From Thermomonas flagellata (lineage in GTDB: Bacteria; Pseudomonadota; Gammaproteobacteria; Xanthomonadales; Xanthomonadaceae): a stretch of 64,000 bases of DNA. The translations under genes and the position numbers were made by a program. Below, piece after piece: positions 1 to 64,000 of this stretch; within the stretch, counting starts at the first letter, position 1, and each line of letters starts with the position of its first letter. The notes beneath the pieces are model-generated. The model saw only the letters and a program-made list of their open reading frames with translations. It did not search any database and had not been told where the DNA came from. The stretch covers positions 62,001 through 126,000 of the forward strand of contig NZ_JAJOZK010000007.1 of the NCBI RefSeq assembly GCF_022419185.1, written 5' to 3'.

Positions 1-1946
1 TCGTAGGAGAAGCCCAGGCGCGGGGCGAAGTTGTTCTTGTCGACCTTGCGGTTATGGCCGTTGCTGATGTAGTCGTTGATGTTGATGCCGCCCTTGGCCA
101 GCTGCTGCGCGTAGGTCGCGGACACCGCCGGGTTGGTGCCCGGCCCGGTCAGCGCGGCCACCACCTCCGGCGGGGTCACGTAGTCCACGTAGGAGGGGAT
201 CTTCTCGTAGTCCCAGCGCACGCCGATGTTCAGCTGCAGCTTGTCGGTCACGTCCCAGTCGTCCTGCACGTACAGCCCGATCTGCCGGCTCTTGGTGGTC
301 ACGATCGGCGCGGCCCCGGCGAACGGCGCGTTGAAATTGACCTGGTAGGGGATCGCGTTGGTGCCGACCGGGGTGTACGGGCTGGGCGGCAGGCTGCCGT
401 CGTTGACCGCGTAGCGGAACGACGGGATCAGGTCGGAGTTCTCGCTCTGGATCAATTCGACGTGCTTGATCTTGACGCCGGCCTTGATCACGTGGCTGCC
501 GTGCCAGTCGAAGCTGTTGAAGGTGATGTCGTTCTGGAACGCCGGGCCCTTCTGCCCCTTGCGCTGGATCGCCAGCGCGCTGGTGGCGTCGGCGAACAGC
601 AGCACGTTGTTGGGATTGATGCCGACGGTGTAGATCGACTGGTTGCCGATCCGGTACGGGCGCGGATTGAACAGCGCGTCCTCGTAGGTCAGCCGCGCCT
701 CGTTCATGAACGCCGCGCCGTAATGGGTCCAGCGCAGGTCGTAGCGATCTTCGGTGTTGTAGTTGATCTTGGAGGCCGAGGCGGCAGTGATGCCGCCGAC
801 GTCGGTGCGTCCGTTCTCGTCGCGGCGCTTGAACGACAGCTCGATGCGGTCGTCCATCCCGAGGTCCCAGTCGAACTTGGCGAAGTACAGGTCCTCCTTG
901 AACGGCGCGGTGGCCGGGCCGAGCTGGTCCTTGGCCGCGGCCGGCAGGAAGCCCGCGAACGAGGCCCACTGGTTGGGCACCGCGACCGGCGGCATCGACA
1001 CCACGAAGTCCTTGGCCTCGTAGCTGACGAAGTAGTGCATGCGGTCGCGGATGATCGGGCCGCCGAGCGCGACCCCGTATTCCTTCTGCTCGGTCTTCTG
1101 CTTGGCCGCGCCGGCGCCGACCTCCGACACCGTGCGCGAGCGCAGGCCGGTATCGGTGTAGCGGCCGAAGATCTCGCCGGAGAACTCGTTGGTGCCGGAG
1201 CGGGTGGCGGCGATCACCACCGCCGAGGCGACCTGGTCGTACTCGGCCTTGTAGTTGGAGGTGATGACCTTGTACTCGCCGATCGCCAGCTGCGGGAACG
1301 GGTTGCCGCGGCTCTGGTCCTGGCCGGTGATACCGCCGGTGAGGACGTAGTTCTTCTGGCCCACGCCGTCGATGAAGACGTTGATCGCGCTGGTGGTCTG
1401 GGCGCCGCCACGCAGCTGGGTGGTGCCGTTCGGGTTGGCCTCGAACTGCATGCCGGGCACGGTGTCGGCGAACTCGAGGAAGTTGCGCGACACCTGCGGC
1501 AGGGTGCTGATGGTCTTGAGCGAGACGTTGTTGCCGACCTCGGAGGTCTTGACCTCCTGCAACGCCACCCCGGTCGCGGTGACCGTGTCCAGGGTCTTGA
1601 CCCCGCCCTGCCCCGGCGGCAGCAGGTCGAGGTTGACCGAGGTCGCCACCGCCAGGGTCACGGTCTTCTCGGTGCCAGGGCCGGCCTCGACCTTGTAGGT
1701 GCCCGGCGGTAGGCCGGTGAGCGCGAAGCTGCCGTCGGCGGCGACCTTGACCTTGCGCACCTGCCCGGTGGCGGTGTTGACCGCGGTGACCTCGGCGCCG
1801 GCCGGCGCCTTGCCGCGCAGGGTGGCGTTGGCGGACTGCGCCAGCGCCGGGGCGCCCCCCAGCATCAGGCAGCTGGCCAGCGCGCAGGCCAGCAGGGTGC
1901 GATGCGGCGTGGACCGCGGCGTGGTGGACCGGTGCGTGCGTTGCAT
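1..1946 (-). CDS. TonB-dependent receptor, Oar-like (3' end beyond window)
   Basis: Outer-membrane TonB-dependent transporter. About 648 codons are visible from an ATG at 1946 and the frame is still open at base 1, so the C-terminal barrel is missing. The N-terminus has a signal peptide (hydrophobic LLACALASCLMLGG then APALAQ). A carboxypeptidase-regulatory-like beta-sandwich follows (ATLRGKAPAGAEVTAVNT, DGSFALTGLPPGTYKVEA), then a plug domain with QLRGGAQTTSAINVFIDGVG and barrel strands rich in aromatic residues. That order is typical of Oar-type receptors. It starts 22 bases after the LacI gene on the same strand, so the two are probably cotranscribed. Known pairings of LacI regulators with such receptors in Xanthomonas concern carbohydrate uptake; the substrate cannot be read from the sequence. 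Confidence 0.9.
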   Translation of the reverse strand, partial: MQRTHRSTTPRSTPHRTLLACALASCLMLGGAPALAQSANATLRGKAPAGAEVTAVNTATGQVRKVKVAADGSFALTGLPPGTYKVEAGPGTEKTVTLAVATSVNLDLLPPGQGGVKTLDTVTATGVALQEVKTSEVGNNVSLKTISTLPQVSRNFLEFADTVPGMQFEANPNGTTQLRGGAQTTSAINVFIDGVGQKNYVLTGGITGQDQSRGNPFPQLAIGEYKVITSNYKAEYDQVASAVVIAATRSGTNEFSGEIFGRYTDTGLRSRTVSEVGAGAAKQKTEQKEYGVALGGPIIRDRMHYFVSYEAKDFVVSMPPVAVPNQWASFAGFLPAAAKDQLGPATAPFKEDLYFAKFDWDLGMDDRIELSFKRRDENGRTDVGGITAASASKINYNTEDRYDLRWTHYGAAFMNEARLTYEDALFNPRPYRIGNQSIYTVGINPNNVLLFADATSALAIQRKGQKGPAFQNDITFNSFDWHGSHVIKAGVKIKHVELIQSENSDLIPSFRYAVNDGSLPPSPYTPVGTNAIPYQVNFNAPFAGAAPIVTTKSRQIGLYVQDDWDVTDKLQLNIGVRWDYEKIPSYVDYVTPPEVVAALTGPGTNPAVSATYAQQLAKGGININDYISNGHNRKVDKNNFAPRLGFSY

Positions 1947-1968
1947 GGGACTCCCCTCCGGATGGCGA

Positions 1969-3048
1969 TCAGCGTTTGGCAACAGTGGATGCAGTGGAGC
2001 GTGGCCGGCGGCGGCCGGCCTTGGATGCGGATGTGGATGCAGGCGTGGGCGCAGGGGCCGGCGTCGGCCGCACGTGACCGCTGGAGGCGCGCACCACCAG
2101 CTCGGGCACGCGCAGGCCCGGTGCGGGCGCCTCGGCGTCGAGCAGGCGCCGCATCGCCGCGGCGCCGAGCCCGGCGATGTCGACCCGCATGGTGGTCAGC
2201 CCCGGCGGTACGTAGCGCGCCAGCGGGATGTCGTCGAAGCCGGCGACCGCGATGTCGTCCGGCACCCGGCGGCCGGCGGCGGTCAGCGCCGACAGGCAGC
2301 CGAGCGCCATCATGTCGTTGGCGGCGAACACCGCGTCCGGCAGGTCGGCGCGCGCCAGCAGCATCTGCGCCGCGCGCGCGCCGGACGCCTCGCGGAAGTC
2401 GCCGGGCAGGACGTCGGCATCCGCGCCCGGCAGCAGCGTCGCCAGCCCCTCGCGGTAGCCGCGCAGGCGCTCGGCGGCGTCGAAGTTGTCCTCCGGCCCG
2501 GCGATGAACGCGATCCGGCGATGGCCCGCCTCGACCAGATGGCGAACCATGGCCAGCGCACCGGCGTGGTTGTCGATCCCGACCCGGGCGATGCCCTGCG
2601 GCGCGCGGGCGCCGATGCTGACCGCCTGCGGCCAGGCCGCCAGCGCCTCGGCCAGGTGGCCGTCGGCATCCGCGTAGGGCGACATCACCAGCAGGCCGTC
2701 GACCCGTCCGCGCATCCCGCGCAGGGCGTCGCCCTGCTCGCGCGGGTCGCCGTGGTAGGACGAGACCAAGAGGTGCAGGCCGTGCATACGCGCGACCTGG
2801 TCGATGCCCTGCATCAGCTCGGAGAAGAATTCGCCGTACACCTCCGGCAGCACCACCCCGATGGTGCCGGTGCGGCGGCTGCTCAGGCTGCGCGCGGCGT
2901 GGTGCGGGGTGTAGCGCAGGCGCTCGGCGACCGCCTGCACCCGCCGGCGCACGGCCTCGGCCACGTTCTGCTGGCCGTTGAGGGCGCGCGACACCGTGGC
3001 CACCGAGACCTTGGCCTCGCGCGCAACGTCCTTGATGGTCACCGTCAT
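1969..3048 (-). CDS. LacI-family transcriptional regulator
   Basis: Repressor of 359 aa. The N-terminal helix-turn-helix is classic LacI (TIKDVAREAKVSVATVSRAL) and is followed by a periplasmic-binding-protein-like effector domain (GTIGVVLPEVYGEFFSEL, VDGLLVMSP, FDDIPLARYVPPGLTTMRVD). The ATG at 3048 is chosen because the LacI domain begins immediately after it and a GGGGGA ribosome binding site lies just upstream; an in-frame start further upstream would add unrelated residues. It is followed after 20 bases by the TonB receptor, its likely target. Two LacI-type operators at 3076-3089 and 3179-3192 lie upstream, so it probably represses its own operon until a sugar-derived inducer binds. The C-terminus ends in a low-complexity Pro/Ala/Arg tail. 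Confidence 0.95.
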   Translation of the reverse strand: MTVTIKDVAREAKVSVATVSRALNGQQNVAEAVRRRVQAVAERLRYTPHHAARSLSSRRTGTIGVVLPEVYGEFFSELMQGIDQVARMHGLHLLVSSYHGDPREQGDALRGMRGRVDGLLVMSPYADADGHLAEALAAWPQAVSIGARAPQGIARVGIDNHAGALAMVRHLVEAGHRRIAFIAGPEDNFDAAERLRGYREGLATLLPGADADVLPGDFREASGARAAQMLLARADLPDAVFAANDMMALGCLSALTAAGRRVPDDIAVAGFDDIPLARYVPPGLTTMRVDIAGLGAAAMRRLLDAEAPAPGLRVPELVVRASSGHVRPTPAPAPTPASTSASKAGRRRPRSTASTVAKR

Positions 3049-3075
3049 GCCTGTCCCCCGGAACGACGGCGCGAC

Positions 3076-3089
3076 TGTAAACGTTTCCA
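3076..3089 (-). promoter_or_regulatory. LacI-type operator, proximal copy
   Basis: On the minus strand the site reads TGGAAACGTTTACA, with the AAACGTTT core palindrome typical of LacI-family operators. It lies 27 bases upstream of the lacI-type ATG at 3048, where bound repressor would block transcription. It is an inverted copy of the site at 3179-3192. Confidence 0.7.
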
Positions 3090-3178
3090 TCGCGGACGCA
3101 AGCACAGCCGCCGCAAACCGGCGCGCGTCCGCCGCGTCGAATCACAACCCATTGATTCGCAAAGGGTGAGGTTGCCGC

Positions 3179-3192
3179 TGGAAACGTTTACT
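3179..3192 (+). promoter_or_regulatory. LacI-type operator, distal copy
   Basis: The site reads TGGAAACGTTTACT on the plus strand and matches the proximal copy (read on the minus strand) in 13 of 14 positions. The centres of the two sites are 103 bases apart, close to ten helical turns, which would suit a DNA loop. It lies between the end of the BolA-like gene and the lacI-type gene. Confidence 0.7.
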
Positions 3193-3213
3193 TGCGGCGG
3201 CGCAACAAAACTT

Positions 3214-3537
3214 TCACGCCCCGTCCTGCCCGCCAGCGGGCGGCGCGGTGTCCTCGCCCGGGGCCAGCGCACGGATCGCGAGCGCGTGGATGTCGGTCTG
3301 CATCAGTTCGCCGAGCGCGGCATACACCTGCCGGTGGCGGGCCAGCGGCGGACGCCCGGCGAACGCCGCGCTGACGATGGTCACGGCGAAATGCCCGCGG
3401 CCATCGCGCGCGCCGGCGTGGCCGGCATGACGGTCGCTGTCGTCGCGCAGGTCCAGCCGCTGCGGGGCGAACGCGGCCTCCAGCCGTGCGCGGATGCGCG
3501 CCAGCCGCGCCGCGCGCGCGTCGGCCGGCAGGCTCAC
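3214..3537 (-). CDS. BolA family protein
   Basis: A 107-aa BolA-like protein. BolA proteins bind monothiol glutaredoxins and Fe-S clusters and can act in morphology and stress responses. Hallmarks are [11 protein letters not shown], the [23 protein letters not shown] strand-helix with the conserved RHR, and the C-terminal [13 protein letters not shown] motif. Translation probably starts at GTG 3537, which overlaps the stop of the YciI-like gene as GTGA, indicating coupling. The C-terminal tail after ALAPGED is Pro/Gly-rich and not conserved in the family. The gene ends 22 bases before the distal LacI operator. Confidence 0.9.
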
Positions 3538-3833
3538 GGCAGCACCTTGCGGAACGGCCGCACCTCGACCCGCCGGTAGACCCCGGCAGCAACGTAGGGA
3601 TCGGCCTCGGCCCAGGCCTGCGCCTGCTCCAGCGATTCGAACGCCGCGACGATCAGGCTGCCGCTGAAGCCGGCAGGGCCGGGGTCCTCGGCATCGATCG
3701 CCGGACACGGACCCGCCAGCAGCAGCCGGCCCGCGTCGCGCAGGGCGTGCAGCCGCGCCAGATGCGCCGGGCGCGCGGCCTGCCGCTGCGCCAGCACGTC
3801 CTGCCCGTCGTACCCCTCGATCACGTACCACAT
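3534..3833 (-). CDS. YciI-like protein
   Basis: A 99-aa ferredoxin-like-fold YciI protein starting [18 protein letters not shown]. It shows the family pattern of R-x-x-H-L-x-x-L near residue 25, GRLLLAGP, and [22 protein letters not shown] at the end. Biochemical roles in the family are poorly defined; some members are dehalogenase-like. It is upstream of, and translationally coupled to, the BolA-like gene. On the minus strand, TACAAT at 3869-3864 could be its -10 element, but no clear -35 was seen. Confidence 0.88.
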
Positions 3834-4114
3834 GCCGTTGTTCCCGGATGAACGCCGGCCGCCATTGTAGGCGCGGCCAGTGGACAGCCCGCCGGGGAAT
3901 GCTTAGGCTTAGCCCCGTCGCTTCCGGCCCGTCCCGTGGCCCCGCGCACCGCCGGCCTCCCCACGCCGCACCGCGCCCACTGACCGGCCATCCTCGCCAC
4001 CCGCCGCCGCCGCATCGGCCCGGCCGGCCCGGCGCAGGCCATCACCGAACGAACCGCCGTGCCCGGCCCCGCGCCGGAACCGCTGCTGCCGTGGCCCGGA
4101 GGGGGCCGCCGACG

Positions 4115-5020
4115 ATGACATCCGAATCCGGCGCCGCCGCGGGCGCCGCCCACAACCCGGCGATGGCGCCCCGCCAGCAGGAGATCCCGCTGGCGGTGGT
4201 GCTCGGCCAGCCGGTGCTGCAGATCCCGCAGGACCTGTACATCCCGCCGGACGCGCTGGAGATCATCCTGGAGGCGTTCGAGGGGCCACTGGACCTGCTG
4301 CTGTACCTGATCCGGCGCCAGAACCTGGACATCCTCGACATCCCGGTGGCGGAGATCACCCGCCAGTACGTCGAGTACATCCAGACCATGCACGAGCTGC
4401 GCTTCGAGCTGGCCGCGGACTACCTGGTGATGGCCGCCATGCTGGCCGAGATCAAGTCGCGCATGCTGCTGCCGCGGCCGCCGGCCGAGGACGGCGCCGA
4501 GGAGGAGGATCCGCGCGCCGAGCTGGTGCGCCGACTGCAGGAATACGAGCGCTACAAGAAGGCAGCCGAGGACCTCGACGCCCTGCCGCGGCTGGAGCGC
4601 GACACCGTGCCCGTCGCCGCGCACGTGCCCGACCGCGCGGCGATCCGGGTGCCGCCGCCGGTCGAGCTGCGCGAGCTGCTGCTGGCCCTGCAGGACGTGC
4701 TCAAGCGCGCGGAGCTGTTCGGCCAGCATGCGATCCGGCGCGACGCGCTGAGCGTGCGCCAGCGCATGGGCGAGTTGCTGGAGCGCCTCGCCGACGGCGC
4801 GTTCCTGCGCTTCGAGGCGCTGTTCGCCGCGGAGGAAGGCCGGCTCGGCGTGGTGGTCACCTTCCTCGCCCTGCTGACCCTGGCCAAGGAGCAGCTGGTG
4901 GACATCGTGCAGGAGGCGCCGCTGGCGCCGATCTACGTGAAATCGCTGGCCGGCGCGCAGGCCGGCGGCGCTCCCGACGGCGAGGCCTTCGCCGACCCCG
5001 AACCCGACACCCCGGCATGA
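4115..5020 (+). CDS. scpA: segregation and condensation protein A
   Basis: Kleisin subunit of the Smc-ScpA-ScpB condensin, 301 aa. The conserved N-terminal block is clear (FEGPLDLLLYLIRRQNLDILDIPVAEITRQY, then ADYLVMAAMLAEIKSRMLLP), and the C-terminal winged helix follows (LERLADGAFLRFEALF, VTFLALLTLAKEQLVDIVQ). The ATG at 4115 is chosen because of a GGAGGGGG ribosome binding site. The frame remains open upstream but encodes only Pro/Arg-rich sequence there. The stop overlaps the scpB start as ATGA, so both condensin subunits are translated together. Confidence 0.95.
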   Translation: MTSESGAAAGAAHNPAMAPRQQEIPLAVVLGQPVLQIPQDLYIPPDALEIILEAFEGPLDLLLYLIRRQNLDILDIPVAEITRQYVEYIQTMHELRFELAADYLVMAAMLAEIKSRMLLPRPPAEDGAEEEDPRAELVRRLQEYERYKKAAEDLDALPRLERDTVPVAAHVPDRAAIRVPPPVELRELLLALQDVLKRAELFGQHAIRRDALSVRQRMGELLERLADGAFLRFEALFAAEEGRLGVVVTFLALLTLAKEQLVDIVQEAPLAPIYVKSLAGAQAGGAPDGEAFADPEPDTPA

Positions 5021-5751
5021 GCCAGATCGATCCCGCGCAGGTCACCCGCATCGTCGAAGCCGCCCTGCTCGCCGCGCAGCAGCCGCTGTCGCTGGTGCAG
5101 CTCAAGGGCCTGTTCCCGCTCGACGAACCCGCCCCGGACGGCAGCATCGAGGCCGCCCTCGCACAACTGCAGGCCGCCTGCGCGGACCGCGGGGTGGAGT
5201 TGGTCGAGGTGGCCAGCGGCTGGCGCTACCAGGTCCGGCGCGAGATCCACCCCTGGGTCGCGCGGCTGTGGACCGAGCGCCAGACCAAGTACAGCCGCGC
5301 CACCCTGGAGACGCTCGCACTGATCGCCTACCGGCAGCCGATCACCCGCGGCGAGATCGAACAGATCCGCGGGGTCACGGTCAACAGCAGCATCATCAAG
5401 GCGCTCGAGGAGCGCGGCTGGATCCGGGTGGTCGGCCACCGCGACGTGCCCGGCAAGCCCGAGCTGCTGGCCACCACCCGCGAGTTCCTCGACTACTTCG
5501 GGCTCAAGCGCCTGGACGAGCTGCCGCCGCTGTCGGAACTGAAGGAGATCGGCGAACTGGAACCGGAGCTGCCGCTGCCGGCGATCCCCGCCGCCGCCTC
5601 CGACACGGCGGCCGACAGCGGGGACGCGGCCGGATCGCCCGTGCCGCCAGACAGCGATCCCGACGCCTCCCGCGATCCCGAACCCACCGCCCTTCCCCAC
5701 CCAGGCGCCGCGCCCGTTGCCGCGCCGGAGCATACGCATGAGCAAGCCTGA
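5017..5751 (+). CDS. scpB: segregation and condensation protein B
   Basis: ScpB, 244 aa, with two winged-helix domains that bind the ScpA kleisin and regulate the Smc complex. Recognisable stretches are RIVEAALLAAQQPLSLVQL, GWRYQVRREIHPWVARLW, TLALIAYRQPITRGEIEQIRGV and FLDYFGLKRLDELPPL. The last 65 residues are Asp/Pro/Ala-rich and probably disordered. It overlaps scpA by four bases and rluB by fourteen, giving a three-gene cluster seen in many Proteobacteria. Confidence 0.95.
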   Translation: MSQIDPAQVTRIVEAALLAAQQPLSLVQLKGLFPLDEPAPDGSIEAALAQLQAACADRGVELVEVASGWRYQVRREIHPWVARLWTERQTKYSRATLETLALIAYRQPITRGEIEQIRGVTVNSSIIKALEERGWIRVVGHRDVPGKPELLATTREFLDYFGLKRLDELPPLSELKEIGELEPELPLPAIPAAASDTAADSGDAAGSPVPPDSDPDASRDPEPTALPHPGAAPVAAPEHTHEQA

Positions 5752-7117
5752 CACCCCGACCCGCCGCCCCCTCAGCCTCAAGCGCGGCCAGATCGCCGAC
5801 ACCCCATCCCCGCGCATCAGCGAACGCCTGCACAAGGTGCTGGCACAGGCCGGCCTCGGCTCGCGCCGCGCACTCGAGCAGCGCATCGCCGAAGGCCAGG
5901 TCAAGGTCAACGGCGAGGTCGCGCAGACCGGCATGAGCATCAGCGGCGGCGACCGGATCGAACTCGACGGCAAGACCTTCGTCGCCACCGCGCTGACCGA
6001 CCCGCCGCGGGTGCTGATGTACAACAAGCCGGAAGGCGAGCTGACCACCCGCGACGACCCCGAGGGCCGCCCGACCGTGTTCGACACCCTGCCCGCGCTC
6101 AAGGGCGCGCGCTGGATCGCGATCGGCCGCCTCGACGCGAACACCACCGGCCTCTTGCTGCTGACCACCGACGGCGAGCTGGCCAATGCGATGATGCATC
6201 CCAGCCACGAAGTCGAGCGCGAGTACGTCTGCCGGGTGCGCCCGCCGGAAGGCGAGGAACGCGTGCCCGAGCGCATCGTCGAGCGGCTGGCCCGCGGCGT
6301 GGCGCTGGAGGACGGCCCGGCCAAGTTCGACGAGATCGAGCGAATCGGCGGCAGCGACTCGCACGACTGGTTCCGGGTGCTGCTGAAGGAAGGCCGCAAC
6401 CGCGAGGTGCGCCGGCTGTGGGAGTCGCAGGGCTGCCAGGTCAGCCGCCTCAAGCGCATCCGCTATGGCCAGGTGCGCCTGCCGCAGCCGCTGCTGCGCG
6501 GACAGGTGCAGGAGTTGCCGCCGGCCGAGGTCGCCGCGCTGCGCCAGGCGGTCGGGCTCGAGGATGCGGTCCCGTCGGCACTCACCCTGATGCCGGTGAT
6601 CGGCCAGCGCAAGGCGGGCAAGACCGTGGTCACCGGCCATGCGCGCGGGCAGGGCTATGTCAACGGCCACGTCACCGCGGACGAGGGCCGCGAGTTGCGC
6701 CGCTTCGACCAGTTCCGCGAGGAGCGCGGCCGCCGCGGCGGACAGCGGCCCGCCGCCGCGCTGACCGTGACCGGCGAAATGGCCGCCAAGCAGGCGAGCA
6801 AGAAGATCAAGCTCAAAGGCCCGCGCCAGCCGGGGCAGAAGCTGCGCCCGGGCGAGGCGCGCGGCGAGAACCCGGCGGCCATGCGCACCTGGTACGTGCC
6901 GGAGGGCGCCGGCACCGGCCCGGCCGGGCACCGCAACCCGGGCCCGCGCGGGGCACGCCCGTTCGCCGCCAAGCCGCGCGCGCCCAAACCCTACGGGCAT
7001 CCCGGCAACGCCCCGAGCTTCCCCTCCGACCACGCCCACGGCGGGCACGCCGCCCCCGGCCCGCGCCGCGGCGGCAAGCCGGGCGGCCGCGGGCGCGGCC
7101 CGCGCGGCGGGCGCTGA
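5738..7117 (+). CDS. rluB: 23S rRNA pseudouridine synthase, RluB type
   Basis: Pseudouridine synthase of the RsuA/RluB/E/F family, 459 aa. An N-terminal S4 RNA-binding domain (RISERLHKVLAQAGLGSRR) precedes the catalytic domain with GRLDANTTGLLLLTTDG, whose Asp is the nucleophile, and LKEGRNREVRRLWES. RluB modifies U2605 of 23S rRNA in E. coli. The ATG at 5738 lies inside the end of scpB. After about residue 300 comes a long basic Gly/Arg/Pro/Lys tail with no domain similarity, presumably an RNA-binding extension. Confidence 0.92.
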   Translation: MSKPDTPTRRPLSLKRGQIADTPSPRISERLHKVLAQAGLGSRRALEQRIAEGQVKVNGEVAQTGMSISGGDRIELDGKTFVATALTDPPRVLMYNKPEGELTTRDDPEGRPTVFDTLPALKGARWIAIGRLDANTTGLLLLTTDGELANAMMHPSHEVEREYVCRVRPPEGEERVPERIVERLARGVALEDGPAKFDEIERIGGSDSHDWFRVLLKEGRNREVRRLWESQGCQVSRLKRIRYGQVRLPQPLLRGQVQELPPAEVAALRQAVGLEDAVPSALTLMPVIGQRKAGKTVVTGHARGQGYVNGHVTADEGRELRRFDQFREERGRRGGQRPAAALTVTGEMAAKQASKKIKLKGPRQPGQKLRPGEARGENPAAMRTWYVPEGAGTGPAGHRNPGPRGARPFAAKPRAPKPYGHPGNAPSFPSDHAHGGHAAPGPRRGGKPGGRGRGPRGGR

Positions 7118-7226
7118 CGCCGCCGGCGGCAGAACGCTGCATCGCCCGGACGACGGTTGCCGTGCCCCGGCGCGGCGCCCATGGTGAGGACACCCGCCGG
7201 CCGCCGCCGGCCACCGGAGCCCCGCC

Positions 7227-8102
7227 ATGGCCGACAAGCAGATCCTCGACGTCCGCAGCGCCCCCGATCGCCACTGGGTCGGCAACGGCTTCCCGGTGCA
7301 CGGGATGTTCGACTACCGCGGGCCCGGCGTCGCCCAGCGCAGCCCGTTCCTGCTGCTGGACTACGCGGCCCCCACCCACTTCACGCCGACCGCCGAGCGC
7401 CGCGGCGTCGGCACCCACCCGCACCGCGGCTTCGAGACCGTGACCATCGTGTATGCCGGCGAGGTGGAGCACCGCGACTCCGCCGGCAACGGCGGCGTGA
7501 TCGGGCCCGGCGACGTGCAGTGGATGACCGCCGGCCGCGGCATCCTGCACGCGGAATTCCACTCCCCGACCTACGCCGCCAAGGGCGGGCCGTTCGAGAT
7601 GGTGCAGCTGTGGGTCAACCTGCCGGCCCGGCACAAGGCCGCACCGCCCGCCTACCAAGGGCTGCTGGCTGCGCAGATCCCCGTCGTCGCCCTGCCGGGC
7701 GGGGCCGGTGTGGCCCGCCTGATCGCCGGCGAATACGCGGGCCGGCGCGGTCCCGCGCGCACCTTCACCCCGATGCACGTCTGGGACCTGCGCCTGGCCG
7801 CCGGCAAGACGGTGGCGCTGCCGCAGCCGGAGGGCTGGAGCACGCTGCTGGTGGTGCTGGACGGCACCCTCCAGCTCAACGGCACCCAGGTGCTGCGCCC
7901 GGCGCAGATGGCCACGCTGTCCACTGCCGGCACCGGCGTCACCATCGAGGCCAGCGGCGACGCCAAGCTGCTGCTGCTCGCCGGCGAGCCGATCGACGAA
8001 CCGGTGGTCGGCTACGGCCCGTTCGTGATGAACACCGCCCAGGAGATCCAGCAGGCGATCGCCGACTTCAACAGCGGCCGCTTCGGCAGCCTCGCCTCCT
8101 GA
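7227..8102 (+). CDS. pirin family protein
   Basis: Bicupin pirin of 291 aa. The N-terminal cupin has the metal site GTHPHRGFETVTIVYAGEVEHRDS and is followed by GPGDVQWMTAGRGILHAEF, the canonical pirin signature. Pirins are iron proteins; some have quercetinase activity, others act as redox-sensitive co-regulators, and the sequence does not distinguish these. The gene stands alone and is convergent with tpx, separated by about 150 bases in which I see no clear terminator. Confidence 0.93.
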   Translation: MADKQILDVRSAPDRHWVGNGFPVHGMFDYRGPGVAQRSPFLLLDYAAPTHFTPTAERRGVGTHPHRGFETVTIVYAGEVEHRDSAGNGGVIGPGDVQWMTAGRGILHAEFHSPTYAAKGGPFEMVQLWVNLPARHKAAPPAYQGLLAAQIPVVALPGGAGVARLIAGEYAGRRGPARTFTPMHVWDLRLAAGKTVALPQPEGWSTLLVVLDGTLQLNGTQVLRPAQMATLSTAGTGVTIEASGDAKLLLLAGEPIDEPVVGYGPFVMNTAQEIQQAIADFNSGRFGSLAS

Positions 8103-8255
8103 GGCCGCGCGCCGCTACGGGACGGTTCCCGCGTTCGCGCGCATGCCCACGTCCCTCCGTGATGGGCCTGCCGAACCCCGGACGGGCCGCGCCTCCCGTT
8201 CGTGCCGCGACAGGCCCAGGACCAACGGGTGAAGGAGCGCGAGCGCCGCCCAGCC

Positions 8256-8756
8256 TCAGCCCAGCGCGGCCAGCGCGGCGGCGTAGTCCGGCTCCTGGGT
8301 GATCTCCGGCACCAGCTGCACGTAGCGGACGGTATCGGCGGCATCGAGCACGATCACCGCGCGCGCCGCCAGCCCGGCCAGCGGGCCGTCCTCCAGCTCC
8401 ACCCCGTAGTCGCGCAGGAAGCGGCGCCCGCGCAGGGTGGACAGCATCACCACGCGGTCGATGCCCTCCGCGCCGCAGAAGCGCGCCTGCGCGAACGGCA
8501 GGTCGGCGGAGATGCACAGCACTACGGTGTCGGCCAGCTTGGCGGCGTCCTGGTTGAAACGGCGCACCGACGCGGCACACACGCCGGTGTCCACGCTCGG
8601 GAAGATGTTCAGCAGCTTGCGCTTGCCGGCGAAGTCGGCCAGCGTGCGGTCGGCCAGGTCGGTGCCGACGAGCGAGAAGGCCGGCGCCTGGCTGCCGACG
8701 CTCGGGAGCTGGCCGCCGACGCGGACCGGAGTGCCTTTGAGGGTGACGGTGGACAT
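8256..8756 (-). CDS. tpx: thiol peroxidase
   Basis: Atypical 2-Cys peroxiredoxin (Tpx) of 166 aa, which reduces peroxides using thioredoxin. The peroxidatic Cys is C60 in [17 protein letters not shown] and the resolving Cys is C94 in [11 protein letters not shown], at the spacing expected for Tpx. The start at 8756 gives the typical N-terminus [14 protein letters not shown]. It is likely a single-gene unit, 31 bases downstream of the amidase on the same strand. Confidence 0.96.
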
Positions 8757-8787
8757 CGCAGGGCTCCGCAGGAAAGGGAAGGGCATC

Positions 8788-9651
8788 CTAGCCGGCGGGC
8801 GTTGCGCCGGCGTCATCGCCGGGCTCCTCGCCGGCGCCCACCAGCACGCAGCGGTCGGCATCCTGCAGCGCCGGGAAGCGCTGGCGGTGGGCCAGCAGGT
8901 CGGCCGCCGACAGGGTGGCGGTGACCACCGCCGGGGCATCCCCGCATTCCACCAGCGGCTGGCCGAAGACGTCGATCGCCGCGCTGTCGCCGCGGTAGTG
9001 CAGGCCGTTGCCGTCGGTCCCGACCCGGTTCACGCCGACCACGTAGCACAGGTTCTCGATCGCGCGTGCGCGCAGCAGGGTCTGCCAGGCGTAGGCGCGC
9101 GCCGACGGCCAGTTGGCGACGTACAGCGCCAGGTCGTAGTCGGCCTGGCCGGGGTGCGCCGGATCGAAGCGGTTGCGCGAGAACACCGGGAAGCGCAGGT
9201 CGTAGCAGACCTGCAGCAGGATCCGCCAGCCCTTCCACGCCACCACCACGCGCGCGCGGCCGGGGGCGTAGCGCTCGTGTTCGCGCGCGAAGGTGAACAG
9301 GTGGCGCTTGTCGTAGTGCGCCAGCGCGCCGTCCGGGGTGGCCAGCAGCAGGCGGTTGAACACTCCGGCCTCGGTGCGGATCTGCACGCTGCCGGCGACC
9401 GCCGCGCCCAGCGTCGCCGCCTGCTGGCGCATCCAGGCCACGGTCGCGCCGTCCATGCCCTCGGCGCGCGCGATCGCCGCGTTCGAGAAGCCGCTGGTGA
9501 AGGTCTCCGGCAGCACCACCAGGTCGGTCTGCCCGCGCAGCGGCGCGATCAGCCCGCCGTAATAGGCGCGGTTCGCCTCCGGGTCGTGCCAGCGCGTCTC
9601 GCCCTGGACCAGCGAGACGCGCAGGTCCGGCATGTGCTGGGGCTCGGGCAT
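8788..9651 (-). CDS. carbon-nitrogen hydrolase, omega-amidase (YafV/Nit2-like)
   Basis: Nitrilase-superfamily amidase of about 287 aa. The Glu-Lys-Cys triad is visible in [27 protein letters not shown] and [17 protein letters not shown]; the second Glu lies in [11 protein letters not shown]. YafV-type members hydrolyse alpha-ketoglutaramate and alpha-ketosuccinamate. It directly follows an aminotransferase gene with 8 bases between them, which matches the glutamine transaminase/omega-amidase pathway. A start at 9633 is also possible. It is very probably cotranscribed with the aminotransferase. Confidence 0.92.
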
Positions 9652-9659
9652 GGCCGCGC

Positions 9660-10808
9660 TCACAGCCGCGACAGGCGTTCGATCGCCGCGTCCAGGGTGG
9701 CCTCGCTCTTGGCGAAGCACAGCCGCAGCAGGCGCTGTCCCGGCGGCGGCGCGGCATAGAACGGCGACAGCGGGATGCCGGTGACGCCATGCTCCACCGT
9801 CAGCCAGCGCGCGAATTCCAGATCCGGCAGGTCGCTGACCGCGGAGTAGTCCACCAGCTGGAAATACCCGCCCGGCACCGGCAGCGGCGTCAGCCGGGTG
9901 CCCTCCAGCTGGGCGCGGAAGCGGTCGCGCTTGGCCTGGTAGAACGCGCCCAGCGATTCGTAGTGGGCCGGGTCGGCCGCGATCATCTCCGCGAACGCGT
10001 GCTGCGCCGGGTGGAAGGTGCAGAACACGTTGTACTGGTGCACCTTGCGGAACTCCGCGGTGAGCGCCGGCGGCGCGATGCAGTAGCCGACCTTCCAGCC
10101 GGTGCAGTGGTAGGTCTTGCCGAAGCTGGAGACGACGAACGCGCGTTCGCGCAGCGCCGGATGGCGCAGCACCGATTCGTGGCGGGCGCCGTCGAACACG
10201 ATGTGCTCGTACACCTCGTCGCTCAGCAGCAGGATGTCGGTGCCGCGCAGGAGGTCCTGCAGCGCCTGCAGGTCGGCGGCGGTGAACATCGCGCCGGAGG
10301 GGTTGTGCGGGCTGTTGACCATCAGCAGCCGGGTGCGCGGGGTGATGGCGGCGCGCACCGCGTCCCAGTCCGGGGCGAAGCTGGCCGGGTCCAGCGGCAC
10401 GTGCACGGCGGTCGCGCCGGCCAGCGCGATCGCCGGTTCGTAGCAGTCGTAGCAGGGATCGAGCACGATCACCTCCTCGCCGGCGCGCACCACCGCGTGG
10501 ATGGCGTCGAAGATGGCCTCGGTGGCGCCGCTGGTGACGGTGACCTCGGCGTCGGCATCCGGGCGCCAGCCGTAGCAGCGCTGCGTCTTGTCCGCGATCG
10601 CCCGCCGCAACGCGGGGATGCCGGTCATCGGCGCGTACTGGTTGTGGCCGGCCTGCATGGCGCGTGCGAGCGCCTCCACCAGCGCGTCCGGCACCGGGAA
10701 GTCCGGGAAACCCTGGCCGAGGTTGATCGCGCCGTGCTCGGCCGCCAGCTGCGACATCACGGTGAAGATGGTGGTGCCGACCTGCGGCAGCTTGCTGTCC
10801 GGAGCCAT
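9660..10808 (-). CDS. methionine/glutamine-type aminotransferase (YbdL-like)
   Basis: Class I PLP-dependent aminotransferase of 382 aa. Typical elements are GAINLGQGFPDFPVP, the ring-stacking region VTVTSGATEAIFDA, NSPHNPSGAMF and SDEVYEHIVFDG. The PLP lysine sits in SSFGKTYHCTGWKVGYC. The sequence pattern resembles YbdL and kynurenine aminotransferases, which use methionine or glutamine with alpha-keto acids. The neighbouring omega-amidase would remove the alpha-keto amide and make the reaction irreversible, as in methionine salvage. The start at 10808 removes an unconserved N-terminal extension. Confidence 0.92.
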   Translation of the reverse strand: MAPDSKLPQVGTTIFTVMSQLAAEHGAINLGQGFPDFPVPDALVEALARAMQAGHNQYAPMTGIPALRRAIADKTQRCYGWRPDADAEVTVTSGATEAIFDAIHAVVRAGEEVIVLDPCYDCYEPAIALAGATAVHVPLDPASFAPDWDAVRAAITPRTRLLMVNSPHNPSGAMFTAADLQALQDLLRGTDILLLSDEVYEHIVFDGARHESVLRHPALRERAFVVSSFGKTYHCTGWKVGYCIAPPALTAEFRKVHQYNVFCTFHPAQHAFAEMIAADPAHYESLGAFYQAKRDRFRAQLEGTRLTPLPVPGGYFQLVDYSAVSDLPDLEFARWLTVEHGVTGIPLSPFYAAPPPGQRLLRLCFAKSEATLDAAIERLSRL

Positions 10809-10900
10809 GGCGACGTGCGGCGGAGGATGGGCGCAGAGTGTACGCAATCGGACGCGCGCCGCCGGCAGGCGCGCGGCGCAGCCGATAGAATCCGCGCTCC

Positions 10901-11545
10901 ATGCCGTCCGCCGACCCCGCCCCCGCCGCCCTGCTCGCCGTCCGCGGGCTTGCGTTCGCCCGCAACGAGGAGCCGGTGTTCGGGCCGCTCGCGTTCGCGG
11001 TGGACGCGGGCGAGGCGCTGCTGGTGCAGGGCGGCAACGGCGCCGGCAAGACCACCCTGCTGCGGGTGCTGGCCGGCCTGCTGCGCCCGGACGCCGGCGC
11101 CATCCTGCTCGATGGCGAACCGGCCGGCCCGGCCCGGCGCGCGCGCGCGATGGCCTACCTCGGCCACCTGCCGGGGCTTAAGGCGGACCTGGGCGCGCTG
11201 CAGAACCTGCACTACCTGTGCGGCCTGCACGGGCGCCGTCCGCGCCAGCTGCCGGAAGCCGCGCTGGCGATGGTCGGCCTGGCCGGCTACGAGGACGCGC
11301 CGCTGCGCACGCTCTCCGCGGGCCAGAAAAAGCGCCTGGGGCTGGCGCGGCTGTGGCTGTCGCCGGCGCCGCTATGGCTGCTGGACGAGCCTTACGCCAA
11401 CCTCGACCTCGACGGCATCACCCTGGTCAACCGCATGGTGCAGGCGCATCTGCGCGACGGCGGCGCGGCCCTGATCACCACCCATGGCGCCTACGCCGCG
11501 CCGCCGGTGCGCACCCGCCTGCTCGAACTGGGGAGCGTGGCATGA
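10901..11545 (+). CDS. ccmA: heme exporter ATPase CcmA
   Basis: ABC ATPase of 214 aa for cytochrome c maturation. The Walker A motif is [16 protein letters not shown], the signature [14 protein letters not shown] and Walker [13 protein letters not shown]. CcmA drives release of holo-CcmE from CcmC in the CcmABCD complex at the inner membrane. It is the first gene of the ccm operon, divergent from the aminotransferase by 92 bases, so the operon promoter should lie there. Its stop overlaps ccmB as ATGA. Confidence 0.96.
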
Positions 11546-12213
11546 TGTGGCGCGCCGCCCGCGCCCTCGCCGCACGCGACCTGCAATTGCTGTGGGCGCG
11601 CCGCGGCGATGCCCTGCAGCCGCTGCTGTTCGCGCTGCTGACGGTGGTGCTGTTCGCGCTCGGCCTCGGCGGCGACGCGCGCGCGCTGGCGCCGGTCGCC
11701 TCGGCGGTGCTGTGGCTGGCGGTGCTGCTGGCCGGCCTGCTGACGCTGGACAACCTGTTCCGCGGCGATGCCGAGGACGGCTCGCTGGAGCAGTGGATGC
11801 TGGCGCCGGTGCCGCTGTGGTGGCTGGTGCTGGTGCGCACCCTGATGCACTGGCTCACCACCGCGCTGCCGGTGATCGTGGCGGTGCCGCTGCTGGGCGA
11901 GCTGCTGCACCTGCCGCACGCGCAGCTGCCGGTGCTGCTGGCCTCGCTGCTGCTGGGCACGCCGATCCTCAGCCTGCTCGGCGCGGTGGTCGCCGCGCTC
12001 ACGGTCGGCATGCGCCGCGCCGGCATCCTGCTGGCGCTGCTGGCGCTGCCGCTGTACGTGCCGGTGCTGGTGTTCGGCGCCGGCGCGGTCGCCGCGCAGG
12101 CGCAGGGGCTGGACGCCATCGGCGCGCTGCTGCTGCTGGCGGCCGGGCTGGTCTTCGCGCTGGTCCTGGCCCCGCTGACCGCGGCGGCGGCGCTGCGGAT
12201 CGCCCATACCTGA
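11542..12213 (+). CDS. ccmB: heme exporter permease CcmB
   Basis: Integral membrane protein of 223 aa with about six transmembrane helices. CcmB-specific stretches include [20 protein letters not shown] and [21 protein letters not shown]. It partners CcmA as the ABC permease. Translation starts at the first of two tandem ATG codons, overlapping the ccmA stop. The 96 bases that follow, before ccmC, are the only sizeable gap in the operon. Confidence 0.95.
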
Positions 12214-12309
12214 ACACCCCGCCCACCAGATACCCCCCGGCGTACCACGGGCCGGTAACTGGTATCCTGCCGGCCCGCCCCGGCGGCCACGTGCCGCGCC
12301 GCAGCATCC

Positions 12310-13059
12310 ATGCATCCGCTGATCCGCTGGTTCCACCAACTCGGCTCGCCCCCCTATTTCGACCGCTTCGCCGCCCGCTGGGCGCCGTGGGGCTACGGGC
12401 TGGGCCTGCTGGCGATGCTCATCGGGCTGTACGGCGCGCTGTTCCAGGTCCCGGCCGACTACCAGCAGGGCGACAGCTTCCGCATCCTCTACATCCACGT
12501 GCCCGCGGCCTGGATGAGCATGGCGGTGTTCGCGCTGATGGCGCTGTATGCGGCGATCGCGCTGATCTGGCGGATCAAGCTGGCGGAGATCCTGTCGATG
12601 GCGTGCGCGCCGATCGGCGCCGGCTTCACCACCGTCACCCTGCTGACCGGCTCGATCTGGGGCAAGCCGATGTGGGGCACCTGGTGGGACTGGGATCCGC
12701 GCCTGACCACCGAGCTGATCCTGCTGTTCCTCTACCTGGGCGTGATGGGCCTGTACGCGGCGATCGACGACCGCCGCAACGCCGCGCGCGCGGCCGGGCT
12801 GCTGGCGATCGTCGGGGTCGCGCTGCTGCCGGTCATCCGCTGGTCGGTGGTGTGGTGGAACTCGCTGCACCAGGGCCAGACCATCCGCCTGTTCGGGCAG
12901 TCGAGCATGGACCCGAGCATGCTGCCGCCGCTGTGGTGGATGGTGCTCGGCACCCATGTCTGGTTCGCCGGCGCCCTGCTGGCGCGCGCGCGCGCGGACA
13001 ACCTGCGGCGCGAGCTGGGCAAGGACTGGGTCAACCGGCTGGCGGAGCAGGCGCGATGA
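12310..13059 (+). CDS. ccmC: heme lyase subunit CcmC
   Basis: CcmC, 249 aa, six-helix heme-handling protein that loads heme onto CcmE. The tryptophan-rich WWD signature is present as [22 protein letters not shown], flanked by the conserved histidine regions [11 protein letters not shown] and [12 protein letters not shown] 96-base gap separates it from ccmB; it contains TGGTATCCT near 12260-12268, which might be an extended -10 element, but no -35 was found. The stop overlaps ccmD. Confidence 0.96.
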
Positions 13060-13220
13060 GCTACCGCGAGTACGTGCTGGCCGCCTACGCGGTGTTCGCG
13101 ATCTTCCTGCTGTGGGACTGGCTCATCCCGCGGCTGCAACTGCGCGCGGCCCTGCGCGCGACCCGCCGGCGCCTCGCCCGCCAGGGCACCCGCGCCGCCC
13201 CGACGGACCTGCAACGATGA
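13056..13220 (+). CDS. ccmD: heme exporter protein CcmD
   Basis: A small 54-aa protein with one transmembrane helix. It starts [22 protein letters not shown] and has a basic cytoplasmic C-terminus ([11 protein letters not shown]), the standard CcmD layout. CcmD stabilises the CcmABC complex and helps release holo-CcmE. It overlaps ccmC by four bases and ccmE by four. Confidence 0.93.
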
Positions 13221-13681
13221 ACCCCACCCGCAAACGCCGCCTGTGGCTGGTGCTGGCGCTGGTCGCCGCCGCCGGCCTCGCCACCACCCTGATCGCGCTG
13301 GCCCTGCAGCGCAACGTCGCCTACCTCTACACCCCGAGCGAGGTGCTGCGCGGCGACGCCGGCGGGCACGCCCGCTTCCGCCTCGGCGGGATGGTCGCGG
13401 CCGGCTCGTTCCGGCGCGCACCCGGCTCGATGGAGGCGCACTTCGCGGTGGACGACGGCGAGGCGGTGCTGCCGGTGGTCTACACCGGCATCCTGCCCGA
13501 CCTGTTCCGCGAGAAGCAGGCGGTGGTCGCCACCGGGCGCATGCAGGGCGGCGTGTTCGTGGCCGACGAGGTGCTGGCCAAGCACGACGAGACCTACATG
13601 CCCAAGGAAGTGGCCGACAAGATGGGCCTGGCGCACAAGAAGCACAACGTGCAGGCCGCCCCGGCCGGGATGCCGCAGTAA
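13217..13681 (+). CDS. ccmE: heme chaperone CcmE
   Basis: Periplasmic heme chaperone, 154 aa, anchored by an N-terminal helix ([20 protein letters not shown]). The OB-fold domain contains [35 protein letters not shown] and the heme-binding segment [10 protein letters not shown], where H123 forms the covalent bond to heme. Holo-CcmE delivers heme to the CcmF/H ligase. The ATG lies within the ccmD stop overlap. Confidence 0.96.
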
Positions 13682-15628
13682 GTGGGCGCGCTCGCGTTCC
13701 TGCCGGAACTGGGCCAGTTCGCCCTGCTGCTGGCGCTGCTGGTGGCGGCGGTGCAGGCCGTGCTGCCGCTGCTCGGGGCCTGGCGCGCGCAGCCGGCGCT
13801 GATGGCGCTGGCGCGGCCGGCGGCCTATCTGCAGCTGGCGCTGGTCGGGCTGGCGTTCGCCGTGCTCACCCGCGCGTTCGTGGACGGCGACTTCTCGCTG
13901 CGCTACGTGGCCGAGAACAGCAATTCGCTGCTGCCCCTGGTCTACCGCTACACCGCGGTGTGGGGCGCGCACGAGGGCTCACTGCTGTTGTGGGCGCTGG
14001 TGCTGGCGGTGTGGACCGCCGCGGTGGCGCGCTTCTCCGCGCGGCTGCCGCTGCCGGTGGTCGCGCGCGTGCTGGGGGTGATGGGGATCGTGGCGGTCGG
14101 CTTCCTCGCGTTCCTGATCTTCACCAGCAACCCGTTCGAGCGCCTGCTGCCGGCCGCGGCCGAGGGCCGCGACCTCAACCCGCTGCTGCAGGATCCGGGG
14201 ATGGTGATGCACCCGCCGATGCTGTACGCCGGCTACGTCGGGTTCTCGGTGCCGTTCGCGTTCGCGATCGCCGCCCTGCTCGAGGGCCGGATCGATGCGC
14301 AGTGGCTGCGCTGGGCGCGCCCATGGACCAACGTGGCCTGGGGCCTGCTCACGCTCGGGATCGCGCTCGGCAGCTGGTGGGCCTATTACGAGCTTGGCTG
14401 GGGCGGCTGGTGGTTCTGGGATCCGGTGGAGAACGCCAGCTTCATGCCGTGGCTGGCCGGCGCGGCGCTCTTGCACTCGCAGGCGGTGACCGAGAAGCGC
14501 GGCAGCTTCGGCGGCTGGACCCTGCTCTTGGCGATCGCGGCGTTCTCGCTGTCGCTGCTGGGCACCTTCCTGGTGCGCTCGGGCGTGCTGACCTCGGTGC
14601 ATGCGTTCGCCGCCGACCCCACCCGCGGCCTGTTCGTGCTGGTGTTCCTCGGCCTCGTGATCGGCGGCTCGCTGCTGCTGTACGCGCTGCGCGCGCCGGA
14701 CACCGAGCGCCAGGCCAAGCCGTTCACCCTGGCCTCGCGCGAGACCCTGCTGCTGGCCAACAACCTGCTGCTGGCCGCCGCCTGCGGCATGGTCCTGCTC
14801 GGCACCCTGTACCCGCTGCTGGCGGACGCCCTCGAACTGGGCAAGATCTCGGTCGGCCCGCCGTACTTCTCGTTCATGTTCCTGCTGCTGATGGCGCCGC
14901 TGGTGCTGCTGCTGCCGTTCGGCCCGCTCACCCGCTGGCAGCGCGAGGATCCGCGCCAGCCGCTGCGATTGTTGGCGCCGTGGGCGCTGCTGGCGCTGGT
15001 GGCCGGCGCCAGCGCGTTCGTGCTGATGCCGCAGGGCGGCTGGAAGGCGGCGCTCGGGGTCGTGGCCGCGCTGTGGGTCGCGCTGGGCACCCTGCGCTTT
15101 CTGTGGTCGCGCTGGCAGCAGCCGGGCGCGCGCCTGACCCGCGAGATGCTGGGCATGACCCTGGCCCACCTCGGGATCGCGGTGTTCCTGGCCGGCGCGC
15201 TGCTGGTCGAAGGACTGTCCCAGCAGCGCGAGGTCGCGGTGCGCCCGGGCATGCAGGTGCAGCTCGGCGACACCTGCTTCGTGCTGCGCGGGATCGCGCA
15301 CGAGGAAGGCCCCAACTACGTCAGCGACCGCGGCACGGTGGACGTGCTGGCCGACTGCCGCACCCCGCTGACCACCCTGCACCCGGAGAAGCGCCGCTAC
15401 GTCGCCGGCGGCCAGGTGATGACCGAGGTCGGGCTGCACGCCGGGGTCCTGCGCGACCTCTACGTCGCCCTCGGCGAGCCGCTCGGCGGCGATGCCTGGG
15501 CGCTGCGGGTGCACGTCAAGCCGTTCGTGCGCTGGATTTGGGCCGGCGCGCTGCTGATGGCGCTCGGCGGCTTCGTCACCGCCAGCGACCGCCGCTTCCG
15601 CCGCACCGCCGCCGAGGCCACGCCATGA
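13682..15628 (+). CDS. ccmF: cytochrome c heme lyase CcmF
   Basis: Large multi-span heme lyase of 648 aa. Conserved features include YRYTAVWGAHEGSLLLW, the loop VMHPPMLYAGYVGFSVPFAFA, the WWD signature region LGWGGWWFWDPVENASFMPWL and SLSLLGTFLVRSGVLTSVHAFA. CcmF reduces heme in holo-CcmE and, with CcmH, attaches it to apocytochrome CXXCH motifs. A GTG start directly abuts the ccmE stop codon TAA. Confidence 0.96.
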   Translation: MGALAFLPELGQFALLLALLVAAVQAVLPLLGAWRAQPALMALARPAAYLQLALVGLAFAVLTRAFVDGDFSLRYVAENSNSLLPLVYRYTAVWGAHEGSLLLWALVLAVWTAAVARFSARLPLPVVARVLGVMGIVAVGFLAFLIFTSNPFERLLPAAAEGRDLNPLLQDPGMVMHPPMLYAGYVGFSVPFAFAIAALLEGRIDAQWLRWARPWTNVAWGLLTLGIALGSWWAYYELGWGGWWFWDPVENASFMPWLAGAALLHSQAVTEKRGSFGGWTLLLAIAAFSLSLLGTFLVRSGVLTSVHAFAADPTRGLFVLVFLGLVIGGSLLLYALRAPDTERQAKPFTLASRETLLLANNLLLAAACGMVLLGTLYPLLADALELGKISVGPPYFSFMFLLLMAPLVLLLPFGPLTRWQREDPRQPLRLLAPWALLALVAGASAFVLMPQGGWKAALGVVAALWVALGTLRFLWSRWQQPGARLTREMLGMTLAHLGIAVFLAGALLVEGLSQQREVAVRPGMQVQLGDTCFVLRGIAHEEGPNYVSDRGTVDVLADCRTPLTTLHPEKRRYVAGGQVMTEVGLHAGVLRDLYVALGEPLGGDAWALRVHVKPFVRWIWAGALLMALGGFVTASDRRFRRTAAEATP

Positions 15629-16173
15629 AGGCCGGGCGCTGGCTGCCGCTGGCGGTCTTCGTCCTGCTCGCCGCGCTGCTGGGCGCCGGGGTGTGGATGA
15701 GCCGCAAGCCCGACCGCGATGCCCTGCCCTCGCCGCTGATCGGCAAGCCGGCGCCGGCGTTCGCGCTGCCGGTGCTGCACGAGCCGGGACGCACGGTGCG
15801 CCTGGCCGACCTCAAGGGCCAGCCGTTCCTGCTCAACGTCTGGGGCAGCTGGTGCGTGGAGTGCCGGGTCGAACACCCGGTGATCACCCGCCTGGCCGAG
15901 ACCCGCCGCATTCGGGTGGTCGGCTACAACTGGAAGGACGAACCGGCCGACGCCTTGCGCTGGCTGGCGCAGTTCGGCAATCCCTACTGGCTGGTGCTGA
16001 GCGACGTCGAGGGCCGCAGCGCGATCGACTGGGGCATCTACGGCGCGCCGGAGACCTTCCTGGTGGACGCCGACGGCATCGTGCGCTGGAAGCATGTCGG
16101 CCCGATCGACGATGCGGTGCTCGCCGGCGAGCTGGAACCGCAGCTGCGCGCGCTGGAGGGGGGCCGCCGATGA
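15625..16173 (+). CDS. ccmG: thiol:disulfide interchange protein CcmG (DsbE)
   Basis: Membrane-anchored periplasmic thioredoxin-fold protein of 182 aa that keeps apocytochrome/CcmH cysteines reduced. One N-terminal helix (LPLAVFVLLAALLGAGVW) precedes the domain. The active site is C77-V-E-C80 in NVWGSWCVECRVEHPV, and the CcmG-specific acidic segment GYNWKDEPADALRWL is present. E. coli CcmG has WCPTC, so the WCVEC dipeptide differs and may shift the redox potential. It overlaps ccmF and ccmH by four bases each. Confidence 0.95.
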   Translation: MKAGRWLPLAVFVLLAALLGAGVWMSRKPDRDALPSPLIGKPAPAFALPVLHEPGRTVRLADLKGQPFLLNVWGSWCVECRVEHPVITRLAETRRIRVVGYNWKDEPADALRWLAQFGNPYWLVLSDVEGRSAIDWGIYGAPETFLVDADGIVRWKHVGPIDDAVLAGELEPQLRALEGGRR

Positions 16174-16622
16174 ACCGGATCGCCACCGCCGCGCTGGCAC
16201 TGCTGCTGGGCCTGGTCCCGCCGCTGGCGCGCGCCCAGGCCAACCAGCAGGCCGACGCCGCGCCGCTGCGCTTCCACGACCCCGCCGAGGAGGCGCGCTT
16301 CCACGCCCTCACCGCGGAGCTGCGCTGCGTGATGTGCCAGAACCAGTCGCTGGCCGATTCCAATGCGCTGATCGCGCTCAACCTGCGCCGCGAGGTGCTG
16401 GCGCTGATGCGCCAGGGCAAGAGCGACGATGAGATCAAGAACTTCCTGGTGCAGCGCTACGGCGAGTTCGTGCTGTACCGGCCGCGGCTGGAGGCGCGCA
16501 CCTGGCTGCTGTGGCTCGGCCCGGGGCTACTGTTGGCCGGCGGCGCCGTTGCGCTGGCGCTGGCGGTACGCCGTCGGCGCCCGTCCACGCCGCCGCAGGA
16601 CGACGAGGAACAGGAATGGTGA
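16170..16622 (+). CDS. ccmH: cytochrome c-type biogenesis protein CcmH
   Basis: CcmH/CycL of 150 aa with a cleavable signal peptide (IATAALALLLGLVPPLARAQA), a periplasmic three-helix domain with the redox motif LRCVMCQNQSLADS (C53 and C56), and a C-terminal membrane anchor. It receives reducing equivalents from CcmG and acts in the heme ligation complex with CcmF and CcmI. The CycH-like part is a separate gene here (ccmI), unlike the fused E. coli CcmH. Confidence 0.95.
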   Translation: MNRIATAALALLLGLVPPLARAQANQQADAAPLRFHDPAEEARFHALTAELRCVMCQNQSLADSNALIALNLRREVLALMRQGKSDDEIKNFLVQRYGEFVLYRPRLEARTWLLWLGPGLLLAGGAVALALAVRRRRPSTPPQDDEEQEW

Positions 16623-17632
16623 TGGGGCTGTTCATCGCGCTGGCCGGCGCGCTGGTGCTGGCGGTGCTGGCGATCCTGCTGCGCCCGCTATGGCCGGCGC
16701 GGCGCGGGCTGGCCCTCACCCTCGGGGTCGCCCTGGTCGCGGGCGCGGCGCTCTTGTACCGCGCGGTCGGCACGCCGGAGGCGCTCGACCCGGCCATGCT
16801 GCGCGCGCCGCAGACCCTGCCGGAGGCGATCGCGCAGCTGCAGCGGCGGCTCGCACGCGATCCCGACCAGCCCGAGGGCTGGATGCTGCTGGGCATGGCC
16901 TACGCCCGCCAAGGCCAGCTTCAGTCCTCGCGCGATGCCTATGCGCGCGCACTGGCGCTGGCCCCGGACGATCCCGACGCGCTGACCGAAGCCGCGCAGT
17001 CGCGCGCCCTGGCCGCGCCCGACCGCCGCTTCGATGCCGCCGCGCGGGCCATGCTGGAGAAGGCGGTGCGCCTGCATCCCGAGCACCAGCGCGCGCGCTG
17101 GTTCCTCGGCGTCGCGCTGCGCCAGGCCGGCGATGCCGCCGGCGCGGCGCGCACCTGGGAGCCGCTGCTGGGCGCGCTCGACGGCGAGACCGGCGCCGCC
17201 CTGCGCGAACAGATCGAAGACGCCCGCAAGGCCGCCGGGCTGCCGCCTCTTGCGGAGGCACCGGCCGCCGCCAGCACGGGCGGGATCCAGGTCGCGGTGC
17301 GGCTGGCCCCGGCGCTGGCCGCGCGGCTGGCGACGATGCCGCGGGCGCAGGTGTTCGTGATCGCGCGCGCCCCGGGCGGCGGCCCGATGCCGGTCGCGGT
17401 CGAACGCCACCCGGCCAGCGCACTGCCGCTGCAGGTGCGGCTGGACGACGCCGACAGCCCGATGCCGACCCGGCGCCTCTCGCAGCTGCCACAGGTGGAA
17501 CTGCTCGCACGCCTGTCCCCCAGCGGCGAGGCGATGCCGCAGCCGGACGACATCAGCTCGCCGGCGGTCACCGTCATCCAGCCGGCCAAGGGCGCGGTGG
17601 AGCTGGTGATCGGGGCCCCCGCGCAGCCGTGA
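16616..17632 (+). CDS. ccmI: apocytochrome chaperone CcmI (CycH)
   Basis: CcmI/CycH of about 338 aa. Two N-terminal transmembrane helices (FIALAGALVLAVLAILLRPL and GLALTLGVALVAGAALLYRAV) are followed by TPR repeats (EGWMLLGMAYARQGQLQSSR, ARWFLGVALRQAGDAAGAAR). A C-terminal beta domain comes last (VAVRLAPALAARLATMPRAQ...VFVIARAPGGGPMPVAVER). It presents unfolded apocytochromes to the heme ligase. ATG 16616 overlaps the end of ccmH; GTG 16619 and ATG 16622 are alternatives. It is the last gene of the ccm operon. Confidence 0.93.
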   Translation: MVMGLFIALAGALVLAVLAILLRPLWPARRGLALTLGVALVAGAALLYRAVGTPEALDPAMLRAPQTLPEAIAQLQRRLARDPDQPEGWMLLGMAYARQGQLQSSRDAYARALALAPDDPDALTEAAQSRALAAPDRRFDAAARAMLEKAVRLHPEHQRARWFLGVALRQAGDAAGAARTWEPLLGALDGETGAALREQIEDARKAAGLPPLAEAPAAASTGGIQVAVRLAPALAARLATMPRAQVFVIARAPGGGPMPVAVERHPASALPLQVRLDDADSPMPTRRLSQLPQVELLARLSPSGEAMPQPDDISSPAVTVIQPAKGAVELVIGAPAQP

Positions 17633-17725
17633 GCCGGCGCGCCGGCGGGTGCTGATGCCAGCGCGGCATCGCAGTATTCCGCCGGCTGCCTCGGCGCGGC
17701 AAGCGCCCCCGCCTACACTTGCCGC

Positions 17726-18868
17726 ATGACCGAATTCATCCCGCCCGGCACGCGCTGGTTCGCGCTCCCCTCGCCCTTCCCGTTCAAGCGCGGCGGCGTC
17801 CTGCACGGCGCGCGCCTGGCCTACGAGACCTGGGGCCGGCTCGCCCCCGACGGCAGCAACGCCATCCTGCTGCTCACCGGCCTGTCGCCCGACGCGCATG
17901 CCGCCGCGCACGCCGACGACCCCCGCCCCGGCTGGTGGGAATGGATGCTCGGGCCGGGCAAGCCGATCGACACCGAGCGCTGGTTCGTGGTCTGCGTCAA
18001 TCCGCTCGGCAGCTGCAAGGGCAGCACCGGCCCGGCCAGCCCCGACCCGCGCACCGGCGAGCCCTACCGGCTGGACTTCCCGCCCCTGTCGATCGAGGAC
18101 ATCGCCGATGCCGCCGCGGCGCTGGTGCGCGGGCTGGGCATCCCGCGCCTGGCCGGCGTGATCGGCAACTCGATGGGCGGGATGGTGGCGCTGGCGCTGT
18201 TGGCGCGCCATCCCGGCATCGCCCGCGCGCACGTCAACATCTGCGGCGCGGCGCATGCCCTGCCGTTCTCGATCGCGGTGCGCTCGCTGCAGCGCGAGGC
18301 GATCCGGCTGGATCCCGCCTGGGCCGAGGGCCGCTACGACGAGGCGCATTACCCCGAATCCGGCATGCGCATCGCGCGCAAGCTCGGGGTGATCACCTAC
18401 CGCTCCGCACTGGAATGGCACGGCCGCTTCGGGCGCGTGCGGCTGGATCCGGACCGCCGCCCCGACGACGAGCCGTTCGGGCTGGAGTTCGAGGTGGAAA
18501 GCTACCTCGAGGGCCATGCCCGCCGCTTCGTGCGCCGCTACGACCCCAACAGCTACCTCTACCTGAGCCGGGCGATGGACTGGTTCGACCTCGGCGAATG
18601 CTGTGGTCGCCCCGGCGACGCCGTGGCCGCGCTGGCGGCGATCCGCGGGCTGGAAGCGGCCTGCGTGATCGGGGTCGGCACCGACATCCTGTTCCCGATC
18701 GAGCAGCAGGAGGAGATCGCCGAGGGCCTGCGCGCCGCCGGCTGCCGGGTGGAATTCCACGCCATGCCCTCGCCGCAGGGACATGACGCCTTCCTGGTCG
18801 ATGCCGCGCGCTTCGGCCCCGCGGTCGGCGGGTTCCTCGCCGGCCTGTCACATGCCGCGATGGAATGA
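17726..18868 (+). CDS. metX: MetX-type homoserine/serine O-acyltransferase
   Basis: Alpha/beta-hydrolase-fold acyltransferase of 380 aa. The nucleophile Ser is in VIGNSMGGMVALALLARHP, with the catalytic Asp in IGVGTDILFPIEQQ and His in SPQGHDAFLVD. CVNPLGSCKGSTGPASP is the oxyanion/acyl-CoA region. MetX proteins acylate homoserine or serine; published work on MetX specificity showed that several Xanthomonadaceae members are serine O-succinyltransferases in cysteine synthesis. The following gene is a cysteine dioxygenase homologue, which makes a role in cysteine rather than methionine metabolism plausible. Substrate choice cannot be settled from the sequence alone. Confidence 0.9.
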   Translation: MTEFIPPGTRWFALPSPFPFKRGGVLHGARLAYETWGRLAPDGSNAILLLTGLSPDAHAAAHADDPRPGWWEWMLGPGKPIDTERWFVVCVNPLGSCKGSTGPASPDPRTGEPYRLDFPPLSIEDIADAAAALVRGLGIPRLAGVIGNSMGGMVALALLARHPGIARAHVNICGAAHALPFSIAVRSLQREAIRLDPAWAEGRYDEAHYPESGMRIARKLGVITYRSALEWHGRFGRVRLDPDRRPDDEPFGLEFEVESYLEGHARRFVRRYDPNSYLYLSRAMDWFDLGECCGRPGDAVAALAAIRGLEAACVIGVGTDILFPIEQQEEIAEGLRAAGCRVEFHAMPSPQGHDAFLVDAARFGPAVGGFLAGLSHAAME

Positions 18869-18901
18869 GGGAATAACCCGATCGCGCAGTAGACTGCGGG
18901 C

Positions 18902-19507
18902 ATGTCCTGCCAGGCCTCGCCCGCGCCGTCCTCCTGCGACTTCCCCGGCCGCGCCGAGCTGGTCGCCGCGATCGACGCGGCGATCGCCCTGCAGGAACCG
19001 GAGGCCATCGGCGCGGCGCTGGCCGCGTCGCTGGAACGGCTGATCCGCTCCGGCCGCCTGCAACCGCCGGCGGTGGTGCTGGAGCCGGCCACCGACCATT
19101 ACGCGCGCCGCCTGCTCTACCGCAGCGCGGAGCACGGCTACGTGGTGATCGCGATGACCTGGGCGCCCGGCCAGGGCACCCCGATCCACGACCACGATGG
19201 CATGTGGGGCGTGGAAGGCGTCTGCCACGGCCGGATCGAGGTCATCCCGCAGCGGGTGGTCGCGCGCGAGCACGATGGCTGGCGCTTCCAATCCGGCCCG
19301 GTGCTGTGCGCCGGCCCCGGTGAGTGCGCCTGCGTGTTCCCGCCGGCCGACCACCACGTCATCCGCCATGCCGGCGGCGAGGGAGTGGCGGTGTCGCTGC
19401 ACATCTACCCGCACGAGATGACCGCCTGCGGCGTCTACCTCGACGCCGGCGACGGCCTGCATCGCCTGCAGCGCCGGCACCTGCAGCTGGATGCGGAGCT
19501 GGCCTGA
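18902..19507 (+). CDS. cysteine dioxygenase type I-like
   Basis: Cupin-fold thiol dioxygenase, 201 aa. The iron ligands are recognisable as HDHDGMWGVEGVCHGRIEV (two His) and PADHHVIRHAG (third His). SLHIYPHEMTACGVYL near the end matches the cysteine dioxygenase tail. The predicted reaction is O2-dependent oxidation of cysteine to cysteine sulfinate; 3-mercaptopropionate dioxygenases are close relatives and cannot be excluded. It lies 33 bases downstream of metX, so a shared transcript is likely. Confidence 0.88.
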   Translation: MSCQASPAPSSCDFPGRAELVAAIDAAIALQEPEAIGAALAASLERLIRSGRLQPPAVVLEPATDHYARRLLYRSAEHGYVVIAMTWAPGQGTPIHDHDGMWGVEGVCHGRIEVIPQRVVAREHDGWRFQSGPVLCAGPGECACVFPPADHHVIRHAGGEGVAVSLHIYPHEMTACGVYLDAGDGLHRLQRRHLQLDAELA

Positions 19508-19533
19508 ACTGCGGGTCCACGGCGCTGCTCGGC

Positions 19534-19539
19534 TATACT
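19534..19539 (+). promoter_or_regulatory. -10 element of tRNA-Leu promoter
   Basis: A perfect-looking TATACT box ends 10 bases before the mature tRNA 5' end, a usual distance for stable RNA promoters with a very short leader. No convincing -35 hexamer was found at the expected spacing. Confidence 0.5.
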
Positions 19540-19549
19540 GCCGGCGCGC

Positions 19550-19636
19550 GCCGGAGTGGCGGAATCGGTAGACGCAGCGGACTCAAAATCCGCCGCCCTC
19601 AAAAGCGTGTGGGTTCGAGTCCCACCTCCGGCACCA
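19550..19636 (+). tRNA. tRNA-Leu (CAA)
   Basis: An 87-base class II tRNA. The acceptor stem GCCGGAG pairs with CTCCGGC and the 3' CCA is encoded. The anticodon stem GCGGA/TCCGC encloses the loop CTCAAAA, giving anticodon CAA, which reads UUG. The D-loop carries TCGGTAGAC, a long variable arm is present, and the T-arm contains GGTTCGAGTCC. UUG is a rare codon in such a GC-rich genome. Confidence 0.97.
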
Positions 19637-20757
19637 GCGCAGCGCCGGCGTTGTTCCGACGCCACCGCATGCGCGCTTCGCCGCCCTGAGGTTGCGCTGT
19701 AAGCCGGCACGATGGTGCCGGCTCCGGTGGCTTTCTACTGGCCATCGGAATGCAACGGCGGCAGCCCAGCAATCGGCACGCGGCAAGCGCCCCGCGGGGT
19801 GCTTGCAAGCGATTGCGCTGCGCCATACTGCGGATGGCGGCGACGGTTCGGATCGCCCGCCGCGGCGCCTGATTCCCGCCGGCGCATCTGCCAAGGTCGC
19901 GGTGCAGCCTCAACGCTGCGGATCTGGCACGTCGAGGCGGTGCCCGGCCGCATGCCAGCTCCCGGGCGAGGCCCCCCGCCGGCCGCCCGGCCACAGCGGC
20001 GCCGCGGCCCGGCCATCGGCCATCGCGCCGGGCGCAGCGTGCATCCACGCTGCCGGCACGGCAGGCAGGCAATCCGTCGTGCGACCACGGGCCACATTCC
20101 GGATTCCCTCAGGCTGCAACGCACGCAAGAACATGCCCCCTCCTCGCCGAACCCTGCCCCCGACTGCGCGAAGCTGATGCCCCGACCAGCGGGGCGCCGG
20201 CCGAACCGCGTCCCTGCGGTTCACATGCAGGCGTCCTGCCGGGCCACCTCCCTGCGGTGGACACTGTGATCCTGTCGGTCCGGCTCCCTGATCGCGCGTC
20301 CTGCGCTGCGTTTTCCCGGCCTGGCCTGCATGCTGCCGGCGTTGTTCAGCGTGCAGCAAGGACGCCGGGCCGGCAGTCGGGACATGCCCGATGTTCGGGT
20401 AGGAAAAGTCCTACCCGGCCTGACCTGCGAACACGATCACAGGGCTCCACGACCGACCGGGCAAGGACGGCGCCCGCATCCTGCATGCGCGGCGAACGCA
20501 CGCCCCTCGCGCGGGTGCGCAACCTGCGGGAGAGCCGCGCAGGATCGGTGGGCGCGATACCACCGAAGTGCCGCCGGGCCGCGCTGCTGCATCCGGCCCG
20601 GCCGGCGGATGCACCGCGGCAAGGCCCGCCCGCGCCAGCCCCGTGCAGGCGCGGGCGTGCGGGGCCGCGCGCGCCGCGGATCGGGCCGATCCAGCGCGAT
20701 CCGGCCCGCACACGCTGCGCGCCGACTGGCTGCCGGCAACGAGCCGGCGGATGCGGC
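19637..20757. other. 1.1-kb stretch without a recognisable gene
   Basis: Downstream of tRNA-Leu and upstream of the 3' end of the repetitive membrane protein gene lie about 1,120 bases in which no frame on either strand gives a recognisable protein; all open frames are Pro/Arg/Ala-rich low-complexity translations. The stretch holds at least three inverted repeats (20387-20399, 20396-20417, 20545-20566). I see no transposase remnant and no second copy of the tRNA 3' end. A degraded island at the tRNA or an unannotated structured RNA are possible explanations. Confidence 0.6.
20387..20417. repeat. overlapping, mutually exclusive hairpins
   Basis: CCCGA-TGT-TCGGG (20387-20399) overlaps a stronger 9-bp hairpin, CGGGTAGGA-AAAG-TCCTACCCG (20396-20417). 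Both use the shared CGGG, so only one can form at a time. The TAGGA-N4-TCCTA core also resembles a dyad operator of NarL/RcsB-type regulators. No gene starts close by. Confidence 0.5.
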
Positions 20758-22425
20758 TCAGGGCCGCACGCTGCCGTTGTCTTCCTGCAGTGCCGGTTTG
20801 AACGGCACGTCCGGCGGCGGGCGCGGACGCGCCGGCTGCTCGTTGACGTCCGGATCGACGGGCACGCAGCCGGCGCCCAGTTGCAGCAGCGAGACCACGC
20901 ATTTGAGCTGCAACCCGGTGCCGGGGATCGGGATCGACAACTCCTTGATCCCGCGGCGCACCCATTCCTCGAGCAGGGTGCCATCCGGGATCCAGTACTT
21001 GTCGAAGCGGGTGGCGCGGTACTCCAGTCCCGGCCGCTTGAGCCAGGTACCGGCGCGGTCGAGATCGAGCGATTTGCCCTGCGCCCAAGCATCCGGCAGG
21101 CGCACCCGGCCATCGCGGTCGAACAGGCCCTCGCCGCGCTGCCCGCCCGCCTGGCCGCGGCCGCTGGCATCGCCCGCCCCGTTGCCGCTGCCGGCGGTGT
21201 TGCGTGCGGAGGCGCCCCAGTCATCGCTCTTGGCCGCGCCCGGCCAGCCACCCGGCGCCGCGGTCGAACGCGGTCCCGCGCCGCTGCCGCTGGCGGCCAC
21301 GCCGCGACCACCGCTGGCCGCCGGAGCCTGTCCGGCGCCGTCGCCGGCGTTCGCCTGTCCGCCCGTGCGGGCCTCGCCCGCCCCGCCGACCGCCCCGGTG
21401 CGCGGCGCGTTGCCCGAGGCGGCGCTGCCGGTGGTCCCCGCCTCGGCGCCTGCCGGCAGCGGGATCTCGCGCAGCTCGCCGCGCACCTGCGGCTCGCGCA
21501 GGGTCGGTTCGGCGTTCGCCGCGGCAGGCAGCCGGCGCGCGGTGATCTCCGGCATCCGCTGCGGCTCCGGCACGTCCAGTTCCAGCGGGCGCTGGACCGG
21601 GGTCGGCATGCGCAGCTGCGGGGCGGCGGCCGGCGCCTGCAGCGTGCGCACCACCGGCTCGGGGGCAGTGGCGATCTCCTCGACCTGCTGGCGCGGGCCG
21701 ACCTCGCGCAGCTCCGGCGTGCGCAGCACGACCTCGCGCTGGCGCGGCGGCGGCAGCTGGAAGGCCTCCGCCGGCGGCGGCTGCGGGGTCTGGCTGACCT
21801 CCAGCGGCTGCGCAGCCGGCGCCGGCTCGGGGGGCGCCGGGCGTGCGAGGGCGGCCGCGGGCTCGTTGGCCACGGCCAGCCGCTCGGCCGGCGGCGGGGG
21901 GACGTTGCGGATCGCCGCGGGCGCCGACGGACGGCCCGTGCGCGCCGGCGCCGCCGCGGCCATGGCGCCGCCGCCCGCGGCGCGGTTGCCGCGGCCGATG
22001 AACTCGACCTGCACCACGCTGCCGCTGTCGTCCTGGGGCGGCGTCGCCAAGGCCAAAAAGCGCAGGTACATCAGCCACAGCAGCAACCCGACCAGCACCA
22101 CGTGCAGGACGATGTCCAGCACCGAGGCGGCGATCCGCAGGCCGCGCTCGTCGCGCGGGGCCGGCGTCCAGCCCGGGCGCAGCAGGGCCAGCAGGGCCTG
22201 CCCGCGCCCGAGAGCCGGGGCCCGCCGCGGCGGCGGGCGCAGCGGCCGCGCCTGCAGCACCGCCAGCAGCGCGGCGGGCGCGAGCGCACTACGTTCGCCG
22301 GCCGCGATCGGCGCGCGTTGCAGCCAGCGCGCCCAACTGCCGGCTGCGGCTGCGGCGAGGGCCGATTCGGCCTGGCCTTGCCGACGCTGCTGGAGGGCGG
22401 CGATGACGTCGGCGGCGGTCGTCAT
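20758..22425 (-). CDS. membrane-anchored Pro/Ala-rich repetitive protein
   Basis: A 555-aa protein with no assigned function. The N-terminal cytoplasmic part is about 95 residues (TTAADVIAALQQRRQGQAES...). One strong transmembrane helix follows (LDIVLHVVLVGLLLWLMYLRFLAL). A roughly 300-residue periplasmic region rich in Pro, Ala, Glu and Gly comes next, and then a compact conserved-looking C-terminus (LKRPGLEYRATRFDKYWIPDG, LLEEWVRRGIKELSIPIPG, KCVVSLLQLGAGC) with two cysteines. The layout resembles TonB/TolA-like energy transducers, but the C-terminal domain is not TonB-like. It starts 15 bases after nfuA on the same strand, so it is probably cotranscribed. Confidence 0.75.
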   Translation of the reverse strand: MTTAADVIAALQQRRQGQAESALAAAAAGSWARWLQRAPIAAGERSALAPAALLAVLQARPLRPPPRRAPALGRGQALLALLRPGWTPAPRDERGLRIAASVLDIVLHVVLVGLLLWLMYLRFLALATPPQDDSGSVVQVEFIGRGNRAAGGGAMAAAAPARTGRPSAPAAIRNVPPPPAERLAVANEPAAALARPAPPEPAPAAQPLEVSQTPQPPPAEAFQLPPPRQREVVLRTPELREVGPRQQVEEIATAPEPVVRTLQAPAAAPQLRMPTPVQRPLELDVPEPQRMPEITARRLPAAANAEPTLREPQVRGELREIPLPAGAEAGTTGSAASGNAPRTGAVGGAGEARTGGQANAGDGAGQAPAASGGRGVAASGSGAGPRSTAAPGGWPGAAKSDDWGASARNTAGSGNGAGDASGRGQAGGQRGEGLFDRDGRVRLPDAWAQGKSLDLDRAGTWLKRPGLEYRATRFDKYWIPDGTLLEEWVRRGIKELSIPIPGTGLQLKCVVSLLQLGAGCVPVDPDVNEQPARPRPPPDVPFKPALQEDNGSVRP

Positions 22426-22440
22426 GCGCGCGCGGTCTGC

Positions 22441-23034
22441 TCAGGCCGCGTCGCGCGGGATGTAGGGCGCCGCTCCGGTGGCGTGGTCGGTGGCGTCGCG
22501 GACCGCGGTCACGCCGGCGACCCGGTCCAGCAGGGTGCGCTCGATCCCCTGCTTGAGGGTGACGTTGGCCATGCCGCAGCCGTGGCAGCCACCGCCGAAG
22601 CGCAGCACCACCACGCCCTCGGCGGTCACTTCCTCCAGCCGCACGTGGCCGCGGTGCTGGGCCAGCTGCGGGTTGATCTCGTGCTCCACCACCCAGCGCA
22701 CGCGCTCCACTAGCGAGGCCTGCGCGCCCGGCGCCTCGCCCTTGATCCGCGGGGCGCGGATCTGCAGCTGGCCGCCGGTCGGCAGGGTCTGGTAGTCGAT
22801 CCGCGCGTCCTCCAGCCATGGCACGCTGGCCGCCTCCAGCCACAGGGTGAAGCCCTCGCAGTCGATCGCCCACTCGCTGCCATCCAACTCGCCCGGTTCG
22901 GCGAACTCCAGGCGCACGTCGGCGCGCGGCGTGCCCGGCTCGCGCGCCGCCAGGCGCACGCCGAGCCCGGGGATGCCCTCGCGTTCCAGCAGGCGGCGGA
23001 AGTGGGCCTGCGCGGCTTCGGTGATCTCGATCAT
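22441..23034 (-). CDS. nfuA: Fe-S biogenesis protein NfuA
   Basis: NfuA, 197 aa. An A-type-like N-terminal domain ([20 protein letters not shown]) precedes the Nfu domain, whose cluster-binding C-x-x-C is in [19 protein letters not shown]. It carries [4Fe-4S] clusters to target apoproteins and is important under oxidative stress or iron limitation. The usual cysteines are not seen in the A-type part, as in E. coli NfuA. It is divergent from phhB by 96 bases. Confidence 0.95.
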
Positions 23035-23130
23035 GCGGCTATTCTAGGCACAGCCCGGCGCCGCCACGTGACACCCCGTGCGGCCGGCGCCCGCCGCCGT
23101 TCAGTCCTCGCCCCCGCAGGAACCGCCGCC

Positions 23131-23472
23131 ATGTCCGACCTCGTCCCGCTCGCCCTCGCCCACTGCACGCCGCGCCGCGGGCACGAACACCGCCTCGGCG
23201 AGGCCAGCCTGCGCGAGCTGCTGCCGCAGGTGCCGGGCTGGGAACTGGCCGAGGACGGACGCGCGCTGGTGCGCACCTTCCGCTTCCCGGACTACTACCG
23301 CACGATCTCGTTCGTGAACGCGCTGGCGCACATGGCCAACCGCGAGGACCACCACCCCGACCTGTCGGTGCACTACGACCGCTGCGTGGTGCGCTGGTCG
23401 ACCCACGACGCCGGCGGGCTCACCGAGAACGACTTCATCTGCGCCGCACGCACCGACGTGCTCGCGTCCTGA
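23131..23472 (+). CDS. phhB: pterin-4a-carbinolamine dehydratase
   Basis: A 113-aa PCD/DCoH protein that dehydrates 4a-hydroxytetrahydropterin, recycling the cofactor of phenylalanine hydroxylase. The signature is [20 protein letters not shown] with the conserved adjacent histidines, followed by [17 protein letters not shown]. The ATG at 23131 follows a purine-rich CAGGAA. No phenylalanine hydroxylase gene is in the window. Confidence 0.95.
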
Positions 23473-23481
23473 ACGACCGGC

Positions 23482-24447
23482 TCAGGCCAGGCGGTCGAGC
23501 ACCGCGGCCAGCTCCGGTGCCAGCGGCGCGTGCAGCAGGTAGGGCGCGCGCCCGCCGTCGAGCGCGAACTCCAGCGACGCGGCGTGCAGGAACAGCCGCT
23601 TGAGGCCGGCCTGCTCGCGCAGGCGGCGGTTGACCTCCGGATCGCCGTACTTGTCGTCGCCGGCGACCGGATGGCCGAGGTGCTGGGCATGCACGCGGAT
23701 CTGGTGGGTGCGCCCGGTGGCGATCCGCACCTCGCAGTAGCTGTGGCCACCGCGCCGCTCCAGCACCCGCACGTGGCTGAGCGAGGGCTTGCCGGCCGGA
23801 TCGACCCGCACATGGCGCTCGCCGCCCTGGCGCAGGCCGACGTGCAGCGGCGCGTCCACGCTCAGGGTGCCGTCCGGCAGGCGGCCGACCAGCAGGGCCA
23901 GGTAGCGCTTCTCGATCCCGGCCCCGTGGTCCTCGCGCAGCAGGCGCTGCAATTCGGTCAGCGCCGAGCGCTTCTTGGCCAGCACCATCAGCCCGGAGGT
24001 GTCGCGGTCGAGCCGGTGCACCAGCTCCAGTGGCTGCCCGGGGCGCAGCGCGCGCAGGGCCTCGATCACCCCGAACGCGACCCCGCTGCCGCCGTGGCTG
24101 GCAACCCCGGCCGGCTTGTTCAGCGCCAGCAGGCGCGCATCCTCGTACACGATCGCCGCCTCGAGCGCCTGCAGCAGGCCGTTCGGCGGCGATCGGTCGC
24201 CATCCTGCGGAGAATCGACGCGAACGGGCGGGATCCTGACCTCATCCCCCGCTTCCAGCCGGCGCTCCGCCTTGACCCTCCCGCCATTGACCCGGACCTG
24301 GCCGCTGCGCACCAGCTTGTAGACCAGCGAGCGCGGTGCACCCTTCAGTTGGCCGAGCAGGAAATTGTCCAGGCGCTGCCCGGCGCGCTCATCGGGCACG
24401 CGCAGCAGGCGGGCGCCCGAAGCGGGCGAAGGCGGCGGCTGTCTCAT
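23482..24447 (-). CDS. rluC: 23S rRNA pseudouridine synthase RluC
   Basis: RluA-family pseudouridine synthase, 321 aa. An S4 domain (QRLDNFLLGQLKGAPRSLVYKL) precedes the catalytic core with HRLDRDTSGLMVLAKK, where the Asp is catalytic, and IATGRTHQIRVHAQHLGHPVAGDDKYG. RluC modifies three uridines in 23S rRNA. The rluC-rne divergent arrangement is the same as in E. coli and many other gammaproteobacteria, which supports the RluC assignment over RluD. Confidence 0.94.
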   Translation of the reverse strand: MRQPPPSPASGARLLRVPDERAGQRLDNFLLGQLKGAPRSLVYKLVRSGQVRVNGGRVKAERRLEAGDEVRIPPVRVDSPQDGDRSPPNGLLQALEAAIVYEDARLLALNKPAGVASHGGSGVAFGVIEALRALRPGQPLELVHRLDRDTSGLMVLAKKRSALTELQRLLREDHGAGIEKRYLALLVGRLPDGTLSVDAPLHVGLRQGGERHVRVDPAGKPSLSHVRVLERRGGHSYCEVRIATGRTHQIRVHAQHLGHPVAGDDKYGDPEVNRRLREQAGLKRLFLHAASLEFALDGGRAPYLLHAPLAPELAAVLDRLA

Positions 24448-24850
24448 GGTCGGGTTGATCTGCTACACTCGGCCGGCGATGTAAGGGTTTGATTTCCCGG
24501 CAAGTCCAGCGGCCGAAAGCCCGGCTGCCGGCGAATCCGCCGCAGTGTCGGAACCACCGCCCACGGGGCGGCCATGTTAACGGCTGCGCGGCAGGCCCGC
24601 ACATCGCCGGGCGCGGCCCGGTGCAAGCTGAACACGACCCGCGCGACGCCCCGGCCCCGGCCGGACGTCGCCGGCCCTGCAACACGACAACCCATTTGAC
24701 AAAGCGCTCCCGCGGCCTGCCGTGGTGTCGTAGCGCTGGAATACTCGGGCCGCCGCCCGCGGGCGGCGGCCATGGTCTCCAGAGGCGTAACGCCCATGGC
24801 GTTCCGCGCGCCCGCCACCGTGCGGGGACGAGCGCACGAGGAACGCGACA
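24448..24850 (+). promoter_or_regulatory. rne leader region with hairpins
   Basis: The 403 bases between rluC and rne have no gene. TACACT at 24464-24469 could be a -10 box, which would give an rne leader of roughly 370 bases, similar in length to the E. coli rne leader through which RNase E represses its own mRNA. A perfect GC hairpin lies at 24749-24770 (10-base arms GCCGCCGCCC and GGGCGGCGGC). It is followed by a GCCATGG/CCATGGC inverted repeat just upstream of the start codon. Autoregulation is inferred from these features and from E. coli. Confidence 0.55.
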
Positions 24851-27800
24851 ATGAAGCGGATGCTGATCAATGCCACGCAGGCGGAAGAACTGCGCGTGGC
24901 GATCGTCGACGGCCAGACCCTGTACGACGTCGACATCGAACAACCGGCCAAGGACAACAAGAAGTCCAACATCTACAAGGGCCGGATCACCCGGCTGGAA
25001 CCCTCGCTGGAAGCGGCGTTCGTCGACTACGGCGCCGAGCGCCACGGCTTCCTGCCGCTCAAGGAGATCTCGCGCGACTACTTCCAGGCCGGGGTCGACC
25101 CGCACAAGGCCGGCATCCGCGAGCTGCTGCGCGAGGGCCAGGAAGTCGTGGTCCAGGTCGACAAGGAGGAGCGCGGCAACAAGGGCGCGGCGCTGACCAC
25201 CTTCATCTCGCTGGCCGGGCGCTACATGGTGCTGATGCCCAACTCGCCCAGCGCCGGCGGCGTCTCGCGCCGGATCGAGGGCGAGGACCGCGCCGAGCTG
25301 AAGCGGGCGATGGACGCACTGACCATCCCCGACGACATGGGCGTGATCATCCGCACCGCCGGCGTCGGCCGCGACGCCGAGGAACTGCAGTGGGACCTCG
25401 ACTACCTGCTGAGCATCTGGCGCGCGATCGCCGAGGCCGCCCTCAGCAAGCCGGCGCCGTTCCTGATCTATCAGGAGAGCCGGCTGATCGTGCGCGCGCT
25501 GCGCGATTACATGCGCAGCGACATCGGCGAGATCCTGGTCGATACCCCGGAGATGTACGCCGAGGCGCGCGAGTTCGTCGAGCAGGTGATGCCGCACAAC
25601 CTGCGCAAGCTCAAGCACTACACCGACGACATCCCGCTGTTCAACCGCTTCCAGATCGAGTCGCAGATCGAGAGCGCCTACGAGCGCACGGTGCGCCTGC
25701 CCTCCGGCGGCGCGCTGGTGATCGACCAGACCGAGGCGCTGACCGCGATCGACGTCAACTCGGCGCGCGCCACCAAGGGCAGCGACATCGAGGAGACCGC
25801 GTTCAACACCAACCTCGAGGCGGCCGAGGAGATCGCCCGCCAGCTGCGCCTGCGCGACCTCGGCGGGCTGGTGGTGATCGACTTCATCGACATGGCCAGC
25901 AGCAAGCACCAGCGCGAGGTCGAGAACCGCCTGCAGAACGCGCTCAAGTACGACCGCGCGCGGGTGCAGATCGGGCGCATCAGCCGCTTCGGCCTGCTTG
26001 AGATGAGCCGCCAGCGCCTGCGCCCGAGCCTGGGCGAGGCCAGCCAGGTGGTCTGCCCGCGCTGCGAGGGCCACGGCCGCATGCGCAGCGTGGAGTCGCT
26101 GTCGCTGTCGATCATCCGCGTCGCCGAGGAGCACGCGATGAAGGACAACACCGGCCAGGTGCTGGTGCAGGCGCCGGTGGAGATCGCCAACTTCCTGCTC
26201 AACGAGAAGCGCAGCGCGCTGCGCGAGATCGAGCAGCGCCACGACTGCCCGATCGTGATCGTCGCCGACGAGCAGCTGCAGACTCCGCACTACGAGGTCA
26301 CCCGCATCCGCGAGAACGAGCTCGGCGAGGAGACCAGCAAGCCGAGCTACCAGCGCGGCACCCCGCGCAAGCTGGCGACCATCGCCCTGACCAAGGCGCA
26401 GCTGAACATCCCGCCGGCGCCGGCGGTCACCCAGGTCAAGCCGGCGCAGCCGGCCCCGCTGCGCGAGCCCAAGCCGGCCCCGGCCGAAGCCGCGCCGATG
26501 CCGCCCCCGCCGCCCTCGCCGCCTCCGGCGCCGCTGGCACCGGCCGCGCCTGCCGCTCCCGCCCCGGCGACCGGCGGCGTGATCGGCTGGCTGCGTAGCC
26601 TGTTCGGTGCCCCGGCCACGGCGGTGCCGGCGCCGACTCCGGCCACGCCGCCCCCGGCGCCTGCCCCGGCCGCCGGCAAGGGCGAGGGCCAGGGCCGCGC
26701 GGCGCGGCGCCAGGACCGGCCGCGCGGGGAGGGCCGCGCGCCGGCGACGTCCGAAGGCAAGCCCGGCAAGCCGGCGCAGGGCACCCCGCCCGCCCGCGCC
26801 CCGCAGCCACCGCCGAAGCCGCGCGCGGACAAGCCCAAGCCGCAGGAGCGCCCGGCCCCGCCGGTCACCCAGGAGAAGCCGGCGCAGCCGGCCCCGCTGC
26901 GCGAGCCCAAGCCCGCTCCCGCCGCGCCGCGCAACGCGCCGGCCGCACCCGCCGCCACTGCGGTGGCAGCAGCGGAGGCGCGCGCCGAGGCAGTGAACAC
27001 GCCGGCCACGACCACGCCCGCGACTCCTGCGACCGAAGTGACGCTCCCCGTCGCCACCGACGCCGCCGCAGCCGCAGCCGCAGCCGCAGCCGGCGATGCG
27101 ACCGCGACGGCCGCCACCGACACCGGCGGCAAGCGCCGCCGCGGCCGTCGCGGCGGGCGCCGCCGTCGTCGCGGCAATGGCGCCGAGGCCGGCACCGCCG
27201 CCCTGGCGGGCGAGGACCTGCACGAGGACGACATCGACCTGCCGCTGTCGGCACAGACGCCGCAGCCCGAGTTCGATTTCGCAGACGTGCGCCCGGCTGT
27301 GCCTGCGGCGGAGGTGGCGCCCGGCACCCCCGCCGCGGCGTCAGCGGCAGAGTCGGCCCAACCGGTCGCGATGAACCCGTCGGGCGTCGCACCGGTGCCG
27401 CCTGCCGCTGCGCCCGCGCGGATGGCCGAGGCGCCGGCGATCGCCGGCGCGGCCGCGCCGTCCGTGCTGCCGCCGGCGGATCCGGCGATGCGCGACGTGC
27501 CGGTCGCGCCGACCGCGGCGGGCCCGTCGACCAGCGCAACGGCGGCGGCCACCGCGCCGGCCGACCCGGCTCCGTCGGTCGCGGCCGAGGGACCCGTGGC
27601 CACGGAAACCGACACCGCGCCTGCGGCAGCGGCCCCGGCCGCCGCCGAGACCGCGCCGCCCGCGCCGACTCCCACGCCGGCCCCGGCTGCGCCGCCGCTG
27701 CCCGCGGTCCCGCTGGCAATGCCGCCACGCGCGCCCGCGCCGCAGCGCGCGCTGCAGCTGCGCAGCCTGTTCGAGCAGGCGCGTGATGGCGGGGCTGCCC

Positions 27801-27886
27801 CCGCCGAGGGCGGCGCGGTGCCGCCCGCGGCATCCGCGCCTGCCGACGGCGAGCCCGCCGATACTCCGCGTCCGCCGCCGGCCTGA
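24851..27886 (+). CDS. rne: ribonuclease E
   Basis: RNase E, 1011 aa, the endonuclease that organises the RNA degradosome and matures rRNA and tRNA. The catalytic half has the S1 domain ([24 protein letters not shown]), the 5' sensor, the DNase I-like site with D301 ([15 protein letters not shown]) and D344 ([15 protein letters not shown]), and the Zn-link C402-P-R-C405. The remaining ~480 residues are disordered and Pro/Ala-rich. They contain a duplicated block (26426-26484 and 26864-26922; shared [15 protein letters not shown]), a short amphipathic segment ([13 protein letters not shown]) that could touch the membrane, and an Arg-rich patch ([17 protein letters not shown]) likely to bind RNA. 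A Glu/Asp-containing LHEDDIDLP lies near residue 795. Confidence 0.97.
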
Positions 27887-27913
27887 GCCGGCGCGCGACG
27901 CCACGCGCGTGCC

Positions 27914-28564
27914 TCAGCCGACGGCGCGCGCGGGGTCGGCCAGGCCGTACTGCGCGATCAGGCGCGCCAGCGCGATGCTGTCGTGGATGCCGAGCTTCTC
28001 GAACAGCCGCGACTTGTGCGTGTTCACGGTCTTGGCGGACAGGCTCAGGCGCTTGGCGATCGCTTCCTGGCGCAGGCCCTGGTTGAGCAGCAGTGCCACT
28101 TCCAGCTCGCGCGGGGTGAGCGCATCGAACGGCGACGCATCGCCCTGCAGCGCCGACAGCGCCATGCCCTGCGCAATCGAACTGGCCAGGTACTTCTTCC
28201 CGCGCGCCACGTCGCGCACCGCGCGCACCAGCTCCGTCGCGTCGCAGGCCTTGCCGACGTAGCCGCAGGCCCCGGCCTCCAGCACCCGCCGCGGCATCGG
28301 CCCGTCCTCCAGCACCGAGACCACGATCACCCGCGCGCCGTACTCGCCGCGCACCACCCGCTCGGTGACCTCGAGCCCGCTGATGCCCGGCAGGTTGAGA
28401 TCGCACAGCACCACGTCCGGCTTGAGCCGGCGAATCTGCGGCAGCGCCTCCTCCCCGGTCTCGGCCTCGCCGACCACCTCGAGGTCGGGCTCGCCGCCCA
28501 GGATCAGCCGGAACCCGGTGCGGACCAGCGCGTGATCGTCGACCAGAAACACCCTGATGGCCAT
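27914..28564 (-). CDS. NarL/FixJ-family response regulator (GacA/UvrY-like)
   Basis: A 216-aa two-component response regulator. The receiver has D9/D10, phospho-acceptor D55 (VVLCDLNLPGISGLE), the conserved Ser in VIVVSVLE and Lys in CGYVGKACD. The C-terminal LuxR-type helix-turn-helix reads LTPRELEVALLLNQGLRQEAIAKRLSLSAKTVNTHKSRLFEKL. Overall it is most like GacA/UvrY, which control small regulatory RNAs, but the partner kinase is not in the window. It is convergent with rne, 27 bases away. Confidence 0.92.
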   Translation of the reverse strand: MAIRVFLVDDHALVRTGFRLILGGEPDLEVVGEAETGEEALPQIRRLKPDVVLCDLNLPGISGLEVTERVVRGEYGARVIVVSVLEDGPMPRRVLEAGACGYVGKACDATELVRAVRDVARGKKYLASSIAQGMALSALQGDASPFDALTPRELEVALLLNQGLRQEAIAKRLSLSAKTVNTHKSRLFEKLGIHDSIALARLIAQYGLADPARAVG

Positions 28565-28703
28565 GGCAGTCCCCCTTGCTGAGCCTCCACGCTAGTGCAG
28601 GCGCATCCTGCCAGCAACCCGGCATCGGCGCATCCGCGCGTCGGAAAACGCCCGCCGGCCGGGTCGGTCGCGGCGCCGGCGCGGCATGCGAAAATGCCCG
28701 CAC

Positions 28704-28793
28704 GGAAAGGTGGCCGAGGGGTTTAAGGCAGCGGTCTTGAAAACCGCCGTGGCAGCAATGCCACCGTGGGTTCGAATCCCACCCTTTCCGCCA
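28704..28793 (+). tRNA. tRNA-Ser (UGA)
   Basis: A 90-base class II tRNA. The acceptor stem GGAAAGG pairs with CCTTTCC, followed by G and an encoded CCA. The anticodon stem GCGGT/ACCGC encloses CTTGAAA, giving anticodon TGA (reads UCA and, when modified, other UCN codons). The long variable arm GTGGCAGCAATGCCAC is self-complementary and the T-arm contains GGTTCGAATCC. Its 3' end is 5 bases from the stop of the convergent LysR gene. Confidence 0.97.
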
Positions 28794-28798
28794 GTTCC

Positions 28799-29797
28799 TC
28801 AGGCGCGACGGCGCGCCGCCTGCCGCTTCAGGCACTCCGGGTCGCTGCACTCCAGCCGCGCCGACTCCAGCATCGGCGGCAATTTCTCGGCCAGGAAGTC
28901 GATGAACACCCGCACCGCCGGCAGCAGCCCGCGGCGCGAGGCGAACACCGCGTGCGCGATGCCCTGCGGCAGCCGCCACTGCGGCAGCACGACCTCCAGG
29001 CGGCCCTCGCGCACGGCATCGGCGCAGACCGTCTCCGGTAGCAGGGTGATGCCGATCCCGGCCTCGGCCATCGCCTGCATCATCGGGAAGTCGAAGCCGG
29101 TGATGCGCGGCTGCAGCTCGACCCGGCGCACTTCGCCCTCCGGTCCGTGCAGCTCCCAGCGCTGGCGCGCCTCGTCCTCGCTGATGCTCAGGGTGACGTG
29201 CTGGGCCAGATCCTCCGGCGCCTGCGGGCGGCCGGCGCGGTCGAGGTAGGCTGGACTGGCGACAAGCAGCTCCTGCACCTGGCCGAAGCTGCGCATCACC
29301 AGGCTGCCGTCGTCGTCGAGCCGGCTGCGCACGCGCAGGGCGACGTCCACGCCTTCGTTGATCACGTCCACCCGGCGGTTGCTGACCTGCAGTTGCACGC
29401 GCACCTGCGGGTACAGCGCGAGGAAGTCCGGCAGCAGCTTCGGCATCTGCTGCTGCGCGATCGACACCGGCACGCTCACCCGCACCACCCCGCGCGGCTC
29501 GGCGCTCAGGCGCTCCACCGCCTCGCGCGCGGCCTGCGCCTCGGCCAGCATCGACTGCGCGTGGCGGTGCACGTTGAGGCCGACGTCGGTGACCGCGAAG
29601 CGGCGGGTGGAGCGCTGCAGCAGGCGCACGCCCAGCTCCGCCTCCAGCGCGCTGATGCGCCGGCTCAGGCGCGACTTGGGGATGCCCAGCGCGCGCTCGG
29701 CCGCGGCGAAGCCGCCGTGCTCGACCACCGCCGAGAAGTAGTACAGGTCGTTGAGGTCCTGCACCGGCGGCAGCGCATGGGCGGGCGGGGTGCGCAT
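28799..29797 (-). CDS. LysR-family transcriptional regulator
   Basis: A 332-aa LysR regulator. The N-terminal winged helix is LNDLYYFSAVVEHGGFAAAERALGIPKSRLSRRISALEAELG and the effector-binding domain follows (GVVRVSVPVSIAQQQMPKLLPDFLALYPQVRVQL, GIGITLLPETVC). The AaeR/DsdC-type layout gives no target. The C-terminus has a Cys pair in ARLECSDPECLKRQ, unusual for the family and possibly redox- or metal-sensitive. It follows serS by 7 bases on the same strand and may be cotranscribed; LysR genes usually regulate divergent neighbours, and none is adjacent here. Confidence 0.92.
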   Translation of the reverse strand: MRTPPAHALPPVQDLNDLYYFSAVVEHGGFAAAERALGIPKSRLSRRISALEAELGVRLLQRSTRRFAVTDVGLNVHRHAQSMLAEAQAAREAVERLSAEPRGVVRVSVPVSIAQQQMPKLLPDFLALYPQVRVQLQVSNRRVDVINEGVDVALRVRSRLDDDGSLVMRSFGQVQELLVASPAYLDRAGRPQAPEDLAQHVTLSISEDEARQRWELHGPEGEVRRVELQPRITGFDFPMMQAMAEAGIGITLLPETVCADAVREGRLEVVLPQWRLPQGIAHAVFASRRGLLPAVRVFIDFLAEKLPPMLESARLECSDPECLKRQAARRRA

Positions 29798-29804
29798 GCC
29801 GGCC

Positions 29805-32503
<2,699 letters not shown>

Positions 32504-32507
<4 letters not shown>

Positions 32508-33181
32508 ACACCGCCCCGCGCCACCATCTCGACCCGGCCACCCTGCTCAGCTACGCCGCCGGCGCGCTCTCTCCGGATCTGGCGGTGGTGGTGGACACCC
32601 ATTTGGCTGGCTGCGCCCACTGCCGCGCCGCACTCGCCCGCGCCGAGGCCGTGGGCGGCGCGCTGCTTGAGCAGCAGCAGCCGGCAGCGGCGCAGACCGG
32701 ACGCGCGGCCGCGCTGCGCGAGGCCATGCGCCAGCGCCTGGCACAGGCGCCCGCGCCGGCACCGGCCCCGGCGGCCTCCGCGCCCGCCAGCAACGATCCG
32801 GACCTGCTGCCCGCGCCGCTGCGGCCGTATTTCGGCCCGCGCTACAGCGGGCTCAAGTGGCGCTGGATGGGCCCCGGCCTGCGCTACCTGCGCACCGAAG
32901 GGCCCGCAGGCGGCACCCTGCTGATGCTGCGCATCGCGCCCGGACGCAAGCTGCCGGTGCACGGCCACCACGGCAGCGAGATCACCCAGATCCTGCGCGG
33001 CGCCTACCACGATGCGCTCGGCCACTTCGGGCCGGGCGATATCGCCGACCTGGACGCGGAGACCCAGCACCAGCCAGTCACCTGTCCCGGCGAGGACTGC
33101 ATCTGCGTGGCGGCGCTCGACGCCCCGCTGCGCTATCCGGGCCGGATCGCGCGCCTGCTGCAGCCGCTGCTGCGGATCTGA
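32504..33181 (+). CDS. chrR: ChrR-type zinc-binding anti-sigma factor
   Basis: Anti-sigma of 225 aa. The N-terminal zinc-binding domain has HHLDPATLLSYAAGALSP and THLAGCAHCRAALARAE (His plus Cys-x-x-Cys), which binds the sigma factor. A linker rich in Ala/Pro follows, and then a C-terminal cupin domain with APGRKLPVHGHHGSEITQILRGAYHDA and LDAETQHQPV. In Rhodobacter ChrR the cupin part is needed for the response to singlet oxygen, which leads to ChrR proteolysis. It is coupled to the sigma gene. Confidence 0.93.
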
Positions 33182-33197
33182 AGGCCCGCACGTCGGC

Positions 33198-33224
33198 GCA
33201 TCCGCGCTGGCAGCCCGCGCGTAG
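33198..33224 (+). promoter_or_regulatory. ECF-type promoter motif, second copy
   Basis: GCATCCG (33198-33204), 14 bases, GCGTAG (33219-33224), ending 31 bases before the ATG of the secreted protein gene. Identical in both blocks and in spacing to the copies at 31832 and 34061. Confidence 0.65.
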
Positions 33225-33255
33225 CGGCAGCACAGCCACGAGATGGAGATCGGCG

Positions 33256-34023
33256 ATGCCGCGTGCGGCCGGGATGGTCCTGCTTGCGTTCGCGCTGTGC
33301 GCGCTGCGGCCCGCGCAGGCCGATGCCGGCGGCTGGCGCGAACAGGCCGCCGCCTACACCGCCGACGGCCGACGCCTGCTCTACCGCGAACTGCACATCG
33401 TGCAGGGCGGGACGTCGCCGCGCCGCTGGGTCCTCTACACCTGTCCGGACGGCCGCGCGTTCGCGCGCAAGCAGGTCGAGGGCGCCGGCCCCGCGCCCGA
33501 CTTCGTGCTCGAGGACGGCCGCGACGGCGCACGCGAGTCCGTGACCGGCAATGGCCCGCAGCGGCAGCTGCTGGCGCACGGGGCGCGCGCGGCACGCCCG
33601 CTGCCGGTGCCGGCGGACGGCGTGATCGACGCCGGCTTCGATGCCGCGGTGCGTCAAGCCTGGCCGCGCCTGCTGCGCGGCGAGCGCGTGCGCTTCCAGT
33701 TCCTGGTGCCGAGCCGCGGCCAGTTCTACCCGGTATGGGTGGAACGCATCGGCAGCACGCGCTGGCGCGGGCAGGCCGCCGAGCGCCTGCGCCTGCGCCT
33801 GGACACCTGGTTCGGCTTCGCGGTGCCGGAGCTCGGGCTGGTCTACAGCGGCGATGGCACCCGCCTGCTGGAATTCGCCGGCACCAGCAACCTGCGCGAT
33901 GCGCGCGGGCGCAACCCGCAGGTGCGGATCGTGTTCGACGGCGCGCGCACGCCGCTGCCCGCTCCCGACGCCGACGCGGCGGCGCTGGCGGCGCGCCCGC
34001 TGGACGGCCGCTGTCCGTTCTGA
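33256..34023 (+). CDS. secreted protein of unknown function (DUF6134-like)
   Basis: A 255-aa protein with an N-terminal signal peptide ([21 protein letters not shown]). The rest looks like a lipid- or ligand-binding beta-barrel, with alternating strands such as [52 protein letters not shown] and [23 protein letters not shown] recognise a general similarity to a small family of periplasmic hypothetical proteins, but have no function to offer. It has its own copy of the ECF promoter motif and lies between the anti-sigma and the desaturase, so it probably belongs to the stress regulon. Confidence 0.8.
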
Positions 34024-34060
34024 GCGCAGCGAACGCAGTCGATCACGACGGGCGCTCGCC

Positions 34061-34087
34061 GCATCCGTCTGCAATCTCGCCGCGTAG
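34061..34087 (+). promoter_or_regulatory. ECF-type promoter motif, third copy
   Basis: GCATCCG (34061-34067), 14 bases, GCGTAG (34082-34087), ending 31 bases before the desaturase ATG. It would allow separate transcription of the lipid-modification genes from 34119 to 41437. Confidence 0.65.
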
Positions 34088-34118
34088 GATCGAGCAAGGT
34101 CCCCGTCACGGAGTCTGC

Positions 34119-35060
34119 ATGTCGCCCGCCTCTCCCCCGGCTCCCATCCCGTCCTGGCGGGCTGCATTGCGACGCTGGTTCGACGCCGGTGCTCCGGCCG
34201 TGGCGGGGACCGACGACCAACGCGTGGACTGGCTGCGCGCGGCTCCCTTCCTCGCCATGCACCTGGCCTGCCTCGGGGTGTTCTGGGTCGGGGTGTCGGC
34301 GACCGCGCTGGCGGTCGCCGCCGCACTGTACGCCGTGCGGATGTTCGCGATCACCGGCTTCTACCACCGCTACTTCGCGCACCGCACCTTCCGCGCCTCG
34401 CGCCCGGTGCAATTCGCGTTCGCCGTGCTCGGCGCCGCCAGCGCGCAGCGCGGCCCGCTGTGGTGGGCGGCGCACCATCGCCACCACCACCTGCACGCCG
34501 ACACCGAACAGGATCCGCACACCCCGCGCAAGGGCTTCTGGCGCAGCCACATGTTGTGGTTCCTGACCCCGGCCGCGTTCGCCACCGATCCGCGTCGCAT
34601 CCCGGACCTGCTGCGCTACCCGGAGCTGCGCTGGCTGGACCGCTTCGACATCGCGGTACCGGCCCTGCTGGCGATGCTGCTGTACGCGCTCGGCGCCGCG
34701 CTGGAGCGCTGGGCCCCGGGGCTGGGCACCGACGGCCCGCAGCTGCTCGTCTGGGGCTTCTTCGTCTCCACCGTGGTGCTGTTCCATGCCACCGTCACCA
34801 TCAACTCGCTGGCGCACCGCTACGGCCGGCGCCGCTTCCCGACCCGCGACGACAGCCGCAACAACCTGTGGCTGGCACTGCTGACCTTCGGCGAGGGCTG
34901 GCACAACAACCACCATTTCTTTCCGGGCAGCGCGCGCCAGGGCTTCCGCTGGTGGGAGATCGACCTGACCTGGTACGGCCTGCGCGTGCTGGCCTGGCTC
35001 GGGCTGGTGCGCGACCTCAAGCCGGTGCCGGCCTGGGTGCTGGCGAAGGCGCAGCGATGA
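34119..35060 (+). CDS. fatty acid desaturase (acyl-CoA delta-9 type)
   Basis: Integral membrane di-iron desaturase, 313 aa. The three histidine boxes are [27 protein letters not shown] and [16 protein letters not shown], the arrangement of stearoyl-CoA-type delta-9 desaturases, with four predicted transmembrane helices. It uses O2 to make cis-unsaturated acyl chains, the substrates of cyclopropane or methyl-furan type modifications. It is the first gene of a tight run to 41437 and overlaps the next gene by ATGA. Confidence 0.93.
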
Positions 35061-36367
35061 GGACGCCGCAACGGATCGCCGTGGTCGGCAGCGGCATCGC
35101 CGGGCTCGGCGCGGCCTGGCTGCTCGGGCGCCGGCACCAGGTGACTCTGTTCGAGGCGGACGACCGCCTCGGCGGGCACACCGACACCCACGAGGTCGAG
35201 GTCGGCGGCCGCCGGCTGGCGGTGGACACCGGCTTCATCGTGCACAACCCGGTGCACTATCCGCTGCTGACCCGGCTGTTCGCAGAGCTCGGGGTGGCCA
35301 GCCAGCCGACCACCATGAGCTTTTCGGTCAGCGATGCGCGCTCCGGGCTGGAGTACAACGCGACCTCGCTGGATGCGCTGTTCTGCCAGCGCCGCAACCT
35401 GCTCAGCCCGCGCTTCTGGGGCATGCTGCGGGATCTCGTGCGGTTCTACCGGCGCGCGCCCGAGCTGCTCGCCGAGGCCGGCCCGGGGCCCGGCCTCGGC
35501 GAGTACCTGGAGCGGCTCGGCACCGGGGCGATGTTCCGCGACCTGCACTTGGTGCCGATGGCCAGCGCCCTGTGGTCCTCGCCGGCCGAGCGCATCCTTG
35601 AGTTCCCGGCGCGCCACCTGGTGCGGTTCATGGCCAACCACCACATGCTGCAGCTGACGGGGCGCCCGCCGTGGCGGGTGGTGCGCGGCGGTTCGGCGCG
35701 CTACGTCGAGGCCCTGCGCGCGCGCTGGGACGTGCGCGAGCGCCTGGCCACGCCGGTCCTGGCGGTCCGGCGCGATCCTGCGGGCGTCGAGCTGCGGCAT
35801 GCCCGCGGCGTGGAGCGCTTCGACCAGGTCGTGCTGGCCTGCCATGCCGACGACGCGCTGCGGCTGCTGGCGGACGCGACGCCGGACGAGCGCGACGTGC
35901 TCGGCGCGTTCGCCTACCAGTCCAACGACACCGTGCTGCACACCGACGCGCGCCTGCTGCCGCGCCGGCGCAAGGCCTGGGCGGCCTGGAACGCGCATGT
36001 CCCGGCGCAGCCGGGCGAAGCTTGCACCGTCAGCTACTGCATGAACCTGCTGCAGTCGCTGCCGGGCGAAGTGCCGCTGGTGGTGACCCTCAACCGCAGC
36101 GAGGCGATCGATCCGGCGCGCATCCTCGCCCGCCGCCATTACCGGCATCCGGTGTTCACCCACGCGGCGGTCGCCGCGCAGGCGCGCAAGGGCCTGGTCC
36201 AGGGCCAGCGCCACACCTGGTTCGCCGGCGCGTACTGGGGCTTCGGCTTCCACGAGGATGGCCTGCGCAGCGCGGTCGAGGTCGCGCAGGCGCTCGGCGT
36301 GGACTGGCCGCAGGCTGCGCCGATGCCGCTGCCCGCGCACACATCGCCGCTGGAGGCCGCGGCATGA
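35057..36367 (+). CDS. FAD-dependent amine oxidase-like protein (COG2907 type)
   Basis: Flavoprotein of 436 aa. The dinucleotide-binding motif is [37 protein letters not shown], followed by the family segment [26 protein letters not shown]; the C-terminus includes [23 protein letters not shown]. This family is repeatedly found next to DUF1365 and cyclopropane-synthase-like genes and is thought to act as a lipid desaturase or oxidase. It overlaps the desaturase and the DUF1365 gene by four bases each. Confidence 0.9.
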
Positions 36368-37146
36368 ACCCCGCGCTGGCCAGCGCCGTGTACGAGGGGC
36401 AGGTGCGCCATCGCCGCCACCGGCCGCGCCCGCACGCGTTCGGCTACCGCATGGCGCAGCTCTACCTCGACCTCGACGAGCTGGACGCGGTGTTCCGCGG
36501 GCGCTGGCTGTGGTCGCTGGAACGCCCCAACCTGGCCAGCTTCCGCCGCGCCGACTACCTCGGCGATCCGCGGCAGCCGCTGGCGGAGGCGGTGCGCGCG
36601 CGGGTCGCGGCCGCCACCGGCGAGCGCCCGGACGGCCCGGTGCGCCTGCTCACCCATCCGCGCTATGCCGGCTATGTGTTCAACCCGGTGAGCTTCTACT
36701 ACTGCCACGGCGGGGACGGTCAGCTGCACAGCATCGTCGCCGAGATCACCAACACCCCCTGGAACGAGCGCCACGCCTACGTGCTGCCGGTAGCGTCCGC
36801 GGCCCGCCACGGACGCGCCCTGCGCTGGGACTTCGACAAGGCCTTCCATGTCTCGCCGTTCCTGCCGATGCAGCGCCGCTATGCCTGGCGCTTCACCCCG
36901 CCCGGCGACGACCTGCACGTGCACATGGACGTCCTCGCCAGCGACGGCCGCGACTTCGACGCCACCCTGCACCTGCGGCGGCGCGCGCTGACCGGCGCGG
37001 CGCTGGCGCGCGTGCTGTGGCGCTACCCGCTGATGACCGCGCAGGTGATCGGCGGCATCTACTGGCAGGCGCTGCGGCTGTGGGCCAAGCGCGTGCCGGT
37101 GTACGACCACCCCGCCCCCTCGCCCGCGACGGAGACCCGCGCATGA
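36364..37146 (+). CDS. DUF1365 family protein
   Basis: A 260-aa protein with the DUF1365 signature: [71 protein letters not shown] and [13 protein letters not shown]. Its biochemical role is unproven. It always seems to travel with the FAD amine-oxidase and a cyclopropane-synthase-like methyltransferase, as here, which suggests a three-protein lipid-modifying module. Four-base overlaps at both ends. Confidence 0.92.
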
Positions 37147-38408
37147 GCAGCCCCGCCGATACCCTCGCCCGCCCCCGCCTCGGCGGCCTCGACCGCCTGC
37201 TGCGCCGGCGCCTGCTGGAGCAGCTGGCGGCGCTGCGCGGCGGCGAGGTCGAACTGCAGGACGCGCTCGGGCGTGTGCGGGTGGGCGAGCCCGGCCACGG
37301 TCCGGCGCTGCAGCTGCAGGTGGAGGATCCGGGCTTCTACCGCGCGCTCGCGCTCGGCGGCAGTGTCGGCGCGGCCGAGGCCTATATGGACGGCGCCTGG
37401 CAGTGCGACGACCTGGTCGGCCTGGTGCGCCTGCTGGTGCGCAACCGCGACCTGCTCGACCGCATGGAGCGCGGCCCGGCGCGGCTGGCCTCCGCGCTGC
37501 TGCGCGCCGCCCACGCCCTGCGCCGCAACACCCGCCGCGGCGCGCGCCGCAACATCGCCGCCCACTACGACCTCGGCAACGACTTCTTCCGCCTGTTCCT
37601 GTCCGAGGACCTGATGTATTCCTCGGCGCTGTGGACCGGGCCGGACGACACCCTCGAGGCCGCCTCCACCCGCAAGCTCGAGCGCATCTGCCAGAAGCTG
37701 CGGCTCGGCCCGGACGACCATGTGGTGGAGATCGGCACCGGCTGGGGCGGCTTCGCGCTGCATGCGGCGCGCACCTACGGCTGCCGGGTCACCACCACCA
37801 CCATCTCGCGCGAGCAGCACGCGCTGGCCTGCCAGCGGGTGGCCGAAGCCGGGCTGGGCGAGCGCGTGCAGGTGCTGCTGTCGGACTACCGCGACCTCGG
37901 CGGGCAGTACGACAAGCTGGTCTCGATCGAGATGATCGAGGCGATCGGCGCGCAGTACCTGGACACCTATTTCGCCACCGTCGGCCGCCTGCTCAAGCCG
38001 GAGGGGCTCGCGCTGATCCAGGCGATCACCATCGAGGACCACCGCTACGCGCAGGCGGTGCGCGAGGTGGACTTCATCAAGCTCCACGTGTTCCCCGGCT
38101 CCTTCATCCCGTCGATCGCGGCGATGCTGGCGGCCAAGACCCGCAGCAGCGACCTGGCCCTGCTGCATCTGGAGGACTTCGGCGCCAGCTACGCGCGCAC
38201 CCTGGCCGAATGGCGCCGGCGCTTCCATGCCCAGCGCGAGCAGGTGCGCGCGCTCGGCTTCGACGCGCGCTTCCTGCGCCTTTGGGACTTCTACCTCGCC
38301 TACTGCGAGGGCGGCTTCCGCGAGCGTTCGATCGGCGTCGCACACCTGCTGCTGGCCCGACCCGGCTGGCGCGGCAGCCCCTACCTGCCCGGCGTGCTGG
38401 AGGCCTGA
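37143..38408 (+). CDS. cyclopropane-fatty-acyl-phospholipid synthase-like methyltransferase 1
   Basis: SAM-dependent methyltransferase, 421 aa, of the CFA synthase family. The N-terminal lipid-binding domain ([30 protein letters not shown]) precedes the catalytic domain: [28 protein letters not shown], the SAM-binding [29 protein letters not shown] and [27 protein letters not shown]. It transfers a methyl(ene) group to cis double bonds of membrane lipids. It differs clearly from the second copy at 39729, so the two probably make different products or act in sequence. Confidence 0.93.
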
Positions 38409-38941
38409 TGCGCGCCTGGCTGGCCCTGCTCGGGAACCAAGCCGTGTGGCTGGTCGCCGCCTGGAGCGCCGGCCGCGGGCTGTGGTGGCCGGGCCTGCTG
38501 GCGGCCGCCGCGTTCACCGCAGCGATGCTGGCCAGCAGCCGCGGCCTGCGCGGCGACCTGCGCCTGCTCGCGGCGGCGCTGGCCTGCGGGGTGCTGCTCG
38601 ACGGCGGCCTGCGCCTGCTCGGCTGGCTGCACTACGGAGCCGCCCGGCCGGCGCTGCTGGCGCCGCTGTGGATCCTCGGCCTGTGGGCGGCGTTCGCGGT
38701 GATCCTGCAGCCGCTGCTGGGCTGGCTGCTGCGGCGGCCGGCGCTGGCGGCGCTGTTCGGCGCGCTCGGCGGGCCGCTGGCCTACCTCGGCGCGGCGCGC
38801 GGCTTCGACGCGGTGCAGTTCGTGCAGACCGGGCCGGCGCTGATCTGGCTGGCCATCGGCTGGGGGCTGGCCATGTTCCTGTTCGCGCGGCTGGGGGCGC
38901 CGGCCGTCGCCTCGCCGCATCCCCACGGAGTGCCGTCATGA
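38408..38941 (+). CDS. DUF2878 family membrane protein
   Basis: A 177-aa inner-membrane protein with about five transmembrane helices (NQAVWLVAAWSAGRGLWWPG, LLAPLWILGLWAAFAVILQP, LIWLAIGWGLAMFLF). The conserved WILGLWAAFAVIL region and the small size match DUF2878, which is usually encoded beside CFA-like methyltransferases. Function unknown; a scaffold or transporter for lipid modification is only a guess. It starts one base into the previous stop (TGATG). Confidence 0.85.
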   Translation: MRAWLALLGNQAVWLVAAWSAGRGLWWPGLLAAAAFTAAMLASSRGLRGDLRLLAAALACGVLLDGGLRLLGWLHYGAARPALLAPLWILGLWAAFAVILQPLLGWLLRRPALAALFGALGGPLAYLGAARGFDAVQFVQTGPALIWLAIGWGLAMFLFARLGAPAVASPHPHGVPS

Positions 38942-39732
38942 TCCCGACCCTCTCGCCCTGGCAACAACTGCTGCTGGCGTGGCTGCTGGCGGTCCTCGCC
39001 CAGGCTGTGGCCTGGGCCTGGCAGCAGCGCCATGCCAATGCCGGCCTGGTCGACGTGGTGTGGTCGTACAGCCTCGGCGCGGCGGCGCTGCTGGCCGCGC
39101 TGACCGGCGCCGGCGCGGTGCTGCCGCGGGTCCTGCTGGCCCTGCTGGCCGGCGTGTGGAGCCTGCGCCTGGGCACCCACATCCTGCGCCGCTTCCGCGC
39201 CGAGAACGAGGACGGCCGCTACGCCGCCCTGCGCGCGCGCTGGGGCGCGTCCCCGGGCAAGTGGCTGGCGCTGTTCCAGCTGCAGGCACTCTTGGTGCCG
39301 CTGTTCGCGCTGCCGTTCGTGGCGGTGGCCGGCAACCCGCAGCCGCACTGGCACCCGGCATTCATAGCGGCGATCGCGGTATGGGCGGTCGCGGTCGCCG
39401 GGGAGGCGCTGGCCGATGCCCAGCTCGCCCGCTTCCGCGCCGACCCGGGCAACCGCGGCCGCACCTGCCGCGCCGGACTGTGGCGCTATTCGCGCCACCC
39501 GAATTACTTCTTCGAGTGGCTGCACTGGTTTGCCTACGTGCTGCTGGCGGTGGGCGCGCCGCTGGGCTGGCTGGCCTGGGCTGGGCCGCTGGTGATGTAC
39601 GTGTTCCTGCGCTGGATCAGCGGCATTCCGTGGACCGAGCAGCAGGCGCTGCGCCACCGCGGGGAGGACTATGCGCGCTACCAGCGCAGCACGCCGATGC
39701 TGTTTCCCTGGTTCCCGAAGGAGGAGCGATGA
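38938..39732 (+). CDS. DUF1295 family membrane protein (steroid 5-alpha-reductase-like)
   Basis: A 264-aa membrane protein with about six helices. The DUF1295 signature near the C-terminus is clear: LWRYSRHPNYFFEWLHWFAYVLLAVG and IPWTEQQALRHRGEDYARYQRSTPMLFPWFPK. These are also hallmarks of steroid 5-alpha-reductase/ICMT-fold enzymes, which bind NADPH or SAM. In this operon a lipid double-bond reductase or methyl transfer function is plausible but unproven. Overlaps both neighbours by four bases. Confidence 0.9.
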   Translation: MIPTLSPWQQLLLAWLLAVLAQAVAWAWQQRHANAGLVDVVWSYSLGAAALLAALTGAGAVLPRVLLALLAGVWSLRLGTHILRRFRAENEDGRYAALRARWGASPGKWLALFQLQALLVPLFALPFVAVAGNPQPHWHPAFIAAIAVWAVAVAGEALADAQLARFRADPGNRGRTCRAGLWRYSRHPNYFFEWLHWFAYVLLAVGAPLGWLAWAGPLVMYVFLRWISGIPWTEQQALRHRGEDYARYQRSTPMLFPWFPKEER

Positions 39733-40814
39733 ACCGCGTGAGCGAACTGCCGGCGCTGGACGCCGGCCACGAGCGTCCGGAACCGGGCCTGATCGGGCTG
39801 GCCGAGCGCGGCTGGGTGCCGGATGCGCTGGTGCGCGCCGGGATCCGCCGGCTGTGCCGCCAGCGCCTGCGCGACGAACATGCCGACGACCCGGCGGCGG
39901 CCGCCGCGCGCGCCGCCGCGATGCTTGCGGACCTGCGCCAGAGCCCGCTGGCGATCCACACCGATGCCGCCAACCGCCAGCACTACGAGCTGCCGCCGGC
40001 GTTCTTCCAGGCCTGCCTCGGCCCGCGCCTGAAGTATTCCTGCGCCTACTACCCGCGCGGCGACGAGGATCTGGCCACCGCCGAGGAGGCCATGCTGGCG
40101 CTGTACGGCGAGCGCGCGCAGCTGGCGGACGGCCAGGACATCCTCGAGCTCGGCTGCGGCTGGGGCTCGCTGACCCTGTGGATGGCCGAACGCTACCCGC
40201 AGGCGCGCATCACCGCGGTGTCCAACTCGCGGCCGCAGCGGGAATTCATCGAGGCGCGCTGCCGCGAGCGCGGCTTCGGCAACGTGCGCGTGCTGACCTG
40301 CGACGTGAACCGGCTGGAGCTTCCGGAACAGGCCTACGACCGCTGCGTGTCGATCGAGATGTTCGAGCACATGCGCAACTACGGCGGGCTGCTGGAGCGG
40401 ATCGGGCGCTGGCTGCGGCCGGGCGGCGCGCTGTTCGTGCACATCTTCTGCCACCGCACCCTGCTGTACCCGTTCGCGGACGCCGGCCGCGACGACTGGA
40501 TGAGCCGCCACTTCTTCACCGGCGGGCTGATGCCGGCCGCGGACACCCTGCTGTGGTTCCAGGACGCGCTGCGGATCGAGCAGCGCTGGCTGGTGGACGG
40601 CCGCCACTACCAGCGCACCGCCGACCACTGGCTGGCCAACCAGGACGACCGCCGCGAGACGGTGATGGCCGCGCTGCGGCAGGCCTACGGCGCCGGCGCG
40701 CCGCTCTGGTTCCGGCGCTGGCGGCTGTTCTGGATGGCCTGCGCGGAGCTGTTCGGGCTCGACCACGGGCGCCAGTGGATGGTCGCCCACTACCGTTTCC
40801 GGAGGCCGGCATGA
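39729..40814 (+). CDS. cyclopropane-fatty-acyl-phospholipid synthase-like methyltransferase 2
   Basis: A second CFA-family methyltransferase, 361 aa, lacking the long N-terminal lipid domain of copy 1. Motifs: IHTDAANRQHYELPPAFFQACLGPRLKYSCAYYPRGDEDLATAEEAML, the SAM site ILELGCGWGSLTLWMAERYPQARITAVSNS, and CVSIEMFEHMRNYGGLLERI. The QHYELP/FF and KYSCAYY elements mark a distinct CFA subfamily. Whether it still makes cyclopropane rings or simple methyl branches cannot be judged here. Confidence 0.93.
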   Translation: MNRVSELPALDAGHERPEPGLIGLAERGWVPDALVRAGIRRLCRQRLRDEHADDPAAAAARAAAMLADLRQSPLAIHTDAANRQHYELPPAFFQACLGPRLKYSCAYYPRGDEDLATAEEAMLALYGERAQLADGQDILELGCGWGSLTLWMAERYPQARITAVSNSRPQREFIEARCRERGFGNVRVLTCDVNRLELPEQAYDRCVSIEMFEHMRNYGGLLERIGRWLRPGGALFVHIFCHRTLLYPFADAGRDDWMSRHFFTGGLMPAADTLLWFQDALRIEQRWLVDGRHYQRTADHWLANQDDRRETVMAALRQAYGAGAPLWFRRWRLFWMACAELFGLDHGRQWMVAHYRFRRPA

Positions 40815-41437
40815 ACTGGCATCGGCTCACCCTCGGCACCGTCCTGTCCGGCCTGCTCGGCGCCTGCGCCAGCACCCCAACCACCATCCCGCACGTGGCG
40901 CAGGTGGACCTGCCGCGCTTCATGGGCGACTGGTACGTGGTCGCGCACATCCCCGCGCTGCCGGAACGGCACGCCTACAACGCGGTGGAGTCCTACGCGC
41001 TGCGTCCGGACGGCCGCATCCAGACCGTGTTCCAGTTCCGCGACGGCAGCTTCGACGCGGCCCTGGACACCATGCGCCCGGTCGCCACCGTGGTGCCCGG
41101 CACCGGCAACGCGGTCTGGGGCATGCAGTTCGTGTGGCCGATCCAGGCCGAGTACGTGATCGTGGCGCTCGACCCGGAGTACCGCTGGACCCTGATCGGG
41201 CGCAGCAAGCGCGACTACCTGTGGATCATGGCGCGCACCCCGCGCCTGCCGGAAGCCGACTACCAGGCCCTCGTGCAGCGCGCGCAGGCGCTGGGCTACG
41301 ACACCTCGAAGATCCGGCAGGTGCCGCAGCGCTGGCCGGAGACCGGCCCGGACCCGCGCCCGGCGCCGAACACGCCGCAGGCGGCCGACATCCCGCCCGC
41401 CGCGACCGCCCCCGGCACCCCCGCCCCCGCGCACTGA
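40811..41437 (+). CDS. lipocalin family lipoprotein (Blc-like)
   Basis: A 208-aa bacterial lipocalin. The signal peptide ends in a lipobox (SGLLGAC, Cys at about residue 18). The GxW lipocalin motif is FMGDWYVVAHIPALPER, with later strands YVIVALDPEYRWTLIGRSKRDYLWIMARTP matching Blc. The final 40 residues are a Pro/Ala tail. Blc-type lipocalins bind fatty acids or lysophospholipids at the outer membrane, fitting an operon that remodels lipids. It is the last gene of the unit. Confidence 0.92.
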   Translation: MNWHRLTLGTVLSGLLGACASTPTTIPHVAQVDLPRFMGDWYVVAHIPALPERHAYNAVESYALRPDGRIQTVFQFRDGSFDAALDTMRPVATVVPGTGNAVWGMQFVWPIQAEYVIVALDPEYRWTLIGRSKRDYLWIMARTPRLPEADYQALVQRAQALGYDTSKIRQVPQRWPETGPDPRPAPNTPQAADIPPAATAPGTPAPAH

Positions 41438-41456
41438 CGCCCGCACGCGGGCGCGC

Positions 41457-42764
41457 TCACGCCGCGGCCAGGCCCATCCCGGCCGCGCGCGCGAGCGCCT
41501 CGAAGCCGGGGAAGGAGGTGGCGACGTTGGCCACGTCCGCGATCCGCACCGGTCCGCGCGCCAGCTGCGCCGCCACCGCGAAGGCCATCGCGATGCGGTG
41601 GTCGCCGTGGCTGTCGACCTCCCCGCCCTGCAGCGGCCCGCCGTGGATGTCGGCGCCGTCCGCGGTCTCCTCGACCCGGATCCCGAGCGCGCGCAGCCCC
41701 GCGGCCATGGCCGCGATGCGGTCGGACTCCTTGACCCGCAGCTCGGCCGCGCCGCGCACCCGGGTCACCCCCTCGGCGCAGGCGGCGGCGGCGAACAGCA
41801 CCGGGAATTCGTCGATCATGTCCGGCACGCAGGCGACGGGCACCTCGATCCCGCGCAGCGGCGCATGCCGCACGTGCAGCTCGGCCACCGGCTCGCCGCC
41901 CTCGCTGCCGGCCGGATGCTCGGCGATGTCCGCGCCCATCAGGCGCAGCACCTGCAGCAGGCCGGTGCGGCGCGGATTCACCCCGACCCGGCGCAGCACG
42001 AGGTCGGATCCGGGCACCAGGCTCGCCGCGACCAGGAAGAACGCGGCCGAGGAGAAATCCGCCGGCACCGCGACCGCGCGCGCGCTGAGCGCATGCCCGC
42101 CCTGCACCGCGGCCTCGCCCGGCACGTAGGCGCAGGCGGCGCCGAACGCCGCGAGCATGCGCTCGGTGTAGTCGCGGGTCGGATGCGGCTCGCGCACGCG
42201 GGTCTGGCCGTCGGCGTAAAGCCCGGCCAGCAGCAGCGCCGACTTCACCTGCGCGCTGGCCACCGGCAGCCGGTAATCGATCCCGCGCAGGGCCTGGCTG
42301 CCGCGGATGCGCAGCGGGGCGTGGCCGTCCTCGGCGGCGATCCGCGCGCCCATTTGCTGCAACGGTTCGATCACCCTCCGCATCGGCCGCCGCGACAGCG
42401 AGGCATCGCCGACCAGCACGCTGTCGAAACGCTGCCCCGCCAGCAGCCCGGCCAGCAGGCGCATGGCGGTGCCGGCATTGCCGCAGTCGAGCGGCGCGTC
42501 GGCCGGCTGCAGGCCGTGCAGCCCGACCCCGTGCACGATCCGCACCCCCGCCTGCGGCGCCTCGATGCGCACGCCCAGGCGCGCGAACACCGCGGCGGTG
42601 GCGCGGGTGTCCTCGCCCTCGAGGAAGCCGTCGACCCGGGTGGTGCCTTCGGCGATCGCGCCGAGCATCACCGCGCGGTGGCTCACCGACTTGTCGCCGG
42701 GCACCGCCAACGCGCCATGCAGGGCACCGCCCGGGGCGGCGATCCAGTCGCGGCGCGCGCTCAT
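41457..42764 (-). CDS. aroA: 3-phosphoshikimate 1-carboxyvinyltransferase (EPSP synthase)
   Basis: EPSP synthase of 435 aa, sixth step of the shikimate pathway. The conserved N-terminal PGDKSVSHRAVMLGAIAEG binds shikimate-3-phosphate, and LDCGNAGTAMRLLAGLLA is the PEP/glyphosate loop. The C-terminal ELRVKESDRIAAMAAGLRALG and SHGDHRIAMAFAVAA are present. The Gly-Ala pattern in the PEP loop resembles class I enzymes in having NAGTAMR. It is last in the serC-pheA-hisC-aroA operon and overlaps hisC by ATGA. Confidence 0.96.
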   Translation of the reverse strand: MSARRDWIAAPGGALHGALAVPGDKSVSHRAVMLGAIAEGTTRVDGFLEGEDTRATAAVFARLGVRIEAPQAGVRIVHGVGLHGLQPADAPLDCGNAGTAMRLLAGLLAGQRFDSVLVGDASLSRRPMRRVIEPLQQMGARIAAEDGHAPLRIRGSQALRGIDYRLPVASAQVKSALLLAGLYADGQTRVREPHPTRDYTERMLAAFGAACAYVPGEAAVQGGHALSARAVAVPADFSSAAFFLVAASLVPGSDLVLRRVGVNPRRTGLLQVLRLMGADIAEHPAGSEGGEPVAELHVRHAPLRGIEVPVACVPDMIDEFPVLFAAAACAEGVTRVRGAAELRVKESDRIAAMAAGLRALGIRVEETADGADIHGGPLQGGEVDSHGDHRIAMAFAVAAQLARGPVRIADVANVATSFPGFEALARAAGMGLAAA

Positions 42765-43882
42765 GCCGCCACCTCGTCCAGCGCGGCCAGCAGGCGGGCG
42801 TTCTCCTGCGCGCTGCCGACCGTGATCCGCAGGCAGTCGCCGAGGCCGTAGCCGGCCATCGGGCGCAGCACGATGCCGCGCGCCAGCAGCGCCGCCTCCA
42901 GCGCGCCGGCGCGTTCGCCGAAGCGCACCAGCAGGAAGTTGGTCTGCGACGGGAACACCGTCCAGCCGCGCGCGCGCAGCCCCTCGGCCAGCGCCGCGCG
43001 CCCGGCGGCATTGGCGGCCACTGCCGCCGCCAGGTGCTGCGCATCGGCGAGCGCCGCCTCCGCCGCGGCCAGCCCGACCGCATTGACGTTGAAGCTTTCC
43101 CGCACGCGCTCCATCAGCGCGATCAGGCCCGGATGCGCGATGGCATAGCCCACGCGCAGGCCGGCCAGCGCATACGCCTTGCTGAAGGTGCGGGTGACGA
43201 CCAGGTTCGGGTGCCGTTCCAGCCAGCCGAGCGCCGAGGCCCAGTCCGGCGCGTCCACATACTCGGCATAGGCCTCGTCCACCACCACCAGCACCCGCGC
43301 CGGCAGCGCCGCGAGGAAGCGCGCGAATGCCTCCGCGCCGAACCAGGTGCCGGTCGGGTTGTTGGGATTGGCCAGGTACACCAGCCGCGTGCGCGGGCCG
43401 ACCGCGGCGTGCAGGGCCTGAAGGTCGTGCCCGAGCGGCATCGCCGCCGTGCGCGGCAACGCCTCGGCCAGCCGCAGCTCGGCGCCGACCGCCTGCGCCG
43501 CCAGCGCGTAGACCGCGAAGCCGTACTTGGATGCGACCACTTCGTCGCCCGGCCCGGCGAACACCTGCGCCAGCTGCATCAGCAGCTCGTGCGAGCCGTT
43601 GCCGAGCAGCAGCCGCGCCGGGTCGATCCGGTGGTGCGTGGCCAGCGCGCGCTTGAGGTCGCCGCCGAGCGGATCGGGGTAGAGGTGCATGCGCGGCAAC
43701 GCGGCGGCGGCCGCCGCCAGCGCGCGCGGACTCGGCCCGGACGGGTTCTCGTTCGAGCCCAGTTCGACCAGCTGCGCCTCGGCGAAGCGCCGGCGCAGGG
43801 CGACCAGGTCGTGGCCGGGGTCGTAGGCGCGCAGGCGGCGGATGCCGGGCTGGGCCAGGGCCTCGAAGTCCGGCGCGCTCAC
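42761..43882 (-). CDS. hisC: histidinol-phosphate/aromatic aminotransferase (HisC-like)
   Basis: PLP aminotransferase of 373 aa in the HisC family: LGSNENPSGPSPRAL at the N-terminus, LLGNGSHELLMQLAQVF, YLANPNNPTGTWF, VVDEAYAEYV and the PLP-lysine segment TRTFSKAYALAGLRVGYA. The start is a GTG at 43882 overlapping the pheA stop. Because it sits between pheA and aroA rather than in a his operon, it more probably transaminates phenylpyruvate or a similar aromatic keto acid, though dual function is known in this family. Confidence 0.92.
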   Translation of the reverse strand: MSAPDFEALAQPGIRRLRAYDPGHDLVALRRRFAEAQLVELGSNENPSGPSPRALAAAAAALPRMHLYPDPLGGDLKRALATHHRIDPARLLLGNGSHELLMQLAQVFAGPGDEVVASKYGFAVYALAAQAVGAELRLAEALPRTAAMPLGHDLQALHAAVGPRTRLVYLANPNNPTGTWFGAEAFARFLAALPARVLVVVDEAYAEYVDAPDWASALGWLERHPNLVVTRTFSKAYALAGLRVGYAIAHPGLIALMERVRESFNVNAVGLAAAEAALADAQHLAAAVAANAAGRAALAEGLRARGWTVFPSQTNFLLVRFGERAGALEAALLARGIVLRPMAGYGLGDCLRITVGSAQENARLLAALDEVAA

Positions 43883-45033
43883 AGGATCGCCACCGGGTAG
43901 GAGCCGAGCACGCGCACCTCGTCGCCGCGCGCGGCGATCTCGTCCAGCGCGTCCTTCAGCGGCGCCTCCTGGCAGTGGCCGGCCACGTCGATGAAGAACG
44001 CGTACTGCCACAGGTGGCCGTGCGCCGGCCGCGACTCGATCCGGTTCATGCTGATCCCGCGCCGCGCCAGCGGCTCCAGCACGCCGTACAGCGCGCCGGG
44101 GCGGTCGCGGATGAACACCAGCAGCGAGGTGCGGTCGTGCCCGGAGGGCGGGAACGATTCGCGCCCGATCACCAGGAAGCGAGTGGTGTTGTCGCTGCGG
44201 TCCTCGATCGGGCCGGCGACCCGCTTCAGCCCGTACATCAGCCCGGCCGACTCGCCGGCGATGGCAGCGGCGTCGTCGGCGTTGCGCGCGCGGCGCGCGC
44301 CCTCGGCATTGCTGGAGACCGGGATTTTCTCCGCATGTGGCAGATGCGTGCGCAGCCAGCCGGCGGTCTGCGCGAACGCCTGCGGGTGCGCGTAGATGCG
44401 CTCGATGTCCTCGATCCGGCCGCTGCGCGAGAGCAGGTGCTGGTGCACGCGCAGTTCGACCTCGCCGCAGATCCGCAGCGGCGAGGTCAGGAACAGGTCG
44501 AGCGTGACCTGGATGGTGCCCTGGCCGGAGTTTTCCACTGGCACCACCCCGAAGTCGGCATTGCCGGCCGCGACCTCCTGGAACACCTCCTCGATGCTGG
44601 CCATCGGCAGCCCGTGCGCGGAATGTCCGAAGTGCTTGCGCGCCGCCTGCTGGCTGAAAGTGCCCTCCGGCCCGAGGTAGCCGATCTTGAGCGGCTCCTG
44701 CTGCGCCAGGCAGGCCGACATGATCTCGCGGAACAGGCGCACCAGGACCTCGTCCGAGAGTGGCCCCTGGTTGCGGTCCACCACCTTGCGCAGCACCTGC
44801 GCCTCGCGCTCCGGGCGGTAGTAGTCGACCGCCGCCGCCAGCTTGCCCTTGGCCTTGCCGACCTGGCGCGCCCACTGCGCGCGCTCGGCGATCAGGGCCT
44901 GGATCTGCTGGTCGATGCCGTCGATGCGCGCGCGCACCTGGGCCAGGTCGGGCGCGGCGGCGGTCTCCGCCTCGGCCTGCGTGCGCGCGGCGCGCGGGCG
45001 CGCGGGCTTGCGGGGGGGGCGGCGCTCAGCCAT
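43879..45033 (-). CDS. pheA: bifunctional chorismate mutase/prephenate dehydratase
   Basis: P-protein of 384 aa. A basic, Ala/Arg-rich N-terminus precedes the AroQ chorismate mutase ([32 protein letters not shown]). The prephenate dehydratase domain follows ([51 protein letters not shown]) and then the ACT regulatory domain ([35 protein letters not shown]), where phenylalanine binds for feedback inhibition. It overlaps serC by eight bases and hisC by four. Confidence 0.96.
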
Positions 45034-46111
45034 GGCGGCGCTGGAACTCCTGCAGGTAGTCGACCAGGGCCTCCACCCCGGCCTCGGGCATCGCGTTGTA
45101 GATGGAGGCGCGCATCCCGCCGAGCACGCGATGGCCCTTCAGCCCGATCAGGCCGGCCGCACGCGCGCCCTCCAGGAACGGGGCATCCAAGCGCGGATCG
45201 TGCAGGAAGAACGGCACGTTCATGCGCGATCGCGCCTCCGGCGCCACCGGGTTGCGGTAGAACCCGCCGGAGCCGTCGATCGCCGCATACAGGCGCGCCG
45301 CCTTGCGCGCGTTGCGCGCGGCGAACGCTTCGACGCCGCCCTCGTCGAGCATCCAGCGCACGGTCAGGCCGAGCATGTACCAGTTCCAGCTCGGCGGGGT
45401 GTTGAGCATGGACTCGGCGGCCAGCTGGACGCGGTAGTCGAGGATCGGCGCGCGCGGCTGGCCGGCGCGCTCGAGCAGGTCGCGGCGCACGATCACCACC
45501 GCGATCCCCACCGGCCCCAGGTTCTTCTGCGCCCCGGCGTAGATCAGCCCGAACCGGCGCACGTCCAGCGGCGCGGAGGCGATCGAGGAGCTGAAGTCGG
45601 CGACCAGCGGCACCGTGCCCACCTCCGGCACCTCCGGGAACTCGACGCCGTGGATGGTCTCGTTGGCGGTGATGTGCACGTAGGCCGCATCCGCCGCCAG
45701 CGCCCACTCGGCGCGCGGCGGTAGCCGGGTGAAGCCGTCCGCCTCGCTGCTGGCGGCGATGCGCGCGGCGCAGGCCGGCTGCGCCTGCAGGTAGGCGGTC
45801 TTGCCCCAATGCCCGGTGAGCACATAGTCGGCCGCCTGGCCGGGCGCGGCGAAGTTGAGCGGCAGCAGCGCCTGCACGGTGGTCGCGCCGCCGGCGGTGA
45901 ACAGCACCGCGTAGTCGTCGGGGATGGCCAGCAGGCGGCGCAGGTCGGCCTCGGTGCGCTGCGCGACCTCGAGGAACTCCGGCCCGCGGTGGCTCAGCTC
46001 CACGATCGAGGCGCCGGCGTCGCGGTATTCCAGCAGTTCCGCCTGCGCCTGGCGCAGCACCGGCTCGGGCAGCATGGCCGGTCCCGGGCTGAAATTGTAG
46101 GCGCGCGCCAT
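45026..46111 (-). CDS. serC: phosphoserine aminotransferase
   Basis: PLP enzyme of 361 aa for serine (and pyridoxal) synthesis. The N-terminus [22 protein letters not shown] is diagnostic. [17 protein letters not shown] and [37 protein letters not shown] include the PLP lysine (QKN). The start at 46111 has a strong GGAGGAG site. It is the first gene of the serC-pheA-hisC-aroA operon; CATACT at 46145-46140 on the minus strand may be its -10 box. Confidence 0.96.
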
Positions 46112-46206
46112 CACGGCTCCTCCGCTGAATGCGGCCTGCAGTATGCCGCAGCGCAGCAGGCTTGGGACGGCGGTTGCCCGCGCAACCGATGCCAAGCCCC
46201 GCCCCT

Positions 46207-46233
46207 GCAACCGCACAGCCCGCCGCGGCGTAG
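46207..46233 (+). promoter_or_regulatory. putative ECF-type promoter motif upstream of msrPQ
   Basis: GCAACCG (46207-46213), exactly 14 bases, GCGTAG (46228-46233), 62 bases before msrP. It differs by one base from the three copies in the sigma/ChrR operon and keeps their spacing, so msrPQ may be controlled by the same sigma factor. Confidence 0.5.
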
Positions 46234-46295
46234 TCTTCCTGAGCGGTTCATGCCGCTGGCGTCACCCTGCGCCAGGCCGCCTTCGGAGCCTTGCC

Positions 46296-47252
46296 ATGCG
46301 CCTGCCCCCCGAGCCCGTCGATGCGATCACCCCCGAGCCGGTGTACCGCGACCGGCGCCGCCTGCTGGCGGGCCTCGCCAGCCTGCCGGCGCTGGCCCTG
46401 TCCGCGTGCGGGCGCGCCGAACCGGCGATGCCGCAGGCGCGGATCGACCCGGCGCGGGTGCGCGCCGGCTTCGCCACCGACGAGCCGCCCACCCGCGAGG
46501 CGGACGCCACGTCCTACAACAATTTCTACGAATTCGGCACCGGCAAGGCGGACCCTGCGCGCGCGCCGCGCACCCTGCGCACTGCGCCGTGGTCGGTCGC
46601 GGTCGGCGGCCACTGCGCGCGGCCGGGGCTGGTGCCGCTGGAAACCCTGCTGCAGGGACTGGCGGTGCAGGAGCGCATCTACCGCATGCGCTGCGTCGAG
46701 GGTTGGTCGATGGTGATCCCCTGGCGCGGGGTGCCGCTGGGCGAGGTGCTGCGCCGGTTCGAGCCGACCGCCCAGGCCAAGTACGTGGCCTTCACCAGCC
46801 TCGCCGATCCGGTGCAGATGCCGGGCGTGCGGGTGCCGGTGCTGGACTGGCCGTACCGCGAGGGCCTGCGCATCGACGAGGCGATGCATCCGCTGACCCT
46901 GCTCGCCACCGGCATGTACGGCAAGCCGCTGCCGCAGCAGAACGGCGCGCCGCTGCGGCTGGTGGTGCCGTGGAAGTACGGCTTCAAGGGCATCAAGTCG
47001 ATCGTGGCGATCGACTTCGTCGAGCGCATGCCGCGCACCAGCTGGAACCGCGCGCAGCCGTCCGAGTACGGCTTCTTCGCCAACGTCAACCCGGCGGTGG
47101 ACCACCCGCGCTGGAGCCAGAAGACCGAGCGCCGGATCGCCGGCAACGGCGGCAACCTGTTCGCCGAGCGCATCCCGACCCGGCCGTTCAACGGCTATGC
47201 CGACCAGGTCGCGGCGCTGTACGCCGGGATGGACCTGCGCCGGTGGTACTGA
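46296..47252 (+). CDS. msrP: periplasmic methionine sulfoxide reductase, molybdopterin subunit MsrP
   Basis: MsrP (YedY), 318 aa, reduces oxidised methionines in periplasmic proteins. An N-terminal twin-arginine-like signal ([21 protein letters not shown]) precedes [17 protein letters not shown]. The molybdenum-ligating Cys is C133 in [17 protein letters not shown], followed by [23 protein letters not shown] 46296 gives the expected signal peptide. It overlaps msrQ by about ten bases. A possible ECF promoter motif lies upstream, linking it to the stress regulon. Confidence 0.95.
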
Positions 47253-47905
47253 CCCGCCCGCCGCCTGCGGCCGGGCGCGGCCTGGTCGCGGCCAAGGCCG
47301 GGCTGCACCTGGCCCTGCTCGCGCCGCTGGGGTGGCTGGGCTGGCAGATGTGGCAGGTCGCTACCCAGGCGAGCGACGCCCTCGGCGCCGACCCGGTGGC
47401 CGAGATCGAGCACCGCCTCGGGCTGTGGGCGCTGCGCCTGCTGCTGCTGACCTTGGCGGTCACCCCGCTGCGCCAGCTGACCGGCTGGAGCGTGCTGCTG
47501 CGCTTCCGGCGCATGCTCGGCCTGTACGCCTTCGCCTATGCCAGCCTGCACTTCGCCGCCTACCTCGGGCTGGACCTGCGCCGCTACTGGACGCAGGTGT
47601 TCGAGGAGATCGCCAAGCGCCCCTACATCACGGTCGGCTTCCTGGCCTGGCTGCTGCTGGTGCCGCTGGCGGTGACCTCGACCCGCGGCTGGATGCGCCG
47701 GCTCGGGCGGCACTGGGGCCAGCTGCACCGGCTGGTGTACGCGGTCGCGGTGCTGGCGGTGCTGCACTTCTGGTGGCTGGTCAAGGCCGACGTGCGCGAG
47801 CCGCTGCTGTACGCCGCGCTGGTCGCGCTGCTGCTCGGCTGGCGCGCGGCGCGCGCGCTGTGGCAGCGGGCGCGGCAGGCGCGCGCGGTCAGAACTTCTC
47901 CCTGA
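47243..47905 (+). CDS. msrQ: methionine sulfoxide reductase heme subunit MsrQ
   Basis: MsrQ, about 220 aa, a membrane b-type cytochrome passing quinol electrons to MsrP. Five to six helices are predicted, with heme-ligand histidines in [54 protein letters not shown] is typical for the ferric-reductase-like domain family. A GTG start at 47243 is the likeliest; the true start could be slightly downstream. The 3' end overlaps the convergent gene by 17 bases. Confidence 0.92.
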
Positions 47906-48161
47906 GCACGCGCCGGATCTCCTGCTCGATCGGCTCCTTGAACATCGCGGTGAGGAACCCGAGCTTGGCCTGCACGTGCAGCGCCGCGTCCTCCAGCGCG
48001 ATCCGGCCGTCGACCCCGGCACGCCGGAACTCGAGCACGTCGCCCTGCCAGTCGTACTGGATGTCGAAGCGCTCGGCCAGGGTGCGCGCGATCTGCTCGA
48101 CCGCCTTGCGCGCCTGCGCGCGGCCGAGGGCATGCGGGTGGCGGATGTCGATCCTGGACAT
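47889..48161 (-). CDS. polyhydroxyalkanoic acid system (PHA_gran_rgn) family protein
   Basis: A 90-aa protein starting MSRIDIRHPHALGRAQARKAVEQIARTLAERFDIQYDW and ending [20 protein letters not shown], the profile of the small family named for a putative PHA granule regulatory protein. It is a SRPBCC-like short fold with unknown mechanism. A phasin is encoded 3 kb away, but no PHA synthase is in the window. Convergent with msrQ. Confidence 0.85.
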   Translation of the reverse strand: MSRIDIRHPHALGRAQARKAVEQIARTLAERFDIQYDWQGDVLEFRRAGVDGRIALEDAALHVQAKLGFLTAMFKEPIEQEIRRVLREKF

Positions 48162-48248
48162 GGGAGGCTCCGTGGGCGGGGCGCCATTGTGCCGCGCGCC
48201 CGCGGTGCGGCCAATCGACCGGCACCGGCGCATGCTAGATTCGAGCGG

Positions 48249-49040
48249 ATGGACGAACTGCGCCTGCGCTTCACGGACGGCGAACGCCCCGACCTGGCCC
48301 TGCCTGCCGGCGTGCACCGGCTCGGCGTGCGGCCGCACGGCCTCGACCGGGTCGATCCGGAGGACGCCTGGCGCCTGCAGCTGAGCGTCGATCGCCGCGG
48401 GATCTGGCTGGCCCTGCCCGACGCTGCGCCCGGCGTGCACGTCAACGGCCGCCCGGTGTGCCGGCTGGCGTTCCTGCGCGCGGGCGATCTGCTGCACGTG
48501 GACGGCAGCGCGCTGTTGCTGGTGCGCGCGGGGGAAGAGGACGCCCCGCTAGTCCCGCCGCCGGCCCCCGCCGCGCCGCCCGCAGATCCGGCCAGCGGAC
48601 TGCGGCACGTGCTGCGCGGCATCGGCGGGCGCCACCACGGCCTGGCATTGTCGCTGGAGCGCCCGCGCCGGCTCGCGAGCGATCCGGACGCCGATGCGCC
48701 GCTGGCCAGGGACGCTGCGCCGGTGCGCGCGCGCCTCGCCCTGCACGGCGATCGGGTCTGGCTCCACGTCGAGACCGGCCGGGTCTGGCGCAACGGCCTG
48801 CCGGTGCAGAGTATGCCGCTGCAAGCCGGCGACCAGCTGGCGTTCGCCGATGGCCAGCGCTTCGTGCTGGAAGGTCCGCCACCGCACCATCCGCTGCCGG
48901 CGCGCCCTGCCGCCGCGCATGCCGATCTGGACGCTCCGCCGCCGGCGCCCGCCGGCTGGCGCCGGGTGCCATGGCTGCTGGTGAGCGCCGCGCTGCTGGC
49001 GGCGCTGCTCGCCGCCCTGCTGCTGTTCGGCAGCCGCTGA
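48249..49040 (+). CDS. FHA-like domain protein with C-terminal membrane anchor
   Basis: A 263-aa protein. Two sections look like degenerate FHA folds, each ending in the pattern hydrophobic-x-N-G-x-x-V ... L-x-x-G-D-x-L (GVHVNGRPVCRLAFLRAGDLLHVDG and RVWRNGLPVQSMPLQAGDQLAFADG). The usual GR...S..H phosphothreonine-binding residues are not evident. The protein ends in one transmembrane helix (VPWLLVSAALLAALLAALLLF), so the FHA-like domains would face the cytoplasm as a tail-anchored protein. Partner unknown. Confidence 0.7.
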   Translation: MDELRLRFTDGERPDLALPAGVHRLGVRPHGLDRVDPEDAWRLQLSVDRRGIWLALPDAAPGVHVNGRPVCRLAFLRAGDLLHVDGSALLLVRAGEEDAPLVPPPAPAAPPADPASGLRHVLRGIGGRHHGLALSLERPRRLASDPDADAPLARDAAPVRARLALHGDRVWLHVETGRVWRNGLPVQSMPLQAGDQLAFADGQRFVLEGPPPHHPLPARPAAAHADLDAPPPAPAGWRRVPWLLVSAALLAALLAALLLFGSR

Positions 49041-49049
49041 CCGCGCGCC

Positions 49050-49787
49050 TCAATCCAGCGCGTGCCAGTCCGGCCCGAACGGCGCCGGGTCGCCGGCGAA
49101 CAGCCGCTGCATCACCGCGGTCTCGTCACGGCGGATGCGGGCGAGGAACGGACGGGCGTCGCCGAGCGCGGCGAACGCCGCCTGCCCACGCTCCAGAAAG
49201 CCCTGCAGGGCCTCGACCCCGGCCGCGCGCGCCGGCCCGCGCGACAGCCGCAGCAGGGTCGCGACCCCGGGCAGGCGCAGGGCGGCGGCCAGGCCGTGGC
49301 CGACCGCATCGATCAACGCAATCTGGCGCGCGCGCAGGCGCGGCAATCCGACCCGGCGGTAGGCCTCGGCATACGCGGCGACGTCGATCGCCGCCAGCGG
49401 CGGACGCTGCGCGCCCAGGGCCTGCGCCATGCGCAGGTCGAAGGCATGGGTCAGCGCGCCGAGCGCGATCGCATCGGCCAGGGTCGCCAGCAGCGGGCGC
49501 GGCAGCAGCCGCTGCATCATCGGCGCGACCCGCGCCAGATCCGCATCACGCCGGCTGAAATCGTGCGGGCCGTAGAGGTCGCTGAGGAAGAACTCGGCCG
49601 CCGGGCGCTGGCGCGGATCGCGCAGGAACCCGGCGAAGCTGCGCTGCAGGCGCGCCGCCTGCCAGGCCTGCAGCGGCTTGAGCCAAGGCGCGCGGTTGCG
49701 CGGCTCGCGCACGGGGTCGTGCAGCGCGCGGTGCCAGGCCAGGCAGCGCGCGACCCGCGCGCCGGGATCGGAAGCGACGGTCGCCAT
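49050..49787 (-). CDS. conserved protein of unknown function (DUF8198-like)
   Basis: A 245-aa, probably all-helical soluble protein. The most conserved-looking segment is RPAAEFFLSDLYGPHDFSRRDADLARVAPMM, followed by LADAIALGALTHAFDLRMAQAL and a C-terminal AALGDARPFLARIRRDETAVMQRLFAGDPAPF. I associate the FFL-x-DLYGP-x-DF pattern with an uncharacterised family. The start at 49787 is chosen because the longer frame overlaps the promoter region of the divergent patatin gene. No function can be assigned. Confidence 0.75.
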   Translation of the reverse strand: MATVASDPGARVARCLAWHRALHDPVREPRNRAPWLKPLQAWQAARLQRSFAGFLRDPRQRPAAEFFLSDLYGPHDFSRRDADLARVAPMMQRLLPRPLLATLADAIALGALTHAFDLRMAQALGAQRPPLAAIDVAAYAEAYRRVGLPRLRARQIALIDAVGHGLAAALRLPGVATLLRLSRGPARAAGVEALQGFLERGQAAFAALGDARPFLARIRRDETAVMQRLFAGDPAPFGPDWHALD

Positions 49788-49873
49788 CGCCGCCCAGATG
49801 GGGGCGGCCTGCGCCTCGACAAGCCCGCCGCGCGGCTCGGCTACACTGCGCCCGGTCCCGTCCCGGCTTCCGC

Positions 49874-51121
49874 ATGCTCGCGCTCCACGCCAGCCCCCGT
49901 CCACCCACTGCTCCCACCCGCATCGGCCTGGCCATCGCCGGCGGCGGCCCGGTCGGGGCGATGTACGAACTGGGCGCGCTGCGCGCGCTGGACGAGGCCT
50001 GCGACGGCCTCGACCTGACCCGCCTGGACGGCTACGTCGGGGTCAGCTCCGGCGCGTTCTTCGCCGCCGGCCTGGCCAACCGGATCGGCACCGCCGAACT
50101 GTGCCGGATGCTGCTCGACGACCCCGGCGCCGAGCTGCGGCTGCGCCCGGACACCTTCCTGCGCCCGGCCCTCGGCGAATACGCGCGCCGCCTGCGGCGG
50201 CTGCCGGACACCGGGGCGCGCCTGCTCGCCGACCTCTGGCAGGGCCGCGGCGACTCGCGCTGGTCGGACCTGGTGACCCGCCTCGGCGCGCTCGTGCCGA
50301 CCGGCCTGTTCGACAACCGCCCGATCGAGGCCTACCTGCGCCGGGTGTTCACCCGCCACGGCCGCAGCAACGATTTCCGCACCCTCGACCGCCCGCTGTA
50401 CGTGGTCGGGGTCGACCTCGACAGCGGCCAGACCGTGCAGTTCGGCGGGCCGGGCTGGGACGACATACCGATCTCGCAGGCGGTGCAGGCCAGCGCCGCC
50501 CTGCCCGGGCTGTACCCGCCGGTGGAACTGCGCGGCCGCCACATCGTGGACGGCGCCCTGCGCCGCACCATGCACGCCTCGCTGCTGCTCGAGCGTGGGG
50601 TCGACCTGCTGATCGGGATCAACCCGCTGGTGCCGTTCAACCCCGGCGACGATGCCGAGGCCAGCGCGCGCGGGCACCGCTTCAGCGACCGCCGGATCGC
50701 CGACGGCGGGCTGCCCGGCGTGCTGTCGCAGACCATGCGCACCATGCTGCAGTCGCGCATGCAGGTCGGGCTGGCGCGCTACGCCCAGCAGTACCCCGGG
50801 ATCGACCAGCTGGTGCTGGAACCCAATCCCGACGACCGCGAGCTGTTCTACACCAACTTCTTCAGCTTCTCCGCGCGCCGGCGCATCCTCCAGCTCGGCT
50901 ACCGCAACACCCTGGCCGATCTGCGCCGGCGCCGCGATGCGCTGGCCCCGGTGCTGGCCCGGCATGGCATCCGCCTGCGCGCGGACGTGATCGCCGACCG
51001 TCCGCGCTCGATCGTGGCCCACCTGCCGGCCGCGCCACGCCGCACCGAGACCACCGCGCGCCTGGCGCGGGCGCTGGACGACCTCGAGCACCGCCTGGCC
51101 CGGCCCGCGCGCATGGTGTGA
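49874..51121 (+). CDS. patatin-like phospholipase
   Basis: Patatin family acyl hydrolase, 415 aa. The oxyanion hole is GLAIAGGGPVGAMYELGALRAL, the nucleophile S58 is in GYVGVSSGAFFAAGLANR, and the Asp of the Ser-Asp dyad is in HIVDGALRRTMHASLLLERG. There is no signal peptide, so it is cytosolic. Patatins occur near phasins and PHA genes and can act on lipid inclusions; that link is inferred from the neighbouring phasin gene. Confidence 0.9.
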   Translation: MLALHASPRPPTAPTRIGLAIAGGGPVGAMYELGALRALDEACDGLDLTRLDGYVGVSSGAFFAAGLANRIGTAELCRMLLDDPGAELRLRPDTFLRPALGEYARRLRRLPDTGARLLADLWQGRGDSRWSDLVTRLGALVPTGLFDNRPIEAYLRRVFTRHGRSNDFRTLDRPLYVVGVDLDSGQTVQFGGPGWDDIPISQAVQASAALPGLYPPVELRGRHIVDGALRRTMHASLLLERGVDLLIGINPLVPFNPGDDAEASARGHRFSDRRIADGGLPGVLSQTMRTMLQSRMQVGLARYAQQYPGIDQLVLEPNPDDRELFYTNFFSFSARRRILQLGYRNTLADLRRRRDALAPVLARHGIRLRADVIADRPRSIVAHLPAAPRRTETTARLARALDDLEHRLARPARMV

Positions 51122-51179
51122 ATGCTCTAGCCCACGCGCCCATCCTGCGAGGCACGCTCCCATCGCCCCCGGAGGGCCC

Positions 51180-51803
51180 ATGGCCACGCTGAAGAAGTCC
51201 GCCCGCAAGTCCGCCGCCGGCAAGGCGTCCAAGCCCACCGGCAAGACCCGCAAGGCCAGCGGCGCGTCCGCCGATCGCCTGCTCGGGCGCTCGATCACCG
51301 AATCCGCGCAGCAGATCTGGCTGGCCGGCATGGGTGCCTTCACCCGCGCCCAGGCCGAGGGCAGCCGCCTGTTCGAGAGCCTGGTGCGCGACGGCCTGTC
51401 GCTGGAGCAGAGCGCCCGCCGCTTCGCCAGCACGCGCGCCGATGTCGTGCGCGACGCGGTCGAGGGCACCGTCGGCCAGGCCCGCGAGCGCGCCGCCGAC
51501 ACCTGGGACAAGCTCGAGAAGGTGTTCGAGGAGCGCGTGCAGCGCGCGCTGGTGCGCCTGGGCGTGCCCAGCCGCGAGGACCTGGCGGCGCTCAGCGAGC
51601 GGGTCGAACGCCTGACCGCCCAGCTGCGCCAAGGCGGCAGCGCGGCCAAGCCGGCCAATTCGGCCAAGTCGGCGGCAGCCCCGCGCAAGCGCGCCAGCGC
51701 GAAGACGCCGGCGGCCAAGGCCGCGGCCGCGAAGCCCGCCGCCCCGCGCAAGCGTGCCGCTGGCACCAGCACCGAGACCGGCAGCAGCACCGCGCAGGCC
51801 TGA
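51180..51803 (+). CDS. phasin family protein (PhaF/PhaI-like)
   Basis: A 207-aa phasin. The basic N-terminus precedes the phasin helix region: LGRSITESAQQIWLAGMGAFTRAQAEGSRLFESLVRDGLSLEQSARRF, then a coiled coil (AALSERVERLTAQL). The last 50 residues are histone-H1-like Ala/Lys/Pro repeats (KTPAAKAAAAKPAAPRKRAA), as in PhaF, which tethers granules to the nucleoid. A strong ribosome binding site (CCGGAGGGCCC) precedes the ATG. No PHA synthase is present, so the granule type is uncertain. Confidence 0.88.
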   Translation: MATLKKSARKSAAGKASKPTGKTRKASGASADRLLGRSITESAQQIWLAGMGAFTRAQAEGSRLFESLVRDGLSLEQSARRFASTRADVVRDAVEGTVGQARERAADTWDKLEKVFEERVQRALVRLGVPSREDLAALSERVERLTAQLRQGGSAAKPANSAKSAAAPRKRASAKTPAAKAAAAKPAAPRKRAAGTSTETGSSTAQA

Positions 51804-51984
51804 TCCCTGTATCCGGTCCAAGTCCCGCCAGTCCGTCGCGTCGCACGCCCCCTCCCCCTGCGATTCCCGGACTGGCGGGCATTGCTTGCCGGCGATCACG
51901 CCGCGGATGACCGACCCTGCCCGCGGGCCGCGTGAACGGCTATAGTCGCCGCCCTCGCATTCCCGTGCCGGTCCGTTCCCGTCC

Positions 51985-52938
51985 ATGCCCGCGCTGTTGA
52001 TCGCTCTCGCCGTGTTCCTGCTGGTCGGCTTCGGCGGCCACGTCTGGTTGCGCCGGCGCACGCCCGCGGCCACGCCGGACGACGACCGCCAAGCCGGGCT
52101 GGCGTACCTGGCCTCGCTGCGCTGGCGCGAATTCACCCGCCTGGTGCTGGCGCTGATGCGCACCCGCCACTACCGGGTGCTGCGCAGCGACGGCCAGGCC
52201 GACGACGTACCCGCCGACGGCGGCGACATCCTGCTCGAGCGCGAGGGCCAGCGCACTCTGCTGGCCTGCAAATACGGCACCGGCGCGGTGGTCGGCAGCC
52301 AGCCGCTGATGGGCCTGGCCAAGGCCGCCGAGCTGCGCGGCGCCACCCACGTCATCGTGGTCAGCCCCGGCCGCTTCGACGACGAGGCGCGCCGCCTGGG
52401 CGAGCGGCAGGGGATCGAACTGATCGACGGCGAGGCCCTGTGGCCGCAGCTGCGCCCGCTGGTGGATGCCTCCGCACTGCCGCTGCCGAAGCGGGCGACA
52501 CCGCCGCTCCACCAGGCCGCGCCGTGGCTGGTCGCACTCGCGCTGGCCGCGGTCGCCGGCTGGCTGGCCGCGCCCGGCGAACCGGCGGCGGACACGGTGC
52601 CGACCGGCGCGCCTGCCAGCATCGCCTCCGCGCCGCGCCCCGCGGCGCCCGCGGCCACCGGGCCGGCCAGTTCCCCCGCGCCGTCGGATCCGGTGGAGCT
52701 CGAACGCCGGCGCAAGGAAGCCGCGGACGCCATCTCGACTTTGCCGGGCGTCGCGCGCGCGCTGTGGTCGACCCAATCCACCCTGCTGGTCTACCTCGCC
52801 AGCGAGGACGCCGACCCGCTGCCGCAGCTGTGCCCGCTGCTGGTGCGCTACGAGGAGCTGGCCCCCTCGCGCGTGCAGCTGCAGCCGCCGCCGGACAGCC
52901 ACCGCCCGGTGCGCTTCCGGCAGTGCCGCACGTTCTGA
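51985..52938 (+). CDS. membrane-anchored restriction endonuclease-like (Mrr) protein
   Basis: A 317-aa protein. One N-terminal transmembrane helix (MPALLIALAVFLLVGFGGHVWL) is followed by a PD-(D/E)XK domain of the Mrr type: LRWREFTRLVLALMRTRHYRV, the catalytic DGGDILLEREGQRTLLACKYG, and VVSPGRFDDEARRLGERQGIELIDGEALW. A second helix lies near residue 185 (LVALALAAVAGWLAA). The C-terminal extracytoplasmic part has two Cys. Similar membrane-tethered Mrr-like proteins are known but unexplained; the nuclease domain between the two helices would be cytoplasmic. Confidence 0.82.
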   Translation: MPALLIALAVFLLVGFGGHVWLRRRTPAATPDDDRQAGLAYLASLRWREFTRLVLALMRTRHYRVLRSDGQADDVPADGGDILLEREGQRTLLACKYGTGAVVGSQPLMGLAKAAELRGATHVIVVSPGRFDDEARRLGERQGIELIDGEALWPQLRPLVDASALPLPKRATPPLHQAAPWLVALALAAVAGWLAAPGEPAADTVPTGAPASIASAPRPAAPAATGPASSPAPSDPVELERRRKEAADAISTLPGVARALWSTQSTLLVYLASEDADPLPQLCPLLVRYEELAPSRVQLQPPPDSHRPVRFRQCRTF

Positions 52939-53117
52939 TGCCGCCCACTGCGCGGGCGGCACTTGCGCGCGCTGGCGCTCCTCCCGGTCTCCCTGGGTAG
53001 CACGCCCGCAGCCCTGCTGACGGCGCATCCGGGTTTCCGTTCGTTCCCGGCCCGCATCCCCGTTCGCGGCGGGCCTGTCGACCACGCGCGGGAACGCCCA
53101 GTGCACGCCCCCGCGCC

Positions 53118-55115
53118 CTACCAGTGCACCCCGCGCATCAGCGCCGCGAACGCGATCTGCTCGCTGCTCGGCGCCGCCTCGCCCTTCAGCGCCGCTTTGT
53201 CGCCGCGCGCCGCGGCCGAGTCCGGGAACAGCTCGAACGCGGTGTTCATCACCACCTCGTAGGCCTTCGGCGCCAGCGCGTTGACCAGCGCGGCGAAGAT
53301 GCCCAGGCGCGTCGCGATCCGGCTCGGGCGCTCGATGATGCCCTTCACCACCAGGTCCGCCGCCTCGTCCGGGGTCAGGGTCGGCACGCTGTCGTACATC
53401 TTGGTGGGTGCGATCATCGGCGTCTTCACCAGCGGCATGTTGATGGTGGTGAAGCTGATGCCCTTGCCCGACAGCTCGCCCTGCGCGCAGCGGCTGAACG
53501 CATCCAGCGCGGCCTTGCTCGCGACGTAGGCGGAGAACCGCGGCGAATTGGCCAACACCCCGATCGAGCTGATGTTGATGATGTGGCCGCGGCGGCGCTG
53601 GATCATCCCGGGCAAAAAGCCCATGATCAGGCGCAGGCTGCCGAAGTAGTTCAGCTGCATGGTGCGCTCGAAGTCGTGGAAGCGGTCGAAGCTCAGCTCG
53701 ATCGAGCGCCGGATCGAGCGGCCGGCGTTGTTGATCAGGATGTCCACGTGCCCGTGCTCCTTGAGCACGGTCTGCACCAGGCGGTCGCAGTCGGCCATGT
53801 CGCTGAGGTCGGCGGTGTAGGCGAACACCTTACTGCCGGCCGCGACCATCGCGTCGCGCGCCTTGAACAGCTCCTCCTCGCCGCGCGCCACGATCACCGT
53901 GGTGGCGCCGGCCGCCGCCACCTTCTGCGCGGTGGACAGGCCGATCCCGGACGAGCCGCCGGTCACCACCACCACCTTGCCGCGCACGCGCCCGCGCAGG
54001 CTGCGGTCCACGAACAGGTCCGGGTCGAGGTGGCGCTCCCAGTAGTCCCACAGCCGCCAGGCGTAGTCCTCCAGGCGCGGCACCGCGATCCCGCTGCCCT
54101 TCAGCGCGCGCTCGGTCTCGCGGTTGTCGAACCGGGTCGGATAGGTCAGGAACTTCAGGGTCTGGCGCGGGATGCGGAAGTCGCGCAGCAGCATGCCGAC
54201 GAAGCGCCGCACCGGCGGCAGGTTGCCGATCGCCGTGCGCACGCTGCCGGGCACGAACGCGAACATGCGCGCGTCGATGCGCATGCTCATCTCCGGCGCG
54301 TGGCCGGCGCGCGCGAACACGTTGAGCACCTCGCCCACCCGCAGCGGCTCCGGGTCGACCAGGTGGAAGCAGTGGCCGTCCAGCCGCGGCTTGTGCGCGA
54401 TGTGGTCCATCGCCGCCGCCACGTAGTCCACCGGCACCAGGTTGATGCGCCCGCCCTCGATCCCGAGCATCGGCATCCACGGCGGCAGCATCTGCCGCAG
54501 CTTCTTGATCAGGGTGAAGAAGTAGTAGGGCCCGTCGATCTTGTCGATCTCGCCGGTCTGCGAGTGCCCGACCACCATGCCCGGGCGGTAGATCCGCCAC
54601 TTGATGCGCGTCTCCGCGCGCACCAGCCCCTCGGCCTCGTGCTTGGTGCGCAGGTAGGGATCGTCCAGCCCCTCGGCCTCCTCGAACATGTCCTCGCGGA
54701 ACACGCCCGGATACAGCCCGGCCGCGGCGATCGAGCTGGTGTGGTGGAAGCAGCCGGCCTTGAGCGCGACCGCCAGGTCCAGCGCGTGCCGGGTGCCATC
54801 CACGTTCGCCGCGCGCTGCTCCTCGGCGCTGGCGGTGAGGTCGTACACCGCGGCGAGGTGGAACACATGGGCGATCTTCTTCGCCGCCAGCGCGCGCAGC
54901 GTCGCCGGCGCCAGCCCGCAGCCCGGCTGCGCGATGTCGCCCTCGACCGCCAGCACCCGGCGCGGGTCCCAGCCGCGCTTCTTCGCCAGCGCCGCGAACT
55001 TCTTCAGCGAGGCCTTGCGCACCAGCACGTGCACCGTGCTGCCCTTGCGCGCCAGCAGGCGCTCGATCAGGAACTGCCCCAGGAACCCGGTCCCGCCGGT
55101 CACCAGATAGTGCAT
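53118..55115 (-). CDS. two-domain SDR fatty acyl-CoA reductase (Maqu_2507-like)
   Basis: A 665-aa protein with two Rossmann domains. The N-terminal male-sterility/NAD_binding_4 domain has TGGTGFLGQFLIERLLARKG, active-site Y154-x-x-x-K (DDPYLRTKHEAEG) and YRPGMVVGHSQTGEIDKIDGPYY. The C-terminal classical SDR has TGGSSGIGLSTAQ near residue 386, NNAGRSIRRSIE and Y530-V-A-S-K. Length and domain order match the bifunctional fatty acyl-CoA reductase of Marinobacter, which makes fatty alcohols for wax esters. Divergent from acyl-CoA-binding protein, in keeping with an acyl-CoA substrate. A more general SDR role is possible. Confidence 0.88.
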   Translation of the reverse strand: MHYLVTGGTGFLGQFLIERLLARKGSTVHVLVRKASLKKFAALAKKRGWDPRRVLAVEGDIAQPGCGLAPATLRALAAKKIAHVFHLAAVYDLTASAEEQRAANVDGTRHALDLAVALKAGCFHHTSSIAAAGLYPGVFREDMFEEAEGLDDPYLRTKHEAEGLVRAETRIKWRIYRPGMVVGHSQTGEIDKIDGPYYFFTLIKKLRQMLPPWMPMLGIEGGRINLVPVDYVAAAMDHIAHKPRLDGHCFHLVDPEPLRVGEVLNVFARAGHAPEMSMRIDARMFAFVPGSVRTAIGNLPPVRRFVGMLLRDFRIPRQTLKFLTYPTRFDNRETERALKGSGIAVPRLEDYAWRLWDYWERHLDPDLFVDRSLRGRVRGKVVVVTGGSSGIGLSTAQKVAAAGATTVIVARGEEELFKARDAMVAAGSKVFAYTADLSDMADCDRLVQTVLKEHGHVDILINNAGRSIRRSIELSFDRFHDFERTMQLNYFGSLRLIMGFLPGMIQRRRGHIINISSIGVLANSPRFSAYVASKAALDAFSRCAQGELSGKGISFTTINMPLVKTPMIAPTKMYDSVPTLTPDEAADLVVKGIIERPSRIATRLGIFAALVNALAPKAYEVVMNTAFELFPDSAAARGDKAALKGEAAPSSEQIAFAALMRGVHW

Positions 55116-55250
55116 CGCACCCTCCCGCGCGCATGCGCCGCCATCGTGGCCGCTACGTTGCCAGAGCCGCCGCGCCCGGACAATTCCCGCCGCCGGTTGA
55201 TTCGGCGCCGGCGCGATGGTGTGATGCCGGCTCCCTCCGGAGATGCCGCC

Positions 55251-55508
55251 ATGTCCGACCTCAAGGCCCAGTTCGAGCAAGCCGCCAAGGACGTCCACTC
55301 GCTGTCCGAGCGCCCCGACAACGACACCCTGCTGCGCCTGTACGCGCTCTACAAGCAGGGCTCGGAGGGCGACATCAGCGGCCCCAAGCCGGGCTTCTTC
55401 GACTTCGTCGGCACCGCCAAGTACGAGGCCTGGGCCAAGCTCAAGGGCACCGCGCAGGAGGACGCGATGCGGCAGTACGTGGCGCTGGTGAAGAAGCTCA
55501 CCGCGTAA
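55251..55508 (+). CDS. acyl-CoA-binding protein
   Basis: An 85-aa ACBP with the four-helix signature: FEQAAKDVHSLSERPDNDTLLRLYALYKQGSEGDISGPKPGFFDFVGTAKYEAWAKLKG. It contains the conserved YALYKQ and KPG motifs and Lys/Tyr residues contacting CoA. It buffers and delivers long-chain acyl-CoA esters. It is divergent from the acyl-CoA reductase by 135 bases and followed closely by the TetR regulator, which might control all three genes. Confidence 0.95.
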   Translation: MSDLKAQFEQAAKDVHSLSERPDNDTLLRLYALYKQGSEGDISGPKPGFFDFVGTAKYEAWAKLKGTAQEDAMRQYVALVKKLTA

Positions 55509-55521
55509 GCCCCCGCCGCCG

Positions 55522-56148
55522 ATGGCCCGCCAGACCCGCCAGCGCATCCTGGATGCGTCGCTCGCGATGTTCAACGCGCAGGGCGAGCCGAACGTCACCA
55601 CCAACCACATCGCCGACGAGCTGGAGATCAGCCCCGGCAACCTGTACTACCACTTCCGCAACAAGGACGACATCATCGAGCAGCTGTTCGCCGGCTACGA
55701 GACGCGCATGGACGCGGCGCTTTCGGCGCCGCAGGGCCGCCTGCCGGGGCTGGAGGACATCTGGCTGCAGCTGCACCTGGTGTTCGAGTGCATCTGGGAC
55801 TACCGCTTCCTGTACCGCGACCTGGTCGACATCCTCAGCCGCAACCGGCGGTTGCGCCTGCGCTTCGCGCGCATCCTCAAGCGCGCCGACGAGCAGGCCC
55901 ACGCGGTCATGCGCGGGCTGGTCAAGGCCGGGGTGATGCGCGCCTCCGCCGCCGAGCTGGACGCGGCGGCCACCAACGTGCTGGTGGTGGCCACGTTCTG
56001 GCTGAACTATGCCGCCGCGCGCGGCGACCGCGACGAGCAGGCCGCGATCCGCGACGGCATCGTGCAGGTGATGATGCTGATCGCGCCGTTCCTGCGCGAT
56101 GCCGAGCGGGTGCATCTGAACACCCTCACCCGCGCCTACCTGGACTGA
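55522..56148 (+). CDS. TetR-family transcriptional regulator
   Basis: A 208-aa TetR repressor. The N-terminal helix-turn-helix is RQRILDASLAMFNAQGEPNVTTNHIADELEISPGNLYYHFRNKDDII, and the helical ligand domain follows. The SPGNLYYHF form and IWDYRFLYRDLVDIL segment resemble FadR/PsrA-like regulators of fatty-acid metabolism. It lies 13 bases after the ACBP gene, so acyl-CoA is a plausible inducer; this is inferred from context only. Confidence 0.92.
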   Translation: MARQTRQRILDASLAMFNAQGEPNVTTNHIADELEISPGNLYYHFRNKDDIIEQLFAGYETRMDAALSAPQGRLPGLEDIWLQLHLVFECIWDYRFLYRDLVDILSRNRRLRLRFARILKRADEQAHAVMRGLVKAGVMRASAAELDAAATNVLVVATFWLNYAAARGDRDEQAAIRDGIVQVMMLIAPFLRDAERVHLNTLTRAYLD

Positions 56149-56170
56149 CGGCCGGTGCGGGCGGACACCT

Positions 56171-56395
56171 TCAGCGGCGTGGCGTGCGCCGCTTCGCCGC
56201 CGCCCTTGTCCGGCGGCGCGCGGGCCGCACGCGCGGCCACAGCGCCTGCGCCAGCTCCGGGGCGGCGCGCAGCAGCCGGCGGGCCTGGCGCGGCCCGGCC
56301 ACCAGCAGACCGAGTGCCGCCAGCCAGAGGTGACGGGCGGTCGGCGCCGGACGGGCGGCGCTGCGGGAAGGACGGACGGGGCGACGTGCACGCAT
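56171..56395 (-). CDS. possible small basic protein
   Basis: A 74-codon frame on the minus strand begins MRARRPVRPSRSAARPAPTARHLWLAALGLLVAGPRQARRLL and is very Arg-rich. It includes a short hydrophobic segment (HLWLAALGLLVAG) that could associate with the membrane. It sits in the 409-base gap between the TetR and TPR-like genes with no other support; it may be a chance frame. Confidence 0.3.
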   Translation of the reverse strand: MRARRPVRPSRSAARPAPTARHLWLAALGLLVAGPRQARRLLRAAPELAQALWPRVRPARRRTRAAAKRRTPRR

Positions 56396-56557
56396 GGCGA
56401 TGGCTCCAGCAGGGTTGCCGCACCAGCCTCGACCAGCGGCATGGAGCATTCACACTAGCCGTGCCCGCGCCGCGGCCCGCCGCGCCGTGCGGCCGCCCCC
56501 TTGCCAGCGCCCGCGCCGCGCCGGATGCTGCCGGCTCCGCCACCGCCGGAGCCGCAC

Positions 56558-57427
56558 ATGGCCGCCAAGTCCAAGCCCGCATCCAAGTCCGCCTGGGCCG
56601 CCTTCCCGCTGGATGCCGCGGCCTTCGCCTATCCCGGCGATGCGCTCAAGCAGGCCTGGCCCGGGCTGCACGCCGGCGACGGCGAGCCGTGGCCGGATCG
56701 CAAGCGCGCCGCCGCGCTGCTGAAGGCCGCCGGCCGGGCCGCCCCGGATCTCACCGCGGATGCCCTCGCCGAGGCCCTGCAGGCGGCCTGGCGCACCTTC
56801 CACCGCGGCGACTTCAAGGCCGCGTTCGACGCCGGAAGCGCGCTCGGGCCGGTCGGCGCCTCGGTGGCGGTCAAGGCCCTCGGCATCCATGCCACCCATC
56901 TGGTGGAGGATGCGGACGAGAAGCTCAAGCGCTTCGAGCGCGCCGCCGCGCTGGCCGAGGCCGCGGTGCAGGCGCTGCCGGACGAGGCCAACAGCCACTA
57001 CCGGCTGGCGTTCGCGCTGGGCCGCTACAGCCAGGGGCTGTCGATCGCCAAGGCGCTGAAGCTGGGGATCGCCGGCAAAGTCCGCAGCGCGCTGGACCGG
57101 ACGCTGGCGCTGGCGCCCAAGCATGCCGAGGCGCACACGGCGCTGGCGCTGTACCACGCCGAGATCGTGGCCAAGGTCGGCAGCCTGCTGGCCGGTCTGA
57201 CCTACGGGGCCAAGGCCAGCGAGGCCGAGCGCCACATCCAGACCGCGCTCAAGCTCACCCCGAAGGCCCCGATCGTGCACGTCGAGCACGGCAACCTGCT
57301 CCTGCTATTGGACTCCGACCACAACGAGGACGCCGCCGCCGCGGCCTACGAGCGGGCCGCCCAGTGCACGCCGCGCGATGCCATGGAGGCGCTGGACGCG
57401 GCCTGGGCGCGCGACCAGATCGAATGA
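56558..57427 (+). CDS. TPR-like helical repeat protein
   Basis: A 289-aa cytosolic helical-repeat protein. Recognisable repeat-like helices are ALAEAVQALPDEANSHYRLAFALGRYSQGLSIAKAL, DRTLALAPKHAEAHTALALYHAEIV and HIQTALKLTPKAPIVHVEHGNLLLLL, which resemble TPR units. The N-terminus is Lys-rich (AAKSKPASKSAW). Function unknown; an interaction scaffold is the usual role. The ATG at 56558 follows a CCGGAG site. Confidence 0.82.
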   Translation: MAAKSKPASKSAWAAFPLDAAAFAYPGDALKQAWPGLHAGDGEPWPDRKRAAALLKAAGRAAPDLTADALAEALQAAWRTFHRGDFKAAFDAGSALGPVGASVAVKALGIHATHLVEDADEKLKRFERAAALAEAAVQALPDEANSHYRLAFALGRYSQGLSIAKALKLGIAGKVRSALDRTLALAPKHAEAHTALALYHAEIVAKVGSLLAGLTYGAKASEAERHIQTALKLTPKAPIVHVEHGNLLLLLDSDHNEDAAAAAYERAAQCTPRDAMEALDAAWARDQIE

Positions 57428-57875
57428 GGCCGGGCGCCGCCGGCCGCTGAGCCGGCGCCGGGCGTACGCCCGGCCGCGCCCGCGGACCCGCGCCAGCAAG
57501 GCAATGCCCGGCGCGGGAGCACGCCCCGGTCGTAACCCGCATGGGAGCAGCGTTCTGGGCACCGGCGCGCGGGGCATGCGCGTGCGCACGGCCGGGCCGG
57601 GCCGGCACACGCTAGCGCCGGCACCCCATGGGCACGGCAAGCATGCAGGGCAGGCATCCCGCTTGCCGGCCATGCCGAGCCCTGCATAGCCGGGGCCGCC
57701 AGCGGCCCGCCCGGCTCAGCCGCGCGATGCGCGCACGTCGCGTGCCGGATGCCACGCACCACGCGTGCGCGACCGCTCGTCGGAACCCCCAGCGGTATCA
57801 CCATTAAAGCGTGATAGGCTTCGCGAAATGCCCTACAGGGGGGCATGGTTCCATCCCGCTTTCTTAGGAGATGCC
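57428..57875. other. 448-base intergenic region before the secreted-protein gene
   Basis: No gene recognised. It contains a perfect 16-base palindrome, CCGGGCGTACGCCCGG (57458-57473), 30 bases after the TPR gene and possibly part of a terminator, though without a T-run. Close to the next gene the sequence becomes less GC-rich (CCATTAAAGCGTGATAGG), as expected for a promoter. An ATGCCC/GGGCAT inverted repeat at 57829-57846 lies 30 bases before the start codon and could form a leader hairpin. Confidence 0.5.
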
Positions 57876-60218
57876 ATGACGGGTCATCGCAAGGGCGCCC
57901 TCGCGGGCGCCGCAGTTGGTTTGTTGTCCTTCACTCTGGCCGCGCTGGCGGCTTCCCCCGGCGGATCCGCTGTCCGGACCGCCCCTGCCCCGCTTCCCAC
58001 CCGTGCCGCGCCGGTCGCCAGCCATGTCGGCGTGCCGCAGGACTGGAGCCAGCGCGCGGTGGTGTATGCCGACCCGCTGCTGCCCGGCGCCACTGCGGAC
58101 GCCCGCCTCGGCGGGGCCGGCTGGGACGTGCGCTACCGCGACCCGCGCTATCTGCTGTCGATGGCCAAACGGCTGCAGGCCGAGGCCGGCGCGGTGCCCG
58201 CAGCCATGGCTTACGCCGCGCCCAGTGCGCTGCAGGCCAGTGCGACCCGTGACGTGCGCCATCGCCGCAGCCCCAACACGCCGCCTCCCGCCACCAGTTC
58301 CCTGCAGCGCGACTGGAGCAACGTGCTCGGCGGCGGCCCCAACGGCCAGGGCGGGCGCGGCTCGCTCAACCTGTTCCCGGCCAAGTACAGCTACGACATC
58401 TTCGCCGCGCCGAACTGCACCAACGATTTCGTGGTCTATCCGACCGTCGCGCCGGGTGCCAATTCCAGCGGCAGCCGCGAGCAGTGGGTCGGCACCTTCA
58501 CCGGCAATCCGGGCAACGGCAACACTGTCACCATCGGCAGTGCCATGCCGCGCCAGGTGGTGCTGACCGCCAGCGCCAGCGACAACACCGGCACCAATTT
58601 CCAGAACCCCAACAACAACAACACCCGGGCCGCCAACCTGGCGGCGGCGATCAACCGCTACAGCAGCCAGACCGGTTTCACTGCGGTCGCCAGCGGCGCC
58701 CAGGTCACCATATATTCGGAAACCACGGGGAACGTGACCAACAGCCTGGTCAGCGAGACCCTCAACAACTTCAGCCTCACCCGCACAAACGGCACCGGCA
58801 CGGCCGGCCAACCCACCATCGTCGCCTTCAACCAGCTCTACCAGGGCCAGTGCAACGGCCCATGGAACCAGAACGGTGCGATCAAGGCGCCGAACGTCCT
58901 GTGGGCCTACAACACCGGCAACGGCTACACGGTCGAGACCTCGCCGGTGCTGTCCTACCACGACGATGCGCGCCAGGTCGCATTCGTGCAGCGCAACGGC
59001 AACACCCTGCAACTGGTGCTGCTGAAGTGGGCCGCCGGCCAGGGCACCGCCGCCAGCCCGGCCACCCCGGCCACCGTGGCCACCAGCGGCGCCGCCTACG
59101 CCGCCGCGCGCGCCGGCAGCGGCAGCGCGATGCTGGCGCTGACCTTCAGCGGCACCAGCAATACCGACGGCCAGGCGACCTTCTCCTCGCCCTACGTGGA
59201 CTACGCCGCCGACGTGCTGTGGGTCGGCGACGGCAACGGCCGCCTGCACAAGTTCACCGGGGTGTTCCAAGGCGTGCCGACCGAAGTCACCACCGGCGGG
59301 TTCCCGGCCACGGTCGAGGCCGGCATGAAGCTGTCCTCGCCGGTGGCCTTCGCCGGCCAGGTGTACGTCGGCAGCCAGAGCGGCGGTGCCGGTATCGGCG
59401 GCAAGCTGCACCGGGTGGATGCCAGCACCGGCAGCGTGGTCAGCGGTGCCAAGCTCGCGTTCGACAACACCACCGGCCTGCGCGACAGCGTGTTGGTGGA
59501 CGCCAATACCGGCAGCGTGTTCGGCTTCCTGTTCAGCACGCCCATCGCCAGTGACCAGCCCACCTGCACGATCAGCCCGAGCACTAATGGCCTGACCAAT
59601 GCGTGCCGTGCGGTAGTGCGTTATCCGCTCACCTTCGCCGCCGGCGCGCCGCCGGCCGAGATCGCCTATGTCGGCCGCGGCAACAGCACGGTCAGCACGC
59701 TGTACGCCGGGATGTTCGACGAGGCCTACTACAGCAGCCCGACCGGCACCGGGGCGCTCTACATCGTCGGTGGTGCCAGCAACGACACATTCGTTCCGAC
59801 CCTGTGGAAGATCCCGCTGGTCAACGGCGCGATGGGCACTCCGGTCATCGGGCCGGTGGTCGGCCTCAACGACTGCAACACGGTCGGCGACTGCCTGACC
59901 AACAACTGGGATTGGTCGCCGGTGACCGTGATCAAGAACGGCAGCCGCGAGTTCCTCTACTTCAGCATGGCCAAGAAGGCCAACCTGCCGGCCACCGGCT
60001 GCACCGGCGACTGCCTGTACATGTTCGACGTCGCCAGCGGCCCGTGGTCGCCCAGCCTGGCCCCCGGCGCCGGCCTGCCGACCTTCGGCGGCACCAGCGG
60101 GATCGTGGTGGACAACATCAGCAGTTCCCCCGGCGCCTCGCAGGTGTATTTCAGCCATGGCGGCAACGTCAACGGCACCGGCAACGCGGTGCAAGCCAGC
60201 CAGGCCGGGCTGCTCTGA
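57876..60218 (+). CDS. large secreted protein, probable beta-propeller
   Basis: A 780-aa protein with a Sec signal peptide (ALAGAAVGLLSFTLAALAAS). The start at 57876 is favoured by TTAGGAGATGCC just upstream. Residues 75-170 are a linker; then an Asn/Thr-rich domain (TNDFVVYPTVAPGANSSGSR, NNNNTRAANLAAAINRYSSQ). From about residue 320 repeated strands such as NVLWAYNTGNGYTVETSPVL, DVLWVGDGNGRLHKFTGVF, GKLHRVDASTGSVVSG and ADVASGPWSPSL-like segments suggest a PQQ/PilY1-type propeller. Several Cys are paired at short spacing (CTGDC). It ends QASQAGLL. Unusually Asn-rich and less GC-biased than neighbours. It precedes a RiPP-like cluster and shares its ribosome binding site sequence; function unknown. 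Confidence 0.8.
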   Translation: MTGHRKGALAGAAVGLLSFTLAALAASPGGSAVRTAPAPLPTRAAPVASHVGVPQDWSQRAVVYADPLLPGATADARLGGAGWDVRYRDPRYLLSMAKRLQAEAGAVPAAMAYAAPSALQASATRDVRHRRSPNTPPPATSSLQRDWSNVLGGGPNGQGGRGSLNLFPAKYSYDIFAAPNCTNDFVVYPTVAPGANSSGSREQWVGTFTGNPGNGNTVTIGSAMPRQVVLTASASDNTGTNFQNPNNNNTRAANLAAAINRYSSQTGFTAVASGAQVTIYSETTGNVTNSLVSETLNNFSLTRTNGTGTAGQPTIVAFNQLYQGQCNGPWNQNGAIKAPNVLWAYNTGNGYTVETSPVLSYHDDARQVAFVQRNGNTLQLVLLKWAAGQGTAASPATPATVATSGAAYAAARAGSGSAMLALTFSGTSNTDGQATFSSPYVDYAADVLWVGDGNGRLHKFTGVFQGVPTEVTTGGFPATVEAGMKLSSPVAFAGQVYVGSQSGGAGIGGKLHRVDASTGSVVSGAKLAFDNTTGLRDSVLVDANTGSVFGFLFSTPIASDQPTCTISPSTNGLTNACRAVVRYPLTFAAGAPPAEIAYVGRGNSTVSTLYAGMFDEAYYSSPTGTGALYIVGGASNDTFVPTLWKIPLVNGAMGTPVIGPVVGLNDCNTVGDCLTNNWDWSPVTVIKNGSREFLYFSMAKKANLPATGCTGDCLYMFDVASGPWSPSLAPGAGLPTFGGTSGIVVDNISSSPGASQVYFSHGGNVNGTGNAVQASQAGLL

Positions 60219-60313
60219 TGGCCCGTATGCGCTCTGCAGCCCTCATCCCGAGCAACAGCCGCTGATGGCCTGAGACCAAAAAATTTGCAGACGTCGTCCC
60301 GATCCAGATATCG

Positions 60314-60341
60314 TTGGCTTGTCGCGCGCTGAATCTGTAAG
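60314..60341 (+). promoter_or_regulatory. possible promoter of the RiPP-like cluster
   Basis: TTGGCT (60314-60319), 16 bases, TGTAAG (60336-60341) lie 33 bases before the precursor start, in a locally AT-richer gap (60219-60373) that also has an A6 run near 60278-60283. Both hexamers match the consensus only partly. Confidence 0.3.
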
Positions 60342-60373
60342 CTCATCAAGCCCAATCGATAGGAGATGCCATC

Positions 60374-60541
60374 GTGAAGGATCAGCAGCACGCCACAGCC
60401 CCGCAGCAGGGGCAGTTCGAGCGCCTTCCGTACCAGAAGCCGGCCTTCCAGCACGAGCCTGTGTTCGAGACCATGGCCCTGGCCTGCGGCAAGGTCAACA
60501 TCACCCAGCAAGCCTGCCGCGGCCGCCGCAACGCGTCCTGA
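60374..60541 (+). CDS. putative RiPP precursor peptide
   Basis: A 55-residue peptide with a GTG start preceded by TAGGAGATGCC. The N-terminal half is Gln-rich (KDQQHATAPQQGQFERLPYQ), then KPAFQHEPVFETMALACGK and the C-terminal CGKVNITQQACRGRRNAS. There are two cysteines, C38 and C48. The layout (hydrophilic leader with a YxKPxF...FET element, short Cys-bearing tail, next to PqqD and a radical SAM enzyme) is typical of a RiPP precursor. ALA directly before C38 is a signal-peptidase-like -3/-1 motif. Several reading frames overlap, but this one has the site spacing and context. The ripening chemistry is unknown. Confidence 0.75.
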   Translation: MKDQQHATAPQQGQFERLPYQKPAFQHEPVFETMALACGKVNITQQACRGRRNAS

Positions 60542-60624
60542 GGATTCGATCCACGCCGGCGACCCGCGACGGCGCCCGCCTTCAGCTGGCGCAGGACAGC
60601 CTGCGCCAATCCGGAGTGCTACGG

Positions 60625-61008
60625 ATGCGCGCCTATGGCAGCAGCATGCTGCCGGCGATCCAGCCGGGCGACGAGCTGGTGTTCGCGCCGGTCGCCGCGG
60701 AGGGCCTGCGGCTCGGGCAGATCGTGCTGCTGCGCCAGAGGGACGCGCTGCGCGTGCATCGGATCGTGGCGATCGGGGCGGACGCCATCGTGACCCAGGG
60801 GGACAGCCTCCGCCACCGCGACGGCGCCATTGCCCTGCATGATGTCCTCGGCGTGCTGGTGGCGCAGTCGCGCGCCGGCCGCGCCCTGCCACCGCCCCAC
60901 GGTCCGGCGCGCTGGCGCACCCGCCTCGCCCGCTGGCTGCTGCGCCATCTGCCCGGCGCACGCCGGGTGGCCGTCCGTTTTCCCCGCCTGAGCGACCTGC
61001 TGCGATGA
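60625..61008 (+). CDS. S24/S26 (ER/SipW-type) signal peptidase homologue
   Basis: About 127 aa from ATG 60625, which has GGAG 8 bases upstream; GTG 60616 is an alternative, and the frame is open back to 60319, where it would overlap the precursor. Catalytic Ser7 is in YGSSMLPAIQPGDELVF and His45 in LRVHRIVAIGADAIVTQGDS, so it has the Ser-His arrangement of ER-type signal peptidases (Sec11, SipW) rather than the Ser-Lys of LepB. No transmembrane segment precedes the domain, so it is probably cytosolic. Its place right after the precursor suggests leader removal. The stop overlaps the kinase gene as ATGA. Confidence 0.8.
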   Translation: MRAYGSSMLPAIQPGDELVFAPVAAEGLRLGQIVLLRQRDALRVHRIVAIGADAIVTQGDSLRHRDGAIALHDVLGVLVAQSRAGRALPPPHGPARWRTRLARWLLRHLPGARRVAVRFPRLSDLLR

Positions 61009-61838
61009 CCACCGCTCCTGCCCCGTTTCCGCTGGACATCGGCATCGGCGGCATCAACGTGCGCCTGGAGACCCAATCGCCGGACTTCGCCCAGATGATG
61101 GCCGCGCGCTTCCGCGGCTTCACCGCCCCGACCGGCGCACCGCACTACGTGTTCGACACCGAAGTGGTGCCCCTGGGTACGCCGGACCCGGTGCTGGACG
61201 GCACTACCACCGAGGTTGGCGTGCACCGCGAGGGCAGCGCCTGGCGCCTGACCTGCGGCGACTTCGAGGCCCGCTTCGACCCGCGCGCCGGGCGCGGCCG
61301 GGTGCGCCTGCACCCGAGCCCGTACTCGCTCGACACCGTGCTGCGCATCCTCCACACGGTGCTGCTGGCCGAGGAAGGCGGGATGCTGATGCACGCCTCC
61401 AGCGCCGTGCTGGACGGCCGCGCCTGGCTGTTCACCGGCGTCTCCGGCTCGGGCAAGACCACGATCTCGCGCCTGGCCCCGCGCGATGCCCGGGTGCTGA
61501 CCGACGAGATGTCGTTCGTTCGCCGCGATCCTGCCGGCGGCTACCGCGCCCACGGCACCCCGTTCGCGGGCGAGCTGTCCACCCCGGGCGAGAACACCAG
61601 CGCCCCGCTGGCCGGCATCTTCCTGCTGGCCAAGGGCGAGCAGAACCGGATCGACCCGCTGCCGCCGGCGCAGGCCGTGCGCACCCTGCTGGCGAACGTG
61701 CTCTACTTCGCGCGCGACGACGCCCTGACCGCACGCGTGTTCGACAATGCCATCGCGCTGGCGGCCGCGGTGCCGGTCCGCCGGCTGACCTTCTACCCCG
61801 ACCACCGCGTGTGGGATCTGCTGCGAGCCTCCGCATGA
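61005..61838 (+). CDS. HprK-related kinase
   Basis: A 277-aa protein related to the HPr kinase C-terminal domain. The P-loop is GVSGSGKTT (residues 145-153) in WLFTGVSGSGKTTISRLAPRDARVLTDEMSFV, followed by the Walker-B-like DEM and HGTPFAGELSTPGENTSAPLAGIFLLAKGE. No HPr protein or PTS gene is near. HprK-related proteins occur in several RiPP clusters together with PqqD-type proteins; phosphorylation of the precursor (Thr33, Thr44 or Ser55) or an ATP-driven accessory step are possibilities. Coupled by ATGA overlaps on both sides. Confidence 0.85.
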   Translation: MTTAPAPFPLDIGIGGINVRLETQSPDFAQMMAARFRGFTAPTGAPHYVFDTEVVPLGTPDPVLDGTTTEVGVHREGSAWRLTCGDFEARFDPRAGRGRVRLHPSPYSLDTVLRILHTVLLAEEGGMLMHASSAVLDGRAWLFTGVSGSGKTTISRLAPRDARVLTDEMSFVRRDPAGGYRAHGTPFAGELSTPGENTSAPLAGIFLLAKGEQNRIDPLPPAQAVRTLLANVLYFARDDALTARVFDNAIALAAAVPVRRLTFYPDHRVWDLLRASA

Positions 61839-62137
61839 CCGAGCCGACCTACATCCTCCGTTCCCCGCAGGTGGCCGCGCGCCGGATCGGCGACGAACTG
61901 ATGATCATGTCCGGGCAGGCGTCCGCGGTGTTCAGCCTGAACGAGACCGCGGCCCTGCTGTGGGACGCCGCCGATGGCCGCACCCCGCTGCAGGAGATCG
62001 TGCGCACCCGGATCTGCCCACGCTACGCGGTGGATGTGGACACGGCCCTGGCCGATGCGCTGGAGCTGGTGCAGGGGCTGGCCGGGCATGGCATCCTGCA
62101 GGTGGCCGACCGGCCGTTCGCGGAGACCGACGGATGA
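61835..62137 (+). CDS. PqqD-like RiPP recognition element protein
   Basis: A 100-aa stand-alone PqqD domain. It contains the pattern YILRSPQVAARRIGDELMIMSGQASAVFSLNETAALLWDAADGRTPLQEIVR, with the conserved S-L-N-E-T-A-x-x-L-W core and a winged-helix end (VDVDTALADALELVQGLAGHGILQV). PqqD proteins bind the leader and hand the precursor to the modifying enzyme. It overlaps the kinase and the radical SAM gene by four bases each, so the three are made in equal amounts. Confidence 0.9.
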   Translation: MTEPTYILRSPQVAARRIGDELMIMSGQASAVFSLNETAALLWDAADGRTPLQEIVRTRICPRYAVDVDTALADALELVQGLAGHGILQVADRPFAETDG

Positions 62138-63219
62138 GCGTGATGGAGACCATGGCCACCCGCGCGATGGCGCTGGGCATCCCGCTGGCCGTGCAGGTGG
62201 ACCTGACCTACCGCTGCAACGAGCGCTGCATCCACTGCTACCTCGACCACGAGGACCACGGCGAGCTGCGCACCGATGAAGTGCTCGGCCTGCTCGACCA
62301 ACTGGCCGAGGCCGGCACCTTCTTCCTCAACCTCAGCGGCGGCGAGATCTTCATGCGCCCGGACCTGTTCGAGATCATCGAACACGCGCGCCGGCGGCAG
62401 TTCTCGGTCAAGCTCAAGACCAACGGGGTGATGATCCGCGCGGCCAAGGCCCGGCGTCTGGCGCAGCTGGGCATCGAATCGGTGCAGATCAGCCTGTACT
62501 CGCACGATGCCGAGACCCACGACGCGATCACCAAGCTGCCCGGCTCGTTCAAGCGCAGCGTGGAGGCCGCGCGCCTACTGCGCGAGGCCGGGATCAAGGT
62601 GATCTTCGCCAACGTGCTGATGGCGCAGAACGCCGACCACTACAAACAGGTGCAGGCGCTGGCGGAGGCCATGGGCGTGCGCTACGAGGTGGACGCCACG
62701 ATCACCCCGATGCTGGACGGCGACCGCACCCCGGTCGCGCTGAACATGGACGGCGAGCGCCTGCGCGGCATCCTGCACGACACCTCGCTGCTGGGCGACC
62801 AGGCCGAGCGCTTCCTCGCCCCCCCGTCCGGCCCGACCCCGCTGGAGGAGGCCTACGAGACCCTGCCCTGCAGCGCCGGCCACACCGCCTGCTATGTCTC
62901 CCCGTATGGCGACGTGTACCCCTGCGTGCAGTTCCCGTACAAGGTGGGCAATATCCGCGAGCAGCGCTTCCTGGACATCTGGCGCGACTCCCCGCAGCTC
63001 AACGAGGTGCGCGCGATCCGGGTGTCGGACCTGGAAGGCTGCTCGAGCTGCGTGCATGGCAGCAGTTGCACCCGCTGCCCGGGGCTGGCCTACCTGGAAG
63101 GCAACATGCGCGGGCCATCGACCCAGGACTGCGAGAAGTCCTTCGCGCGCACCGGGGTGCCCTCGCGCAACCTGCTGCGCAAGCAGGGGCGCAGCATCCC
63201 GCTGGTGGTGGTGGAATGA
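62134..63219 (+). CDS. radical SAM/SPASM peptide-modifying enzyme
   Basis: A 361-aa radical SAM enzyme. The [4Fe-4S] Cx3Cx2C motif is C28-NER-C32-IH-C35, followed by the SAM-contacting LSGGEIFMRPDLF. The C-terminal SPASM region is Cys-rich: C246, C253, C264 (CYVSPYGDVYPCVQFPYKVGNI) and then CSSCVHGSSCTRCPG ... QDC, enough for two auxiliary clusters. Such enzymes install carbon-carbon or thioether bonds in RiPPs, or mature quinone cofactors. Substrate is inferred to be the 55-residue peptide. It is the last gene of the cluster; no transporter follows. Confidence 0.93.
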   Translation: MSVMETMATRAMALGIPLAVQVDLTYRCNERCIHCYLDHEDHGELRTDEVLGLLDQLAEAGTFFLNLSGGEIFMRPDLFEIIEHARRRQFSVKLKTNGVMIRAAKARRLAQLGIESVQISLYSHDAETHDAITKLPGSFKRSVEAARLLREAGIKVIFANVLMAQNADHYKQVQALAEAMGVRYEVDATITPMLDGDRTPVALNMDGERLRGILHDTSLLGDQAERFLAPPSGPTPLEEAYETLPCSAGHTACYVSPYGDVYPCVQFPYKVGNIREQRFLDIWRDSPQLNEVRAIRVSDLEGCSSCVHGSSCTRCPGLAYLEGNMRGPSTQDCEKSFARTGVPSRNLLRKQGRSIPLVVVE

Positions 63220-63365
63220 AGGGCCGCGTGGCGACTGCCTGCCGGGGCCGTCTCATTCTCTGACCGGCGGCTCCGCGGCTGGCCGCTGCCAACGACCTGT
63301 GGCCATCGCGCCACCTGCGATCCCCGGCAGGCGGCCTGCGGCAGCGGCCTCCGCGCGTGTCCGGC

Positions 63366-64000
63366 TCAATCGCGCAACAGCCAGCGGAACAGCGCAATCG
63401 CGCGCGCGCGGTCGCGGCTGAGCCAATACCAGCCGATGCACAACGCCACATAGGCCAACAGCAGCAGCGGATGCGGCACGTGCAGGCGCATCGCCAGCCC
63501 CGCCGCCAGCCCGCACAGCAGGCTGAACACCGTCAGCCAGACCGCGGCGCGGGTCGCGCCGAAGCCGGCGTCCTGCATCAGGTGGTGGATATGGTCGCGC
63601 CCGGCGGCGAACGGCGAGCGCCCCTCCTGCAGCCGGCGCACGATCAGCACCAGGGTGTCCATCACCGGCACCGGCACCAGCCACAGCGCCAGCACCGGGT
63701 TGACCGGATGCCCGGGATTCTGGGTCAGGCGGAACGCGACCCAGGCGATCACCAGGCCAAGGAAGCCGCTGCCGGCATTGCCCATGAAGATCCGTGCCCG
63801 CGGCCGCCAGGGGAAGCGCAGGTTCCACAGCAGGAACCCGGCCAGCGCGCCGCACAGGATCGCCACCCGCTGCGCCAGCCCGAAGTTGCCCGCATACACC
63901 GCCGCCGCGGCGAGCATCACCAGCGCCGCCAGCCCGAGCAGCCCGGCCAGCCCGTCGGCGCCGTCGATCATGTTCATGGCGTTGATCAGGCCGACGGTGG
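63366..64000 (-). CDS. glycosyl-1-phosphate transferase, WecA/MraY family (5' end beyond window)
   Basis: C-terminal part of an undecaprenyl-phosphate sugar-1-phosphate transferase. The frame enters at base 64000 and shows NAMNMIDGADGLAGLLGLAAL, the catalytic loop of WecA-type enzymes, then RIFMGNAGSGFLGLVIAWVAF and the conserved GRDHIHHLMQDAGF near the C-terminus. MGNAGS replaces the MGDAGS of E. coli WecA. At least six transmembrane helices are visible. It starts O-antigen or exopolysaccharide synthesis by loading a sugar phosphate onto the lipid carrier. Convergent with the RiPP-like cluster. Confidence 0.92.
   Translation of the reverse strand, partial: TVGLINAMNMIDGADGLAGLLGLAALVMLAAAAVYAGNFGLAQRVAILCGALAGFLLWNLRFPWRPRARIFMGNAGSGFLGLVIAWVAFRLTQNPGHPVNPVLALWLVPVPVMDTLVLIVRRLQEGRSPFAAGRDHIHHLMQDAGFGATRAAVWLTVFSLLCGLAAGLAMRLHVPHPLLLLAYVALCIGWYWLSRDRARAIALFRWLLRD

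Follow-up and report, generated by a model that had tools for sequence, protein, structure and literature searches.

A candidate RiPP maturation cassette linked to a secreted beta-propeller-like protein in Thermomonas flagellata and Acidobacteriota

The window analysed here, a stretch of 64,000 nucleotides from Thermomonas flagellata, carries a cassette of five genes on the plus strand, in the order precursor peptide, signal-peptidase homologue, HprK-like kinase, PqqD, and radical SAM gene (Table 1). The last four are joined by ATGA overlaps, with junctions at 61005, 61835, and 62134. The initial annotation had described this five-gene set and its overlaps, and both were confirmed by coordinates and domain matches, but it had missed a sixth gene upstream, which encodes a secreted beta-propeller-like protein.

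Table 1. Features of the cassette and of the gene upstream of it, in window positions.
Feature	Position	Strand	Basis
Secreted beta-propeller-like protein, 780 aa from ATG	57876..60218	+	Alignment, co-occurrence, propeller profile hits
AGGAG ribosome-binding site of the peptide gene	60361..60365	+	Read directly in the sequence
Precursor peptide, 55 aa, GTG start	60374-60541	+	AGGAG 8 bases upstream
Leader, 33 aa, ending ...YQKPAFQHEPVFET	60374..60472	+	Aligned peptides share Y, P, and Ex[VI]F; end at FET predicted by comparison with LPP cleavage
Predicted core, 22 aa, MALACGKVNITQQACRGRRNAS	60473..60538	+	Predicted boundary
Core Cys codons; C-terminal Ser codon	60485-60487, 60515-60517; 60536-60538	+	Kept in 27/27 peptides
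ER/archaeal-type signal-peptidase homologue (S24/S26), predicted leader peptidase	60538..61008	+	Start uncertain
HprK-like kinase; predicted target is the C-terminal Ser	61005..61838	+	TIGR04249, invariant residues
PqqD-type RiPP recognition element	61835..62137	+	PF05402 1e-13, above cut-off
Radical SAM/SPASM peptide maturase	62134..63219	+	Radical_SAM PF04055 9.7e-24; SPASM PF13186 1.8e-12

We compared 29 distinct radical SAM loci, and in 27 of them, which come from the window genus, one Burkholderiales MAG, and Acidobacteriota, the peptide lies beside the enzymes. Conservation of this frame in related genomes had been set in advance as one test of the RiPP reading, and its presence in these loci, together with a pN/pS of 0.23 (see below), argues that the peptide frame is not a product of chance and leaves that reading standing. 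At one of the two other loci (L046) the radical SAM, PqqD, and kinase genes are present and neither peptide nor peptidase was seen beside them, and the other (L017/L049) is cut short by the end of its contig, partway through the radical SAM gene. Three more radical SAM matches (1e-47 to 1e-50), from G297, G300, and G302, were not counted among the 29, and alignment A1 omits the partial L017 as well as L005, the radical SAM gene of G212, which has an internal TGA. The distribution is patchy (6 of 396 Acidobacteriota genomes, 1 of 398, and 9 of 25 window-genus genomes), and on plasmids the searches turned up no propeller and a single radical SAM match, a distant one at 32.5% identity. This rare cassette, found in two distant bacterial groups, appears to build a small, chemically modified peptide.

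The leader, with the motif YxKPxFxxExVFET, is under strong constraint: the pN/pS of 0.23, which holds from the leader Tyr through CGK, is the same in the genus and Acidobacteriota sets. For the rest of the core it is 0.79 in the genus and 0.64 in Acidobacteriota, as calculated from equal-length pairs (22 of 36 and 78 of 105, respectively) with L087 and L007 omitted; the N terminus of the L007 peptide is cut by the contig start. Two Cys and a C-terminal Ser are found in every peptide, 26 of them in the alignment and one (L047) counted separately. The C-terminal Ser is invariant yet encoded by four codons (n=26; TCC 9, TCG 8, TCA 7, TCT 2), which points to selection on the residue itself. Among the aligned peptides it is also the sole invariant hydroxyl residue of the predicted core, which fits the HprK-like kinases reported to act on a conserved C-terminal Ser of lasso precursors (PMC9266682); the peptide is probably phosphorylated. 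As the window leader ends in FET like that of the linear polyphosphorylated peptides (LPPs) discussed below, we predict a cut after FET. At this site the F is invariant and the T occurs in 24 of 26 peptides, while the residue before that T is Glu in 19 and Val in 7, so that several peptides read FVT. A signal-peptidase-like site between ALA and C was also considered; it was dropped in favour of FET given the LPP cleavage data, and is further weakened by a Phe at -1 in L012.

The PqqD gene is present in all 27 peptide loci. In the radical SAM enzyme, C28, C32, and C35 are invariant across 14 sequences, as are C246, C264, C303, C306, C312, C315, and C333, which we take to lie in the SPASM region from the usual SPASM cysteine pattern. 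Its closest solved relatives are SkfB and PqqE. In the NCBIfam search none of the 25 models listed, out of 76, reached its cut-off, and the mycofactocin maturase model aligned below cut-off to residues 13-324 of 361 (5.3e-42). The relationship to SkfB and the Cys that are invariant in 14 sequences are the features that bear on a possible likeness to sactipeptides and ranthipeptides, in which a SPASM radical SAM enzyme forms a Cys-to-carbon thioether. With a conserved peptide and leader, a PqqD match above cut-off, and a SPASM maturase, the RiPP reading is well supported at the level of sequence.

The start of the peptidase gene is uncertain because there is no in-frame ATG, GTG, or TTG between the peptide stop and codon 60616; candidates are a CTG at 60538, which overlaps the peptide stop as CTGA, and an ATT at 60544. 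Residues S36, H74, D89, and D95 are invariant in 11 sequences. The best match of its profile in the PDB is human SEC11A/C (3e-8), Peptidase_S24 matches the window protein below cut-off (0.00096) and the L011 protein above it (1.7e-8), and the best of the NCBIfam matches listed is TIGR02228 (sigpep_I_arch; 3.2e-5, below cut-off). All 27 peptide loci have this gene, as a long copy in 26 and as a fragment in L018, and at L046 neither it nor the peptide was seen. For the kinase, the best of the matches listed is ScmC (TIGR04249; 3.7e-12, below the model's cut-off), followed by HprK-related kinases B/A at 2-3e-4, and H130, K151 of the P-loop, D167, and D266 are invariant in 11 sequences. Its gene is found in 25 of the 27 peptide loci. 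The two that lack it, L047 and L048, keep the C-terminal Ser, and as each of their genomes has a kinase in another cassette (L009 and L012), that kinase could act in trans.

Much of this gene content has a counterpart in the LPPs, which are made in Bacillota, to which their authors restrict them, from the genes lppAKBSDN (PMC13381572, Nat Commun 2026). Besides an NTP transferase and an exporter, the set described there comprises an SpI-like peptidase, an RRE, and an HprK kinase; cleavage by the SpI-like LppS falls after F-3 E-2 T-1 and depends on the RRE LppB, the leader motif is YxxPxVLxHQxIxFETxxS, and Ser3 of the core is phosphorylated. As far as that account goes, the two systems share a leader peptidase of the SipW/SpI-like type, in which Ser, His, and Asp are catalytic, a discrete RRE, an HprK-like kinase, a YxxP leader ending in FET, and loci that often lie in polysaccharide regions; the window cassette itself adjoins such a region (GT4, ManC, epimerase). 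The NTP transferase and MsbA-like exporter of the LPP set have counterparts near the window cassette rather than inside it, and in the genus both also occur in genomes that lack the cassette. In contrast to the LPPs, all 26 aligned peptides have Leu at position 3 of the predicted core and the predicted kinase target is the C-terminal Ser, and the LPP leader motif is two residues longer, with an L and an HQ, the latter missing from the cassette leader. The LPP core set as presented has no propeller, and the word "radical" is absent from the main text of the paper. Relative to the LPPs, three things are new: the propeller, the radical SAM enzyme, and a core that has two Cys and an invariant C-terminal Ser. 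The initial annotation had matched the cassette to no known RiPP class and had seen no dedicated protease in it. The former holds for the radical SAM enzyme and secreted propeller but not for the peptidase/RRE/HprK core, which matches the LPPs, and the latter should be abandoned, as removal of the leader very probably falls to the ER-type peptidase, by analogy with LppS. The term "signal peptidase" does not occur in the main text of a review of RiPP leader proteases (PMC10885120), and among the papers listed by literature searches on this gene combination we recognised none that describes the cassette gene set.

Lasso peptides of the paeninodin/pseudomycoidin type are also similar, as described, in their HprK-like kinase for a C-terminal Ser and NTP transferase homologue (PMC9266682), and in their Y/WxxP leader and RRE (PMC13381572), whereas the cassette here carries a radical SAM enzyme instead. 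Eight of 10 genomes searched, including that of the window (G000), had no lasso B2 peptidase (PF13471), with G081 and G237 positive; Asn_synthase had no match inside the cassettes of the 10 genomes searched, and in the window genome the nearest one is 9.2 kb beyond the radical SAM gene. SynChlorMet (TIGR04248-TIGR04251) likewise combines an HprK-like ScmC, a PqqD-type ScmD, and SPASM radical SAM proteins ScmE and ScmF, but it has two radical SAM proteins, and all of its models scored below cut-off (ScmC 46.2/125, ScmD 13.3/100, ScmE 110.6/400, and ScmF 92/400 bits). To our knowledge it includes no ER-type peptidase or propeller. The six-gene unit is two RiPP logics joined, radical SAM modification on the one hand and LPP/lasso-style processing by kinase and signal peptidase on the other.

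The propeller gene (P0006 is the same frame with three extra codons in front) encodes a protein with a hydrophobic, signal-like stretch at its N terminus, as judged by eye. Conserved motifs are D-W-S near the N terminus and ...QASQAxL at the C terminus, seen in 10 aligned sequences and further copies; propellers of L018-L021 and later loci were omitted from alignments A2 and A5. At the thresholds used, the genomes with the propeller gene are exactly those with the radical SAM gene, both among the Acidobacteriota (6 of 396) and in the window genus (9 of 25), which provides a clean genetic lead that ties a RiPP to one particular secreted protein. The searches of the 396 genomes scored the top 5 radical SAM and top 3 propeller candidates per genome, and the propeller search did not cover the genome of L007. 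The co-occurrence could largely be a product of linkage. Extra propeller genes lie on other contigs in G300, G379, G390, and G571, with no peptide match within 12-18 kb around them. The peptide might instead be an ordinary secreted RiPP, such as a bacteriocin, signal, or surface peptide, with the propeller as its receptor, immunity factor, or co-selected neighbour rather than a protein that it matures or completes. LPPs and paeninodins are equally patchy, which their authors read as typical of biological conflict (PMC13381572), and both the greater variation of the core than of the leader and the adjoining polysaccharide region, as at LPP loci, would suit such a role. We nevertheless consider it unlikely, as the extra, peptide-less propellers differ from what one-to-one immunity would give, and the C, GK, C, and Ser positions do not display bacteriocin-like hypervariability.

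A propeller fold is likely but not secure, since the two AlphaFold models have a pLDDT of only 48 and 54. Foldseek with these low-confidence models and PDB profile searches matched generic propellers and BamB, and the models revealed no specific relative; matches of the first include methanol and methylamine dehydrogenase chains, and for the second, ciliary and ribosome-processing complex chains come first. The PQQ and mycofactocin pathways combine a PqqD, a SPASM enzyme, a peptidase, and a partner protein, and their precursors need a conserved core Tyr. The make-up of the cassette fits this pattern, under which the peptide would be a mere scaffold for a small excised cofactor and the propeller an enzyme using it. 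The matches of the radical SAM enzyme to the mycofactocin maturase model (below cut-off) and to PqqE, the dehydrogenase chains matched by the first model, and the several propeller genes per genome that can accompany one cassette all speak for this. We regard it as quite improbable, however, as the core has no conserved Tyr, the propeller matches are generic, with the second model favouring other complexes, and we know of no counterpart in those pathways to the invariant C-terminal Ser and its kinase.

We favour, with moderate confidence, a RiPP maturation cassette that joins LPP/phospho-lasso logic to a radical SAM step and is dedicated to the secreted beta-propeller-like protein. From what was observed here, namely which genes are present, how they are conserved and co-occur, and which catalytic residues are kept, we infer a path in which the YxKPxF leader would be bound by PqqD, the two-Cys core would be cross-linked or otherwise modified by the SPASM radical SAM enzyme, most likely to give a Cys thioether, the invariant C-terminal Ser would be phosphorylated by the HprK-like kinase, and the 22-residue core would be freed by the ER-type peptidase through a cut after FET. 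The peptide may be decorated by the NTP transferase before export, possibly via the MsbA-like ABC exporter encoded shortly beyond the window, and outside the cytoplasm it would act with or on the propeller protein. Against this reading stand the FVT peptides, the two peptide loci that lack a kinase gene, the phosphorylation of LPPs on Ser3 rather than at the C terminus, the make-up of L046, the part that linkage could play in the co-occurrence, and the poor propeller models. The published account of quinohemoprotein amine dehydrogenase maturation by QhpC/QhpD/QhpE/QhpF (PMC7876137) describes a comparable route: in the cytoplasm a small polypeptide with Cys residues is cross-linked by a radical SAM enzyme and loses its leader to a protease, and in the periplasm it assembles with its partner subunits. 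However, QhpC exceeds the cassette peptide in length and bears a quinone and three Cys-Asp/Glu thioethers, and that system uses a subtilisin-like protease and a dedicated ABC exporter, with no kinase named in the account. More tentatively, and as a possibility on which we would not yet rely, the radical-SAM-modified, C-terminally (poly)phosphorylated RiPP may not be a natural product in its own right and may instead serve the secreted beta-propeller family as a dedicated subunit or prosthetic peptide, with an LPP-like pathway turned into a protein-maturation system common to the window genus and Acidobacteriota.

The NTP transferase and exporter were also considered as fixed members of the cassette, and this was rejected. 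NTP_transf_5 is next to the Acidobacteriota cassettes L008-L013, L043, and L044 or at most about 2 kb from them, and in G000, G081, G225, and G237 it is less than 5 kb away from the cassette, but it is also present in 6 of 11 searched genus genomes without the cassette. Exporter matches of at least 1e-90 quality were found in 16 of 25 genus genomes, 7 of the 9 with the cassette and 9 of the 16 without. Neither being cassette-specific, both are retained merely as possible helpers. The absence of a transporter noted initially is partly a window-edge effect, as the ABC exporter (G000:C3:126523-128202) lies 1.3 kb past the radical SAM gene, beyond the window edge. Its closest matches (63-65% identical) are confined to the cassette genomes G225, G1093, and G1094.

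Five plus-strand genes reported in the initial annotation, encoding a small peptide, an ER-type signal-peptidase homolog, an HprK-like kinase, PqqD, and a SPASM radical SAM enzyme, are all present as described; the last four are joined to one another at three ATGA junctions. The window's genome (G000) is 2.5 Mb and 99.9% complete. The PqqD, Radical_SAM, and SPASM matches exceeded Pfam cut-offs, and the window copies of the peptidase and kinase gave weak Pfam matches. In a PDB search, the peptidase family profile matched human SEC11A/C (3.3e-8), and Ser36, His74, Asp89, and Asp95 were invariant in an alignment of 11 sequences. The kinase matched TIGR04249 (ScmC) below its cut-off (3.7e-12), its profile found in the PDB a weak PEPCK match alone (0.006), and His130, Lys151, Asp167, and Asp266 were invariant, again in 11 sequences. 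CxxxCxxC and seven SPASM-region cysteines are kept in 14 radical SAM sequences, and the enzyme reached the cut-off for none of the best 25 of 76 NCBIfam models.

Coordinates of cassette genes and of genes near cassettes
Feature	Position	Strand or orientation
Precursor peptide	window 60374-60541	+
Peptidase homolog	ends at window 61008	+
Kinase	window 61005-61838	+
PqqD	window 61835-62137	+
Radical SAM enzyme	window 62134-63219	+
MsbA-like ABC exporter (PF00664 + PF00005)	G000:C3:126523-128202 = L090 10521-12203, just past window end	convergent with radical SAM gene
Second PqqD-like gene	L047 7562-7930 (reverse-complemented locus); L048 2092-2550	upstream of peptide
Lasso-type neighbors	G081:C3:19267-23722; G237:C1:1541520-1543623	
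Radical SAM gene with in-frame TGA (G212)	L020 6269-7357	minus

With the window's radical SAM enzyme as query, 5 of 296 family genomes matched at 1e-80, all from the window's genus, and the genome_contigs search gave 11 loci (one Burkholderiales MAG and ten Acidobacteriota). The family profile detected it at 1e-120 in 6/396 genomes of Acidobacteriota and in 1/398 of a sample of the window's phylum, and at 1e-60 in 9/25 genus genomes. Given these genome counts, the cassette is rare and patchy, but it spans what seem to be two phyla. We compiled 29 distinct loci (13 at 1e-100 or better, 6 further ones from the Acidobacteriota profile search, and 10 from the genus). The cassettes of two genus members look damaged, namely that of G212 (see table) and that of G081 (L018), in which the frames of the propeller and peptidase are in pieces and those of the peptide, PqqD, and radical SAM enzyme are open; this too counts against the mechanism proposed below.

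The peptide frame proved conserved, as the RiPP reading had anticipated: 27 of the 29 loci have it beside the radical SAM gene. At locus L046, neither peptide nor peptidase was found beside the radical SAM gene, which counts against the mechanism proposed below. Alignment columns Glu22, Phe25, Ala29, Leu30, Cys32, Lys34, and the final Ser are invariant in 26 peptides, and Tyr14 and Pro17 occur in all 25 that extend that far. The second Cys is present in every aligned peptide (one column off in L016), and the Glu preceding the predicted cut is replaced by Val in seven of the 26, another point against that mechanism. The L047 peptide, outside this alignment and seen in a separate pattern search for which a final Ser was no requirement, likewise has two core Cys and a final Ser. 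From the leader Tyr through CGK, pN/pS is 0.23 both in the genus (nine peptides, eight genomes) and in Acidobacteriota (15 peptides), rising beyond it to 0.79 and 0.64, respectively; the final Ser is encoded by four different codons. The window peptide is YQKPAFQHEPVFET/MALACGKVNITQQACRGRRNAS, with the slash at the predicted cut. That such a peptide ends as an excised cofactor seems to us quite improbable, and we favor a modified peptide related to two known groups.

Linear polyphosphorylated peptides (LPPs), defined in Bacillota, are described with an SpI-like peptidase LppS (residues Ser29, His68, and Asp93), the RRE LppB, the HprK kinase LppK, the NTP transferase LppN, and the exporter LppD; their leaders carry the motif YxxPxVLxHQxIxFETxxS, the cut falls after FET and requires LppB, and core Ser3 is phosphorylated (PMC13381572, 2026). 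Lasso kinases target a conserved C-terminal Ser, and the nucleotidyltransferase homolog PsmN is reportedly required for hexose on that residue (PMC9266682). The cassette peptidase and the leader end resemble those of LPPs, but the window peptide lacks Ser3 and has the C-terminal Ser of phospho-lasso peptides; we therefore read it as combining these features. The lasso B2 peptidase was not found in G000. Because of this absence and the mixed features, we conclude that the cassette probably works like an LPP/phospho-lasso pathway and belongs formally to neither.

Judging from the protein families, PqqD would bind the leader and the radical SAM enzyme would act on the two-Cys core, most likely yielding a thioether, given that its closest relative of solved structure is SkfB. 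The kinase would act on the C-terminal Ser, and the peptidase would cut after FET. Counting against this mechanism, L047 and L048 lack the kinase though the final Ser is kept; in each of their genomes, a second cassette includes a kinase. These kinase-less copies (G298 and G301) carry a second PqqD-like gene. Export may proceed through the MsbA-like exporter, which lies beside ManC and a GT4 glycosyltransferase gene whose start is outside the window and whose end is at window 63366. An NTP_transf_5 gene lies farther along, and a polysaccharide locus is next to the cassette in G000. In G081 and G237, Asn_synthase-like and Transglut_core3 genes lie within 6-10 kb of the cassette, adjoined in G081 by an NTP_transf_5 gene, so a co-located lasso cluster is possible; such clusters are reported for LPPs in Bacillota (PMC13381572).

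A sixth gene, at window 57876-60218, encodes a beta-propeller-like protein. Of the 29 loci, 19 have it upstream in the same orientation as the cassette, four have it downstream, again co-oriented (L042, L044, L047, and L048), and one has it downstream and convergent (L015). It was not seen in five locus stretches; of these, L007, L084, and L017/L049 are truncated where a contig ends. The propeller family was found in 6/396 Acidobacteriota genomes (1e-25) and 9/25 genus genomes (1e-15), identical in both cases to those with the radical SAM gene; the 396-genome searches scored each genome by its best five (radical SAM) and three (propeller) candidates. The chance of identical sets, calculated ignoring kinship, is ~2e-13 and 5e-7, respectively, and the true figures are larger owing to relatedness and linkage. 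Against our reading, the pairing may largely reflect linkage. In G571 the propeller genes and cassette are on different contigs. By eye, the propeller has a hydrophobic, signal-like N terminus; its structure models were poor, and its matches were to propellers in general, including BamB, quinoprotein chains, and propeller chains of large eukaryotic complexes. A conflict-type RiPP with this protein as receptor or immunity protein is, in our judgment, unlikely, and we prefer a peptide that may associate with the propeller, drawing an analogy to the small subunit of QHNDH (PMC7876137). Genomes G300, G379, and G390 have additional propeller genes on contigs apart from the cassette, and no peptide match was found near these copies. 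In G1094 (L086) and G1093 (L087), two tandem propeller genes lie upstream of one cassette, and the outer gene is truncated where the contig ends.
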